From Rugalucina vietnamica (taxonomy: Eukaryota; Mollusca; Bivalvia; Lucinida; Lucinidae): 64,000 bases of DNA. How positions within the stretch are numbered: position 1 is the stretch's first letter; every line of letters starts with the position of its first letter. This document shows positions 1-64,000 of the stretch, piece by piece. A model generated the notes under the pieces. It saw only the letters and a program-made list of their open reading frames with translations. It was not told the origin of the DNA and did no database searches. A program made the translations under genes and the position numbers. The stretch is taken from assembly GCA_964017185.1 (NCBI GenBank), contig OZ024875.1, forward strand, positions 66,025,043 through 66,089,042, read 5' to 3'.

Positions 1-924
1 AAAAAAAAAATAAAAAATAAAATAAAAAAAAAAAACCTTATCACAAACAATTAAAGAATCCAAGTCTTAAAAAAAGATTTTCAAACCTTTATATTTTATT
101 TATGAACGAATATGGTATGGCAGACGCAATAATCATGAAAACGAATATGGTATGGTGGACAAATCTCTTTCACATAAGGTGGACAAATTACCTTCACAGT
201 TATATTGACCGACAAAACAAAGCCGACACAGTTTGATGTACTGCAATATAAAAATCATACCTTTTAATAAAACCTCTAGCATTGCAAATTGTTTTTGAGT
301 ATTAGTTGCTCGAGTAATGGTTACATGTCGAAATCATTATAAATTCAGTGTTAGTCGGATATATAGCCAACATAGTGTCGTTAGAGCTTTATCTGCCACT
401 CCTTAATTTGGATCATTTGCAGATAGAAGTTGTTCGACGTTCTTTCCAGCTCATGCGGTCTTGTTATGAATCCATAATTGTTGGTTTAGGTGAGTAAATC
501 GGTATTTCATTGTATGTTTGCTTTCGCGATGTTTTACCTACACATATAAATGGCGGGTATATTTCATCAGAACGTACAGCTTTACGGTATGATACTGCAG
601 TATACTAGAAAAATTGATTTTATAACAGTGTTATCTACCTGGAGAAGAAATGTCATCTAGATTTTCTAAACCTCTTGTACAGCCAATCAACAAACCAAAC
701 AAGGCAAGCTTTAATACTAGCGTCTTCATACTTCAAATCCTGAAATTAGAAGAAAACGTTAGATTGCCACCTTTCTCTAAGACAGACCCTGCTCGGTGCA
801 GTTTTTAACCAAGTCGCTTGCAAACCAAGCAATGGTTAAGGTATGTTTTTGCTTGGCAGCAGCTTTTCTGGATGGGGTCGCTCTCATCAACATTGTATCT
901 CTAACACATCGGTTATCTGAAGAA
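1..924. other. non-coding, no gene seen
   Basis: AT-rich sequence opening with an A-rich run. I see no coding region, RNA gene or recognisable repeat here. The right edge abuts the 3' end of the first PLE-like retroelement copy. Confidence 0.5.
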
Positions 925-2890
925 GGTACAAGTAGGCAAAGATCAGGAAAAGGCGCAATCAGAAAAAGATTCCCACTCCAAAAACCGAGGCGGGAAAAAA
1001 ACAAACTAACAATCAGGTACTTATACCATGAAACATATCGTAAGCCGAATGAGCAGCTATTTTCCCAATAGGTGGCCACTCAGTTACCTTAACTTAACTA
1101 AAAATATGAAAACATACATAAGGCGCCAACAGCACAAAAAATTTTAAACACCAAGACATAAAACAAAAAGAACCACTACAGAAGTATCGACTTGGAACGA
1201 TCAGCAACACAAAGTTACTGGCGGGCTTAAACCGGTTTTACAGGTACCTAACCTCACCCTCAGCTTCTGCAGTGGTTCACAACATTTAGTTAGTTCTTCG
1301 GTCCTCGTGGTGAATCTCTAACTAGTCAATGAATCATCAAGAACAAACAAATAAATCATGATAAACATCCTGATGAATCAAAAACCAGGACTCACAGATT
1401 GAGTAAGCTGCCCGACGATGGAGATCCCTGGGCGCCGAATAACCTACTAACTCCGGAGCAAAAGAAAAACACCAGTTGGACCCCGGTGGGCCAAGCAACA
1501 GACAAGAAGCTCCGGCCCCAACCAACTAAAATGAATAGCTTTAAGTCGGGGCCATCATAGAGTCTGACGCCCGACCCACCGGCGTGCAATTAAAGAAGGC
1601 AGCATAGTTATCAACCATGATTGGGTTAAAAACTAAGCATGCAGACTGTCGCATAACATTCAAGTTATAACCTATACGTCTGTAACGTGATATGATTTTT
1701 CCGAACTGAAGAGAAAAATCATTTATTCCTTTAAGTTTCTTTAATTTGTAAACCAAGTCACCATAAAATTCAGGTTCCGAAAGGCCCTCACTTAAAAGTG
1801 TCTTTAACCCAACATTATATTTGGAAATCAATTCATAGTGTCTACGATAAAATTTAGAAAAGGTTTTTCGAAGTTTATGATACCGATAGCCCTGTTGGAG
1901 AAGTTTTGCCGTTAAACATTTATTTCGAGCGTTGAAGTCTGTAACATGATTGCAGACTCTAGCAAACCTAATAAGTTGCGAAATGTATACACCATAAGAA
2001 GCACGACGAGGAACGTCACCATCCAAAAAAGGAAAATTTACTATATCAAAATCAAAGTCATCGCGCTTATCATAAATTTTAGAAGAAACAAATCCATTTG
2101 CAACAGAAAGATGTAGATCTAAAAAGGGGGCTTCGGTATCTGAGATATTAGCTTTGTTCAACTGAAGTTCAGGTGGATAAATTTGATTGACCATACCTTC
2201 AAAATAAGGGTTGTCAATGTTCAAAAGGTCATCGAGGTACCTAGATGTGGAATTAAAAGCCTCGATAACATCAGCTTGATTATCATGGTTAAGAGAATCC
2301 ATGAAATCTCTTTCGTAGCAGTATAAAAATAAATCAGCTACGAGAGGTGCGCAATTTGTACCCATCGGAATTCCAACAATTTGTCTGTATAACTTGGTCC
2401 CAAATCTAATATAAATATTATCAAGGAGATAGGATAAGGCGTCGCACACATTCTGACATGACCAAAGGGTATACCGACTTTGGTCAGAGGAAGTGAAAAA
2501 AGCCTTTCTGTCATTACATGCCAAATAAAGTGAACCATAGTTTTTTAATGCCCTTTTGAAGGTCCACTCTATCAAATCCAGAAGTTTTTCTTTAATTAGA
2601 TTATGTGGTAATGTTGTATACAGAGTAGAAAAATCATATGTGGACAAGCTTGTCGCACGGAACCCTCTACACTTCAATTTACTGAGCACCTCGCCAGAAT
2701 TTTTTATTGACCAAAACCAATTTTTATTTGAAGTTTCATACACTGTCTCACAGTATCTTATAACATGAGATTTGATAGCAGTAAGACAAGAAGTTAATAA
2801 TTTAGAAAGTTCAGTGGTAGTACAAGAGCTAGAATTTGCAATAAATCTAGCTTTGTATGGTCTTTTGTGAAGCTTAGGTTTAAGTAGGAG
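925..2890 (-). mobile_element. PLE-like retroelement, longest copy
   Basis: Minus-strand retroelement: reverse-transcriptase frame (1541-2926) followed by a non-coding tail (925-1540). The 3' end, read on the minus strand as TGCCTACTTGTACCTT, is the fixed terminus shared by nearly all other copies in the window. The tail holds conserved hairpins: CAGTAAC/GTTACTG, and near the end an arm pair TCCCACCTC/GAGTGGGA with one bulge. The left part of the RT domain is missing, so this copy is also 5'-truncated. The tail has no poly(A). The fixed 3' end with varied 5' truncation, and the Penelope-type RT motifs, indicate a target-primed retroelement of the Penelope-like class. No GIY-YIG endonuclease frame is seen. 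Confidence 0.85.
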
Positions 2891-2926
2891 ATGATCGGGA
2901 AAAGGAGCAATCAGAAAGAAATTCAC
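1541..2926 (-). pseudogene. Penelope-type reverse transcriptase, N-terminally truncated
   Basis: The open frame of 461 codons copies element RNA into DNA at a nicked target. From the N-terminus: KPKLHKRPYKARFI (residues 16-29, the PK-HK-P-K-R block of PLE-type RTs), TYDFS with catalytic Asp98, LYTTLPH, GIPMGTNCAPL (about 185-195), and YLDD (230-233) with the catalytic Asp pair. These are followed by a thumb-like region rich in FLDLHLS, SYGVYISQLIRFARVC and RRHYELISKYN. It has no stop codons, but the fingers region expected before residue 16 is absent. The first 15 residues are read from the end of a diverged tail copy lying upstream, so the start is not the native one. The frame ends at TPVGRASDSMMAPT with no GIY-YIG domain. 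It is an endonuclease-lacking or C-terminally reduced PLE-like RT; the exact clade needs a phylogeny. Confidence 0.82.
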
Positions 2927-3230
2927 ACTTCACATACCGAGGTGGGAAAAAACTTAAATGTCAATTAGGTACAAATACTTAGAAAATATATATCGTAAGC
3001 CAAGTGACCGGCTATTTTCCAATAGGCGGCCACTCACCCAAACCTAACTTAAACTATGAAAACGTACATTATGTTCAAACAGCATAAAAATTCGACTCCA
3101 AAACACAAAACAAATAGAACCACACCAGAAGTATCGCATTGGAACGATCAGTAATATAAAATTACTTGGGGGACTTAAATCGATTTTACAGGCCTCTATA
3201 TAGACACTCCACATCTGCTCAGCTTACTTA
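2885..3230 (-). mobile_element. diverged PLE-like tail copy upstream of the RT
   Basis: Clearly homologous to the tail at 925-1260 but with many substitutions and small indels. It has the same orientation as the RT frame, and its 3' end joins directly to the RT coding sequence. The RT is therefore flanked by direct tail copies, like the tandem or pseudo-LTR arrangement described for Penelope elements. Alternatively, a truncated element inserted beside an old tail. Confidence 0.7.
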
Positions 3231-3379
3231 TTCAAGAAGAGCCTGCTCGTCAGTCCATTATACGGATCAAAACGTTACATTGTCAACTTAGCAATACGAT
3301 CCATGTTTGAAACCACGAAACGCTAAAGCGTCTGTCCATGCTACTTTTGAGATTCATCTTCACGATGTCGAATTCTATG

Positions 3380-3812
3380 CGCCAAGGCCTGCTGTGCCCT
3401 ACAAGTGACCACACATTTCAGAAAACTTCAGAGCACGCTAGAGGCACCTTTGAGACCGATCGGAAGTCTTCTTGGACGTCAATAGCGCAGGGCGTCATGA
3501 GTGGCGTCAGACAAATGAGTGTTGTAGGAACACGACTGGTTTGACGGAATTGTGTTTGTATTTTGTGGGTAAGTAATAATGATTGTATATGGAGTGGTGC
3601 ATTATTTCGAACGGGTCGCTGACTGATTGCGATACAGAGATGAAATTCTTGGCACCATTTTTCATCCATTTGTTGGGCCCTGAGTTCATTTGAATGGACG
3701 ATCATGAACGACAACACCTGGATAAAGTGGTTACTTGAACGCTAGTAAGTTCAGCATATGGACCTGCATGTTATCCTAGAATGAACCCGATTGAACCTAT
3801 GTGGGACTGTTA
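3380..3812 (+). pseudogene. Tc1/mariner-like transposase fossil, middle part
   Basis: Decayed plus-strand remnant of a DDE transposase. Around 3590-3670 a frame reads VYGVVHYFERVA, stop, then RYRDEILGTIFHPFVGP, matching the block between the first and second catalytic Asp of Tc1 transposases. At 3770-3812 MNPIEPMWD matches the conserved NPIE-WD motif before the C-terminus. Stops and frame changes interrupt it, and the Asp of the second catalytic block is not recognisable. The coding sequence continues beyond the inserted foldback element at about 5230-5385. Confidence 0.75.
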
Positions 3813-3833
3813 ACAAAAAATCGTTGTCCGTTA

Positions 3834-5225
3834 TGCCTAGGTCACACTAGCAATTACGCACGCTGCGGATAGTTGCGGATACTAAACGTAACAATCCGCA
3901 GGAATTAGTTGGTGGAGCTAACTGTTCTACTTAATATACATGTACGTAATTATAATTACCTTTAAATACGGATTCATACGGTATACTTGCGGATATATTC
4001 GGATACATACGGAAAGTAACTTGTCTATATACCTTTCGATACCATCTGTTACGTTTAGACACGGACATGCACCTCCAGATACGCATTTGTTACGCTCTCT
4101 TGCGTATAAAACGCTGCAATGTGATGCAACTAACCGCTGTTTATTGACAAAGTACAGTCACACTAGCACATACGGATACGACAGACGCTACGGACATGTC
4201 ATACGTATCTATCCGTTATATCCGTAACAATTCGCATCGTATGCGTAAATGACCGTAGCTGTACGTGTTGTATCCGCAGGGTCCGTAGAATCCGCGCACA
4301 AATTTTGAAAAAAGTCAAAATTTCGATACGGACGAAACATCCGTATCTGCACGTGAAGAAATTATTGACTATAATGTGGTTTGATTGATTGCTTGCTTGA
4401 TCGATTGGTCGGTCGATTGATTGCTCGATCGATAGACTAATTGATTGATGATCGATCAATCGATTGATCGAGTAATTAACTGATCGAAAGTTCGAGTGAT
4501 CGATCAAGACCGATCGGCTGATAGATCGATTGAATGATCGTTCTTTCGATCATCAAGTGATTGATCGATTGAGATCGATCGATTGATTGAATCTTGACGG
4601 ATAGATCGAGTGATTGATCAATCGAGTGATAGTCGTAAAACAACGGAAATACCTTCTCATAATATTATAATTTGAGTAACATTTGTGTGTTTGCTTTTCC
4701 GTTTGTTGGTTCTCCATTTTTTCTTAGATATTGCAGCCTGCTTCTCACCTAGTAAAAGCAATGCAAAATCTCCTTCTGATGAATCCATATTATCCATACT
4801 GGCTAAAGGAATGCATTGAAAGCACGAGCACATTTATGAGCATTGGGCGCATGGGCGATTCAGTGAGTAAGCTGTATACTTTTCGTCACATAACTGTTTG
4901 CCGACAAAGACCGTAACCGAATAAAATAGCACATATAAAACAGTATCGATCCGCAACAAATGCTAACGACAAGATACGTTAAGTTACGGAATAGATACGG
5001 TTTTTGATACCGATTAGATACGGACAATTACGGGTTTTTCATCTGTGCCTGATTTTTGACAATTCTCAAAGCTTAGCTGGGGATCTTCCGTGCCCTGTAA
5101 ATAATGCACGTACAGATACGGACTTTTTACGGATATGATACGAATCGTTACGGACAGGACGGACAAATACGGAAGCCCTATCCGCAGCGTCCGCAGCGAC
5201 CGTAAGTGCTAATGTGACCTAGGCA
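3834..5225. mobile_element. foldback-type DNA element with TA target duplication
   Basis: Both ends carry an imperfect inverted repeat of about 40 bp starting TGCCTAGGTCACA; the right end is its reverse complement with a few changes. TA flanks both sides (3832-3833, 5226-5227). The subterminal regions are full of TACGGA/TCCGTA-type hexamers in both orientations. The middle holds a GATC/GATT-rich simple repeat (about 4378-4640). No transposase frame is visible, so it is non-autonomous. It sits inside the Tc1 fossil: transposase homology stops just left of it and resumes just right. Confidence 0.8.
4378..4640. repeat. GATC/GATTGATT-type simple repeat
   Basis: Degenerate tetranucleotide repeat (TGATCGAT, TTGATTGA) inside the foldback element. 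It can pair with itself almost anywhere because GATC and ATCGAT are self-complementary. Confidence 0.85.
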
Positions 5226-5229
5226 TAAT

Positions 5230-5385
5230 GTACAGCCTATGACGCGTGCAGATCTAGAACTTGACCTGGTAGAAGATTGGGGGTATTATTCCCCTTGCGG
5301 GCATCCGGAAGATGATTCGACGCTTCCATTGCCATTGCACGGAAGTTATACAGTCCGACGATGGACATACCCGTTTAATTAAGTT
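5230..5385 (+). pseudogene. Tc1/mariner-like transposase fossil, C-terminal part
   Basis: After the foldback element one frame (about 5286-5384) reads IPLAGIRKMIRRF ... EVIQSDDGHTR. This matches the last block of Tc1 transposases (IP--I--LI-SM-RR---VI--R-GHT-Y). Together with 3380-3812 it is one transposase gene split by the insertion at 3834-5225. It is a fossil with frame changes. Confidence 0.78.
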
Positions 5386-5939
5386 GACATCTACGGCCAT
5401 GATGTTATGACAACAAGACAATTTCTAAACTTTACTAGATCTACCCCAATATCAATGTTTTGAGGTAATTTTGGCCATGTTCACTGACAAATTAATAGAT
5501 CAGCTGGATAACCTGCACTCCGATACACTTCGTGACCTCGCTCCTCTCCCGTGACAGCTTAGCATTAGTTGCCTTTAAACTATGGTCGAATAGATTATAA
5601 ATTTTGTAAGAAGCTTATAGCTGCTTTTTTGGTGATAATTGTTAGATTTTCTTTTTTTATTTTTTGTTATAAAATGCATAAATCTTTTAGTTAACATCTG
5701 GTTAGCCTGCAGAATTTCAATAAATTTGCAAAAAGCAATGGATTTTCTTCGTTGTGTCCCATATTTTACAGTAGTCTCCCCTTATCTATTTATAGACGTA
5801 TGTGATATTTTCCACAGAAAACACGAAGTATTTTATGAATCTCCTTACTTTTACATCTGGAATATTTATTAATTAAGATCTTTGCCTACTTGTACCTTCC
5901 TATCGGTCTTAACATAACATGATTTTCAATTTCTTTGGA
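5386..5939. other. non-coding, no gene seen
   Basis: AT-rich; the 77-codon frame in it is composed of hydrophobic AT-driven codons and shows no family features. Confidence 0.45.
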
Positions 5940-5944
5940 AAAGG

Positions 5945-6265
5945 GTAAAAGTAGGCAAAGACCAGGAAAAGGCGCATTCAGAAAAAGATTCCCACTCCAA
6001 AAACCGAGGTGGGAAAACACCAAACTAACAAACAGGTACTTATACCATGAAACATATCGTAAGCCGAATGAGCAGCTATTTTCCCAATAGGTGGCCACTC
6101 AGTTACCTTAACTTAACTAAAAATATGAAAACATACATAAGGCGCCAAAAGCACATTAAAAAATAAAAATAAACACCAAGACATAAAACAAAAAGAACCA
6201 CCACAGAAGTATCGACTTGGAACGATCAGTAACACAAAGTTACTGGCGGGCTTAAACCGGTTTAA
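5945..6265 (-). mobile_element. PLE-like tail, outer part of split copy
   Basis: 3'-terminal 320 bp of a minus-strand copy (fixed terminus at about 5945). It continues at 6598; the gap is an opposite-strand copy. Confidence 0.85.
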
Positions 6266-6597
6266 GCAGAAGCTGAGGGTGAGGTTAGGTACCTGTAAAA
6301 CCGGTTTAAGCCCGCCAGTAAATTTGTGTTACTGATCGTTCCAAGTCGATACTTCTGTAGTGGTTCTTTTTGTTTTATGTCTTGGTGTTTAAGATTTTTG
6401 TGCTGTTGGCGCCTTATGTATGTTTTCATATTTTTTGTTAAGTTAAGGTAACTGAGTGGCCACCTATTGGGAAAATAGGTGCTCATTCGGCTTAAAGTAC
6501 CTGATTGTTAGTTTGTTTTTTTCCCACATCGGTTTTTGGATTGGGAATCTTTTTCTGATTGCGCCTTTTCCTGATCTTTGCCTACTTGTACCTTTTT
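6266..6597 (+). mobile_element. PLE-like truncated copy inserted in another copy
   Basis: Plus-strand, 5'-truncated copy that starts in the GCAGAAGCTGAGGG block of the tail and ends at the fixed 3' terminus CTTGTACCTTTT. It lies inside the tail of the minus-strand copy (5945-6265 plus 6598-7527), separating the CCGGTTT and ACAGGTACC blocks that are adjacent elsewhere. It has a small internal deletion around the CATTCGGCTTA block. Confidence 0.8.
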
Positions 6598-7527
6598 ACA
6601 GGTACCTAACCTCACCCTTAGCTTCTGCAGTGGTTCCTAACATTTAGTTAGTTCTTCGGTCCTCGTGGTGAATCTCTAACTAATCAATGAATCATCAAGA
6701 ACAAGCAAATAAATCATGACAAACATCTAGATGAATCAAAAACCAGGACTCACAGATTGAGTAAGCTGCCCGACGATGGAGATCCCTGGGCGCCGAATAA
6801 CCTACTAACTCCGGAGAAAAAGAAAAACACCAGTTGGACCCCGGTGGGCCAAGCAACAGACAAGAAGCTCCGGCCGCAACCAACTAAAATGAATAGCTTT
6901 AAGTCGGGGCCATCATAGAGTCTGACGCCCGACCCACCGGCGTGCAATTAAAGAAGGCAGCATAGTTATCAACCATGATTGGGTTAAAAACTAAGCATGC
7001 AGACTGTCGCATAACATTCAAGTTATAACCTATACGTCTGTAACGTGTTATGATTTTTCTGAACTGAAAAGAAAATGCATTTATTCCTTTAAGTTTCTTA
7101 AATTTGTAAACCAAGTCACCATAAAATTCAGGTTCTGAAAGGCCCTCACTTAAAAACGTCTTTAACCCAACATTATATTTGGAAATCAATTCATAGTGTC
7201 TACGATAAAATTTAGAAAAGGTTTTTCGAAGTTTGTGATACCGATAGCCCTGTTGGAGAAGTTTTGCCGTTAAACATTTATTTCGAGCGTTGAAGTCTGT
7301 AACATGATTGCAGACTCTAGTAAACCTAATAAGATGCGAAATGTATACACCATAAGAAGCACGACGAGGAACGTCACCATCCAAAAAAGGACAATTTACT
7401 ATATCAAAATCAAAGTCATCGCGCTTATCATAAATTTTAGAAGAAACAAACCCATTTGCAACAGAAAGATGTAGATCTAAAAAGGGGGCTTCGGTATCTG
7501 AGATATTAGCTTTCTTCGACCAAGGAT
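6598..7527 (-). mobile_element. PLE-like copy, inner part with RT 3' half
   Basis: Tail (6598-6898) and the 3' half of the RT (6899-7527) of a minus-strand copy. Homology stops at the KANISDTEAPFLDLHLS block, so it is 5'-truncated there. Confidence 0.85.
6899..7527 (-). pseudogene. PLE-type RT fragment, C-terminal half
   Basis: About 205 codons without stop, from KANISDTEAPF to the native C-terminus ASDSMMAPT. It starts downstream of YLDD, so none of the catalytic Asp residues is present and it cannot act as a polymerase. Close to the copy at 1541-2926 with scattered substitutions. Confidence 0.85.
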
Positions 7528-7530
7528 TCA

Positions 7531-7856
7531 ATAGAAGTCATATCCGTCGGTATGGAGAGGTCTTACGGAATACCGATGGAAATATTCCGTCTAACATCGA
7601 TTTATCTTAAGCTATGTTTGTATTTTTGTTAAGGGGATCCATTGAACATTTATAACATATCATGAAAAAAAGTATTGCCATTCAAAAAATATGTATAGTT
7701 ACATGTCTGGTCTTTAGATTATTTGGAGGAGAATACATGCTTAATACTGGCTCTCTTCGTCTAATCCGCATATTAACATGTATTCTATGATACACAGATC
7801 TCAGTTTTATTTCAATTGCACATAAAATCTCTCGTTTCTGTTGCCAGTTTTCATCG
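7531..7856. other. non-coding, no gene seen
   Basis: Unique-looking AT-rich stretch between two oppositely oriented PLE-like copies. Confidence 0.4.
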
Positions 7857-8356
7857 TCGGGCAGCTAACTCAGTCTGTGAGTCCTGGTTTTTGATTCATC
7901 AGGATGTTTATCATGATTTATTTGTTTGTTCTTGATGATTCATTGACTAGTTAGAGATTCACCACAAGGAGCGAATAACTAACTAAATGTTATAAACCAC
8001 TGCAGAAGCTGAGGGTGAGGTTATGGCCATGTAAAACCGGTTTAAGCCCGCCAGTAACTTTGTGTTACTGATCGTTCCAAGTCGATACTTCTGTGGTGGT
8101 TCTTTTTGTTTTATGTCTTGGTGTTTAAAAAAAAAATTTGTGCTGTTGGCGCCTTATGTATGTTTTCATATTTTTAGTTAAGTTAAGGTAACTGAGTGGC
8201 CACCTATTGGGAAAATAGCTGCTCATTCGGCTTACGATATGTTTCATGGTATAAGTACCTGATTGTTAGTTTGGTTTTTTCCCACCTCGGTTTTTGGAGT
8301 GGGAATCTTTTTCTGATTGCGCCTTTTCCTGATCTTTGCCTACTTGTACCTTTTCA
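7857..8356 (+). mobile_element. PLE-like tail copy, 5'-truncated
   Basis: Plus-strand tail from the CGTCGGGCAGCTAACTC block to the fixed 3' end CTTGTACCTTTT. It carries no RT sequence. Confidence 0.88.
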
Positions 8357-8940
8357 CCTCAACAAAGCGCTCTGAATCGCACCAAATGTTCTATTTCATT
8401 TGTTTCCGAATCGAGGATATTCGACGGCGTTTCATATGCAAACGAAGTCCTTAAAACTACTGGTCAGAGGATGCAGGTTCAATGTAACTGTTTACGAATG
8501 CCGACGTCAAGAATATGATATCATGCCCTTTTTCAAAGCAGTAATTCGTATTGTTTGGCACTAATTAGACGGTGGTTTTACATGTCTACTCTTTCACTAC
8601 TGTGTTGGTATAATTTAGTTCAAGTTATACACTTCTACACAGTAATTAGTAATCATGTATGAAATAAGAAACAGTAGATGGTTTCTTAGCAGACATTCTA
8701 CTATATAATTATGATACAGGAATTACCATGACAATCAGCATTTTACATCTACAATTTAGATGCCATTCCCCTCTTGAAATGATTCTTTATTTGGTTAATG
8801 GCGTGACATACTCCAATTTCAACCCACAGAATAAAAGCAAAACATACCCTAAGGTCATGCTAAGGGTTCTATAATTTGATGTGAAATCATTTGTTTGTTC
8901 ATTATTGTCATCCCTAGTTTGTTGCGGGGCTAGACGAAAC
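8357..8940. other. non-coding, no gene seen
   Basis: AT-rich, no feature recognised. Confidence 0.4.
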
Positions 8941-8944
8941 ATTT

Positions 8945-9165
8945 GAGCCGCCTCATGAGAAAACCAAGGATTTGCATTTGCGAAATCAAGGTCGCAGTAA
9001 CTGCGTACCTGACCAACGCCTTTGTTTTCGCTACACGGATGGTACAATTCCTCTACTTTCTAAATACAAAATTCCCAGCCTCCAGCTATCTTCTGTGTCT
9101 GCACAGGCCAATTTGTGTTGGGCCTGTTCGGAAGCCACATTATTGGTTTTCCCATGAGGCGGCTC
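8945..9165. mobile_element. MITE with GAGCCGC ends and ATTT target duplication
   Basis: A 221-bp element with terminal inverted repeats of about 23 bp (GAGCCGCCTCATGAGAAAAC at the left; the right end matches in reverse complement with one change). ATTT flanks both sides (8941-8944 and 9166-9169), a good target duplication. It has no transposase. I recall elements with these ends as common in bivalve genomes, which supports the host guess. Confidence 0.85.
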
Positions 9166-10055
9166 ATTTGTATTTGTTCAAGGAAACTCTTGCTTTTTGT
9201 ACCTTTCCAAATAAATTACAATATCTCATGCGGCTTATGTTCATCGTCGGAGTAAAATATAGTTTCCTATCTAGTAACTGCATTGTCTTGCTATATATAA
9301 ACCGAAACAAAGTGGATGTTGTCGACATAATCCAGTTTTTCTTTAGTTCCGATCAGAAATTCAAAAGTGGGAACCATTACTATTAAGTTATGAGGTATGT
9401 TCCCCACCCTCTTGACCCAGCAAGTCCTTTTACTTGAGACAACTAATACATATTAACACAGTATATGTAATAGAGCAGCTGGGACAAGGGGGCGATAATC
9501 ACAAAACCGTGGAGCATAAGTTTATTTGTGTGATTGGGAAAAGAATGACCTTAAAACATCTTCCAATGGTGCGAAAAAACAGCAACACCAAAGCTGGTTT
9601 ATATCGTCAACATCAATTTTACTTCGGTTAACAGCACAAACTGGTAGTCAAATACATAGGAAACAATCTGTTTAGTCCAATAAATAAGTGGTGCAAAATT
9701 GTAAATATTTAGAAAAGTATAAAAATGAAGAGTTATCTCTACCTGTTGGCATTTGGAAATGCTGCCAAATGTATACATTTATTCCTGATAATACAGTACA
9801 AAATCTTTTCCTAGCTTGTCAGTAGAGATCCTTTGTCCGATCCTTTTTGGGTAGTAAGTTTCAGTTTTAACAGAAATAGAATTGGGCCAAGATCTGATAA
9901 AAGGGGTCTTATGGCAGAAAAATGAAAAAAATAATATATTAATTACATATGAAAGACCAAGTTTCTCTGACTATTTCCTGAAAATTTGAAGAGATTATCT
10001 TTACAAATAGCAAAGATAGGAATGTTGAAATGTGTGCAGTTGATGCAATCTAAAC

Positions 10056-10106
10056 ATGACGTCATAAAACTGTTGATGACGTTTGGACGTTGATGACGTC
10101 AACGTC
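10056..10106. promoter_or_regulatory. cluster of CRE/ATF-like TGACGTCA sites
   Basis: ATGACGTCAT at 10056-10065, a half-site TGACG near 10076, and GATGACGTCAACGTC at about 10092-10106, all within 50 bp. CREB/ATF factors bind this palindrome. No gene start is visible beside it, so function is unproven. Confidence 0.35.
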
Positions 10107-10294
10107 TTTAAATCACTGTAATTAAAAGAAGGTAAGACTAAAATTCTCGAAATTCTATGTGTTTCTTGAAGTTTAACATCTATACTACTGCACAGACTAT
10201 GCAATAGGCACAAATTCACAAACTGCTTGATAAAACAAGCAATACAAAGGGCGTACCTGGTTTTTAAAATGAGGGTAGTCCTTATGGCTTAATG

Positions 10295-10308
10295 GTTGCC
10301 ATGGCAAC
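10295..10308. promoter_or_regulatory. perfect X-box-like palindrome
   Basis: GTTGCCATGGCAAC, a perfect 14-bp palindrome matching the RFX-factor X-box consensus. It stands alone here but recurs in the satellite at 19.3-21.4 kb and the foldback element at 46.6-47.2 kb. Confidence 0.4.
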
Positions 10309-10741
10309 ATACATGATACAAATTACGTTTTAACATAAGAAAAGTATGTGTCTTGGATTGTGTTACAATATTAAAGTTGTATGAAATAAATAATTATCAG
10401 AACATGCCAAATATTTCAAATTTAGATGATTTTTAAACTTTAATAGCATAAAATGTACTTGAATGCCCGAAGACACCTTTTACCAGATCCGCGCTCAATT
10501 AATACTGCCAATAAAGGAAATTGAAAGCAAGGCACCTTTTTGTTCCGAATGATTTAATTGTGCATTGCTAAAAGTTTTACGTCTGCGTAAAACTCAGGTT
10601 GGAAAGCGTGCGCGCGATTCGTTATTATGTTTATTATTGTTCTTAAAGTGTTGCTTTTAAATGGATTTTCACTGTTGGGTATGTTTCTAATGTCGTCAAT
10701 GCTGAATCAAATGTCCGAAAATTCAAGCAAATTATGTCATA

Positions 10742-10814
10742 TGAGACGAAGTCGCTGGTATTAACACGTTATGGTTACAGGCTGACGTGACATGAACCTA
10801 ATGACTTCGTCTCA
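10742..10814. repeat. short inverted repeat, 12-bp perfect arms
   Basis: TGAGACGAAGTC and its exact reverse complement GACTTCGTCTCA bracket a 73-bp segment. It could be a tiny inverted-repeat element or a hairpin. Confidence 0.6.
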
Positions 10815-11321
10815 GGTTTTACCTGTTCTCCGTGGTTTAAAGTAAATAATGTGCTTTTTATTTGCCGTTACATTTGCACTTTTGATGTCTACACCTTTTT
10901 GATTATGTTCGCTGAATAAAACAGCTGTTTTTCAGAAGGTGATCGCATCTCAACAAAGTAAAACAAAATTCACAACATATAATTTGCCTGCTTAAACAGA
11001 AATTTTAATTTGATGAATGCATCTGCATTATTTCAAACATTCAAATCGAACAGTTACTGACTTCGCAGAACAGGTCACTGATGTCAAAGTTGAATTTGCA
11101 CAGTTGGGAATGTACCTTTTGTCCCCTACATCAGTATGTATAAACACTTATATTGGACATATACAGACGTCAATTAACACGCCTCAGTCAACTTTAAGGG
11201 ACAATAATAGAGAATCGACAGTTTCTTGTTGAAAAATGACTTCATCATATTGAAGGCAAATTTATTGCGGTCTAGAAAAGCTTCATTAAGTTCATCTGGT
11301 TTTAAACTCATGTACCTTTAT

Positions 11322-12300
11322 TCAGCCGCAAGAAGAGGCACCAACTTCAAAATGTACGTATCGAGTATGGTCACGTCGATTTTGGATCACAGCATCAAGT
11401 CTACGCCTCATTGATCCACACAGATTCCGTAAAAGATATCGAGGGATACGGACCCACTCTTCCCGAAGTGTCACAGTCAGATCCCAAACAGTATAAGGCT
11501 GACGGCGACGTTTACGTAAACGTCGTTTGAGTGCATCCCACCTGTGCTCTATTGGGTTAGTCTGAAGAATATGCCGGAAATGGGAATGTATTAATGTCAT
11601 TGGTCGTCAGAAAGTCTCTCGTGAGTCGCGCCGTATGGGGACGGGCGTTATCGTTGAGAAATGTCAGCCCTGGGCTCTGACGGAACATCGGAACGACAAC
11701 TGGTCGAAGCATGCAGTCGACATACTACATTGTCGTCAAATTACCATTAACGAAAACAAGTTCAGACTTGAAATTATGGTTGATGGCAGCCCATACAATT
11801 ATACCACCTCCACCGAAACGGTTATGCTCAATGACGCCATTGCCAGCGTAACGTTCATAGCGACGTTGATATAATCGAATGCGGCCATCAGCGTTAGACA
11901 AGTTAAATCTTGACTCGTCCCTAAAAACAACTGTACGCCATTGTCTGCATTTGTTGTTAAGAGGCCACTGTTGACGTGCACGGCGATGACTTCGAGTTAA
12001 AACAGGTCCATGGTAAGGCCTTCGGCAACGAATTCCTCGATCCCTGACCGATTTCTCACTTTATTGCGACTAATAGTGCATCCTCGACTTCCCATAATCG
12101 TCCATGCTGTAAATTGGGCAGTCACGTAACGGTCACGCAGGTGACATACATGTAATCGAATGAAATTGTCCTACCAGACAGACGATACACGAGGCGAACC
12201 TGGACGAGGCTTGTCAGATAAGCTTCCAGTAGCATTTACACGTCGAGCTAAACGAACATTAGTCGATCGTGACACGTTATAATCCGCGCACTGTTGATTG
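11322..12300 (-). pseudogene. Tc1/mariner-like transposase pseudogene, near full length
   Basis: Minus-strand cut-and-paste DDE transposase, frameshifted. An intact C-terminal frame (11322-11600) has NPIEHRWDALKRRLRKR (NPIE-WD motif), EEWVRIPRYLLRNL and SMRRRLDAVIQ. Upstream on the minus strand, around 11890-11945, another frame reads VVFRDESRFNLSNADGR (first catalytic block DESRF) then YQRRYERYAGN and the FGGG-type block near 11810. Near 12190-12260 a frame reads ARRVNATGSLSDKPRPGSP, matching the helix-turn-helix and GRPR-like linker at the N-terminus. Total length fits the usual 330-350 residues. The frame changes between blocks make it inactive. I could not define terminal inverted repeats. 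Confidence 0.85.
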
Positions 12301-12330
12301 TCATGTCAATAGGTCGCACATTCCATTTAC

Positions 12331-12579
12331 AGCGTCGAAATAGGTAAACATGTTATAAATAGCAATCCGGAAAGTGTACGCCTTTTTCCGGAGAATCAAG
12401 AGTTTTTCCTTTTATGCTAAATACATTTAGAATCCAGAAAAAGTTAACGATCCAGTCATAGTCGTGATAGTACGACCGTGAATCACAAAGTGTTTAGGTA
12501 TCGATAATATTTTGGTAGGCGTTCGAATCCCATTTTTGACTCTTTTTTTTTCTCTCTTTTTTTTTTTCTTTTTTCTTTT

Positions 12580-12611
<32 letters not shown>

Positions 12612-14453
12612 TTTTTCTTTTTCTTTTCTTTTTTTTTTTTTTTTAGATTTTTTTCCTCTTATAAGTACACTATTGCCTGTATTTATTTTATAATAGTTTA
12701 TGTCCCGCAAAACTCTCTTCTTTCCTACAAGACTCGTATATATTCTTTGCTGGTATGTTTAAATGTTCTGTCGCCCTGTGTTCCACTTCGCAGAATGATG
12801 TGAATAACATTGGATACTGGATAGGTCGATTTTGAAAGCAAAATGAGTGTTTTACTAAAATAAATTACACATGTAAAACGTACATGTACATGTAATGCAC
12901 CAGTCATTTATATCCACGGCCCCTAAGGGACCGGGAAATAGCGACGCTTTTAACTTTTCAATTTTAAAAACCCGCGAAAAGTCCGATACTGCGGGGTCAT
13001 ATTTGTGATCATGAAGTTCCTGCTAATAGCCACGGACCCCTTAGGTTTACAATACTGAGGCAAATCTCCGGTACTGCCGGGACTCGTCCAATGTTTAATC
13101 CCGGCACTTCAGTCCCACTTTGCCCCCGCTATACCGGGGATACGAATGACTGGTCATTAATACAAGTGCCACGTACATATATACATGTATGCACACATCA
13201 TCCTTGTTAATACAGAAACTGAATAACTATTTTAATTAACTACTGCTTACTACTTATGTATAAATTATATATTAAACTCGAAGTTATACTTTTGTGAGAG
13301 AATACAAATAAAATTCAGAAGATAATAATAAATAAATGCATATTGGTTTCGAACCTCAGCCCCCATCCTCATACCTGTACAATATGTTGTAATGCACGAC
13401 GGACTCGAGCTCGTAGCCACACGGTTAGTGTTTAACTGGGAATCGATGTAGAAAACGCCCATGATTTAATACGCATGTTTACCTCACGAGGCCTCATGGA
13501 AGATTAGCTATTGCACATATTTTTATTTGTATGTGTACATGGATATATGCTAAATGTAGATACCCTCTTTACATAAAGTCTTTACTTACTTATAACGGAC
13601 TTCCCGAAAATCTCCGGTACTATGCGTCTAATTTCGTCAGCTCACCTGCACGCCCGTTTTCGAGGATTAGTCGATATTTAAAAGTACAAAAACATGACAT
13701 GTTTACAAAATTGAATTATAAAACGTCTAACGTCTTGTGATTGACCACTTTCCAACACCCCTTCAACGCGAGCGCGATCTTTATTATTTAGACATGGCAT
13801 CACTCTACGTCAAAATTATCCAATCACCATCTGTTTCCGAATTCAAACACACACGTATAATTTCGTTTCAAAACAACATGTATAGTAGACGCACGTGTCG
13901 CTAGAGTAAATGGTGACCGCCATCCTAGATTTCATATACGGGTGTATTGAACGAAAAAATGTCACATCAGAATGTGTAATGTCTTTCAAATATACGGTAG
14001 ACCATAGTTTCCAAAATGTAAAATGCGAAATAAAAAAAAGTTACGCCCGATTTTCGGTGAGGCGTTTTTATAGACGTCAGTATATTTTGCTCACACTCAG
14101 GAACGACTTAACCATTTTCTGACACTGCAGACATGTATGCTATAGGAACCTAGTGTCGTAACATATAAGAGATTTGATAACTCATCAGAACTTTTTCGAG
14201 AAAACCAAATGATACCTTATACTAATTTTTAGATCGATTGTGATGTAGGGATTCATGGAATTGCTATAATTTTCTGCCCTTGATGTCATTGGCAGTTCAC
14301 TACTGGGTTACGTACATATATAATTTAGTATTCAGTAAGTATATCATACGTGCACCAGGACATTGATGATTGACACACTTTCTTCCACAAAAAGATGCTT
14401 GCATCGGGTAATGTTTATTGTGCATGCACTTGTCGCGTAACTTAGGGGTCAAA
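12331..14453. other. non-coding with poly(T/C) tract
   Basis: No gene recognised. A long T-rich tract with scattered C lies at about 12536-12645. A GC-richer pocket lies at about 12915-13140. Confidence 0.45.
12536..12645. repeat. poly(T)/TTTC tract
   Basis: About 110 bp of almost pure T with isolated C. The lysine-rich antisense frame across it is an artefact of this tract. Confidence 0.9.
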
Positions 14454-14620
14454 GATGCTTGAAAGTTGCAAAATCTGTACTTCTCCTTGGCTCCATGTTG
14501 CCAAATCTAAAGGGTCATTGACGAGACTTTAACAGTCGAAACCGCGGTATGGCCCATCCCCTTTCTCATTAATGTGTTCACTGCTCTTAAGGGATCTCAG
14601 TTGTATTTTTATTTGCTATT
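14454..14620 (+). repeat. hammerhead repeat family, first tandem unit
   Basis: First of two direct copies that run from CTTGAAAGTTGCAAA through a hammerhead motif to TGTTCACTGCT and a T-rich end. Shared sequence is about 165 bp, and equivalent points are 285-290 bp apart. The part after the ribozyme cleavage site, beginning TGGCCCATCCC, recurs at 44.8 and 56.3 kb. Confidence 0.85.
14512..14555 (+). ncRNA. hammerhead ribozyme motif, type I, one core change
   Basis: Self-cleaving RNA fold read by eye. Helix I: GGGTCA (14512-14517) with TGGCCC (14550-14555), including one U-G pair. The first core strand TTGACGA (14518-14524) differs from CTGANGA only at C3. Helix II: GACT, loop TTAAC, AGTC (14525-14537). 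GAAA at 14538-14541. Helix III: ACC, loop GC, GGT (14541-14548). The predicted cleavage site follows A14549 (triplet GTA). The C3-to-T change should impair catalysis because C3 pairs with G8 in the active fold. Confidence 0.8.
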
Positions 14621-14741
14621 TGAGATCAGCGAGGATATTTTGAGAAATCAGAAATCTATTATTGGTTAAGATTCATTTTTAACCACAGTTTAACATATTT
14701 GGTCCCATTTAGTTAATATTAGTCTTTGTATCGACTACCTA

Positions 14742-14897
14742 CTTGAAAGTTGCAAATTTCTGTAATTCTCTTTGGCTCCATGTTGCCAAATCTAAAATGT
14801 CACTGACGAGACTTTAATAGTCGAAACTGTGGTATGACCCATCCCCTTTCTAATTAATGTGTTCACTGCTATTAAAGGAGTTCAGTTTTATTTTTTT
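14742..14897 (+). repeat. hammerhead repeat family, second tandem unit
   Basis: Second direct copy of the 14454-14620 unit, with scattered substitutions and a complete hammerhead motif. It ends in a T-rich run. Confidence 0.85.
14799..14838 (+). ncRNA. hammerhead ribozyme motif, type I, intact core
   Basis: Core strand CTGACGA (14803-14809) fits the CTGANGA consensus exactly. Helix II: GACT, loop TTAAT, AGTC (14810-14822), perfect. GAAA at 14823-14826. Helix III: ACT, loop GT, GGT (14826-14833), with one U-G pair. Cleavage is predicted after A14834 (triplet GTA). Helix I: GTCA (14799-14802) with TGAC (14835-14838), four pairs. All conserved catalytic bases are present. The cleavage site is exactly 285 bp from that of the upstream motif, so a double-cleaved transcript would release a 285-nt RNA. 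Confidence 0.85.
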
Positions 14898-14899
14898 TT

Positions 14900-16008
14900 T
14901 ATTTCTTGGTTTAACTTGTGTACTTATGATTAATAATGCTTAGCATCAATTCCTATTGCATGTATTTAAATCATTGCTAATTTTGAATGCGGAGTTTTTC
15001 TTTATTTAAATGTAATTACGATTTATTCCTTATATAATAAATCAAACAGCTTGAATGATTGTCTTCAGCTGCAGAGGTTTAAGGAAAACTGAACTGTGGA
15101 TGCCGTGATAAATTAGATTCTAGTTATCAATGAGAAAAATTGTCTTTGGGGATTTTCGATTTAGTATTAAAATAGTGAACAGATCACTAATAAATAATTA
15201 TTTCTTAAACTGTCGTTAAAGCGTTTTGGTTTCAATGCGTCTTTATAAATAGTTCGTCATTACCTATAAAGATATTGCTATTTGCATTGCATGTTTTAGT
15301 TCTATATACACAGCAGAAAGCAGGCGATGAAAGATCTTGACTAGACCTAGATCCTACCTTCTTACACAACCGTAACGTTACATATAAATCTGATGAAACT
15401 CCGGGTAGCCAACAATGTAGAAAATCATATATAGGCCTAAAAGGATTATAATCTACACTTATTGAGCAGACAAAAGTGGAAACAAGTAGCCCCAAAGGCA
15501 ATGATCGCTCACCTGAGAGACCAATATATTTTACAATTTAGTAATTAAGAAAAAAAGGTGAAAGTTTGGTTTTACGACATTTAAAAGTGGCTTAATCAAC
15601 TGAAAATTGATTGATCATGTCTAAATTCAAACAAATACAAATCGGTTAGGCTAGCTAAACCTACAATATATGGATCGGTCTGACTGAATTTCAAACACAT
15701 ATGGAACTTTATATTATTGTTGTCGTCATTACCCACAAGAATCCGGAAGTTCAGTCATAAGTTTTAATTATTAGTTTAGACGTTCAAGTTCATGTTACTC
15801 CTCAGTATGTGATGGGATCTGTACAAATTTCGAAATGAAATATTTTGAGCTTTAATGGTCGTCCTTGTTTCCTATAAAAATGGAAAAGATTCGATCAAAA
15901 ATGAAGCAGCTAGAATGTTTACATCATTCTCCCTATTAAAAGTATAAGGACAGCTAACTCCGTATCCTATGTCATATCATGCTGCATAACAAACTCGATT
16001 AATTGATT
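14900..16008. other. non-coding, no gene seen
   Basis: AT-rich with no recognisable gene; the minus frame at 15232-15501 shows no family features. Confidence 0.4.
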
Positions 16009-17024
16009 TTCATATAGTAAATTTTCCGTTTTTGGATGGTGACGTTCCTTGCCGTGCTTCATATGGTGTATACATTTCGCAACTTATTAGGTTTGCTGGA
16101 GTCTGCAATCATGTTACGGACTTCAATGCGCTGAATAAATGTTTAACGGCCAAACTTCTTCGGCAAGGCTATAGATATCATAAACTTCGAAAAATGTTTT
16201 CTAAATTTTATCGCAGACACTATGAATTGATTTCCAAATTTAATGTTGTGCTAAAGACCTTTTTACGCGAGGGCCTTTCTGAACCAGAATTTTGTATGCT
16301 TAGCTTTTAACCCAGTCATGGTTGATAACTATGCTGCCTCCTTTAATTGCACGCCGATGTGTTGGGCGTCAGACTCTATGATGCCCCGACATAAAGCTAT
16401 TCATTTAAGTTGGTTGGGTCCGGAGTTTCTTGTCTGTTGCTTGGCCATCCGGGGTACAACTGGTGTTTTTCTTTTGCTCCGGAGTTAGTAAGTCATTTGG
16501 CGCTCAGGGATCTCCATCGTCAGGCAGCTTACTCAATCTGCGAGTCCGCGTTTTATGATTCATCATGGTGGTTAACATGACTTATTTGTTTTCCATGACG
16601 ATTCATTGACTAGTTAGAGATTCACCACGAGGACCGAACTACTAACTAAATGTTGTGAACCACTGCAGAAGCTGAGGTTGAGGTTAGGGCCCTGTAAAAT
16701 CGATTTAAAACCGCCAGTAATTTTATATAACTGATCGTTCCAAGGCGATACTTCTGTGGTGGCCCTTATTGTTTTATGTCTTGGTGTTAATATGATTGTG
16801 CTGTTTGGTGCCTTATGTATGTTATCACAATTTTAGCTAAGTCACGTTTAGATAACTGAGTGGCAACCTATTGGGGATAAAGCTGCTCATTCGGCTCACG
16901 ATGGGTTTTAATGGTATTAGCACCTGATTGTTAATTTAGTTTTTTCCCACCTCTGTTTTTGAAGTGGCAATCTTTTTCTGATTGCGCCTTTTCCTGATCG
17001 TTGCATACTTGTGCCTTCTCATAC
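16009..17024 (+). mobile_element. PLE-like copy, older and diverged
   Basis: Starts in the RT block VNFPFLDGDVPRRAS and runs through the C-terminus and tail to a diverged 3' end (CATACTTGTGCCTTCTC). Many substitutions and a deletion in the RT show it is older than the copies at 0.9 or 50 kb. Confidence 0.82.
16032..16310 (+). pseudogene. PLE-type RT fragment
   Basis: About 92 codons matching the region after YLDD (SYGVYISQLIRF ... RRHYELISK ... GLSEPEF). After EF the sequence jumps to the C-terminal LVFNP block, so roughly 50 codons are deleted. No catalytic motif is present. Confidence 0.8.
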
Positions 17025-17596
17025 AAGAGTAACAAATGTGTTTGTCCTGGTTACCTACTAAATACAATGTGCTATATGGTGTTTAGAGTCCGATTCGGTA
17101 GCCACAGGCACGGGTTGAACCTGCCACCTCACGATCATGAAGTGGACGCTATATCACTTTATCTAACGGAACCGGTATGACTGCCATAGTTACATCTCAA
17201 GAATGGAGATGTAAACAAATTAAAATGAGGCCGATATAGGGGGTATTTGTTGACATGGAATACAGGGTTATTTTCCAGTCAGCTTCAAATCATGATGCAG
17301 GAAATCCCCACCACAGTCATTGTGACGATCCTGATTCAGTTTGACTATGACCGGCCTACTGAATGCAGAGATATTCATGTTTGCAAGAGTGGACAAAATG
17401 ACGCCGGCTCGAGTCCCATCCTATAAGCTCACCTTGTGAGTCTTCGGCTAAGGTAAGCTTAAACTGGCAGGACAGGTTTGTTGGTACAACTCATCTGTTT
17501 TATCATGGTGGAGTGCATATGGCGTTCCGAATTTGTACGCATTATACTCTTATAATTATTCAAAGCTGAAAAACGTGTGACGCACAATGCATTTCT
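17025..17596. other. non-coding with tRNA-like segment
   Basis: No gene recognised apart from the tRNA-like stretch at 17095-17175. Confidence 0.4.
17095..17175 (-). ncRNA. tRNA-like sequence, possible SINE head
   Basis: On the minus strand TTAGATAAAGTGATATAGCG resembles a tRNA D-arm and A box, and about 30 nt later GGTTCAACCC resembles the B box and T-loop. The anticodon stem pairs poorly, so it is more likely a tRNA-derived SINE head or pseudo-tRNA than a working tRNA. Confidence 0.4.
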
Positions 17597-18215
17597 GGTC
17601 GAAGTTGAGATGAGAAATTCGAGTTTTCTCCTATAGCCTTTACTCTATTGACTGATAGACAGGTGCAGTCAATGCAGAAATTGAACATTTATTGAATGAA
17701 AGTAACATAAGAAATCAATGGTATTTCGTTTTCGCAAACACTTCAGAAAAATGATCATAAATAGGCACAAGTAGGCAACGATCATCAAAAGGCGCAATCA
17801 GAAAAAGATTCCCACTCCAAAAACCGAGGCGGGAAAACCAAACTAACAATAAGGTACTTAGACCATGAATACATTTAGTAAGCCGAGTGAGCAGCTATAT
17901 TCCAATAGGTGGTCTCTCAGTTACCTAAACTTAACTAAAATATGATAACATACATAAGGCGCCAACAGCACAAAAATAAATTAAACACCAAGACATAAAA
18001 CAATAAGAACCACATCAGAAGTTTCGCCTTGGAACGATCAGTAATATAATATAAAGTACGTCCATCACAAAACAAACGAAATAACCCGGATTTCTTATGT
18101 TAATTTCTTTCAATAAATCTTCAATTTCTGCATTGACTGCACCTATCCTATCTATCACTCAGTAGAGGAAACGCTGTCAGTAGGAGAAAACTCGAAAACC
18201 TAACCTCAACTTCGG
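17597..18215. repeat. large inverted repeat flanking a PLE-like tail
   Basis: The left arm (about 17597-17735) and right arm (about 18075-18215) are imperfect reverse complements, sharing blocks such as CAATTTCTGCATTGACTGCA and GGAGAAAACTCGAA. The spacer is almost entirely a minus-strand PLE-like tail (17764-18057), which looks inserted in the loop of a foldback element. No target duplication could be assigned. Confidence 0.7.
17764..18057 (-). mobile_element. PLE-like tail copy
   Basis: Minus-strand tail with the 3' terminus at about 17764 (GGCACAAGTAGGCAACGATC). It is truncated at the ACGATCAGTAATATA block. Confidence 0.82.
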
Positions 18216-18240
18216 ACTCAATTCCAGTTTGTGTCTCCTA

Positions 18241-19000
18241 TCATTTATCGGTTTGTATGTATACATGTGATTCTCAGTAGTGATTATTTGTATCTAGCAT
18301 GGTTTAAGTGTTGTAACACACACCGTGTATGAAAAAAAAAATAAAGAACGCAATAAATTGATACAAATTAGATAGCCATCTGAAGGTCATTCTAGACATT
18401 GGAGCCATTTCTGAGACCAGCACGACTTTAAGTCGTTCATCATCGAAGGAAATCGGAATGTCAAAGGATCATTTATTATCTATGAGTTCACTGCTTCATT
18501 CTAGAAATTGTTTAGAAACTGAGGAATTCAAAAGAAACATTATGAACTTAATGTATAAATTTATCAGATAAAATATGACATATTATTTCATGTCCCAAAA
18601 GGAATATGACTTTTTAAATTGATGCGGTGATTTTTATTAAAACAAAATTGGTATCAACTCCCATGTCAACGCAATGTATGAAGGTTAATACCTTTGATAT
18701 CGGCATGTGTCAATTTATTCATTGCATTTCATCTTTTGTGGTTTATCTGACTGAAAGTTCATATTTCACATTTCCACAAAGCCATTTATTCTAATTGTGT
18801 CATTGATTCAAGCATGATTACGTTATACGGAACGTTTTATTCTTTGCATCCTCTCGGGTAAATATCGTGATAATGACACTTGATTCTATTTAAATCTACG
18901 GAGAAACATGAATAGTTCACTTTTGACCTTAGACGCATCAAGGATCGATTGTCTACTTTAAATCAGATGAAAACGTATATTCATTTTGAATGCACTTCAT
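18241..19000. other. non-coding, no gene seen
   Basis: AT-rich, no feature recognised. Confidence 0.4.
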
Positions 19001-19032
19001 TTAGTAGTAGCTATTTCGAATGTACTTAATTT
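19001..19032. repeat. isolated unit of the 30-bp minisatellite
   Basis: About one unit (CACTTCATTTAGTAGTAGCT ... TTTCGAATGTACTT) of the array found at 24.75-25.28 kb. It directly abuts the 3' terminus of a PLE-like tail. Confidence 0.75.
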
Positions 19033-19203
19033 GCTACAAGTAGGCAACGATCAGGAAAAGGCAGAATAAGGAAAAGATTCCCACTCCAAAATCCGAGGTG
19101 GGAAAAAACTAAATTAACAATCAGGTACTTATACCATGAAAACATATCGTCAGCCGAATGAGCAGCTATTTTCCCAATAGGTGGCTACTCAGTTATCTAA
19201 GCT
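19033..19203 (-). mobile_element. PLE-like tail copy, short
   Basis: Minus-strand 3' terminal 170 bp (ACAAGTAGGCAACGATCAGG...), truncated after the GGTGGCTACTCAGTTATCT block. Confidence 0.85.
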
Positions 19204-19329
19204 TTAATTAAGTGCTGGCTCAGATAAAAATCATGCAGGTGACTCCACATGATGGGTAACGGATTTGGCTGATTTTCATTTGTCTGAGAGGTTTTGATGA
19301 CAGAACAAGAAAAATAAGGTTTATTTCAT

Positions 19330-21420
19330 TTTTTTTCAATTCTCGTCACCATGGCAACGGGAACTAGTATTTTGCCTAAAAATCGCTAAATTCTACTCTA
19401 AAAATGGTATAATTCAAAATAATATTTTATGAATGTGATAAATGTTAGGTAGAATGGAACAATTCGAATAGAAACACTTAACATAGCTTAAAGCTTTTAA
19501 GCCAAAACAACATTGATTTTATTCAGCTTGGCGTTGCCATGACAACGCATATTATACCACTAAGTCAAAAAATATGAAAAAGGCATTTTTGGCTGTTTTC
19601 AGATCAATTTATCGCAACTTCAGTAGACTGATATTGATATGCAGTAACACTTAATCTATAAAGCAATTCTTATATTACATGTTTCCACAATAAAACGCTT
19701 TGCCTTTTCATATACACGGTTACCATAGCTACAAATCGAACACCACTGAAATGAAAAATCTAAAATTTACATTTTGGAGGGTTTTCAGGTAAGCTTATAT
19801 CAGCTTCTAATCACTGGTGGATATATTTTGTAGCAGTGTACCAAGAAAGGAACTTATGATTTATCATATACAATAATAGAAAAAATAGCTTGGTAATTTA
19901 CCTGGTTGCCATGGCGACAACTATAATGCTACAAAGGAAAATTATCTAAAATATTGATTTTTGGGTTGTTTTCACACCAAGATATTGACACTTCAGTAGA
20001 CTGATGTAAACATGATATTGCCGTTTAATTGTAAAGTAAGTATTATATTACAAGTTTCATCAACAGAACCCTTTACCTTTTCATATACACGGTTGCCATA
20101 GCAACAGATCGAACACCACTTGAGGCAAAAATGTAAAATTTACAATTTGGAGGGTTTTCAGTTAAGTTTATGTCAACTTCTAATCACTGATGGATTTATT
20201 TTGTAGCATTGTACAAAGAAAGCAACTATTGGTTTATCATATTCAATAACAAAAAAGACAGCTTGGTCACTTACCTGGTTGCCATGGCGACATTTATAAT
20301 GTTACAAGGGACAAATATCAAAAATATTGATTTTGTTTTGTTGTTTTCACACCAAATTATTGCCACTTCAGTAGACTTTTTTGAACATGATATTGATTTA
20401 GAATTATAAAGTAAGTACTATATTACAAGTACAACACTTCGTAAATTAATACGTGTGGTTGCCATAGCAACAAACCGAACACAACTGGAGGAAAAAAACG
20501 GCTAAAATTTACATTTTGGGGGTTTACAGGTAAGTTTATATCAGTTTCTTTTCACTTGTGGATTTGTTCTGTAACATTGAACCAAGAAAGCAAATAGTGA
20601 TTTATCATATCCGATAATAAAAATGACAACTTGGTCACTTACCAGGTTGCCATGGCGACAACTAAAATGCTACAGATGAAAATATCTAAAATAAAGAATT
20701 TTTTGGTTGTTTTCGCACCAAATTATTGCGACTTCAGTAGACTGATGTTAACATGATATTGAATATTAATTATAAAGTAAGTATTTTATTATAAGTTTAT
20801 ATAATAAAACGCTTTGCAAGTTAAAATGCATGGTTGCTATAGCAACAAGCTGAACACCACTGGAGAAATATATTTAAACGTGACATTTTATGGAGGGTGG
20901 AGGAGCCTTCTGATCATTTATATCGGCATCTGGACAATTATCGGTATTTATTTTGTCACATTGCATCAGTAAACCAACAATTGTTTTATCATGCTCGATG
21001 ATGAAAAGACAGTATGATCACTTACCTTGTAACCATGACAACAACAAAGTCACACCTGAAGATGAATGTCCAAAATTGGAATTTTCTGCTGTTTTGAGAC
21101 TCAATTCTTGTAAATTCTGTAGACAATTTTTTTATGAAAATGTATAATGATCTAGAAGTATCAAATACATCATTTGTTCAAAAGATTTAACCATTTGAAA
21201 ATTCAAATACTGGTTACCATGACAACAACAATGTCATTCTTTGACAGCCGCCCAAAATTGGCATTTTCTGCTGTTTTGAAACTCATCTATTGCAAATTCA
21301 GTAGACTGATATTGAAATTAAGTTTTGTCATGTAAAGTGTCTCTGATATTACGTGTCCGGAAAAATAAAACCCTTTGCAAACTCAAATACCTGGTTGACA
21401 TGACAACAACAGAAACACCT
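19330..21420. repeat. satellite of about 186-bp units with X-box palindromes
   Basis: Twelve units, each with one copy of the palindrome GTTGCCATGGCAAC or a close variant, at about 19345, 19533, 19719, 19905, 20092, 20278, 20458, 20646, 20833, 21029, 21213 and 21394. Spacing is 180-196 bp. In the middle the variants alternate: GTTGCCATGGCGAC (19905, 20278, 20646) and GTTGCCATAGCAAC or similar (19719, 20092, 20458, 20833). The higher-order unit is thus a dimer of about 370 bp with shared blocks such as CTTCAGTAGACTGATGT and GGAGGGTTTTCAG. The outer units are more diverged. Confidence 0.9.
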
Positions 21421-21520
21421 GAAGACAAATGTTCAAAACTTGATTTTTTTCTGCTGTTTTGAAACCAAGGGCTTGTAACCTAAGTTGTCTGATATCGATA
21501 TGAAATTCTACTATAATTGC

Positions 21521-22128
21521 GAATCAACTAGATCTTCAAAAATGTGTTTCCAGGTACGAGTGAAAGTGCATAAAACAAGCACAATTAAAAATGCTCCTGA
21601 ATTAACTATTGTTAATTTTAAAAAAGCTTTAACTTGAAAAATGAAGTCGTTCCCCTTGAAAATAAGATTTCTTTAAATTTTAGTTATTCTTGAATTTTCG
21701 GAAAATATATAACTACTTTCAAGCTGAAACAAACAGATTTCATAGTAAACACTTCAATATATATATTTTTTTTCGTTCCTTTATACTCTTCATACTGTTC
21801 CTCTAAATTCTTTGCAACGTGCACTTCTGTGTAATAAAATGAATGCAGTTCAAGATACATTGTACGAGGCGCAATTGTTCTGTGATTTTCCTTTTTCGTG
21901 CGGTCTCCCGCAGGCTTTAGATGTCCTAGCTCCGATTTTGAATTAAGTCTATACTGCTACAACGTCAAGTGTTTAAAAACGTTAGACCGTTACCACGCCG
22001 TAGGGAGCATCGTCAAGAGACTCTGCGATGATTGTGCAGCCACCGCATGTTTTTTAATGATAATTTGGTGACAAAAAATTGTACAGACATCGTTTGTTTG
22101 ATGTTAAAATTGATGCTTAACGTCCCAG
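21521..22128. other. non-coding, no gene seen
   Basis: AT-rich left part and a GC-richer right part next to the candidate frame at 22129-22467. Confidence 0.4.
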
Positions 22129-22467
22129 TCAACGGCTAAGATCAAGTCGGGACGTTGTCTCCATTTCCGGGACTTTTACCCAAAACATCCAACAAGTGCT
22201 TGATATATAACCATACAACAAAGCCACAACCGCTATGACTTGAAACCACTTTTCCTCGGCAGGCTCATCATGAGCGGTTAACCAGTAATAAGATGCAGTC
22301 AGCAGTGTAAAAGCTTTGCCTGGAGGCACAAGAAACCCATCTATTTCTTCGGGCCCCAATGGGCGGGGCCCGTACAGTGATCGCCGGTAAGGAGACCGAA
22401 AAGGCTCAGTCAGAAATCGTAGGGATTCGTCATAGACATCTTCCGACGATCTCCGTATGGTTTTCAC
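22129..22467 (-). CDS. unrecognised 112-residue protein, two hydrophobic segments
   Basis: I do not recognise it. The frame starts with a charged stretch (KTIRRSSEDVYDESLRF, about residues 2-18), continues with a Pro/Arg-rich part, and has two hydrophobic stretches: AFTLLTASYYWLTA (about 52-65) and WFQVIAVVALLYGYISSTCW (about 74-93). It ends in a polar tail. This could be a small two-pass membrane protein, a single exon of a larger gene, or chance. It is less AT-driven than the surrounding frames and has a mixed, protein-like composition, which is the main reason to list it. No splice sites, promoter or neighbours support it. Confidence 0.3.
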   Translation of the reverse strand: MKTIRRSSEDVYDESLRFLTEPFRSPYRRSLYGPRPLGPEEIDGFLVPPGKAFTLLTASYYWLTAHDEPAEEKWFQVIAVVALLYGYISSTCWMFWVKVPEMETTSRLDLSR

Positions 22468-22632
22468 TCAGAACGTGGACGAAAGTAAGAGCAAGGAATC
22501 GTAGGATGCCTGTATGAATTCTTAACATGCCCGTGATCACCTACGATGTCTAAAATAGCAGACCAACTTGAAAATCGCACGAAGATCGGGGTAAATGTAA
22601 CCAAGGCATTGATGAGGATCCAGGAATGGATT

Positions 22633-22633
<1 letters not shown>

Positions 22634-22669
<36 letters not shown>
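22634..22669. repeat. poly(A) tract
   Basis: Pure A run of about 36 bp; a second run of about 17 A lies at 22720-22736. The Lys-rich and Phe-rich frames across them are artefacts. Confidence 0.95.
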
Positions 22670-22670
<1 letters not shown>

Positions 22671-22739
22671 AGTGAGTGACACACTGGTCTATGGACAAAC
22701 GCGCGCCAGGTGTGTTGAGAAAAAAAAAAAAAAAAACAG

Positions 22740-24635
22740 CAACAACAACGCTCAAAGCAAGTTCAACGAGAGACACGTTAGAAACGCGTCACATAAGCGT
22801 TGTCAGGTGGCGAATTCGCAATGTACTCGTATTGGCACTCTATGCATTGCAAATCGTGCAAGTCGAAAGACTGTCTTGTAATTTATGTGCGATCTCTTAC
22901 GACAGGTCGCGATTCATACTATCGCCTGCCCCGCAACGGAATGCGACTGTTTTGTTTTCTACCCGTTCTCCGAGGCTGCAACCGTGACCGACGTGCGACT
23001 CTCAAGGTACAGCTGTCTTGTTATACCTGAAGGTAGGCCTACGATACGTCAAAACACTGCAAGACTGGTGTGAAGCGGCTAGGCATATTGTGCATGATTC
23101 GATCAACATCGTCATTCACCTGTGATCGTCAAATACACAGTTTATGTCGATACACGTTGCTTTTATGACAGTTAACTTGAATTTATATGTACTCAGGGTG
23201 AGGGTGTTCTTGAATGGAATTCAGTGAGGCGGAGCCAACTCCGTTCCACGCCGTTACAGCCTCATGTTCGCGGACGAATGGTTTAGCTACTCGCCGTGTG
23301 AATCGTGGATTGCAGGTTCTACCCCGCTCTTCTTCAGTCGTTCGGATGAGTCTTTTAACCCATGTCTCGACCTAAGCTGTCATGACACTGATGGAATACA
23401 AATCCAAAGGTGGAGGTGTATACGATAGACAGGAAACTTCAAGTCAAAAATGCGTACTGCTTTTACTAAAGCATAATCTTTATGATAGATTTCAAGGGAA
23501 GTCACTTAAAACAAAACCTCAATGTTTTAAGGTCAAGAATATGAACAAATTTTGATTAATATTATTGTATTTTTTTAGATTACAATCAATCAGTTTTATT
23601 TTTCAAGTATACTTTTAATAGTTTAAAAGTGATTTACGCGTTTACAACTGAAAATATCAATTATAATTCTAAGTAAGTTTAACATGATAATACAGTTTAT
23701 TTTTGCTGCTATATATTCATGATTTTACAAGATTGGTTTTTAACGTCCTATTAGGTTTTTTGCCGTTTTCTATTACTTCTACTGTTTATTTTTAAAATAA
23801 TAGAACGTCCGTACTGGGTTATCTTCGTGTCAGTATACTGAAATATCACGCTGACGAAAGGAATAATTCGTGTTTTAATGGAAGACGTAATTCCCACATT
23901 GTTGCATGTTCAAATTTGCATTTTATTTCTAATAAGACCACATTTTACGTGTCTTAATTGTCAATTAAGGGTCCACGCGACTTGGCACGTGAGGATGAAA
24001 GCACGTGACGACTGACGTCACGTCATACTTATCTAACGTCTTGTGACGTCAAATGCGTTCCATCTTTCTATTCTTTTCCGTCTTTTTACTTATTTCGTAG
24101 CTTCTTAAAAACACAAGAATTTCATGTTGTGTTTTCAAATAAGTATTGTCACATGATTTTTGTCACATGACGCTTTGTCTTAGCAACGTCGCGCGGTTTG
24201 GTCACCGGCTTCAAGAAGAAATTCTACTGCTAAACGGGACACCAGCGCAGTAAGAAATACCTAGGCGTAAACATGTACAAAATACGGCATCAAAAGTGAT
24301 TTGGCAACGCGTTTTATTTTTGGAAAATGTAGAAGAGAGGTTAAGCTGCATTTTCATGTATATTATGTATAATAACTCGTCTACTGAAGTGACCAAAATT
24401 TGACTTGAAAATTGACGACATTTTCCCATAGACTTCAAGGCAAACTTGTAAAAGTGTGTTTAAAACTTCAATCGTAATTTTCTCTAAAACTGCTGGACAA
24501 TTTTCAAAAATATTTCAGAGGTCAAATACTACCATAACGGCCTTCATATAAAATAAATTTCATCAAAATCTGTTATACTCGATGTGGAGTGAATTTTCAA
24601 TTTTGCATGATTTTTATGTGAACCGGCACTTAAAA
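22740..24635. other. non-coding with CRE-like palindromes
   Basis: No gene recognised. The part at 22740-23060 is GC-richer with several overlapping short frames, none with family features. CRE-like sites lie at 24013-24051. Confidence 0.4.
24003..24051. promoter_or_regulatory. CACGTG and two TGACGTCA sites
   Basis: CACGTGACG at about 24003, then TGACGTCA at 24013-24020 and again at 24044-24051. They resemble E-box and CRE/ATF sites. No adjacent gene start is seen. Confidence 0.3.
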
Positions 24636-24745
24636 ATATGAAAACATACATAAGGCGCCAACAGCACAAACCCTTTTAAACACCAAGACATGAACATTAA
24701 GAACCACCAAAGAAATATCGCCTTGGAACGATCAGTTATATAAAA
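24636..24745 (-). mobile_element. PLE-like tail fragment, internal
   Basis: Internal tail piece (AAATATGAAAACATACATAA to ACGATCAGTTATATAAAAT) lacking the 3' terminus. It is followed immediately by the minisatellite, which may have replaced its end. Confidence 0.75.
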
Positions 24746-24747
24746 TT

Positions 24748-25285
24748 TCGACAGCACATCATTTGGTAGTAGCTATTTCGAATGTACTTCTTTTGGTAGA
24801 AGCTACTTTGAATGCGCTTCATTTGGTGGTAGCTAGTTAGAATGCACTTCATTTGGTAGAAGCTACCTTGAATGCGCTTCCTTTGGTGGTATCTATTTCG
24901 AATGCACTTCAATGGTAGTAGCTATTTTGAATACACTTCATTTGGTAGTAGCTATTTCGAATGCACTTCTTTTGGTAGAAGCTACTTTTAATGCGTTTCA
25001 TTTGGTGGTAGCTATTTCAAATGCACTTCATTTGGTAGTAGCTATTTCGAATACACTTCATTTGGTAGTAGCTATTACGAATGCACTTCATTTGGTATAG
25101 CTATTTCTAATGCACTTCATTTGTTGGTAAAAAGGTACAAGTAGGCAAAGATCAGGAAAAGGCGCAATCAGAAAAAGATTCCCACTCCAAAAACCGAGGT
25201 GGGAAAATAGTAGTAGCTATTTCGAATGCACTTCATTTGGTAGTAGTTATTTCGAATCCACTTCATTTTGTAGTAGCTATACTAA
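24748..25285. repeat. 30-bp minisatellite array
   Basis: About 15 copies of a 30-bp unit (TTTGGTAGTAGCTATTTCGA ATGCACTTCA), with variants GTAGAAGCTACTT and TGGTGGTAGCT. Because 30 is a multiple of 3, one frame stays open and reads a 10-residue repeat (VVAISNALHL). It is interrupted by a 75-bp PLE-like tail at 25134-25208. Confidence 0.9.
25134..25208 (-). mobile_element. PLE-like tail, minimal 75-bp insertion
   Basis: Only the last 75 bp of the family (GGTACAAGTAGGCAAAGATC to CCGAGGTGGGAAAA), inserted within a minisatellite unit. It is nearly identical to the young copies, so it is recent. It shows the fixed 3' end and extreme 5' truncation. Confidence 0.9.
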
Positions 25286-25734
25286 GAATAAAATATGTCC
25301 CACACTCTCCCTTTGAATGTTTTACTACTTCCAAAGGACTTAAACTCTATTTTTTGCTACAATTGCGGTCGTTCATCCAGATCAAACTATAACGTGTATA
25401 GTCCCTCTCCATAGGTTCGTCTGAATCTTGATTTGTCTTAGGTCAAAATCATTATATACATGCATATAATGAACTCTTCCGTACTTATTTATCATTAGAA
25501 ACATGAATGTGAAAATCTATTAACTGTGGAAATGAGATAATACTGACGAAGTACAGTTGGTTACGATGCACTTTACAAGTGCAGGGTCTGAGGAATCATG
25601 AAAAGTTATATACGACACATCGCCAAATATACAATAACAAGAGAATGATAGCACGCTATAGCCTAGAAAACTAGAAGGATATGGACATTCCTAATAGAAA
25701 TACGTGACAGAAAAACAAAAAATTGCATACGCAA

Positions 25735-25892
25735 ATCAATGACGCAAATCAGCTGTGCAGTAATTACACATCTGATCAGCGCCTTTGTTTTCGCTAGGAC
25801 AATCTTTCATACTGTTAAATACACAATTTCAGGTTTCTAGCCTTTTTTTCTAAGATTGTACTGGCCGGTTTGTGTCAGCCCTGGTCGAAAAC
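25735..25892 (+). mobile_element. decayed copy of the GAGCCGC MITE interior
   Basis: GCGCCTTTGTTTTCGCTAGG ... CTGTTAAATACACAATTTCA ... GGCCGGTTTGTGT matches the inside of the MITE at 8945-9165 block by block, but the terminal inverted repeats are not recognisable. Confidence 0.6.
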
Positions 25893-25980
25893 CCAGACTG
25901 TTGCGCAATATGGCCCATACTGCATCCCTTTGAACGTTTTCACTGCTTCTAAAGTATCCAGCTTTTATATTTTATTTCTC
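25893..25980 (+). repeat. hammerhead family 3' fragment
   Basis: CGCAATATGGCCCAT ... TTTGAACGTTTTCACTGCTT ... TTATATTTTATT is collinear with the sequence downstream of the ribozyme at 44807. The ribozyme core is not preserved here. Confidence 0.65.
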
Positions 25981-26682
25981 ATGCGTAGGCTTAATTGAAA
26001 CACGTGACAGGATTTCCACCTTTACTGCACTTGATAGAACTTTCCCTAAATGACATAAAGGTGTCTCTTGATGATATGGTTAAAACAAAGGCACAGACTA
26101 GCTGTAAAACAGCTATACAAAAATCATTAGTTTTGAATCGAACAGTTGAATCAATGTATACTCAGAGGAAAATGTTTACTCAGTAACTTTGACTAGCCCG
26201 ATTATGATAATGCACAGCCGCTTGCCTTAGACGTTTCTTTTTATTGAATTTGCAAAGTCAATCTCTATCTTATTCTGGAAAGAAACTCAACGAGTTGTCA
26301 ATTTCGACAGAGTTGTTGGCCTTTTTCTTAAAACATAATTTTTGTAATTACCCGATAAATGATCATTTTTTTGATTACTAGCGATTTCTGCGAGAGGTTG
26401 TTGTCAGTGACAAAAAAGAAAAAAGATTTTTTTTTTTACAAACTTCAGCAACGGTCTCGAGAAATAACATGGCAAATATTTATTATTTTTAGATTACCCC
26501 AATTGTTAGGTTTTATTCACAGTTTTATGACTGATAATTTTAATCACAAACTATCGAGGGGTTTTGAAGCTCATTACGGAAACTTTTCCATGAGAACTTG
26601 GGAATTTCTTTTAATTACATATTGAATATCTATTTATGAACTAAATTTTAATTTTACAAATATTTACATTGCCTATTATAAA

Positions 26683-28209
26683 ATAGTGGTTTATACACTT
26701 TGGTCGTGCGACGCCTTATCCTATCTCCTTGATAAAATTTATATTAAATTTGGGACCAAGTTATACAGACAAATAGTTGGAATTCCGATGGGTACAAATT
26801 GCGCACCTCTCGTAGCTGATTTATTTTTATACTGCTACGAAAGAGATTTCATGGATTCTCTTAACCATGATAATCAAGCTGATGTTATCGAGGCTTTTGA
26901 TTCCACATCTAGGTAACTCGATGACCTTCTGAACATTGACAACCCTTAGTTTGAAGGTATGGTCAATCAAATTTATCCACCTGAACTTCAGTTGAACAAA
27001 GCCAATATCTCAGATACCGAAGCCCCCTTTTTAGATCTACATCTTTCTGTTGCAAATGGATTTGTTTCTTCTAAAATTTATGATAAGCGCGGTGACTTTG
27101 ATTTTGATATAGTAAATTTTCCTTTTTTGGATGGTGACGTTCCTCGTCGTGCTTCTTATGGTGTATACATTTCGCAACTTATTAGGTTTGCTAGAGTCTG
27201 CAATCATGTTACAGACTTCAACGCTCGAAATAAATGTTTAACGGCAAAACATCTCCAACAGGGCTATCGGTGTCATAAACTTCGAAAAACCTTTTCTTAA
27301 TTTTATCGTAGACACTATGAATTGATTTCCAAATATAATGTTGGGTTAAAGACGCTTTTAAGTTAGGGACTTTCGGAACCTGAATTTTATGGTGACTTGG
27401 TTCACAAATTTAAGAAACTTAAAGGAATTAATGACTTTTCTTTTCACTTCAGAAAAATCATAACACGATACAGACGTATAGGTTATAACTTGAATGTTAT
27501 GTGACAGTCTGCATGCTTAGTTTTTAACCCAATCATGGTGGATAACTATGCTGCCTTCTTTAATTGCACGCCGGTGGGTCGGGCGTCAGACTCTATGATG
27601 GCCCCGACTTAAAGCTATTCATTTTAGTTGGTTGGGGCCGGAGCTTCTTGTCTGTTGCTTGGCCCACCGGGGTCCAACTTTTGCTCCGGAGTTAGTAGGT
27701 TATTCGGCGCCATTAGTTCCATCGTCGGGCAGCTTACTCAATCTGTGAGTCCTAGTTTTTGATTCATCAGGATGTTTATCGTGATTTATTTGTTCGTTCT
27801 TGGTGATTTATCGACTAGTTAGAGATTCACCACGAGGACCGAAGAACTAACTAAATGTTATGAACCACTGCAGAAGCTGAGGGTGAGGTTAGGTACCTGT
27901 AAAACCGGTTTAAGCCCGCCAGTAACTTTGTGTTACTGATCGTTCCAAGTCGATACTTCTGTGGTGGTTCTTTTTGTTTTATGTCTTGGTGTTTAATTTT
28001 TTTTTTTTTTGTGCTGTTGGCGCCTTATGTATGTTTTCATATTTTTAGTTAAGTTAAGGTAACTGAGTGGCCACCTATTGGGAAAATAGCTGCTCATTCG
28101 GCTTACGATATGTTTCATGGTATAAGTACCTGATTGTTAGTTTGGTTTTTCCCACCTCGGTTTCTTTTTCTGATTGCGCCTTTTCCTGATCTTTGCCTAC
28201 TGGTACCTT
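26683..28209 (+). mobile_element. PLE-like copy with broken RT
   Basis: Plus-strand copy from the RT block YTLWSC to the 3' terminus (GCCTACTGGTACCTT). The tail 27610-28209 is close to the consensus. Confidence 0.88.
26686..27612 (+). pseudogene. PLE-type RT pseudogene with several stops
   Basis: It has GIPMGTNCAPLVADLFLYCY intact, but the Tyr of YLDD is a stop codon (near 26915). Further stops occur at about 26948 (NPYFEG block), after KTFS (27298), in LLSEGL (27362) and in NVMRQ (27500). Homology otherwise runs to ASDSMMAPT, so this is a dead copy. Confidence 0.87.
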
Positions 28210-28861
28210 ATTGTATTGAATTTTGTTAGAATGTAGCATTTTTTCCTTTTAAATTACATAATTATATCAATCATTTTTTTTTCTCTTGATCCCGTCAAAC
28301 CTCAGTTTCACCATATATGTATAGGTTTGAAGGGGTTCCATACGGAGACGTTTTCATGGTGTATTGCGATTTAAACTGTCCGAATTGGATTTTACATGTA
28401 TTTTCACTGACTAAACTTTTGCCGGTGAGCATATATCAAAAATAAAAAAAGAAAACATAAGTTTTGGAATACATATGCACTTTCAAAAACTTTTCGTTGA
28501 CTAGTCGTAGGCATAATTCAGATCTGTTCCATGAAACATAAAATTGCAAATATAGGTTTTTCGACCAGTGGATTTTTCTCATTTTTGAAAAATTAATAAA
28601 AATAATACCAACATCTCTATTTTTACATCTTAAAATAAGGGTTTTATTCATCAGCAAACAGCAAAAATTCGAATCGAGATCCTTTCAATATGGTTTTATG
28701 AGTCTTCTATCTAAGGAATATGACGCCGTCGTTAGTTTGTAGACGCCGCGTAACACGGCTACGTGCTAAAAATGCCCATTGAAACAAAACCACAAACACC
28801 CAACATTTCAACAAACCTGATAAATTTTAATACCAAAATGTTCCTTGCGTTCTTACTAAAA
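28210..28861. other. non-coding, no gene seen
   Basis: AT-rich; ends at the CTGAA target site of the BEL/Pao element. Confidence 0.4.
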
Positions 28862-28866
28862 CTGAA

Positions 28867-29099
28867 TGGTTTGGCGATTTTCCCGATTGTGGAAATAAAA
28901 CGATACGAGATCCGATATTCTATTTAACTTTCATAACAATGCTACGTCTTGTGTTCAATGGCGATAATAAAAAAAAAACTCTTAGCAACTGTCCAGCAAC
29001 GTTATGAAAACGTTACGTAGATACGTTACGCTCGATACGCAACGTGCAATTAGTGTCATTTATAAAAAAAACAAAAACAATTAGATACTCTTTTGTCCA
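28867..29099 (-). repeat. BEL/Pao 3' LTR
   Basis: 233-bp LTR, nearly identical to the copy at 31301-31507 apart from small indels. Its ends are TG...CA on the minus strand. Confidence 0.9.
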
Positions 29100-29112
29100 T
29101 TTTCCCCTCCTC
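29100..29112 (-). promoter_or_regulatory. polypurine tract
   Basis: The minus strand reads GAGGAGGGGAAAA immediately before the 3' LTR, the expected plus-strand priming site. Confidence 0.88.
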
Positions 29113-29400
29113 AAAATAAATTATCATTTTGACCAAATCGTTCCTGATATTATGCAATCTGTACAGAATCTCAAGCACGTTCTTAAAATATAAAAAAAAA
29201 AAAAACACAAAGAAAATAATCTAATGATTAAATTGTGAAATTTGTTAAATGTATTACAATTAAATTGTAGTTCCAGTTTTTACACTGTAAATCGATTGTA
29301 GAAAATAAAAGTGTCCAGTGTGCTAGTACATGTATAAAACTTTCTCTAAAAGCATTTCTTTGCGTAGTCCTATTTAAGCTAATAGGTCGAGATATTAGCA

Positions 29401-31200
29401 CTACTGACTGGTGCTTTGTTGTCCGGGATGGTCGCAGTCAAGCTCCACTAATTGGGAGGAGGCACTGGTTCGCCTTCGTGAATACATGCGCCCATGCGAT
29501 ACATCATTAACAGTCGAATACGACTTCTGTACTCCATATTCTTTACACTCGACTGCGTTTAGTGATCGGGCTTGTCCGTCCATAGTATTCCCTGGCCAGG
29601 CGTTTTCATCTTCGGTTCGCCTCGGCTGTTTGATTGTATTCCCCTCCGTTCCGCAAGATAGATCTGATGATACAGTGTCAGGTCCTTGCAATTCGTGTGG
29701 CGGCATGGAGCTGCTAAGTAGCTTTCTGTCGGAAACTGTCGACATTCTGGTTTCTGGATTAACATGTAACAGTCGCTGGTGTATTTTATGACAGTGATTT
29801 GTCCGACATAATCCAGTTTTTCTACATGATTTTCCCTCATGCCCTTCCACTAAGCAGCGAAAGGAAAGCTGAAACATTTTCGCGATATAGCGCTCTGATA
29901 TGTTTTCCCGCATAAATATATGACAATCCGAAATTATATGCTGTTCTTTGCATAATTGACATGGTTGTTCAGAATGAGTTTCTTGTACATTTATAAAGAA
30001 TGTCCTTTGATCTACGCTCTTTGGTTTCGATTAAGTCGTTTGGATATTACTGTTTTGTCCGTTCAAACCATTTACTGTTTCTGACGCGATTTTCTGGAAC
30101 CGCGATTCCTCAGTTACCCATGTCTTCAATGACTCTACCGATTCCGTCATGTTCTTTTCGAATAGCCATCGGTGATATCTTGCCAGCAGAGGTTGTGGTA
30201 ATTTTCGCTGTAGATGTGTATAAAGGGTGCCATCTCCAAAATCTTTAAATTCATCTGCTTCTGGGAGATTAATAATTGTCAGGTCAAACAAGTCCGCGAA
30301 ATGTTCCAGGTCCTCAGCATTACCTGGTTGCACCTGACTGAACTGTTCTATATCATCGAGTAAAATAGCTTTTTGACGGCGCTTGCCACCATACTTCATT
30401 TCTAAACGGTCTTTGGCAGCCTCTTATGCAGATGGTGAGTGTCCCAAATTTTCGATGGCTCTAAGAGCCTCTCCAGATACATACTGTCGCAACTGGAGCA
30501 TTTTATACTCCGGTGATACTGGCGCCTTATCAATGCAAGCTATTAATGTGGCTTTCCAGCTGGGATAAGTCCTTTTGTTACCAGAAAACAAAGGAATTTC
30601 AACCCTTTTTAGTTGAGTCCACATATCATGTCCGATGTTTGGGGTAGCCATGTCATCTGTAGAAGCGAAGGAACCTACTATGTTTCGAATCAATTTCTCC
30701 TTGTTGGTTGGATCAAAAGTTCTTTCCTTGTCTAATGCAGAAACAGAGGCATTCTGCATTTCAGTTTTGTAACATGTATCGGTTTCTCTACCTTCCTCTA
30801 CTTCGCTCCGTTTGTCTTCGACAATCGAGCGACTTTCAAATAAAGAACTTCACTTGACGCTCTCCCACGAATCAAGATACGCCCAAGCAATCTCATATGC
30901 TAAATGAAATTCTGTCTCTATTTTTTCCATCTCGGCAATTACCATCTTGCTCCTGTCTAGATCCTTATTTTCGAAGTAAAATGATGTTAAGTTTGATAAA
31001 AGTTCGATCACGCGCTCCATGCACATATCCATATTGTGACAGGCATCCAAAATTTCGCTACAGCTTGTTACATTTTGATATTTTACCTCGAATATCGAAT
31101 AGTAAGCTGTTTCGTGACTGGGTAAAGTTTGACTTTGCTTTAATTCTATCCTTTCTGAACCCTGCTTCCATGAAAGCCACGTCGATAGACTCGCGGTGAT
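29401..31200 (-). pseudogene. gag: BEL/Pao gag-like gene, decayed
   Basis: The structural protein that packages element RNA. An N-terminal coiled region (30850-31050, e.g. SKMVIAEMEKIETEFHLAYE) is in a different frame from the rest. Next comes a DUF1759-type block (30424-30759): LKRVEIPLFSGNKRTYPSWK ... APVSPEYKMLQLRQYVSGEA. It continues in the same frame after one stop (about 30424) into KDRLEMKYGGKRRQ. After a second stop near 30030, the zinc-knuckle region follows: CQLCKEQHIISDC (C-x2-C-x3-H-x4-C), then FRCLVEGHEGKSC, whose usual preceding Cys is Ser (LSFRC). It ends at about 29401 with no protease following. The frame change and stops make it non-functional. Confidence 0.88.
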
Positions 31201-31287
31201 AATCGGTAATTTTGTTTTTTTGGCGACGATAACATTCTAAACTGTTAACAAGTTTCTTTTCCCTTTTATTTGATGTCTAAAACCTCG

Positions 31288-31298
31288 CTCTGCTACCA
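31288..31298 (-). promoter_or_regulatory. primer-binding site, initiator tRNA-Met type
   Basis: The minus strand reads TGGTAGCAGAG, 2 bp from the 5' LTR. It is complementary to the 3' end of animal initiator tRNA-Met as I recall it (...CTCTGCTACCA). Confidence 0.82.
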
Positions 31299-31300
31299 GA

Positions 31301-31507
31301 TGGTTTGGCGATTTTCCCAATTGTGGAAATAAAACGATACGAGATCCGATATTCTATTTAACTTTAATAACAATGCTTGTGTTCAATAGCGATACTAAAA
31401 AAAACCTTAGCAACGTTATGAAAACGTTACGTAGATACGTTACGCTCGATACGCAACGTGCAATTAGTGTCATTTATAAAAAAAACAATTAGATACTTTT
31501 CTGTCCA
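31301..31507 (-). repeat. BEL/Pao 5' LTR
   Basis: 207-bp partner of the LTR at 28867-29099. The length difference comes from small deletions around the ACGTCTTGTG and CAGCAACG stretches and an A-rich run. Confidence 0.9.
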
Positions 31508-31546
31508 CTGAATACTCCTCGATTATTTTTTGTGTACAGATAAGAA

Positions 31547-31660
31547 GGTACAGTTAGGCAATGGTCAGGAAAAGGCGCAATCAAAAAGAAATTCCTACTC
31601 TAAAACCCGAGGCGGGAAAGAACCAAATTGACAATTAGGTACTTATACTTGGAGAACATG
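31547..31660 (-). mobile_element. diverged PLE-like tail end
   Basis: About 110 bp starting GGTACAGTTAGGCAATGGTC, clearly related to the family's 3' end. It belongs to a diverged subfamily that shares features such as TACTTATACTTGGAGAACAT. Confidence 0.75.
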
Positions 31661-31834
31661 TCATTATTGGCCTTTATCAGAACTAAGATGGTTAATGGAA
31701 AATGTCCAGGCATTCCAAAACACTTATATTTGCACAAGTAGATTTTAACATTTTTATATTTTCTCATGTTTGGAATACAGCATATTTTGCTGTTGGTCTC
31801 ATTTAGCGCGAAAATTATGTGTGTTTCCTATATT
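31661..31834. other. non-coding spacer
   Basis: No feature recognised between two diverged PLE-like tails of opposite orientation. Confidence 0.4.
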
Positions 31835-32015
31835 CAGTTAAGAAGTATGGTAAGATGATTTGCTAACTATAGGGAAATAGTTGCTTACATACGGCTTTCA
31901 TATTTTGTTACTCGGCTTACGATATGTTTTCTGCACCGGATTGGCATTTTGTTTTTCCCGTCTCGGTCATTAGGGTGGGACTTTGATTATAATTTACCAG
32001 TTAAGGTTACCTTAG
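31835..32015 (+). mobile_element. diverged PLE-like tail, plus strand
   Basis: TAGGGAAATAGTTGCTTACA ... CTCGGCTTACGATATGTTTT ... TTTCCCGTCTCGG follows the tail order with heavy divergence. The 3' terminus has decayed. Confidence 0.65.
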
Positions 32016-32280
32016 TAGTTACGAATTCATCGTGGAGGGTATAAAAATATTACAAAATGGTTAACCGAGCTTACAGCCTTCCGCAGAATGTGACAATGAG
32101 AAAGAAAAAAATCACAATATAACATCTGAGGCAAAATAAAAGCCACAAAAAATAACTGATAATTTTTTGTTAAACAACCTTTTTTCACATTTTTTAATCA
32201 AATGCGTTTTCATAGTGTTTATACATAATAGCCCTCATCTGACGCTAATGTTCAAAGATTTGCAAACTTTCCAGGAGAAA

Positions 32281-32580
32281 AGGCAAACGTAAGCAATGAT
32301 CAGAAAATGGCGCAGTGAGAACGAAAATCCCACGCCCTAAACCGGAGGTGGGAAAAACGATATTTACAATCAGGTACTAATACAAAAAGAACATCCCGAA
32401 AGCCGAGTGAGCAACTATTACCCAGATTGTGGCAACGCAATTTCCCGGACTTAACTAAATACGAGTATTTGAAAACGTACATAAAAGTTGCAAAAACCAT
32501 TTAAATCCAATCATAAACCAATTAGACCAACAAAAGAGGTTTCGCATTGGGACGGTCAGTGTTTTATTTTGCAATATATC
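32281..32580 (-). mobile_element. diverged PLE-like tail, minus strand
   Basis: Collinear with the tail from AAGCAATGATCAGAAAATGG to CATTGGGACGGTCAGTG. It is among the most diverged copies. Confidence 0.7.
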
Positions 32581-32935
32581 AAACTTTTTGAAATTACAGA
32601 TTTTTTTTCAAGCGTTTTGTGTCTACATTTTTTTTTCAGATTATGGTACTCATTGTGACAATTGTTTTCTAAATTGCGTGATATGAAACTTTAATGTAGT
32701 AAAATGTCATACCACGTTATACCAAAGGTACAATACTAAAATGTAAGGTTACTAGATTAATAAGTGCCATCGTAATTTCTTCTGCAGCACAAATAAATAA
32801 CTTACTCATTTCCAATCCCATGTACAACAATTCACACGGTCGTTTGCTCTTAGTAGAAATTTTGCCTAAATATATCACGGTTAATTAATTTGTTGATTAA
32901 ATAATTAATTAATTAATTTATTAATAATAATAATA

Positions 32936-32977
<42 letters not shown>

Positions 32978-35394
32978 GTTGTTGTTGTTAATATTGTCTC
33001 AAAAAATTATGATTTTATAACATGGGAAAAGAAAACTAAATAAGATTTTAGGTGCTAGCAAACATCGGAAACATCAAAATCCAATTTAACTTGTTTTTCC
33101 AGAAAAGAGGAACAATAATAATGGATTAAAAATTAAACCAAATAAAAAGAAATAAACAGAAATAACAACAAACAAATGTCCCCGAAAATCTAAGATTACA
33201 AACCATAGCCATTCGGATACCACAGAAAATAACAAACTAAAATAAGCATACGATTAGCTTTGCAACCTTAGTGCCGTTATGTACCTGCAGGGCTCGTGTG
33301 TGTTCCTCGTTGTGTATATCCCTGCCTGTCGGTGCCACAATAAATTCTATTTACAATTCCATTAATACTTTTGTTTCTTTTTAAGGCATTATGACACCTC
33401 CATATCCGCCCTATTGGAATCCAATCTGATTGTGTGACTGGTTCCTGATGTCAATGATTTCCTACTACCAATAGCTTAATTATCACCAAACAATTGTATG
33501 CAATTTCCGAAGCCATGCATCTTCCTATTTGCGAATTAGTTTCACTATTCTATTGAAAATGTATCATAGCCGGTCCTTTTTATAATGAGACAATCATTAA
33601 ATGAACCAACTCACAAGAAACAATGTCTTTCAGTAAGATCAAGCAAACCGAGAATGCCTAGCTTTCTATAGGACTGTACTTTGACTCATAAAATCAAATG
33701 TTTCAGTGCAAATCATTTCATACCAAGTCTCGGACAAATATGCACACATGTTCACATGTTTGTTGTGTGTGTTTTTTTTTTCACATGCAGTATAAATGTA
33801 TGAATCTGATTTACAAGCACTATATATCATCTTTGTATCGAACTGTATCTGAAAACATATCTATTTAATTAAACAGAAAAATCGTGTTTTTATTTATTTT
33901 CACCACATTTGTCACACCAACAAGCACAAGCTAAACCCTTTATTATACATGTAGATCGCGTTTGCATTTGGAATCAAATTAGGGCTTTGACGTGACGCGC
34001 GAAGTTCGTACAAATTTCAAAATAATGCTTGCTGTATCAGTAAAAACGCAATAACAAACTCAGTTTCGGCTCAATATCTATGTTTTATATATCAAAATAA
34101 TCCGCTTCGCATGGACAATTGCATAACAACAATCATGCATGTTTTTTATCGCGCAAATTATAACAAGATACAAATAAAATGCAATTTTTACGCCAAAACA
34201 GCGTGTCACGCGTAACAAAAGCGCATTGCTAAAAAGGTTTGAAAACGTATATCTACGAAGTTTTTTAACCAAGTCCCATCAAAATACGGCGGGATTATGA
34301 CAATACATGTAGATATCACTGATATAACTTTAGTTAACTTCGGACCGCATTTCCATTTTTGGCAGTTAAAAAAACTGTCGGTACCAAAAGTGTCACGCTT
34401 TGGGGAAAATCAAGGGTGCACTTGAAAATAAAATAAACGATTTAGCGAGTAAGACTATTTTTATACCAAATAAATGCTCATAAACAGCTGATTGAAATGT
34501 ATTTTGAAATATTTATAAAACTTTGAAAAGTTAACTCTTATAAATCTTTACTTTTGGCTGAAAAAATGTCACACATGCGATTTTTGCGTTGTTTTTTAGT
34601 GGGTTATCTTCCTTATTGTAAGATAAAGAAAATTTAATGCAAGAAAACAAGACATACTATACTTTTACTAAAATGCTCATGTTCTAAGGTTTAAAATCAT
34701 ATTATTTTCATTGACGTGCGACAAATAATGCTATTTTTATAAATTGTTTATCAAGGCTGAATTTTTGTCACACTTGACGTAAAACGCATGTTAATGTACG
34801 TCACAGAACGCCATGATACCGTACTTTTATTGGAACACACATATCAGCTTCTTAAAACAGAACTTAGCAGTGGTAAAGAAAAAAAATAGTTTAGGAGGAT
34901 CACTTGAAAAAAGAAGAAATACTAAAACTCTCGAAAATACAAACATGGCAGCGCACAATCAAATAACCTGACACCTACATGCATCGCTCAGCGCAAAATA
35001 AATCAAACTGAACGTGAACGTCGTGTTACACAAATTTGTACGAACATCGCGCGTCACGTCTTTAGAATCTTTTAACGTGCGTACTGTTGGACACATGCTA
35101 TGAAAATTAGCACACCTGGAAGTTTGCATTAGCAAATACATGTGCCGGTGTCTTAAAACGCAATAATCAGGAAAACATGTCCATGTGATATATATCCCCT
35201 TGAACCCCACTTTTATATGGCAAAACTGGGGTATGCAGGGGTTTTACTATTTTTGTTATTTTTGCACCAAAGCATAGAGTAAGCGAGGCAGTTCTAACAT
35301 GTACCCACAATCTATGTTTTGAGCAAAAATAAGAAAAATAACAAAAATTGTCCACTGATAATTTTTAATTTTTACAACTGAAACAATCTCTGTA
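32581..35394. other. non-coding with TTA microsatellite
   Basis: Nearly 3 kb of AT-rich sequence without a recognisable gene. A trinucleotide microsatellite lies at 32931-32990. Confidence 0.5.
32931..32990. repeat. (TTA)n microsatellite
   Basis: AAT/ATT trinucleotides flip to a pure TTA run of about 17 units followed by TTG units. It is preceded by a TTAA/TAAT-rich stretch. Confidence 0.92.
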
Positions 35395-35600
35395 TTTTGC
35401 ACGGGCAAGTTTTCGTAATGATCCAGTGGTGTTTTCTGGCTTTCCCTGGATCTCTAGTTGTCATGCAGCATATTGTACCAGTGGATCTGTTGAACCTTTG
35501 CTGATGCTGAAGGCGTAGTTTGGCCCGTAAAAGATTTAAGCGCCCTAGTAACATCATATAACTGACCATTTTATGGCGGTACTTATGTTCTTTTTTCTGA
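35395..35600 (+). mobile_element. diverged PLE-like tail, middle part
   Basis: GATGCTGAAGGCGTAGTTTG, TAAAAGATTTAAGCGCCCTA and the TAACTGACC block follow the consensus order GCAGAAGCTGAGGG ... CCGGTTTAAGCCCGCC ... TTACTGATCG. It is heavily diverged and lacks the 3' end. Confidence 0.5.
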
Positions 35601-36282
35601 ATGATTTATATTTTGGATTTCCAGTTTATAATTGTTTGTGTATTTTATGTGCGATTTTATATATAGTCTTTGAAAAGAATAGGGAATACCTAAAACAAGT
35701 TAAATTTTCTCTTGGATAAACTTTGCAGTTTTTAAGGTCGGTAAGTAAAATACAGCCATGATAAAGTCAACGCCCGGAATCACATTCTCCCTTTTGCGCT
35801 TAAAATATACAATTAAAACGAACTTTGACAACAAATGGACTCTCCGAGATTTCAACCGATATGCTACGGCGCCGCACGTGACCGGAAAGGCCGGCACAAG
35901 ATTTCATAAACGGAGACTGCAGTTTCCTCCACGTGATGTTACGATCTTGTGTTTTTAAATGATGATTTCAATTAAGTTTTTTTTAACTTACCGCGATATT
36001 TAAAGTGACATTTGTGGATATATATTAGATTTGTGTTTTCATAGATTGAAAAAAAAAAAGAAAAATATAAAAATAAAACAACTTTTTTTTACATGAAGAT
36101 ATGTAAATCTGAAGTTCCGCGTAAAAAAAACTCGTTAAATTAAAGGAAAATGTCAGCGTGCCTTGTTTGGACTCTATTTGGTATGACTGGTTCATATATT
36201 TGAAACATGGATGTGTCTCAGAACAGGGCAGACAACCCACGCAAATGTTAAAAGAAAATACTGGTTAGAATAAGTGTATCTT
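35601..36282. other. non-coding, no gene seen
   Basis: AT-rich with short A and T runs. Confidence 0.4.
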
Positions 36283-36547
36283 GTCTTTTATCAGACGTAT
36301 AGGTTATAACTTGAATGTAATGCGACAGTCTGCATGCTTAGTTTTCAACCCAGTCATGGTTGATAACTATGTTGCCTTCTTTAATTGCACGCCGGTGGGT
36401 CGGGCGTCAGACTTTATGATGGCCCCGACTTAAAGCTATTCATTTTAGTCGGTTGGGGCCGGAGCTTCTTGTCTGTTGCTTGGCCCACCGGGTCCAACTG
36501 GTGTTTTTCTTTTGCTGCAGAAGCTGAGGGTGAGGTTAGGTACCTGT
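36283..36547 (+). mobile_element. PLE-like copy fragment with internal deletion
   Basis: The RT C-terminal end (IGYNLNVMRQSACLVFNP...) and first part of the tail, then a jump from TTTTTCTTTTGCT directly to GCAGAAGCTGAGGG, ending at GGTACCTGTGAA. It abuts the 3' terminus of the next, opposite-strand copy. Confidence 0.82.
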
Positions 36548-36549
36548 GA

Positions 36550-37887
36550 AAAGGTAAGTAGGCAAAGATCAGGAAAAGGCGCAATCAGAGAAAGATTTCC
36601 ACTCCAAAAACCGAGGTGGGAAAAAACCAAAGTAACAATCAGGTACTTATACCATAAAAACATTTCGTAAGCCTAATGAGCAGCTATTTTCCCAATAGGT
36701 GGCCACTCAGTTACCCTAACTTAACTAAAAATATGAAAACATACATAAGGCGCCAACAGCACAAAATAATTTAAACACCAAGACATGAAACAAAAAGAAC
36801 CACCGCAGAAGTATCGACTTGGAACGATCAGTAACACAAAGTTACTGGCGGGTTTAAATCGATTTTACATGGCCATAACCTCACCCTCAGCTTCTGCAGT
36901 GGTTCATAACATTCATTTAGTTCTTCGGTCCTCGTGGTGAATCACTAACTAGTCAATGAATCATCAAGAACAAACAAATAAATCATGATAAACATCCTGA
37001 TGAATCAAATACCAGGACTCACAGATTCAGTAAGCTGCCCGACGATGGAGATCCCTGGGCGCCGAATAACTTACTAACTCCGGAGCAAAAGAAAAACGTC
37101 AGTTGGACCCCGGTGGACCAAGCAACAGACAAGAAGCTCCGGCCCCAACCAACTAAAATGAATAGCTTTTAAAGAAGCAATTAAAGAAGGCAGCATAGTT
37201 ATCAACCGTGATTGGGTTGAAAACTAAGCATGCAGACTGTCGCATAACATTCAAGTTGTAACCTATACGTCTGTAACGTGTTATGATTTTTCTAAACTGA
37301 AAAGAAAAATCATTACTTCCTATAAGTTTCCTAAATTTATAAACCAAGTCACCATAAAATTCTGGTTCCGAAAGGCCCTCACTTAAAAGCGTCTTTAACC
37401 CAACATTATATTTGGAAATCAATTCATAGTGTCTACGATAAAATATAGAAAAGGTTTTTCGAAGTTTATGATACCGATAGCCCTGTTGGAGAAGTTTGGC
37501 CGTTAAACATTTATTTCGAGCGTTGACGTCTGCAACATGATTACAGACTGTAGAAAACTTTATAAGCTGCGAAATGTATACACCATAAGAAGCACGCCGA
37601 GGAACGTCACCATCCAAAAACGGAAAATTTACTATATCAAAATCAAAGTCATCGCGCTTATCATAAATTTTAGAAGAAACAAATCCATTTGCAACAGAAA
37701 GATGTAGATCTAAAAAGGGGCCTTCGGTATCCGAGATATTGGCTTTGTTCAACTGTAGTTCAGATGGATAAATTTGATTGACCATACCTTCAAAATAAGG
37801 GTTGTCAATGTTCAAAAGGTCATCGAGGTACCTAGAAGTGGAATTAAAAGCCTCGATAACATCAGCTTGATTATCATGGTTAAGAGA
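36550..37887 (-). mobile_element. PLE-like copy with RT 3' half
   Basis: Minus-strand copy with its 3' terminus at about 36550 and tail to about 37170. The RT then runs to the DVIEAFNSTSRYLDDLLNIDN region, truncated at 37887. Confidence 0.88.
37153..37860 (-). pseudogene. PLE-type RT fragment, from YLDD to near C-terminus
   Basis: The open 220-codon frame starts just after YLDD (MNIDNPYFEGMVNQIYP). Homology extends upstream through YLDDLL to about 37887. The C-terminal end differs: after AAFFNC a deletion replaces TPVGRASDS with a short unrelated end (FFKSYSF). It lacks the TYDFS and GIPMGT blocks. Confidence 0.85.
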
Positions 37888-37981
37888 ACTCCATTTTCGT
37901 TATTTCCATTTTTCGCAACTAACCAAAAATAATACTACAAACAATCAGTAGAGACATGGTCTGGTTTGCGTTGTAGTGAGG
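37888..37981 (+). other. filler made of two patches copied from downstream
   Basis: 37888-37913 matches 38396-38421 with one change. 37914-37981 matches 39281-39348 with one change. Both are in direct orientation. The two patches, separate downstream, are joined here between two PLE-like copies. Confidence 0.8.
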
Positions 37982-37982
37982 A

Positions 37983-38302
37983 GAAAACCGGTTTAAGCCC
38001 ACCAGTAACTTTGTTACTGATCGTTCCAAGTCGATACTTCTGTGGTGGTTCTTTTTGTTTTATGTCTTGGTGTTTTAGATTTTTTGTGCTGTTGGCGCCT
38101 TATGTATGTTTTCATATTTTTAGTTAAGTTAAGGTAAGTGAGTGGCCACCTATTGGGAAAATAGCTGCTCATTCGGCTTACGATATGTTTCATGGTATAC
38201 GTACCTGATTGTTAGTTTGGTTTTTTCCCACCTTGGTTTTTGGAGTGGGAATCTTTCTCTGATTGCCCCTTTTCCTGATCTTTGCCATTTGTACCTTTTT
38301 GT
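37983..38302 (+). mobile_element. PLE-like tail copy
   Basis: Plus-strand, 5'-truncated at AAAACCGGTTTAAGCCCACC. The 3' end TTTGCCATTTGTACCTTTTT lacks four bases of the usual TTGCCTACTTGTACC. Confidence 0.86.
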
Positions 38303-38576
38303 CGCTTCTGAATGTTTCGACGGTTATTTGACCGTTATACATCGGAGCCAGCCGATATTGACAGAGCCATATTGACGGAGCGATTGCTTATTTTTACTCC
38401 ATTATCGTTATTTCCATTTTTATTTTAGTTCTTCAGAAGTGGAGAAAAATCAGACAATAAAATTATACATTTGGACAATCACAACACTTAGATAATAAAA
38501 AATCCTGAGATCTTTTAACGGCAGCGAAAGTATTAAAGAGAAAAAAAGACATACCGCGGTTACGGTTATTTAAAAA

Positions 38577-39106
38577 GGCATAAGTAGGCAATAATCAGGA
38601 AAAGCGCAATCAGAAATTCCCACTCCAAAAAGCGAGGTGGGAAAAACTAAATTTACAATAAGGTACTTATACTAAGAAAACATATCGAAAGCCGTGTGAG
38701 CAGCTATTTCCCAATTGACGGCCACTTAGTCAATATGAAAACGTATATAAGGTTTAAAAAGTACAAATATTCGACTCCAAAACATAAAATAAATGAACCA
38801 CACTAGAAGTATCGCCTTGCAACGACCAGTAACGATCAGCAATATGAAATTACTGGGGAGGGCTTAAACCGGTTTTACAGGCGCTTAACCTCACCATCAT
38901 CTACTGCAGTGGTTCACAACATTACATATGTGTTGAGTCAAGTTAAGTGGTGAATCTCTAACTGGTCAATGAATCATCAACGACAAACAAAGAAATCATG
39001 ATAACCACCCTGACGAGGACTTAACAGATTCAGTAAGCTGCCCGACGATGGAGATCCATGGGCACCGAATAACTTACTGAAATCCGGAGCAAAAGAAAAC
39101 ACCAAG
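38577..39106 (-). mobile_element. diverged PLE-like tail, long
   Basis: Minus-strand copy of nearly the full tail, from AAGTAGGCAATAATCAGGAA to AATCCGGAGCAAAAGAAAAC. It is of the same diverged subfamily as 2885-3230 (shares ATTCGACTCCAAAACA). Confidence 0.8.
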
Positions 39107-40384
39107 TAAGCCTCTTCAGTGACCTTATAAATTTGACACGGGGTTTGCAATTTTCAACAAGATAGTCTCGATACAAAGACTACATGTATTTTTAAACAAT
39201 AATAACATGCTTGCAGTCATCACATAAGTTGACCTTTGTTTACCTTTTGATTTAGACATAACCATGTACCATTTGGAATTCGCAACTAACCAAAAATAAT
39301 ACTTCAAACAATCAGTAGAGACATGGTCTGGTTTGCGTTGTAGTGAGGTAGTAAGTTATTGTCAATGTTCGCAGGTGACATGCAACATGATAAACACTGT
39401 GTGTTTATTGTATCATAAAGGAATGGTTCTAGCACCAGAAAGTATTCTTTTGTTTCAACTTTTAATATTTGGTTTATCATATCTTTGTTTTCTCTTTTCG
39501 GTAATTCTAACAATTATGTGTGCTTCACCTTAAATTATGTAGTTTCTAACTATCGGTATCAGTAGAACCCTCACATTTAACAAATCTGTGCATAAATATT
39601 TAAATAGCATTAAAATGACAACTTGTGTTTTAGCCAATCAACATATGGAATGACCAATAGTTGGTATCTTAAATTGTTACAAAACAATTGCATAACTACG
39701 GTAACCTAGCCACTACATTGTGCTAATAATTCCAGCAAAGATAGTTTAGCCGGTCTCAATGAAATATACATGTATATCCTTAACATGAATATTGCATTGT
39801 CATTTGTTTTGAAACGTGAGCGTTTTTGTCATCTGTGAGATTAAGAAACGGTGAGAGAATGCATAAATAAAATATATATTGAAACTCAAAACATTTTTTT
39901 CTTAAGTTCTAGAATTTCAATTTATTATCTTGCAGAAATTGAAATATATTGTTTTGTGTTTTTGTTGTAATGAACAGCTGATACTTTATTTAAATATACT
40001 GTACCTCTGCCATCCAATTGCAAGATTGCCTTAAACGACTCGGTTATGTCCCATTGCATCTTCATTCATCTGATACTATCTGCCGTTCGAAGGTCGGGTT
40101 GGCTAATCACATGATTCATAGCGTCTATAAATAGCACCGCTATTCAATAGTATGTATCCGATAAGTACAATCTCTGACATATTCTTTGACTAAGTAGTTA
40201 GAGCATTGGATTTTCGAATCCCATCTAACTATGCATCATCTCTTAGTTACGAATTTTCATATTCGTAGGATGGCTGTTGGAATCTTAAATTTTTATTGTA
40301 TAAAATCTAATGCCTTTCAGTTTTACTTTGGACCTTTCCTATGCGTATTCATTAACTACAAATATCCAGTTTTGAGTAGCCACC
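39107..40384. other. non-coding, no gene seen
   Basis: AT-rich; includes the apparent source (39281-39348) of the filler at 37914-37981. Confidence 0.45.
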
Positions 40385-40533
40385 TGTTGGGGAAATGGCT
40401 GCTCGTTCGGCTTGCGATGTGTTTCATGGTGTAGGTGCGCGATTGTTTATTTTATTTTTATTCTTTGGGGCGGGAATCTTTTTCTGATTGCGCCTTTTCC
40501 TGATATTTGCCTTCTTGTACCTTGTTAAACCAT
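40375..40533 (+). mobile_element. diverged PLE-like tail end
   Basis: GTAGCCACCTGTTGGGGAAA ... GCTCGTTCGGCTTGCGATG ... TTCTTGTACCTT follows the last 160 bp of the consensus with an altered hairpin region. Confidence 0.78.
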
Positions 40534-40784
40534 CACTACTGGCTAAGACCAAAGCCACATTGTATTTTCTATGGCGCTTGTTGTTGGTATACTTTTCTGT
40601 TTTATTTAACTTTTGTCATGCCAAGAGGAAGCGACGGACGGAGAAAACAAAATAGCAAAATAAAAACATCATAAGAATACAATTTCAAGAGAAAGAACTC
40701 TATCGATTTAGTTTATCAACACCTGTGCTTAAGGTTATATACATGTATTCAATGACACTGCTTTTGTATCTATATTGATATTTC

Positions 40785-41443
40785 AAATTACAAATTTAAG
40801 AAACTTATAGGAATTAATGATTTTTCTTTTCAGTTCAGAAAAATCATAACACGTTACAGACGTATAGGTTATAACTTGCTTAGTTTTTAACCCAATCATG
40901 GTTGATAACTATGCTGCCTTCTTTAATTGCGTCCGACTATATGATGGCCCCGACTTATAGCTATTCATTTTAGTTGGTTGGGGCCGGAGTTCCTTGTCCG
41001 TTGCTTGGCCCACCGGGGTCCAACTGGTGTTTTTCTTTTGCTCAGGAGTTAGTAGGTTAATCTGCGCACGGGGATCTCCATCGTCGGGCAGCTTACTCAA
41101 TCTGTGAGTCCTGGTTTTTGATTCATCAGGATGTTTCTCATGATTTATTTGTTTGTTACTGATCGTTCCAAGTCGATACTTCTGTGGTGGTTCTTTTTGA
41201 GTTATGTATTGGTGTTTAAAATTTTGTGTGCTGTTGGCTCCTTATGTATGTTTTCATATTTTTAGTTACGGTAACTGAGTGGCCACCTATTGGGAAAATA
41301 GCTGCTCGTTCGGCTTACGATATGTTTCATGGTATAAGTACCTGATTGTTAGTTTGGTTTTTTCCCACCTCGGTTTTTTTTTTCAGGGGGAATCTTTTTC
41401 TGATTGCGCCTTTTCCTGATCTTTGCCTACTTGTACCTTTTCA
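40785..41443 (+). mobile_element. PLE-like copy with several internal deletions
   Basis: RT C-terminal codons (KLIGINDFSFQFRKIITRYR...) then a tail missing several blocks, e.g. from TTTGTTTGT directly to TACTGATCGTTCC. It ends at the canonical CTTGTACCTTTT. Confidence 0.85.
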
Positions 41444-42199
41444 TTACATACATTTGTCTTTAATCCATTTAAGCTTCGAGTCCTTTTTAAGGGAACGCGA
41501 CATCTCATCTGGGGCTCACAGAGAAACAAGATTTAACTACGTAATCACTCCTGATTTCTCTTAAATGAAGATGGATTCGCCCAAATGATAATGATGGACA
41601 AATTCATTCGTCGGTAATTGGCTTAGTTAGACTATAACCTTCGCTTTTAGAAGATGTGACTACGCGGCTTTTTATGTTTGGTATGCTCTCTTTTTATCAA
41701 TACTTGATATGATTGTTCTGTCTGCATTGTATTGTCGGAGTCTTTACTAATATCTATGAATTCACTATCTCTAAGCAGACGTGACTTTATTTTGAGCAGT
41801 TTCCTCTTTTTGACACCGTTTTCTTTTACTTGTCGCAGTTCCAAATGTCTGCTATAATTGTTTACATCGTATGTAAAACGTTTTAACGATCAAGATATCG
41901 AGACAAAAAAATCCAATACCTTTGTCCTTCTTAAAAACATCCACTTCAAAAAGTAGATTTTTGATTTGTACGCTATTTTTGTTATTAAAGATGTCTGTTG
42001 TGCAATAATGGTAGAAGTAAGTAGCATATCATATGGTTGTACAATTAATCATGTGATCCATAATTATCTGCAGTAATCATAACCACTTAACGTATCTTAT
42101 CGTGTTATTTTACGACAATTTAGAAAACACAAAAAATAGGAAGAATACAGAAACAATAGCGGCGAGCAAGGGAAACTCTGTAGTAAATTAATCATTTAA
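41444..42199. other. non-coding, no gene seen
   Basis: AT-rich; the Lys-rich minus frame at 41647-41844 shows no family features. Confidence 0.4.
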
Positions 42200-42425
42200 G
42201 CCGCGTCACGAGAAAAACAAACAGTGTGATTTCCGATCAGGTCTGACACAATACGGGTAGTAAGGCGATAGAAGACAGCTAGAGGCTAGAAATTTAGAAA
42301 GGAGGGACATTGTACTATCCGTGAAGCGAAAACAAAGACACTGATCAGCTTACAGCAGTTGTTGTGAAGCTGATATGCGCCTTTGTTTTCGCATATGCAA
42401 ACTGTTTGGTTTCTCATGGCACGGC
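42200..42425. mobile_element. MITE, second copy of the GAGCCGC family
   Basis: Imperfect terminal inverted repeats AGCCGCGTCACGAGAAAAAC at the left, and at the right GTTTCTCATGGCACGGCT. The GCGCCTTTGTTTTCGC block is present inside in both orientations. No clear target duplication. Confidence 0.75.
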
Positions 42426-42442
42426 TGATAATAATAACAGGG

Positions 42443-42806
42443 TACAAGTAGGCAAAGATCAGGAAAAGGCGCAATCAGAAAAAGATTCCCACTCCAAAAA
42501 CCGAGGTGGAAAAAATCAAACTAACAATCAGGTACATATACCATGAAACATATCGTAAGCCAAATGAGCAGCTATTTTCCAATAGGTGGCCACTCAGTTA
42601 TCTTAACTTAACTTAAAATATGAAAACATACATCAGGCGCCAACAGCACAATATTTTTTTTAACTTTTTAAACACCAAGACATAAAACAAAAAGAACCAC
42701 CACAGAAGTATCGACTTGGAACGATCAGTAACACAAAGTTACTGGCGGGCTTAAACCGGTTTTACAGGTACCTAACCTCACCCTCAGCTTCAGTAGTGGT
42801 TCAGTG
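42443..42806 (-). mobile_element. PLE-like tail copy next to the MITE
   Basis: Minus-strand young-type tail from GGTACAAGTAGGCAAAGATC to AGCTTCAGTAGTGGTTCAGT, 5'-truncated there. It lies within 20 bp of the MITE's right end. Confidence 0.88.
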
Positions 42807-44766
42807 ATAAACAAGAAATAAGAAATCATATTAAGAAAATACTTAACATAGATACCAATATCGTATATTCGAACAAATCATTCATTTAAATTAAAATGAT
42901 CTTTTTTAATAGAGGGGATATAAGAGTGAATACTTGTACTGAGAAAATATATTTTACCGGCCTTTTGCTAGTGACCCAATGCCTGTTTAAATTCTGTGTG
43001 TCATTAGTATCATTCACTTACCGCAAACCTCAGTCGTGCTCATGCTGGCGATGTGGATTAATCTAACAAACTTGCAAGAAAATTAACAAGCCACTTAACC
43101 CCATGAAATTTCATTCGTGAAAAAATCTATGGCCTATTCGCTCACAAGTTATGTGCGAATAATAGTATACGAAATTCGATTAAGTGCGTTATTGTCGACC
43201 TTGAAGAAGAAAAAAAAAACAGCATTACTAAACATTTACTCGCAAAACCGTTAGCATGCATATGTGTTTTGCTTTTAGTTCGTAGGTTAAAATTAGAGCA
43301 TGTCACGTCATGAACCGAATCAGGAAACATTAAAGAGGGCAATGACATCTAACAATGGATGTAGAATATTAATTGGTATGTTATTCAGTATGATATTTGT
43401 AATAAAGTGGAATGCCATTTTAGAAATCGTTTTTTTATTTCTTATTGTTTACATAATTACTCTTATCGCAGTGTCGTTTAATCCCGAATTTAATTGCATA
43501 TACACATAAGTGAAACAGCAGACATGTCAAACCGTCATCTGATTTGTGCTGAACAATCAAATATCTGCGTCCAAACAATAGAAGGATGGTTATATTCTTC
43601 TCGTCACCGTGGTTAAATTGGATTCACATCGTGCAAAATGCTAGTATTCACAATCGTAAAATGAGAACAAATACTTTTTATCCCACCTTCAAGTTTACAT
43701 TGGCCTTGGTCGTTTGAAATGCATTCAAAGGTATTCATAATTTCCTAATGGGAAAGAGTTTCATTTCCATACCTGATTCTCATTAGAACCGAAGTGTATA
43801 ATCAGATGTATCTTGTTTAAGATGCGACACGTCGCATACAGGTTTATATTGACCCATACATTACTTTCATGTAAACTACTGTAAAAATTCAAAATTTTCA
43901 GTAGCTATTTAAGGCACTCAAACAATTGCATGTACTTCCTTCCATCCGCGTAAGCTAACTTACAATTTACTATGATTCTAAGTGCTTAAATGCATGACCC
44001 TTGTTGGTCTCTGTAGTTAAGCACACTGGTTTTGTCGTGTACATGTATGTGCTATTCAAAGACATGTTAACCATTTTCCAGCAACACGATATGACGATGG
44101 CAAATGCAGCAAGGGAATAAAGTCAGGACCAAATAAGTTTAGTTAGTATTGTACACACTTGGAAGCATTAAGCAAAGGTTGTATGCTAGTTGTATTATCG
44201 GAAAACTTCAACTTGTGATATGTCTTATCAACCGTTCTTGTGCTTGATTTTGCTCTGCTTCAGCAAATTTCAGAGATTGTCATTTAAAGTTGGTGGAATG
44301 TAAATGTATGTAAATGTCTGGAAAACAAGCAACGAAAGACATCTAAGGCATCTCCGTATCATTTGTTGGTGTGTTGGTTGTTTAGTTTTTAGTTAAACAG
44401 TTTTTTTTTTCACATTCTTTATCAAGACCTTTATTGTTGGTTCCCGTTAGAAACGACATCTTAACTGTAATACCTGTCATTTTATATGGCTATGAATGCA
44501 AATGGCTAATATGTGAGGTGAAAATAGCCCGTTTCACAATGCTTCTGAAGCAATAGGTTTTGGGACCCGAGGCGCCTTACCAAAGGCGCATAAATTGAAC
44601 AAGTGGCTAACTGGCTCGATGTTCAATATTATATGAGGTCAGCACTAGGACAAGCATGTCGTGTTGGTGATAAATGCGCACCTTGGCCTAATAAAGGCAA
44701 ACGCCAATCGAAGGGAACGTGTAAAGGGAAAACACAAGTCAGCTTCACCAAAACCAATTTCATAAA
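42807..44766. other. non-coding, no gene seen
   Basis: No gene recognised. The last 200 bp may be the upstream part of the hammerhead-family copy at 44767. Confidence 0.4.
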
Positions 44767-44812
44767 GGGTCACTGATGAAGGTTCATTACCCGAAATTGT
44801 ACAATATGGCCC
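44767..44812 (+). ncRNA. hammerhead ribozyme motif, type I
   Basis: Helix I: GGGTCA (44767-44772) with TGGCCC (44807-44812), six pairs including one U-G. Core CTGATGA (44773-44779) is intact. Helix II: GGT, loop TCATT, ACC (44781-44791), with an A-C mismatch at the position that is normally a G-C pair (44780/44792). GAAA at 44793-44796. Helix III: ATTG, loop TA, CAAT (44796-44805), four perfect pairs. Cleavage is predicted after A44806 (triplet ATA). All core bases fit; the A-C mismatch may reduce activity. Confidence 0.8.
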
Positions 44813-44880
44813 ACCTTCTCTCTTTGAATGTTTTTACTGCTTCCAAAGGATCTAACAATTATATTTTATTCACTTGAAAA
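44807..44880 (+). repeat. hammerhead family, 3' part
   Basis: TGGCCCACCTTCTC, TTTGAATGTTTTTACTGCTT and TTATATTTTATT are collinear with the segments after the ribozymes at 14.5 and 14.8 kb and with fragments at 25.3, 25.9, 47.6 and 48.8 kb. Confidence 0.75.
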
Positions 44881-45426
44881 TACATTCGATACGCCAATTT
44901 GCCCGGAGTAATGTTACATTCTGAGAAGTAAAGTAATTTGTAGATCATGTCGCAAAAACATTATTTTATGGTGACCAATTATGTAGTGCTTGTTTTTCTA
45001 GCGGCTATAATTGTCACGGTTTGTTTCTTTTCTCTGGAAAACAGCTAATTTTATGCCTCCAAATGGTGTCATTTTATAGCATTAGGTGTATTTATAGGAA
45101 GTAACTGGCTATGAGTGAATTAAAGTAGCTATTACGTGTATTTGAGTCAGGAGGTGGCGATTATCTGCGCTCCATGCCTTTTCCTGTTTGAGATATCTGT
45201 GTAGAAGTAAAACCGATTGGTTTATTCCCACCATGATGATAACAATTGAAATAGTATGGGCTAATGGAAAAATTGACAGCTTTCAAATCATACAGTCAGC
45301 CTTTAAATCTGTGTCATTCGGAAAAACTATTCCCCAATGCTGGCTTTTAATAACTTTGTAAGAAACTACATGAACTTGTTCACAGCTGATATTGAACTGG
45401 TTGCTGAACTTTTCCGAAAAGTGTCA
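44881..45426. other. non-coding, no gene seen
   Basis: No feature recognised. Confidence 0.4.
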
Positions 45427-46200
45427 CAACATGTACGTCTGTTTAGTCATGCAATGGTTCAAACAGTATGCCAGTCTGTTGTAGATTAAAAGGAATTATT
45501 GCATAAATTCCCGTGACACACTATATGAACAGCGATATATTAATGAAAAGAATGTCATGTATTAATAAATATAGCAATTCTCGTGTGCGCGTGCTGTTAA
45601 TACATGGCTTTGACTTATCCAGTTCCGGGACCTTTTTGATAACAATGTATTACTGCGCGTTGCACGTGTTGTCTGCTCACACTAAAATAGAATATGGACG
45701 CCAACATTCAATTTTGGCATAAAGTTGACGAAACAGGTACGTTCACTAAAGTTGAAATCGTAATTCCATTCAAAATCTCAGCAAATTTAATGACACAATA
45801 CATTACGGTATCGCAACATGTACGTCTGTTTAGTCATGCAATGGTTCAAACAGTATGCCAGTCTGTTGTAGATTAAAAGGAATTATTGCATAAATTCCCG
45901 TGACACACTATATGAACAGCGATATATTAATGAAAAGAATGTCATGTATTAATAAATATAGCAATTCTCGTGTGCGCGTGCTGTTAATACATGGCTTTGA
46001 CTTATCCAGTTCCGGGACCTTTTTGATAACAATGTATTACTGCGCGTTGCACGTGTTGTCTGCTCACACTAAAATAGAATATGGACGCCAACATTCAATT
46101 TTGGCATAAAGTTGACGAAACAGGTACGTTCACTAAAGTTGAAATCGTAATTCCATTCAAAATCTCAGCAAATTTAATGACACAATACATTACGGTATCG
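45427..46200. repeat. 387-bp perfect-looking tandem duplication
   Basis: Units 45427-45813 and 45814-46200. I see no difference between them by eye, and the frames inside are identical in both. The frames (69 and 60-72 codons) have no recognisable family. It is a very recent duplication or an assembly artefact. Confidence 0.92.
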
Positions 46201-46621
46201 ACCCACAAATTGAAATTGACTCAACCGGACTCAACCGGAAAAATGGGATTAGAATTATTTAGCAACACCGTAACATTAGAGATTTTGATTTTTTTTTAAA
46301 TACTTACCCGTAACAGCCATATTATGGTGACTGCTGTCTTTTATTATTTACAATGACAAATAACTAAAGATTCCGAAATAATCACCGACCGCATGTCTTT
46401 CCAGTCGCCCGCCATTGACAGGTGCGCGGGAAGTAGTCCATTATAAATCAGCCGGCCACGGAGCAAGCATATTAAAAATGTCAGCAGTGTGCAAAATTGT
46501 AAAGAAAATAGTTTTTTTAAAGCATCAAGTATATTGTAAAGAATAGAAGAAAACCTTAATGACAATACAGCAGATACGGTTTATGTTTAGATTTATGTCA
46601 TTGTAAAACGGGTTGTACATG
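46201..46621. other. non-coding, no gene seen
   Basis: AT-rich spacer before the foldback element. Confidence 0.4.
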
Positions 46622-47207
46622 AAAGGCCTAGGGGATTTAAGGCCTGATTTTGGCCTCATGTGTTGATAAAAAACTGAATTTTGGAATTTTTAGGAGAAAC
46701 GTATTGCAAATAGCAGGTATAGATCCCTGCTTATATACTCTAGCACAACTATCACATTCAAATTACACATGTTGCCATGGCAACGCTCCGAAAAGCATAG
46801 AAATATCACTTTTTGCAATTTTGGGTCTATTTTTCACCATTCAACATCATTTTCAACTACTGGCCCACGCGACGAACAATTTCTTATTGTGAAATAATTA
46901 TGAAGTATTATCCATAGATATTGTATGCTAAGTATAATTTTGTTCGGAGTGTGGGCTGGCACTTAAAAATTAAAAAATGTGTTCAGAAATGGTCAAAAAT
47001 AGACCAAAAAGTGCAGAATGTGCTCTGTCTATGGTTCTTCTGGGCATTGCCATGGCAACGCTTGTAGAATAAATGAGATACTTGTTCTTGTTTTTAACAA
47101 ATGAGACGTATGGTTGTTTTAAGGAATAGTTTTCTCACCATAATTCCAAATTTTATTTTTTAGCAAAATCTGAGGCCAAAATCAGGCGTTAAATGCCCTA
47201 GTCCTTT
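46622..47207. mobile_element. foldback element with X-box palindromes
   Basis: 586-bp element with inverted ends of about 38 bp (AAAGGCCTAGGGGATTTAAG at the left; the right end is the reverse complement with few changes). Each arm then has the shared block GCCTGATTTTGGCCTCA. The inverted similarity continues inwards, including TTTTTGGTCTATTTTT-like blocks and a GTTGCCATGGCAAC palindrome in each arm (46771-46784; 47046-47059). It has no coding capacity and no clear target duplication. Confidence 0.82.
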
Positions 47208-47288
47208 GTGAGGGTTAAAAGGGCACCAAATAAATCTCATAAAATTAGCCTGAATTCTTAGAAATATTGAAAAATTCTCTTGTAAGAA

Positions 47289-47545
47289 GGTACAAGTAGG
47301 CACAAATCAGGAAATGGCGTAATCAGAAAGAACTCCCATTCCAAATACCGAGATGGGAAAAACTTAATTGACAATTATGTACTTATACTTAGAAAACACA
47401 TCGTGAACCGAGTGAGCAGCTTTTATCCAAATAGGCGGCCAATCAGTTACCCGAACTTAAATAAAAATATGGTAACGTACATTAGGTTTCAAACAGCACA
47501 AAATTTGACTCCAAAACATGAAAAAATAGAGCCAAAAAGATAAGA
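47289..47545 (-). mobile_element. diverged PLE-like tail
   Basis: Minus-strand copy (GGTACAAGTAGGCACAAATC ...) of the diverged subfamily, marked by AATTTGACTCCAAAACATG. Truncated there. Confidence 0.8.
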
Positions 47546-47589
47546 AAAGAGCACCAAAATGTGTACTGCAGATGTTTGTTTATTTGTAT

Positions 47590-47700
47590 TAAGTAAAATA
47601 TAAAGATTTTATCGTTTGGAAGCAGTAAAACATTCAAAGGTCGATAGTATGGACTGTATTGTGCAATTTCGGGTAATGAACCATAATCAGTACCCCTTTT
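47590..47700 (-). repeat. hammerhead family, decayed minus-strand copy
   Basis: The minus strand reads core-like CTGATTA (47684-47690, G8 and A9 region altered), helix II GGT TCATT ACC, GAAA (47667-47670), and helix III ATTG CA CAAT. The downstream sequence CTTTGAATGTTTTACTGCTT is shared with the other copies. Helix I pairs poorly. The ribozyme is recognisable but probably dead. Confidence 0.72.
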
Positions 47701-47817
47701 AAAACCGGCAGCGAAAGCCAGACTATTGTACAGTAATTTCGAAAATTTACACGAGAAGTCTACATCAAAGACACATTTATAAACGGGGTCCAACAATTTA
47801 AACATTGCTTAGAAAGG

Positions 47818-48627
47818 TACAAGTAGGCAAAGATCAGGAAAAGGCGCAATCAGAAAAAGATTCCCACTCCAAAAACCGAGGTGGGAAAAACCAAACTAAC
47901 AATCAGGTACTTATACCATGAAACATATCGTAAGCCGAATGAGCAGCTGTTTTCCCAATAGGTGGCCACTCAGTTACCTTAACTTAACTAAAAATATGAA
48001 AACATACATAAGGCGCCAACAGCACAAAAAAAATTTTTATACACCAAGACATAAAACAAAAAGAACCACCACAGAAGTATCGACTTGGAACGATCAGTAA
48101 CACAAAGTTACTGGCGGGCTTAAACCGGTTTTACATGGCCATAACTTCACCCTCAGTTTCTGCAGTGGTTCATGACATTTAGTTAGTTATTCGGTCCTCG
48201 TGGTGAATCTCTAACTAGTCAATGAATCATCAAGAACAAACAAATAAATCATGATAAACATCCTGATGAATCAAAAACCAAGACTCACAGACTGAGTAAG
48301 CTGCCCGACGATGGAGATCCCTGGGCGCCGAATAACCTACTAACTCCGGAGCAAAAGAAAAAACACCAGTTGGACCCCGGTGGGCCAAGCAACAGACAAG
48401 AAGCTCCGGCCCCAACCAACTAAAATGAATAGCTTTATGTCGGGGCCATCATAGAGTCTGACGCCCGACCCACCGGCGTGCAATTAAAGAAGGCAGCATA
48501 GTTACCAACCATGATTGGGTTAAAAACTAAGCATGCAGACTGTCGCATAACATTCAAGTTATAACCTATACGTCTGTAACGTGTTATGAATTTTCTGAAC
48601 TGAAAAGAAAAATCATTAATTCCTTTA
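47818..48627 (-). mobile_element. PLE-like copy, tail and RT C-terminus
   Basis: Minus-strand young-type copy: 3' terminus at 47818, full tail, and the last 63 or so RT codons (LKGINDFSFQFRKFITRYRR ... ASDSMMAPT). It is 5'-truncated at 48627, where unrelated sequence joins in frame by chance. Confidence 0.88.
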
Positions 48628-48779
48628 AGTATGTTGTTTCTAAACGTGTTTCGAACACTCTGCATATTTCTGCTGATCTCAAAGAACCTAAATAAGCATA
48701 TATTCTGCATTATGGATAATGTAAGGGGAGGCATTTTAGGGTCGCCACACGGCACAACACCAGCTGCAGTAATAGCAAA

Positions 48780-48850
48780 TCAAATATAAAGATTTGAACC
48801 TTTGAAACAGTAAAGCATCCAAATGGAGATAGTATGGACTATCAACATTT
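48780..48850 (-). repeat. hammerhead family 3' fragment
   Basis: The minus strand reads TCCATACTATCTCCATTTGG then TGCTTTACTGTTTC, matching the 3' part of the 47.6-kb copy. It has no ribozyme core. Confidence 0.6.
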
Positions 48851-48917
48851 GTTTTCCATCCAGTTTTTTTCCTGTCATGTCGAGACGGAGCCACTGTTTC
48901 CTGGGTATTTATCACGC

Positions 48918-49371
48918 TGTCGGGAAACAAACTCCGTGTAAGCTATCATTTGCACACATGACGGTGCGTCACAGAGGATTTTAGCAGTTCGAACTAATTC
49001 TAAGTTCAGAAAATTTGTGGTACCGTTCGCATAAGTTATTTGTGAAATATTTTGAATATCCTATCATAAGACGCACACAGTTTTGGTTGTTTATCCGTAA
49101 AAACTTTCACAACTCATCAGCTGGTCACTGAGAACACTTCGGAAACTTTTAAGTTCCGAAGTGTTCTAAATGTTGACAATTGTTTTCAAGAAAAAACATA
49201 TTTCTAATTAGTGTTAATAAAATGCTGCATATGATAGGATATGTGTAAAACATTTTTCTTTAATATGGAAATAGCAACGCGCGATTTCCGAAATTAAGTA
49301 CAGTGCGAACGCGCACTCTATCGTATGACGTATAGACAAACGATATCACACACGGACTTTGTTTCCCGACA
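48918..49371. mobile_element. palindromic MITE with central hairpin
   Basis: 454-bp element with ends TGTCGGGAAACAAACTCCGT and its near-exact inverse. The centre has a perfect 14-bp stem, AGAACACTTCGGAA (49131-49144) with TTCCGAAGTGTTCT (49154-49167). Additional nested inverse blocks occur (ATATCCTATCATA at about 49057, TATGATAGGATAT at about 49229). No coding capacity. Confidence 0.82.
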
Positions 49372-49428
49372 CTGAATCAGTAGTTTGAGGAGTTGATGCT
49401 CTACCACTACGACACCGTGCCCCCTCAC
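49372..49428 (-). ncRNA. tRNA-like 5' half, possible SINE head
   Basis: The minus strand reads GGGGGCACGGTGTCGTAGTG GTAGAGCATC, strongly like a tRNA acceptor and D-arm with an A box. No B box follows within tRNA distance, since the palindromic MITE begins at 49371. It may be an old tRNA-derived SINE cut by that insertion. Confidence 0.4.
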
Positions 49429-49440
49429 TACAGGAAATTG

Positions 49441-50192
49441 TACACTCGATGCAAAATTTCATCTGGCGCTTGATAATAAATTTTTAATATGCATGTTCAT
49501 TGTTTTACGATAAATTATTGTTCGACTTCAGTAATATGTACGGATACTCACCGCAAAGACCCACGATACGTAACTTGTTAGGTTTATGTCCTGACTATTT
49601 AGTCACATTCGAGGAAAAGCTTCCCGTGCTTATAAGTCAATTTTCGTTTAAGTTGGACTCTTCCAAATGATGCGACTGATACATGATAAATTTGTTTTTA
49701 ATTCATGAATTATTTTGACCCAGCTTTTCTTGGAAATAATTCCCATGTGTGATTACAAGTATGGAGGAGTAATGATATTATGGTAGTATCTAATCATGTT
49801 GATATGACAGTCATAATAAGGTCTGTCATCATTTTAACCAACCCTTTTAACCTTTTCAGCATCTACGCTCCAAACCCATCCTGCGTCAACCCATCAGCAT
49901 GTTATGCCTCGTCTCTCTAATAAGTTATTATTTACTTAAGAATATGTTCTATGTCGTAATAGCGTTGTCATTCAACTTAAGACACGAAAATGTCAAAAGA
50001 GCATTCAACTGTTAACGTTCTCATGCCAAGAGGCAGAGACAAAGTAAATTATGAATAATTGTTACAATATTAAGGTACAATTTCAAGAAAAATAAATAAA
50101 CCCACCGAGATGAATTATCTTCACCCTGCACTGAGGGTGGTATATATATAAGCTTGGTCTGGACTGTCTTACAAATGCTGTTGTAGGCTTAC
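49441..50192. other. non-coding, no gene seen
   Basis: AT-rich, no feature recognised. Confidence 0.4.
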
Positions 50193-51074
50193 GATATGTT
50201 TTCAGATTAGATTTGGGACCAAGTTATACAGACAAATTGTTGGAATTCCGATGGGTACAAATTGCGCACCTCTCGTAGCTGATTTATTTTTATACTGCTA
50301 CGAAAGAGATTTCATGGATTCTCTTAACCATGATAATCAAGCTGATGTTATCGAGGCTTTTAATTCCACATCTAGGTACCTCGATGACCTTTTGAACATT
50401 GACAACCCTTATTTTGAAGGTATGGTCAATCAAATTTATCCACATGAACTTCAGTTGAACAAAGCTAATATCTCAGATACCGAAGCCCTCTTTTTAGATC
50501 TACATCTTTCTGTTGCAAATGGATTTGTTTCTTCTAAAATTTATGATAAGCGCGATGACTTTGATTTTGATATAGTAAAGTTTTCTTTTTTGGATGGTGA
50601 CGTTCCTCGTCGTGCTTCTTATGGTGTATACATTTCGCAACTTATTAGGTTTGCTAGAGTCTGCAATCATGTTACAGACTTCAACGCTCGAAATAAATGT
50701 TTAACGGCAAAACTTTTCCAACAGGGCTATCGGTATCATAAATTTCGAAAAACCTTTTCTAAATTTTATCGTAGACACTATGAATTGATTTCCAAATATA
50801 ATGTTGGGTTAAAGATGCTTTTAAGTAAGGGCCTTTCGGAACCTCAATTTTAAGGTGACTTGGTTTACAAATTTAAGAAACTTAAATGAATAAATGATTT
50901 TTCTTTTCAGTTCAGAAAAATCATAACACGTTACAGACGTATAGGTTATAACTTGAATGTTATGCGACAGTTTGCATGCTTAGTTTTTAACCCAATCATG
51001 GTTGATAACTATGCTGCCTTCTTTAATTGCACGCCGGTGGGTCGGGCGTCAGACTCTATGATGGCCCCGACTTA
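50193..51074 (+). pseudogene. PLE-type RT fragment with one early stop
   Basis: Open for 200 codons from GTNCAPLVADLF through YLDDLLNIDN and FLDLHLS to GLSEPQF, where a Tyr codon is a stop (about 50853). Homology resumes to ASDSMMAPT with another stop in the KLKGIND block. The catalytic YLDD is present; the TYDFS block is missing. Confidence 0.86.
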
Positions 51075-51610
51075 AAGCTATTCATATTAGTTGGTTGGGG
51101 CCGGAGCTTCTTGTCTGTTGCTTGGCCCATCGGGGTCCAACTGGTGTTTTTCTTTTGCTCCGGAGTTAGTAGGTTATTCGGCGCCCAGGGATCTCCATCG
51201 TCGGGCATCTAACTCAATCTGTGAGTCCTGGTTTTTGATTCATCAGGATGTTTATCATGATTTATTTGTTTGTTCTTGATGATTCATTGACTAGTTAGAG
51301 ATTCACCACGAGGACCGAAAAACTAACTAAATGTTACGAACCACTGCAGAAGCTGAGGGTGAGGTTAGGTACCTGTAAAACCGGTTTAAGCCCGCAAGTA
51401 ACTTTGTGTTACTGATCGTTCCAAGTCGATACTTCTGTGGTGGTTCTTTTTGTTTTATGTTTTGGTGTTTAAAATGTTTTGTGCTGTTGGCGCCTTATGT
51501 ATGTTTTCATATTTTTAGTTAAGTTAAGGTAACTGAGTGGCCATCTATTGGGAAAATAGCTGCTCATTCGGCTTACGATATGTTTCATGGTATAAGTACC
51601 TAATTGTTAG
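50193..51610 (+). mobile_element. PLE-like copy, left part, split by insertion
   Basis: The plus-strand copy begins at the RT block RFGTKLYRQIVGIPMGT. The tail runs to CCTAATTGTTAG at 51610, and the remaining roughly 90 bp lie at 54182-54274. TTAG occurs at both junctions. Confidence 0.87.
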
Positions 51611-54181
51611 TGTGACCGGTGGCAGGTTCACAATAAATAGAACTAGAGTTGGTAATTCACAATTTTATTCTAGGAAGAAAGAAGTCTGAAAAATACAATA
51701 GAAAATACATTCATACACTTGAAGATGGAACAATAAGTTTCAAAGCAAATGGCTGTTAGAATTTAAACTTCAATTGCCATGACAACTAGACATCATTATA
51801 TTATTGTATTGTCATGCAGTAAAGCGACAACTTTGACCTATTCCAAGTTACATTACGATGTCACTGCTGTCATGCAACAACTGGATTGATCGCACAAGTA
51901 CTCAGCTAGAGGTGGACCAATACTAAACATTATGAACCATGCCATTTACTTTGAAGACCTGTATTTGTATTCATGATGAAACTTTCCTCTAAATTATCAC
52001 AATCATACTTGTGATTATGCCATCTAGGATTTCGATTTATTAACAACATGCAATTTGATCTGAACAGTGTTATTTTGCTTATTGTTTTGCTCTCATGTTT
52101 ACCAACAGATCTCTCAGAATTAATACTTACACCGAAACATCACAACAAATCCGACAGTTAGTCGGGAACAAATAGTTTTAATTTGTTATCCGAGTTCAGT
52201 AATAAGCATTCAAATGCTTAACCAGTACATCGCATGCACAACCGGTTTATCAAATGTGCAACCAGCTGCTCAAATTCTCAACCAGAATGAATTTATTGGA
52301 TTTTGTATTGCATAATACAAGCAACTCCAAATTATGGTAAATGCATGTTAACACAACAAAATTAGCTTCAATAAATCGATAAATTCTCTATAAAGAGGTA
52401 CAAGTAGGCAAAGATCAGGAAAAGGCGCAATCAGAAAAAGATTCCCACTCCAAAAACCGAGGTGGGAAAAAACCAAACCAACAATCAGGTACTTATACCA
52501 TGAAACATATCGTAAGCCGAATGAGCAGCTATTTTCCCAATAGGTGGCCACTCAGTTACCTTAACTTAACTAAAATTATGAAAACACACATAAGGCGCCA
52601 ACAGCACAAAAAAGTTTTTAAACACCAAGACATAAAACAAAAAGAACCACCACAGAAGTATCGACTTGGAACGATCAGTAACACAAAGTTACTGGCGGGC
52701 TTAAACCGGTTTTACATGGCCATAACCTCACCCTCAGCTTCTGCAGTGGTTCATAACATTTAGTTAGTTATTCGGTCCTCGTGGTGAATCTCTAACTAGT
52801 CAATGAATCATCAAGAACAAACAAATAAATCATGATAAACATCCGGATGAATCAAAAACCAGGACTCACAGATTGAGTAAGCTATAATACTTTGTGAACT
52901 CTGAGCGATCAATTAATATGCATATACTTACTCTAAGTAAGAACTTCTTATGGCAAACACTGTATGTGATCACTTATTACATGACAATTGATCTCTATCT
53001 GAAACAATGCATTAATAGTATTCTTAGACTTCTGATTTGATCGAAAGATTTGGACAACATCAATATTTAATCCAACAAAGCAGTACGGACCGGCAAGAAT
53101 GAACTTGAACAAATTATGGCTGATCATAACAGAAAATAATCCTGCAAATATTGGTGCTTCCACATCATTTGCAATGGCCCGAGTTATTATACATTTTGAC
53201 AATAGTATGCCATTCTACCGACGAGCCATACTGCTTCAAAACCATTAATTCAGCAATAAAATACATACAATTTGACAAACACAAACCGACGTGCAAACAC
53301 GTCAGAACGTCTGCAACAAATAATCTGATCAAATGCTGTGCTATTAACCACATTTTATTTGTTTACCTTCTGTGCCTGCTTGTGTTCACCAAAACCACAA
53401 TAACCAGTGTTTAGTTACATGAATATATCGAAGACCCTGGCCGGTGGGAGCCATGAGAAACATCCGTTGCTTGATGTTTTACAGAGCTGTGTGAATAGTG
53501 CTATATTGCAGCACTTTGTCTTGTACCCCAGACTTTGGGTAGATATCCCCGAAACATGAAAATAATGTCTCGACATGACCACTGCTGTAAACCGGGAGCG
53601 TAAACCTTATCCAGAATAGAGCAAATATGTCAAGAATACTGAATCAAACTGCAAGCTTTGGCTCTAACACTACGAACTCATCTTCATAGAGGCATCATTA
53701 TAAAACATACAAGGCATAGCCTCTAAATCTTGAACTCTTATCATAAAAGATAACTTATGGGCACAGTGTCTCTGAATAATTGTAACAAACTTTATTTATA
53801 ATGCATTTTCCTAAACCAACAAGGCTTTGACTGCAAAATGTAAAGTGGATAATTTTGTCGAGCAAAATTACCTGGGCACCGCCTCAAATGTTTCTCGTAA
53901 AATCAATGTTTTCCTCGATAACTTTAGATTATCACACAATAGACATGAAACAGAACTATAATGGAAATTGAGGGAACCTCTACAATACCTGTTCACAAAG
54001 GTTTTATGGTGAAATTTTCAAGTTTTCACTACAATAATGATTTGGCGGTTTCTAAAACGGTGCGAAGAATTTATTAACCCAACTGTAAAGAAATAAGCCA
54101 AAATTCAATAATCCGAATCGTGCCAATAAAACGAAACGGACAAGTAACACTATTATGCGATGTAAAACCTTGCCTGTTACA
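51611..54181. mobile_element. unidentified 2.57-kb insertion with TGT...ACA ends
   Basis: It splits a PLE-like tail exactly between blocks that are contiguous in other copies. It is flanked by TTAG (51607-51610, 54182-54185), starts TGTGACCGGTGGCAGG and ends CTTGCCTGTTACA. The ends form a short imperfect inverted repeat (TGTGACCGG / TGTAACAGG). No RT, transposase or integrase frame is recognised, and I found no LTR pair. A PLE-like tail (52397-52883) lies within it. It could be a non-autonomous DNA transposon or a decayed LTR element. Confidence 0.65.
52397..52883 (-). mobile_element. PLE-like tail nested in the insertion
   Basis: Minus-strand young-type tail (GGTACAAGTAGGCAAAGATC to CACAGATTGAGTAAGCT), nested inside the 51611-54181 insertion. 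It is therefore younger than that insertion, which in turn is younger than the 50.2-kb copy. Confidence 0.88.
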
Positions 54182-54274
54182 TTAGTTTGTTTTTCCCCAA
54201 CTCGGTTTTTGGAGCGGGATTCTTTTTCTGATTGCGCCTTTTCCTGATCTTTGCCTACTTGTACCTTTTCATGG
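54182..54274 (+). mobile_element. PLE-like copy, right part with 3' end
   Basis: TTAGTTTGTTTTTCCCCAAC to CTTGTACCTTTT, completing the tail of the copy at 50193-51610. Confidence 0.85.
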
Positions 54275-54378
54275 TATAAGTACTTGATTGTTATTTTTTT
54301 TTTATCCCACCTCGGTTTTTGGAGTGAGAATCTTTTTATGATTGCACCTTTTCCTGATCGCTGCTTACTTGTACCTTT
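54271..54378 (+). mobile_element. second PLE-like 3' end in tandem
   Basis: Immediately after the first 3' terminus a second, diverged 3' end follows in the same orientation (TCATGGTATAAGTACTTGAT ... GCTTACTTGTACCTTT). This makes a head-to-tail repeat of tail ends. Confidence 0.85.
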
Positions 54379-56110
54379 CTTGGATACTGAGCTAGTATCA
54401 TATTGATGTGCCTTGTGTAATTGATGTTTTTTCTTCAAGAAGCCTCTTAATTTTGTCATCATTTTCATCAAACCAGTCTTGATGTTTGCGAGATGGACGT
54501 CCTAAAGTAGAAGCAGCTGAAGAAGCTAAGGTCAGGTTAGATTAACTGCTACTGTAACATGTAATGTTGTCATGCGGTGTGGATGGGGCTGTTAGCCGTG
54601 GACGGCAACCCATCTAGGAGTTTGCTAGTTCTCTACACAATAATCTAGCTGGGCAGGGAGAAATAATTAGTTTTGGTCGATGTCTATAAACAAAACCCAA
54701 GAAAGGAATCTAAGAAAGGGTAGATGGAGCTCTTCAGCTGTGGCCAGCAATTCATCTAGGAAAAGGTTGTTCCAAAATAAAACCTGTGTGTCTGGATATG
54801 CCTAGTCCAGATATGCAAAGACTGTTTTGGTAGACGGAGCGGAAGAAATCACCTCATTTTACGGTTAAGAAAGCGATACAGCAACATGTTGTGAAACATA
54901 AGGCACTAAAGATGTTACGGACAACCACTGCATCCACACCCAACTCCAGACGTCTTGACCTGTGTCATGCCTCTGGCCACAATTTGGTGAGGACGAGTGA
55001 GTGAGGTCGACGCTGCGCACCTCTTCCTCACTATAATCCAATTTCATAGCGCACGTCTTATCTTATTTCACATCTTATTTCTCAACACACAAGCACTTGC
55101 ATACACAACAATGTCATCACACATGCACCCACAAACCTATAAAAGTCACGTGAAAATGGGCAAGTGGCAAAGCAGCAGGTGCAGGACACACTTGGAGCTG
55201 TTGTTTGCAGACCTGTACGCAGGCGGCTTAGTTCTATACAGCTGTATGACCGTTTTCCGTGAGGAGAAGCGGTAAGCGGGATTCGGCATATCTGCAAAGC
55301 AACTATTTGGTGTAAGGTTCAATGTAATTCAATTTCTGCAATGAAGTTCTTAACAGTTTTCTTTTATTAAGTTATGTACTTCTTTCAGAATGTTTTTCAT
55401 TCAAGGTCATCGTTTCGTTTATTTTTCATGTCTAATGAGGTTAAAAACACCCTATTGGTTATCACAAGCCTCTGGTCTGGTATAATTGTTTTCAACGCAT
55501 ACTTTTTTCTATTTTTTTTTAAATGCGACTAAAACACATAGATAAAGAATGAAGCAAACAAACATTGGCTTCATTAAACACACGTATACAAATGTGTTTA
55601 AATGAAAGTTCACAAAGTTCGTTGCAAAAGTAGAAAAGCAGATTATTAAGTTCTTTATTGCCATGACAGATATTTTATGAAATAATCAATTTATTAAAAA
55701 ATACATTTTATCATGCAAAAATGTCCTCGCATATCAGCATTATGTACGATAATCATTAAACATATATTATCGTGTAATTCTGCGACATCTTCGAAGGCAA
55801 GAATCGTAAAAAGAATGCAAAATGGTGAGCAATGCGGAAGGGAAATCATATCGCATCGTCATATTTGAGAGAAACCTTTCCCTCGACATTCATATACTTC
55901 AACATTCATTTGAAATAGAGGCATTTCCTTTTGATCGTGAATATAATCGTAATGAGAAAAAAAAAATCATAGACAAGTGTTTCTAAAAAAAAACTCTACC
56001 TGGCGTTTTCAGCTGAAAAATAATCTCTCAGTTTTATTTTTATATTCTGTATATTGCATTGGCGTGTTTTTGAAATGAAACTCTTGAGAACCGCAATTGC
56101 AAGTAAGGAT
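54379..56110. other. non-coding, no gene seen
   Basis: No gene recognised. Two phrases with CATCTAGGA (about 54612 and 54752) suggest an old internal duplication. GC-richer sequence lies at 54880-55020. Confidence 0.4.
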
Positions 56111-56461
56111 TTCTGTTGACGGCTGGGCGAGTTGTCTAATTTCGCGATAAGCAGTACAAGGGTTATCGAAGAAATGGCCATGGGTACGCTCATGTTATTT
56201 TAGCCAGAATTAGGCTGAAAAACCAACTATGATGTCAACTTTAGATTCCTCTAGATTTCCGTTTAAAATATAAATATGTTTAATTATATGATTCATCCAC
56301 GATACGAGTTTGTTATATTGACTTAACGCGGTATGGCCCATCCCTTTTCTCATTAATATGCTCACTGCTCTTAAAGGATCTCAGTTTTATTTTTATTAAC
56401 ACACTATGCTCCTTATAACTGATTAATTGTCAGCGTGTCTGGAGAGAATTTTTTGCAATAT
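56111..56461. repeat. hammerhead-related tandem unit 1
   Basis: 351-bp unit (TTCTGTTGACGGCTGGGCGA ...) followed by a second copy. Near its 3' third it contains ATTGAC-TTAAC-GCGGTATGGCCCATCCC, which lines up with the 14.5-kb hammerhead if helix II's outer parts and the GAAA are deleted. The downstream sequence CTCATTAATATGCTCACTGC matches that family. Confidence 0.82.
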
Positions 56462-56749
56462 TTCTGTTGTTGGCTGGGCGAGTTGTCTAATTTTGCGATA
56501 AGCAGTCCAAGGGTTATCGAAGAAATGAGTACTCTCATGATTTTTTTAACCAGAATTAGGCTGAAAAACCAACTATGATGCCAACTTTAGATTCCTCTAG
56601 ATTTCAATTTAAAATATGAATATGTTTATTTATATGATATTCATCCTCGATACGAGTTTGTTATATGGACTTAACGCAGTATGGCCCATCCCTTTTCTCA
56701 TTAATATCCTCACTGTTCTTAAAGGATCTCAGTTTTACTTTTATTAACA
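56462..56749. repeat. hammerhead-related tandem unit 2, left part
   Basis: Second copy of the 351-bp unit, interrupted by a LINE at TTATTAACA and resumed at 58111. Confidence 0.82.
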
Positions 56750-58110
56750 TAACATAGCTTTATTGATGTAGGCCACCAGCCCATTTCAAGTACATACAAT
56801 ATAATCATATTCATACAACGTATAGAATCTCAATAATATAGCACAGTTACATGCACTATAGCTCTAAACTGTGCCATATGAATAAGCATAAACCAAGCAA
56901 TGTGTTAGCATTTTGGTCTGTATGTATTCAAGCAATAGTGTAACATTGTTTAGATTCTGCTTATTACTATGTTCAAGTTTATGTAGATAACAGGTCCTGT
57001 CTTAGTTTGAAGGCACGATACAAATATGTTGCTAACGACATTATGACAGATTCATTTTCAGATGCCATCAATATATTAAATTTGTTATGAGTAGGGTGAA
57101 TAATATATTTCCTCGGTAAATGTTCAATCCTGAGTTCATTATAAGCTTTACACACTAATAAGAAGTGGAATTCGTCCTCCACTGCTTCACCACAAAGTCT
57201 ACACAGTCTAATGGATCTAGCTGTTTTTATATGCCGCCCTCTTTCGATTTCTAAACTATGACAACTGCTTCTGAAACTTGAAACATAATGCCTATATTTT
57301 CGAACTTTCAAAATGTCAAGATATTTGGCTGGTGTATATAGAGTTTTATACTGTTTATAAAATATCAACTTTTGATTATTGTCTATCGAATTATGCCAGT
57401 TCTGTATATATATGTCTTTTAGCCGTTGCTCAAACGCTGACATGAAAGCGCTAACGTTAGTAACACCTTGGTTATTCCATACATAACCAAAACCGCTCGA
57501 ACACAACAAGTCTTTTAATTCACTTGCCCAGTTTGTGCGACCTAATCGATCTTCATTAACCATCATTAAGTAACATTTTTTTACAAATCTATCTGAAGAC
57601 ATATTCAATATCTTGAACCAATATTTTAGAGCCCGCTTCGCTGTTGTAATGTACATTGGGAACCTGTTACAATCTCCTAGCACAGCTGCGTTGCATGCAT
57701 TTTGGCCAATATTCATATACCGCTTACAAGCATAGTTCTGTATTCGCTCTAGACAGTCATAGCGTTTTAGTCCCCAAACTTCAGCACCATACAAAAGCTG
57801 TGAACTTATTTTCACATCAAATATTTTGAAAAAAACATTCCTTTGATAGCACACCATATGTATGTAAGGATGACAGTATAGATATAAGTATCCGCTTCCC
57901 TTTAACACTGAGTTCAGCAACCATTTTGTGTAAAGACATTTGTGTGGTAAAGAATAACCCCACGTACGTAAATCCATTTACCACTTCTAGACGGTTTCCT
58001 TTATAAAACCATTTCTCTGCTCTAGATAATACACCGCCATTTTTGAATACAAGAATCTTAGTTTTTAGTTCATTAACCGTTAACTTGAAATTATCACAAA
58101 AATCCGCTAG
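56750..58110 (-). mobile_element. 5'-truncated LINE
   Basis: Minus-strand non-LTR retrotransposon 3' part. The direct duplication TAACA flanks it (56745-56749, 58111-58115). The minus-strand 3' end has AATAAAG and a short ATGTT-type repeat instead of a long poly(A). It splits a tandem repeat unit precisely. Confidence 0.85.
56979..58110 (-). pseudogene. LINE reverse transcriptase, C-terminal part, frameshifted
   Basis: Two overlapping frames. The upstream frame (57950-58110) has the RT thumb-type sequence LTVNELKTKILVFKNGG ... VVNGFTYVGLFFTTQ. The downstream frame (56979-57977) continues with SQLLYGAEVWGLKRYDCLER, a long basic region, and a C-terminal knuckle CRLCGEAVEDEFHFLLVC (C-x2-C-x8-H-x4-C). 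This is the order seen in many LINE ORF2 proteins after the polymerase core. The catalytic FADD-type motif lies upstream of the truncation. A frameshift near 57850-57950 separates the two. The exact clade is undetermined. Confidence 0.85.
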
Positions 58111-58177
58111 TAACACAGTATGCTCCTTATAACTTATTAATTGTCAGCGTGTCTGGAGAGCATTTTTTGCAATATTA
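58111..58177. repeat. hammerhead-related tandem unit 2, right part
   Basis: TAACACAGTATGCTCCTTAT ... TTTTTTGCAATATT completes unit 2, equivalent to 56396-56461 of unit 1. Confidence 0.82.
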
Positions 58178-58596
58178 CAATTTGCGCTAGGTGTCCTTTA
58201 GAATATTGGTTAGACTGACATATTCAATGACATGTATGCATACAAGTAATTACCCGGCAATTCTTGTTTTATGACATTGCTGTTTGTATGTTTGATTTTA
58301 TGCACTGAATAAAAGAGTTAATACATGCTATATGTAGTCTGCGTTTCAGAAGTCAATCTTTTAATATTTAATTCTGGTTTTCATATAATTCCATAACACG
58401 TGCATCTGTAATTGTAGTCTATAATTTGCTTCTTACAAATTTTAACATTGCAGATACAATAAATAATAAATTAAAATGTAATTTAATTGTCGTGTAACGT
58501 TACCCATTGTTCAAAAGTATCCGCCTCAATTTTGATTGCATTAGCTTATACCCCTCATAGCATTATTTATATAGATTAGAAAATAAGAATATATTC
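58178..58596. other. non-coding, no gene seen
   Basis: AT-rich, no feature recognised. Confidence 0.4.
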
Positions 58597-58875
58597 TCAT
58601 TGCAAAGCTACGTTTTCTGGCTTCTTTCCATTTTCAATTACATTCCACTCAGTTACATATGAAGTCGCCAACACTTCTAATTTTCTAGCTATGCAGTTCG
58701 AGCTAGAATTAAAAGATCTACATACTGTATTTACGAATAAACAGTAGTCTGCTGCATGACGTTCGTATGTTAAAGCGCCCTCACAATCTCTAATTTGGTC
58801 AGAAAAATCATTCTCCCATGATTTCTGAGTCATGTGTATTTTGGTTGGTATAACTGACGCTGTAGCAGCGTTCAT
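58597..58875 (-). CDS. unrecognised 92-residue frame, doubtful
   Basis: I do not recognise it. Mixed composition with four Cys (DCEGAL, YCLFV, VCRSF, NCIARK), unlike the AT-driven frames around it. It could be an exon of a minus-strand gene diverging from the candidate exon at 59178. ATTTCAG precedes the ATG on the minus strand, which might be a splice acceptor. No homology support. Confidence 0.2.
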   Translation of the reverse strand: MNAATASVIPTKIHMTQKSWENDFSDQIRDCEGALTYERHAADYCLFVNTVCRSFNSSSNCIARKLEVLATSYVTEWNVIENGKKPENVALQ

Positions 58876-59177
58876 TTATAGCTGAAATTCTGATAATTTC
58901 TGTAAATTTCAACGGAAAAAGAAATAGAACCAGGCCATCGGCACAGTGCTAAAAATGCGAGTCCGCCCTCGCAGTTAATTCGTGGACTATTAATGACCAT
59001 GGAATTTCCTGAATGTTGTTTGTCCTACATTTTAACTTTTCAAGAGATGCCAGTGGTAATGAAAGTTCAATTGCACTGAGAATTTCCAGTATTTTATTAC
59101 CAGATGTAATGAGACAATTATCTGTAGGGCGTAACGCGATCAACAGCCAACGCCGACCTCCGGCACACAGAGGCAAA

Positions 59178-59423
59178 ATGGTAGAGAAATTTATTCAATT
59201 TGGAAGTCAGAAGAACATTAATTTAAAAGTTATTTCAAATGGTTGGATTTCTCTGTTATGCCAGGAATGGCCCTCAAGCTCCACTTGGTCGTACGTTTCG
59301 TATTCTATGGCCGCGTTTTACTACATGTGGCGCTGGCTGTACAGCATTGTGTACATCAAACCTTGTCGGGACGGAAACATTGAGAAGTATTTCTACTGGC
59401 ACAAACTAGCACGAATAATTAAG
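59178..59423 (+). CDS. candidate first coding exon with strong splice donor
   Basis: I do not recognise the protein. From ATG at 59178 (context AAAATGG, good for initiation) 82 codons read MVEKFIQFGSQKN ... VISNGWISLLCQEWPSS ... YVSYSMAAFYYMWRWLYSIV ... YFYWHKLARIIK. The exon ends at AAG followed by GTGAGTATG at 59424, a near-ideal 5' splice site, in phase 0. The middle is hydrophobic and aromatic and could be one membrane segment. The longer frame opening upstream at 59013 is possible but less protein-like. No matching downstream exon was found in the window. Confidence 0.35.
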
Positions 59424-61395
59424 GTGAGTATGAATTTGCACAAAATAGTCATGCATTTATACAGTGTATTTTGAAATTGTAGATTGTCCGTTAACTAATA
59501 AATGCCAAGGAAAGACGATTTGATTAACTCGCAAACGATCTCCGATTTCGATTTATTTATGGCGGTGGTTAATGTTGCTCTTTATCTCAAAAATGGTGAA
59601 TGCGTGATTAGCTAAGTTTATTAATATGCTAAGCGGTCAGCGAAGCAAATGCTCTGAAGCACTACACAATCCAATGGTTTATAATATGTTAGTTTATCGA
59701 AACCTTCCCACTTCTGATTGTACAGGCCGTACAAGTTGGAAGTTCTTATTTGCCTCTTTTCTGTTTCTCGCTAAAACATCAGTTTTAATAATACTTTTGT
59801 TTGATTCTGAGTTGCAACCAAGTATCTCTTACCGTTGCTTATCCATTGTTGCTCTTATACCGTGTTTGTTTTATAGTTTAGTCGCTTCTTTTTGTGTGTC
59901 TGGTGTTTGGCCGATGCTTACCAGTACCTGTGCATTGTTTATTTAGTACCTTGGTACCTCATACATAAGCCAACATTCATACCTAAAGAAGAAAATTGCT
60001 TCAAATACTGTACATAGCGTATGCAAAATTTTTATTACTGTGATGAAATCGAATATATAAGCCGCACTACTGAATAGAAGCTAGAAATAATCAGACTCAT
60101 TTATTTCACCCTGAATTGTCTTAGGGTGATATAATAGATATATTATTGGATAATTGTCGAGCTACTAAAGAGATTTTATTTCATTTTAGTGTGTCGGAAT
60201 ATACTGATGCAAAAATGCGACAGTGTGTGTCTTGTCAAGAGAAAGCCTGTCACCAAAAATCGCAAGAATCTGTCTTTCAAGAAAGGAGTGATTCTTACAT
60301 TGTGATAATGATAAGATTGTATTCGGTTGGTCGTTTAAAGTACCGGTAAAATATCATCATCAAACTTCAAATAAACAAGACAATCGTTTGTGCCTATCTA
60401 AAAGCAGAATGAATTGCTATTCCATGGGGTTAGCAAGGAAACATTTGACTAGAAAATCCGAGAACTTATACAATTAAATTTAGGATCAAAAAAGACACCA
60501 GGTGGGAAGAAAAGGTACAATAACTACAATAAAATAAAACAATACTAAAATTTTGACAGGCAGGGCTAGTAGCTCTTTCCAAGCACGAAAACCACCCACC
60601 TAACCCGTCGAGATAGGCAATAAGTGTAACATCTTCCTGTCAATCAAAATAATTTGGTTTGCTTATGACTTGACGTTTCAGACAACATTTTTCAGTCAAG
60701 TCGGGATGGTACCACCGCTCCCTGGGTGTAAGACAGTACTATAAAGAGTTTGATCTGTGTTGCCCAGTGGTACTACATGGAAGAGCAATGTATCAAAACC
60801 AAGGACCCCACGTTACTGGTAGTCTTGTACTCCCTGTACACTTCGCCACTGCATGGCGTATCAGGCGGGTACCTCTGGGTAGGTGCCCACAAATGCACGC
60901 ACCGTTTACAACCGTACTTTGGTAAATGATTAGCTTTTGTTTTTGTGGTATTTAACTGGTAAAATATCTAGGAAATACAAGTAAAGCGACGAATCGTTTA
61001 AGCACGGACTCCGTGTGGCTTTCTAATTCAAGTGATTTCTCTTCTGCAGAATGTATAATTTCAAGAGACTGATCAGCACTGCCTTATTGGGACACATAAC
61101 TAACCAATGCTTGCCTGCTTTTCAGGTGCACTTTTGAAACATTTGGTTTGTCAAACGGTGTCTGTAACAATAATTATATAACAAGCCATGCCAATTGTCT
61201 AACATGGAACATTTTGCCATTCTGGATATGTCTTTCAATCCATAATAATCGAAAATAATCAAACTCATTATACGCACCATGTCATGTGACATTTAAGAGG
61301 CCATGAGCCGTAAATTGTTAGGACATGCAGAGGAAAACGCAAAATATATGGTTGCATTTTTGCTGAAATACGTATAACTAGAAATACGTATAACT
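59424..61395. other. non-coding or intronic
   Basis: No second exon identified. A 106-codon hydrophobic frame at 59626-59946 and a Cys-bearing frame at 60146-60349 show no family features. Sequence at 60690-60910 is GC-richer and may be an unidentified repeat. Confidence 0.35.
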
Positions 61396-61690
61396 AGTGT
61401 TACTGATCGTTCCAAGTCGATACTTCTGTAGTGGTTCTTTTTGTTTTATGTCTTGGTGTTTAAAAATTTTTGTGCTGTTGGCGCCTTATGTATGTTTTCA
61501 TATTTTTAGTTAAGTTAAGGTAACTGAGTGGCCACCTATTGGGAAAATAGCTGCTCATTCGGCTTACGATATGTTTCATGGTATAAGTACCTGATTGTTA
61601 GTTTGGTTTTTTCCCACCTCGGTTTTTGGAGTGGGAATCTTTTTCTGATTGCGCCTTTTCCTGATCTTTGCCTACTTGTACCTTTTCATA
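61396..61690 (+). mobile_element. PLE-like tail copy, young type
   Basis: 5'-truncated at TGTTACTGATCGTTCC, with a complete 3' end CTTGTACCTTTT. Like several copies it holds a 50-60 codon sense frame (MATYWENSCSFGL ... LFLIAPFPDLCLLVPF). Confidence 0.88.
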
Positions 61691-63866
61691 GTGTCAAAGA
61701 AAACATGTAACAAATATTATGGAAAGTTTTGTTTCAACAGGAATGCGTTGTTAACTTGCTAATGCAGTCAATGTGGAGTTGATACCATCTAAGCTTGAAA
61801 GAAAGAAGATGCTTGGCAGCTTACGACTTTGCTGGCCAGTATTCAGTGATAATTATCTAGACAAACATAAATAGAATCGTCTTTATCAGGCAAATGTTAC
61901 AAGAGTCTTTCTAAATATAGTGATAATGATTTCATACGTGTACAGTACGACCCGAGAAAACAATGTTTCTGGCTGCAAATCCTAATAAATCTGGACACTT
62001 ATTCGTGTTGGTGCTGTGTATTACTAACTGTTTAACAAAGTAATTAAATTTCAAACCCTGTCTCTAAAAGCAGTTCACTTTTCTTCGAAGAGATGAGATC
62101 AGTAAATGTACAATGTCACTTAATTGTGTGTTAAGAGAGTTTGGTGATTTTTACTTCAAAACTGAAATGATGAAAACACGTGTTTGTAACATGAATGATG
62201 TCATAGGTGTTCTTGTGTTTACAAAAAAAAATGCATTGTTGTTTTACGTGGCGCATGTTTGGCATAATTCGATCCAGTCAGTTTCTATACTAATATAACG
62301 AAATATCTATTCATCTTATAATTGACATAAAGGGTATTGTATTCTCCGACCACAATGAGACCCTAGAGACGAATCAATATCCTAAATAGAATAGTATTTG
62401 ACAGATTACGAGCAGATGTGAAGCATACTTAAGAATTATGACCATGGCTTGTCTGAAACCAGTTAGACTGATTAGGACAATTAGGACAATTGGACTAGCA
62501 CCTACTCAATCTCCTTTTTTTCGTAGGTATCATGGTGCAGCCTCCTGACAATTGATGTCTATAGGGTGTCTAATGTTAATGTGGTTTCAACGAAATACGG
62601 GATATTCAACAACAAATCAGAGAGATAATGCTAACATGAAAACAAATACTTTGACAATTCCTTAATGGCGAAATATTGAGGCACTTCGATCTCCACTATG
62701 ATCGAACTACGGTCCGACGAAACATGATCAAATTGAGTCTAGTCTGGCCAGAGTGACGTCATACCGAGAACATAGTTCAACCAAACCTTCCACTATAGTT
62801 TCGCCCGACAGTGTTGAATTTTTTTTCTGGTCCACCAATTAATCAATGTAATATCATTTTAAGCTACTCTTCGTACTTTTAATTGTTCCTTTGAGGCTTG
62901 AATTTATTTTCCCGTGTTTTTCAGTCTACTGAAATACATTATTTGTCTTGAAACTAAAAAAATAGAAGACGGTTGTTTATGGGCGCCGCCATATTCACTA
63001 GACCATGGATCAACTAAACACCATTCGATCAGCGTTTAGCACAATAGCCTTTTCCGGGACTATAATATGGTATAAGAACGAAGTCCGTCGTTGTGTTTTA
63101 GCAGTGTCAAACGATAGGTTTTCTCAGGTGACGACTCAATGATGGTTCTGATATTTTGTCATTTTAGATAACGTTTTCATCGTATAGATCATATTGTATT
63201 TTCCTGTATCTGAAAGAAATCCTCGCATTTATTAAACTTGCCCCCAGTACCTAACGGCTTGCCCCCACTAGCTAACGGCTTACAGCCACTTCTTTTCAAA
63301 CGTCTTAAGAAGGAAGAAGCATCAACACTCTTTGTTAGACATGGGATAAAGAACCGATATAGCATGGAGTAGGACTTTCTACTTTCGTTTTGCAGGTTCG
63401 ATTAATATTGCACCAATTTTAAACCAAATAAAAGCAGCGGTACGCGATAATAGGCTCGTATCAAAGGTTTAAACCATGATTCTTGAAACTGTTTAGTCTA
63501 TGGAACTCAGCATATAGAAATCTTGATTTTTCTTTTCATCTTTTATCTTTAAAATGGCATATGGTTGATGAAGCATTGCGTTTATAGAAATCAAGCAGAT
63601 CCACGTGTCTTATCTTTGGCTTTTAGAGAATCGCATTAGCAATATGCTCAGTACAATTTTCCCTTATTGCATAATATGTTATAATTTAGTCGGTTGTTTG
63701 AAATGGAAACATATTTCCGCAGGTTAAACCACTCTGTCGGTTACCGTATGCTTGATGACGTGCGCGTAACCTCACTGACCTACAGTAGCACATTAGGAAT
63801 GCATGATAATAAAAATCAAATTTCAACCAAAACCAACTATAATATTGTTTCCAAAACTCAAAACGC
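61691..63866. other. non-coding, no gene seen
   Basis: AT-rich. A single TGACGTCA site lies near 62755. No gene recognised. Confidence 0.4.
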
Positions 63867-64000
63867 ATGGATCTCCATCGTCGGGCAGCTTACTGAATCT
63901 GTGAGTCCTGGTTTTTGATTCATCAGGATGTTTATCATGATTTATTTGTTTGTTCTTGATGATTCATTTACTAGTTAGAGATTCACCACGAGGACCGAAG
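63867..64000 (+). mobile_element. PLE-like tail copy, running off the window
   Basis: Begins at ATGGATCTCCATCGTCGGGC and matches the tail to GAGGACCGAAG at the window end; the 3' end lies outside. Confidence 0.85.

Follow-up and report, generated by a model that had tools for sequence, protein, structure and literature searches.

A decayed tandem array with predicted hammerheads in Rugalucina vietnamica and its abundant retrozyme family with a 377-bp unit

Two hammerhead motifs lie 285 bp apart in a tandem repeat of the bivalve Rugalucina vietnamica. Do they mark a retrozyme, and by which route would such an element be copied into DNA? We analysed the surrounding 64 kb (hereafter the window), which span positions 66025043-66089042 of contig OZ024875.1, and related loci of the genome, which comprises 1.09 Gb in 47 contigs, 17 of them summing to ~1.088 Gb. 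A first-pass annotation had described two type I hammerheads, the second with all conserved bases and the first with C3 changed to T. It had proposed that a transcript cut at both would give a 285-nt RNA fit to become a circle. Both motifs are present as described, with the two core states and with cleavage sites 285 bp apart, at 14549/14550 and 14834/14835.

Hammerheads and repeat unit of the window array

The array has the following parts. Unit positions are numbered from the cleavage site, and R1 is a model built from the retrozyme family, with both window copies among its training rows.

14459-14900, + strand: retrozyme copy; runs from unit position 285 through two hammerheads to unit position 66; 92.5% identity with the family consensus
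14512-14555, + strand: hammerhead 1, C3 replaced by T; cleavage site expected at 14549/14550; probably inactive; R1 match at 14502-14563, 90.8 bits
14550-14620, + strand: unit 1 tail (unit positions 1 to ~72); a junction at ~14620 to unit ~161 replaces ~92 bp
14799-14838, + strand: hammerhead 2; cleavage site 14834/14835; R1 match at 14787-14848, 80.8 bits; RF00163 17.7 bits
14835-14900, + strand: terminal tail, unit 1-66, which stops at the 3′ end usual for the family

Hammerhead 1 reads GGGTCA (14512-14517), TTGACGA, GACT-TTAAC-AGTC, GAA, ACCGCGGT and A14549, followed by TGGCCC. Hammerhead 2 reads GTCA (14799-14802), CTGACGA, GACT-TTAAT-AGTC, GAA, ACTGTGGT and A14834, followed by TGAC; it keeps all core bases, and its helix I is down to 4 bp. 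A strict type I descriptor recognized one perfect motif in the window (unit 2 only); 60 Markov-simulated sequences of 64 kb gave no match. At other loci it detected perfect hammerheads in tandem, six in L009 and three in L012. The CTGANGA core was matched by 51 of 54 family copies. C3G abolishes hammerhead cleavage, as quoted in the excerpts of PMC11167929, and C3U is presumably as damaging. Since unit 1 lacks C3, double cleavage at the window locus is not expected.

The tandem unit was 377 bp long in four of the five loci run through TRF (L009, L010, L012 and L014), with up to 5.8 copies, and the TRF base composition of L009 gave a G + C content of 36%. The family shows several features listed for metazoan non-LTR retrozymes in the excerpts of PMC7229834: tandem repeats of ~150–450 bp, G + C content below 50%, a type I hammerhead with a conserved core and many dispersed copies. 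The 15-mer GAAACCGCGGTATGG, from the 3′ half of the ribozyme, had 7,622 exact copies in the genome, tandem units included, and its reversed control had one. A DNA search of the genome gave at least 88 retrozyme matches, with the best 40 of 5,722 candidates scored, and the listed matches were spread over all 17 large contigs. A second subfamily was ~85% identical. We sampled 20 loci, then 19 further ones, and added 20 through a tail-only query. The 39 loci come from the top-scoring members of the family, found with tail-containing queries, so tail-less elements are maybe under-sampled; the query for the 20 added loci held only the tail of the retrozyme family, which biases this set toward tails.

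Because ~92 bp are missing after unit ~72, the spacing in the window is 285 and not 377 bp. Other stretches are missing in L031, L036 and L039, beginning near unit 65–82; these gaps may be separate deletions or two insertions placed end to end. With ~92 bp lost and C3 absent from the first ribozyme, no 285-nt circle is expected from the window copy, and we discarded this part of the annotation. The retrozyme reading holds for the family, with its type I hammerhead, low-GC 377-bp tandem unit and thousands of copies. At the window locus the proposal fails in its details, since 285 nt is not the circle size and unit 1 lacks C3. As far as the sequence tells, the window array is a decayed copy of an abundant family of animal retrozymes with a 377-bp unit.

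The window held further remnants, some from a second hammerhead subfamily.

25907-25977, + strand: tail remnant of a retrozyme relative; 25933-25977 at 80%, with 0/1000 shuffles as good
44757-44870, + strand: second-subfamily hammerhead with tail, single copy; R1 41.1 bits, E 1.1e-9
47643-47706, − strand: decayed second-subfamily hammerhead, helix III ATTGCACAAT; R1 14.9 bits, E 0.087, a weak match
56334-56397, + strand: tail-only copy, unit 1-65, 93.8% identity
56682-56742, + strand: another copy of the tail alone, owed to a local 348-bp duplication

The copy at 44757-44870 has a CTGATGA core, the helix III ATTGTACAAT (a 10-nt palindrome), a predicted cleavage site at 44806/44807 and a tail (44807-44870) that is 74% identical to the family tail, with 0/1000 shuffles aligning as well. 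An R1 match at 45250-45311 (E 0.69) looked spurious when read. The 348-bp tandem at 56109-56749 was considered as a second retrozyme and rejected: among 2,469 candidates, of which 40 were scored, its body had no other match. We read it as an insertion of the tail alone, later duplicated. Other tandem arrays in the window are at 19586-20865 (373-bp units) and 24745-25123 (30-bp units). The pair of tandem copies at 45427-46200, each 387 bp long, had a scored identity of 100% and is probably recent.

Fold of the hammerhead and its palindromic helix III

No hammerhead reached the Rfam gathering score on the 64-kb window, and none was found at E ≤ 10 on 1.6 kb around the motifs or on 20 fetched loci. 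On stretches of ~100 nt of L012 (a typical copy) and window unit 2, Hammerhead_1 (RF00163) was the best of 4227 Rfam families. Its scores were 19.7 bits (E 0.0099) and 17.7 bits (E 0.042), respectively, both below the gathering score of 34 that marks membership. A whole-genome RF00163 search gave no match anywhere, but its 14 controls were also silent, which makes it uninformative. The motif is hammerhead-like by anatomy and no formal Rfam member. Having only sub-threshold matches is, formally, the outcome that the first-pass annotation had named as counting against its proposal, and taken alone the Rfam test would leave the hammerhead case open. The family evidence from covariation across subfamilies outweighs these scores.

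In the young family (25 copies, 24 distinct), 95.5% of the cells pair, and covariation was not above shuffles. For 56 distinct rows, made of the young family, the second subfamily and diverged window copies, 91.7% of the cells paired. Double-change cells numbered 25, against 7.3 in shuffles (0/500 shuffles as high). The rows had been aligned with the model, which is biased towards its own structure, and 15 of the 25 cells represent a single A-U/G-C exchange in helix II that may stem from few events. Between the subfamilies, the helices stay paired although both of their strands have changed, and this covariation supports the predicted hammerhead fold. Core positions were almost unchanged in 21 per-locus consensus rows. 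Over the same rows, the 44-nt hammerhead stretch ranked only 78th lowest in variation among 377 such stretches, so conservation alone is weak evidence.

Single-strand folds were matched by shuffles in 36/200 cases for L012, 106/200 for window unit 1, 65/200 for unit 2 and 16/200 for L019. The minimum-energy fold kept helices I and II, and not III, in window unit 1, and helix II alone in unit 2. This unremarkable folding and the lack of an Rfam hammerhead at gathering score are what one would expect if the motifs were chance or fossil features of an ordinary interspersed repeat with no ribozyme function. We regard this explanation as very improbable: the simulated windows had no descriptor match, helices II and III show covariation, and a distinct subfamily retains core and helices with another helix III.

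Helix III of the family, ACCGCGGU, is a perfect palindrome, and AUUGUACAAU, in the second, diverged hammerhead of the window, is another. Helix III is self-complementary (G-U allowed) in 44 of 57 copies of A2. The Rfam model, when aligned to L012, draws it as four pairs without a loop. In the energy model, the monomer hammerhead with a CGCG loop had −8.6 kcal/mol, the one without helix III −8.7 and an alternative fold −12.5; the two-strand form had −28.9, which, coming from two strands, allows no direct comparison with the monomer. A helix III hairpin with a 2-nt loop, as drawn in the first-pass annotation, is not credible; a palindromic helix that forms dimers is the better reading. This palindrome points to dimeric cleavage, and the ribozymes probably act as dimers through helix III. 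We only infer this, because the monomer energies are unfavourable to helix III and the folds are not clearly above shuffles. Dimer cleavage is reported for amphibian retrozymes (PMC7229834, excerpts). The weak helix III and palindromic loop resemble the satellite-type hammerheads of newt and axolotl, whose dimers cleave better (same source). Unlike in these, helix III ACCGCGGU consists of two pairs plus CGCG, or of an 8-bp duplex in the putative dimer, and the unit is 377 bp compared with 330–350 bp there.

Ends of the insertions and a possible copying route

We re-scanned the 39 loci and the window with the whole unit and roughly 0.6–1.3 kb of flank, so the common 3′ end is no artefact of the end of the query. 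Of the 46 elements >100 bp, 42 ended at unit 58–78 and the remaining four at unit 161, 171, 211 and 357. With the 20 further loci, and excluding elements <130 bp from the locus edge, 63 of 72 elements ≥60 bp ended at unit 58–78, 45 of them at 65–66. After removal of the duplicated L059, the counts were 62 of 71 at unit 58–78 and 51 at 64–67. The tail includes ...CACTGCTCTTAAAGGATCT...ATTT. The 5′ starts run over the whole unit and are not quite uniform (KS p 0.04, 56 elements). A shared 3′ end combined with many different 5′ ends is the pattern expected from target-primed reverse transcription. Because this 3′ end lies inside the unit and arrays pass the hammerhead several times, initiation would have taken place within a circular or multimeric template. 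The common 3′ end region, ~65 nt past the predicted cleavage site, is new anatomy. Among the retrozyme papers listed in a literature search, no title or abstract opening mentions 5′-truncated animal retrozymes with a fixed 3′ end.

A first test of the flanks gave three of 21 arrays below p 0.05. In a second test, which left out L059 and the elements starting at unit 1, the two flanks of an element resembled each other more than mismatched flanks did (51 elements; 40 × 40 nt, p 9e-5; p < 0.03 at each of the eight window sizes used). More distant flanking sequence showed a slight resemblance as well (p 0.06). Long direct repeats next to the junctions were seen only in L031 (~39 nt), L036 (~27 nt) and L011 (~25 nt). 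In metazoan non-LTR retrozymes, TSDs exceed 4 bp where they occur, LTRs, PBS and PPT are absent, and the self-cleaving elements are expressed as unit-length RNA in linear and circular form (PMC7229834, excerpts). Penelope insertions have an optional 31-bp tail and TSDs of 8–10 bp or none (PMC3846280, excerpts), so that the weak TSDs of the retrozyme are compatible with such an enzyme.

Several features recall the retrozymes of the mussel Mytilus galloprovincialis (350–390 bp; PMC7229834): the type I hammerhead, the 377-bp unit size, the low G + C content, the thousands of tandem copies and the co-existing Penelope-type elements. The likeness is one of features and not of sequence relatedness, and the fixed 3′ end with 5′ truncation is undescribed for the mussel type in the excerpts of that paper. 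As in the Penelope-like element PAc of Anolis (PMC11167929, excerpts), insertions terminate on their 3′ side at set internal positions shortly past the hammerhead, ~85–92 nt in PAc (calculated from +26 and +111–118) versus ~65 nt here. Unlike PAc, the 377-bp unit is too short to encode such an enzyme, with reverse transcriptase and GIY-YIG endonuclease. We regard the family as a metazoan retrozyme, an abundant non-coding mobile element with a predicted self-cutting hammerhead.

We think it likely that the family consists of non-LTR animal retrozymes with a 377-nt unit that spread through ribozyme cleavage, circles and internally initiated reverse transcription. The type I hammerheads, probably joined into dimers by their palindromic helix III, would cut transcripts of tandem copies, and the 377-nt monomers would be ligated into circles. 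A Penelope-like or similar reverse transcriptase would nick chromosomal DNA and start synthesis within the unit, ~65 nt past the cleavage site on its 3′ side (...AUUU^G). The enzyme would travel round the circle for less than one turn or for as many as several, with no set stop, and its products would be head-to-tail arrays that share their 3′ end but differ in their 5′ ends. In this scheme we infer the cleavage, the circles and the identity of the enzyme. In vitro, copying of a Penelope-like element was shown to initiate internally, 3′ of its hammerhead (PMC11167929, excerpts), and copying of a primed circle by a LINE- or Penelope-type enzyme has been proposed for the return of retrozymes to DNA (PMC7229834, excerpts).

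The same element may instead have used a linear multimeric transcript as template, with hammerhead cleavage incidental or later, an alternative to which we give a lesser but real chance. A linear multimer with internal initiation yields the same ends as a circle, and in PAc hammerhead mutants leave in vitro insertion unaffected (PMC11167929, excerpts). Against this, circles are the main RNA form of mussel retrozymes (PMC7229834, excerpts); the present evidence does not separate the two templates. We hold it rather unlikely that array length arose mainly by unequal DNA exchange after insertion of a single unit, as in a satellite. L058 and L059, ~136 kb apart on the same chromosome and with both flanks in common, have ~2.9 and ~4.8 units, and this difference indicates that exchange after insertion also shapes arrays; likewise, the nearest neighbour lay within the same array for just 18 of 34 units. 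However, the mean identity of units was 0.961 within arrays (40 pairs, 12 arrays) and 0.899 between them, reaching 0.976–0.992 in L009–L013, and exchange alone does not account for scattered arrays that have their 3′ end in common but differ in their 5′ ends. Internally initiated copying of a circle is thus our preferred reading.

Co-resident retroelements

The genome has GIY-YIG ORFs, which we take to be Penelope-like from the GIY-YIG match and general knowledge of such elements. One family has 964-aa open frames every ~3.9 kb and carries a hammerhead with the palindromic helix III AGCGCGCU; this element, with its 3.9-kb tandem unit, was seen at loci L093, L094 and L107–L114. In the 5′ regions of GIY-YIG elements, placed by estimate so that misses are possible, a hammerhead was found in two of 14 (the 964-aa family) and none in 12. 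Insertions of the 964-aa family end 48 nt past the cleavage site at four of eight loci and, at the other four, at a second site ~158 nt past it by alignment (somewhat less given the TA run), all at (TA)n microsatellites. The GIY-YIG tail did not match the retrozyme tail (677/1000 shuffles as good). With its (TA)n insertions and non-matching tail, the GIY-YIG family is like the retrozyme in anatomy but is not its partner, and no autonomous element sharing the retrozyme tail was found among the examined genome elements.

Five SECIS_1 matches were detected in the window (36408-36475 +, 51050-51117 +, 27587-27654 +, 1566-1499 − and 48460-48393 −). They belong to an abundant element with 32 matching 3′ UTR pieces in the 64 kb, 22 of which end at UTR 640–649 and then continue into differing sequence. 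One match overlaps the end of an ORF at 1541-2929 (−), in which a YLDD motif was read from the DNA and a Pfam search gave no match. Selenoprotein Penelope-like elements are called Naiads. One piece of the SECIS element interrupts a further retrozyme copy:

38492-39135, − strand: hammerhead split in loop II; SECIS 3′ UTR at 39104-38563; tail remnant at 38543-38492; R1 17.5 bits, E 0.014 (5′ half)

In total, six retrozymes (fetched loci and window) hold a 3′ UTR fragment of this element. It lies in loop II in L024 (736-1053), L071 (903-1175), the window copy and probably L014, and elsewhere in L015 and L074. In L024, L071 and the window copy the 5′ half of the hammerhead is upstream of the UTR, which starts at 324, 386 and 93, respectively; these differing starts make the three insertions look independent. 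Exact joins of the 3′ end of the SECIS element to GAAACCGCGGTATGG occur at 31 genome places. In 29 of these the junction span is 36–38 nt (28–48 allowed), a nearly constant site in hammerhead loop II; the figure is a raw count and not an enrichment over chance. We rejected the possibility that hammerhead and tail form the 3′ end of the SECIS element itself, given that 22 of 32 pieces run into differing sequence and that retrozyme sequence flanks the fragment on both sides in five of six cases (in L014 one side was seen). The loop II junctions may also be one amplified chimera. Tentatively, and with more doubt than confidence, we suggest that hammerhead DNA is a preferred landing site for the SECIS element, which disables it, in a retrozyme that is copied internally ~65 nt past the ribozyme round a circular RNA. 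If true, the ribozyme-bearing parasite and the co-resident retroelement would stand in a relation that resembles an arms race.

For retrozymes as a group, the set distance of the 3′ end past the hammerhead, together with 5′ truncation, would make the proposed copying of circles testable from genome sequence alone, and the usual 3′ end supplies a start site for an assay. The common stop just past the ribozyme hints at the route by which retrozymes are copied into DNA.
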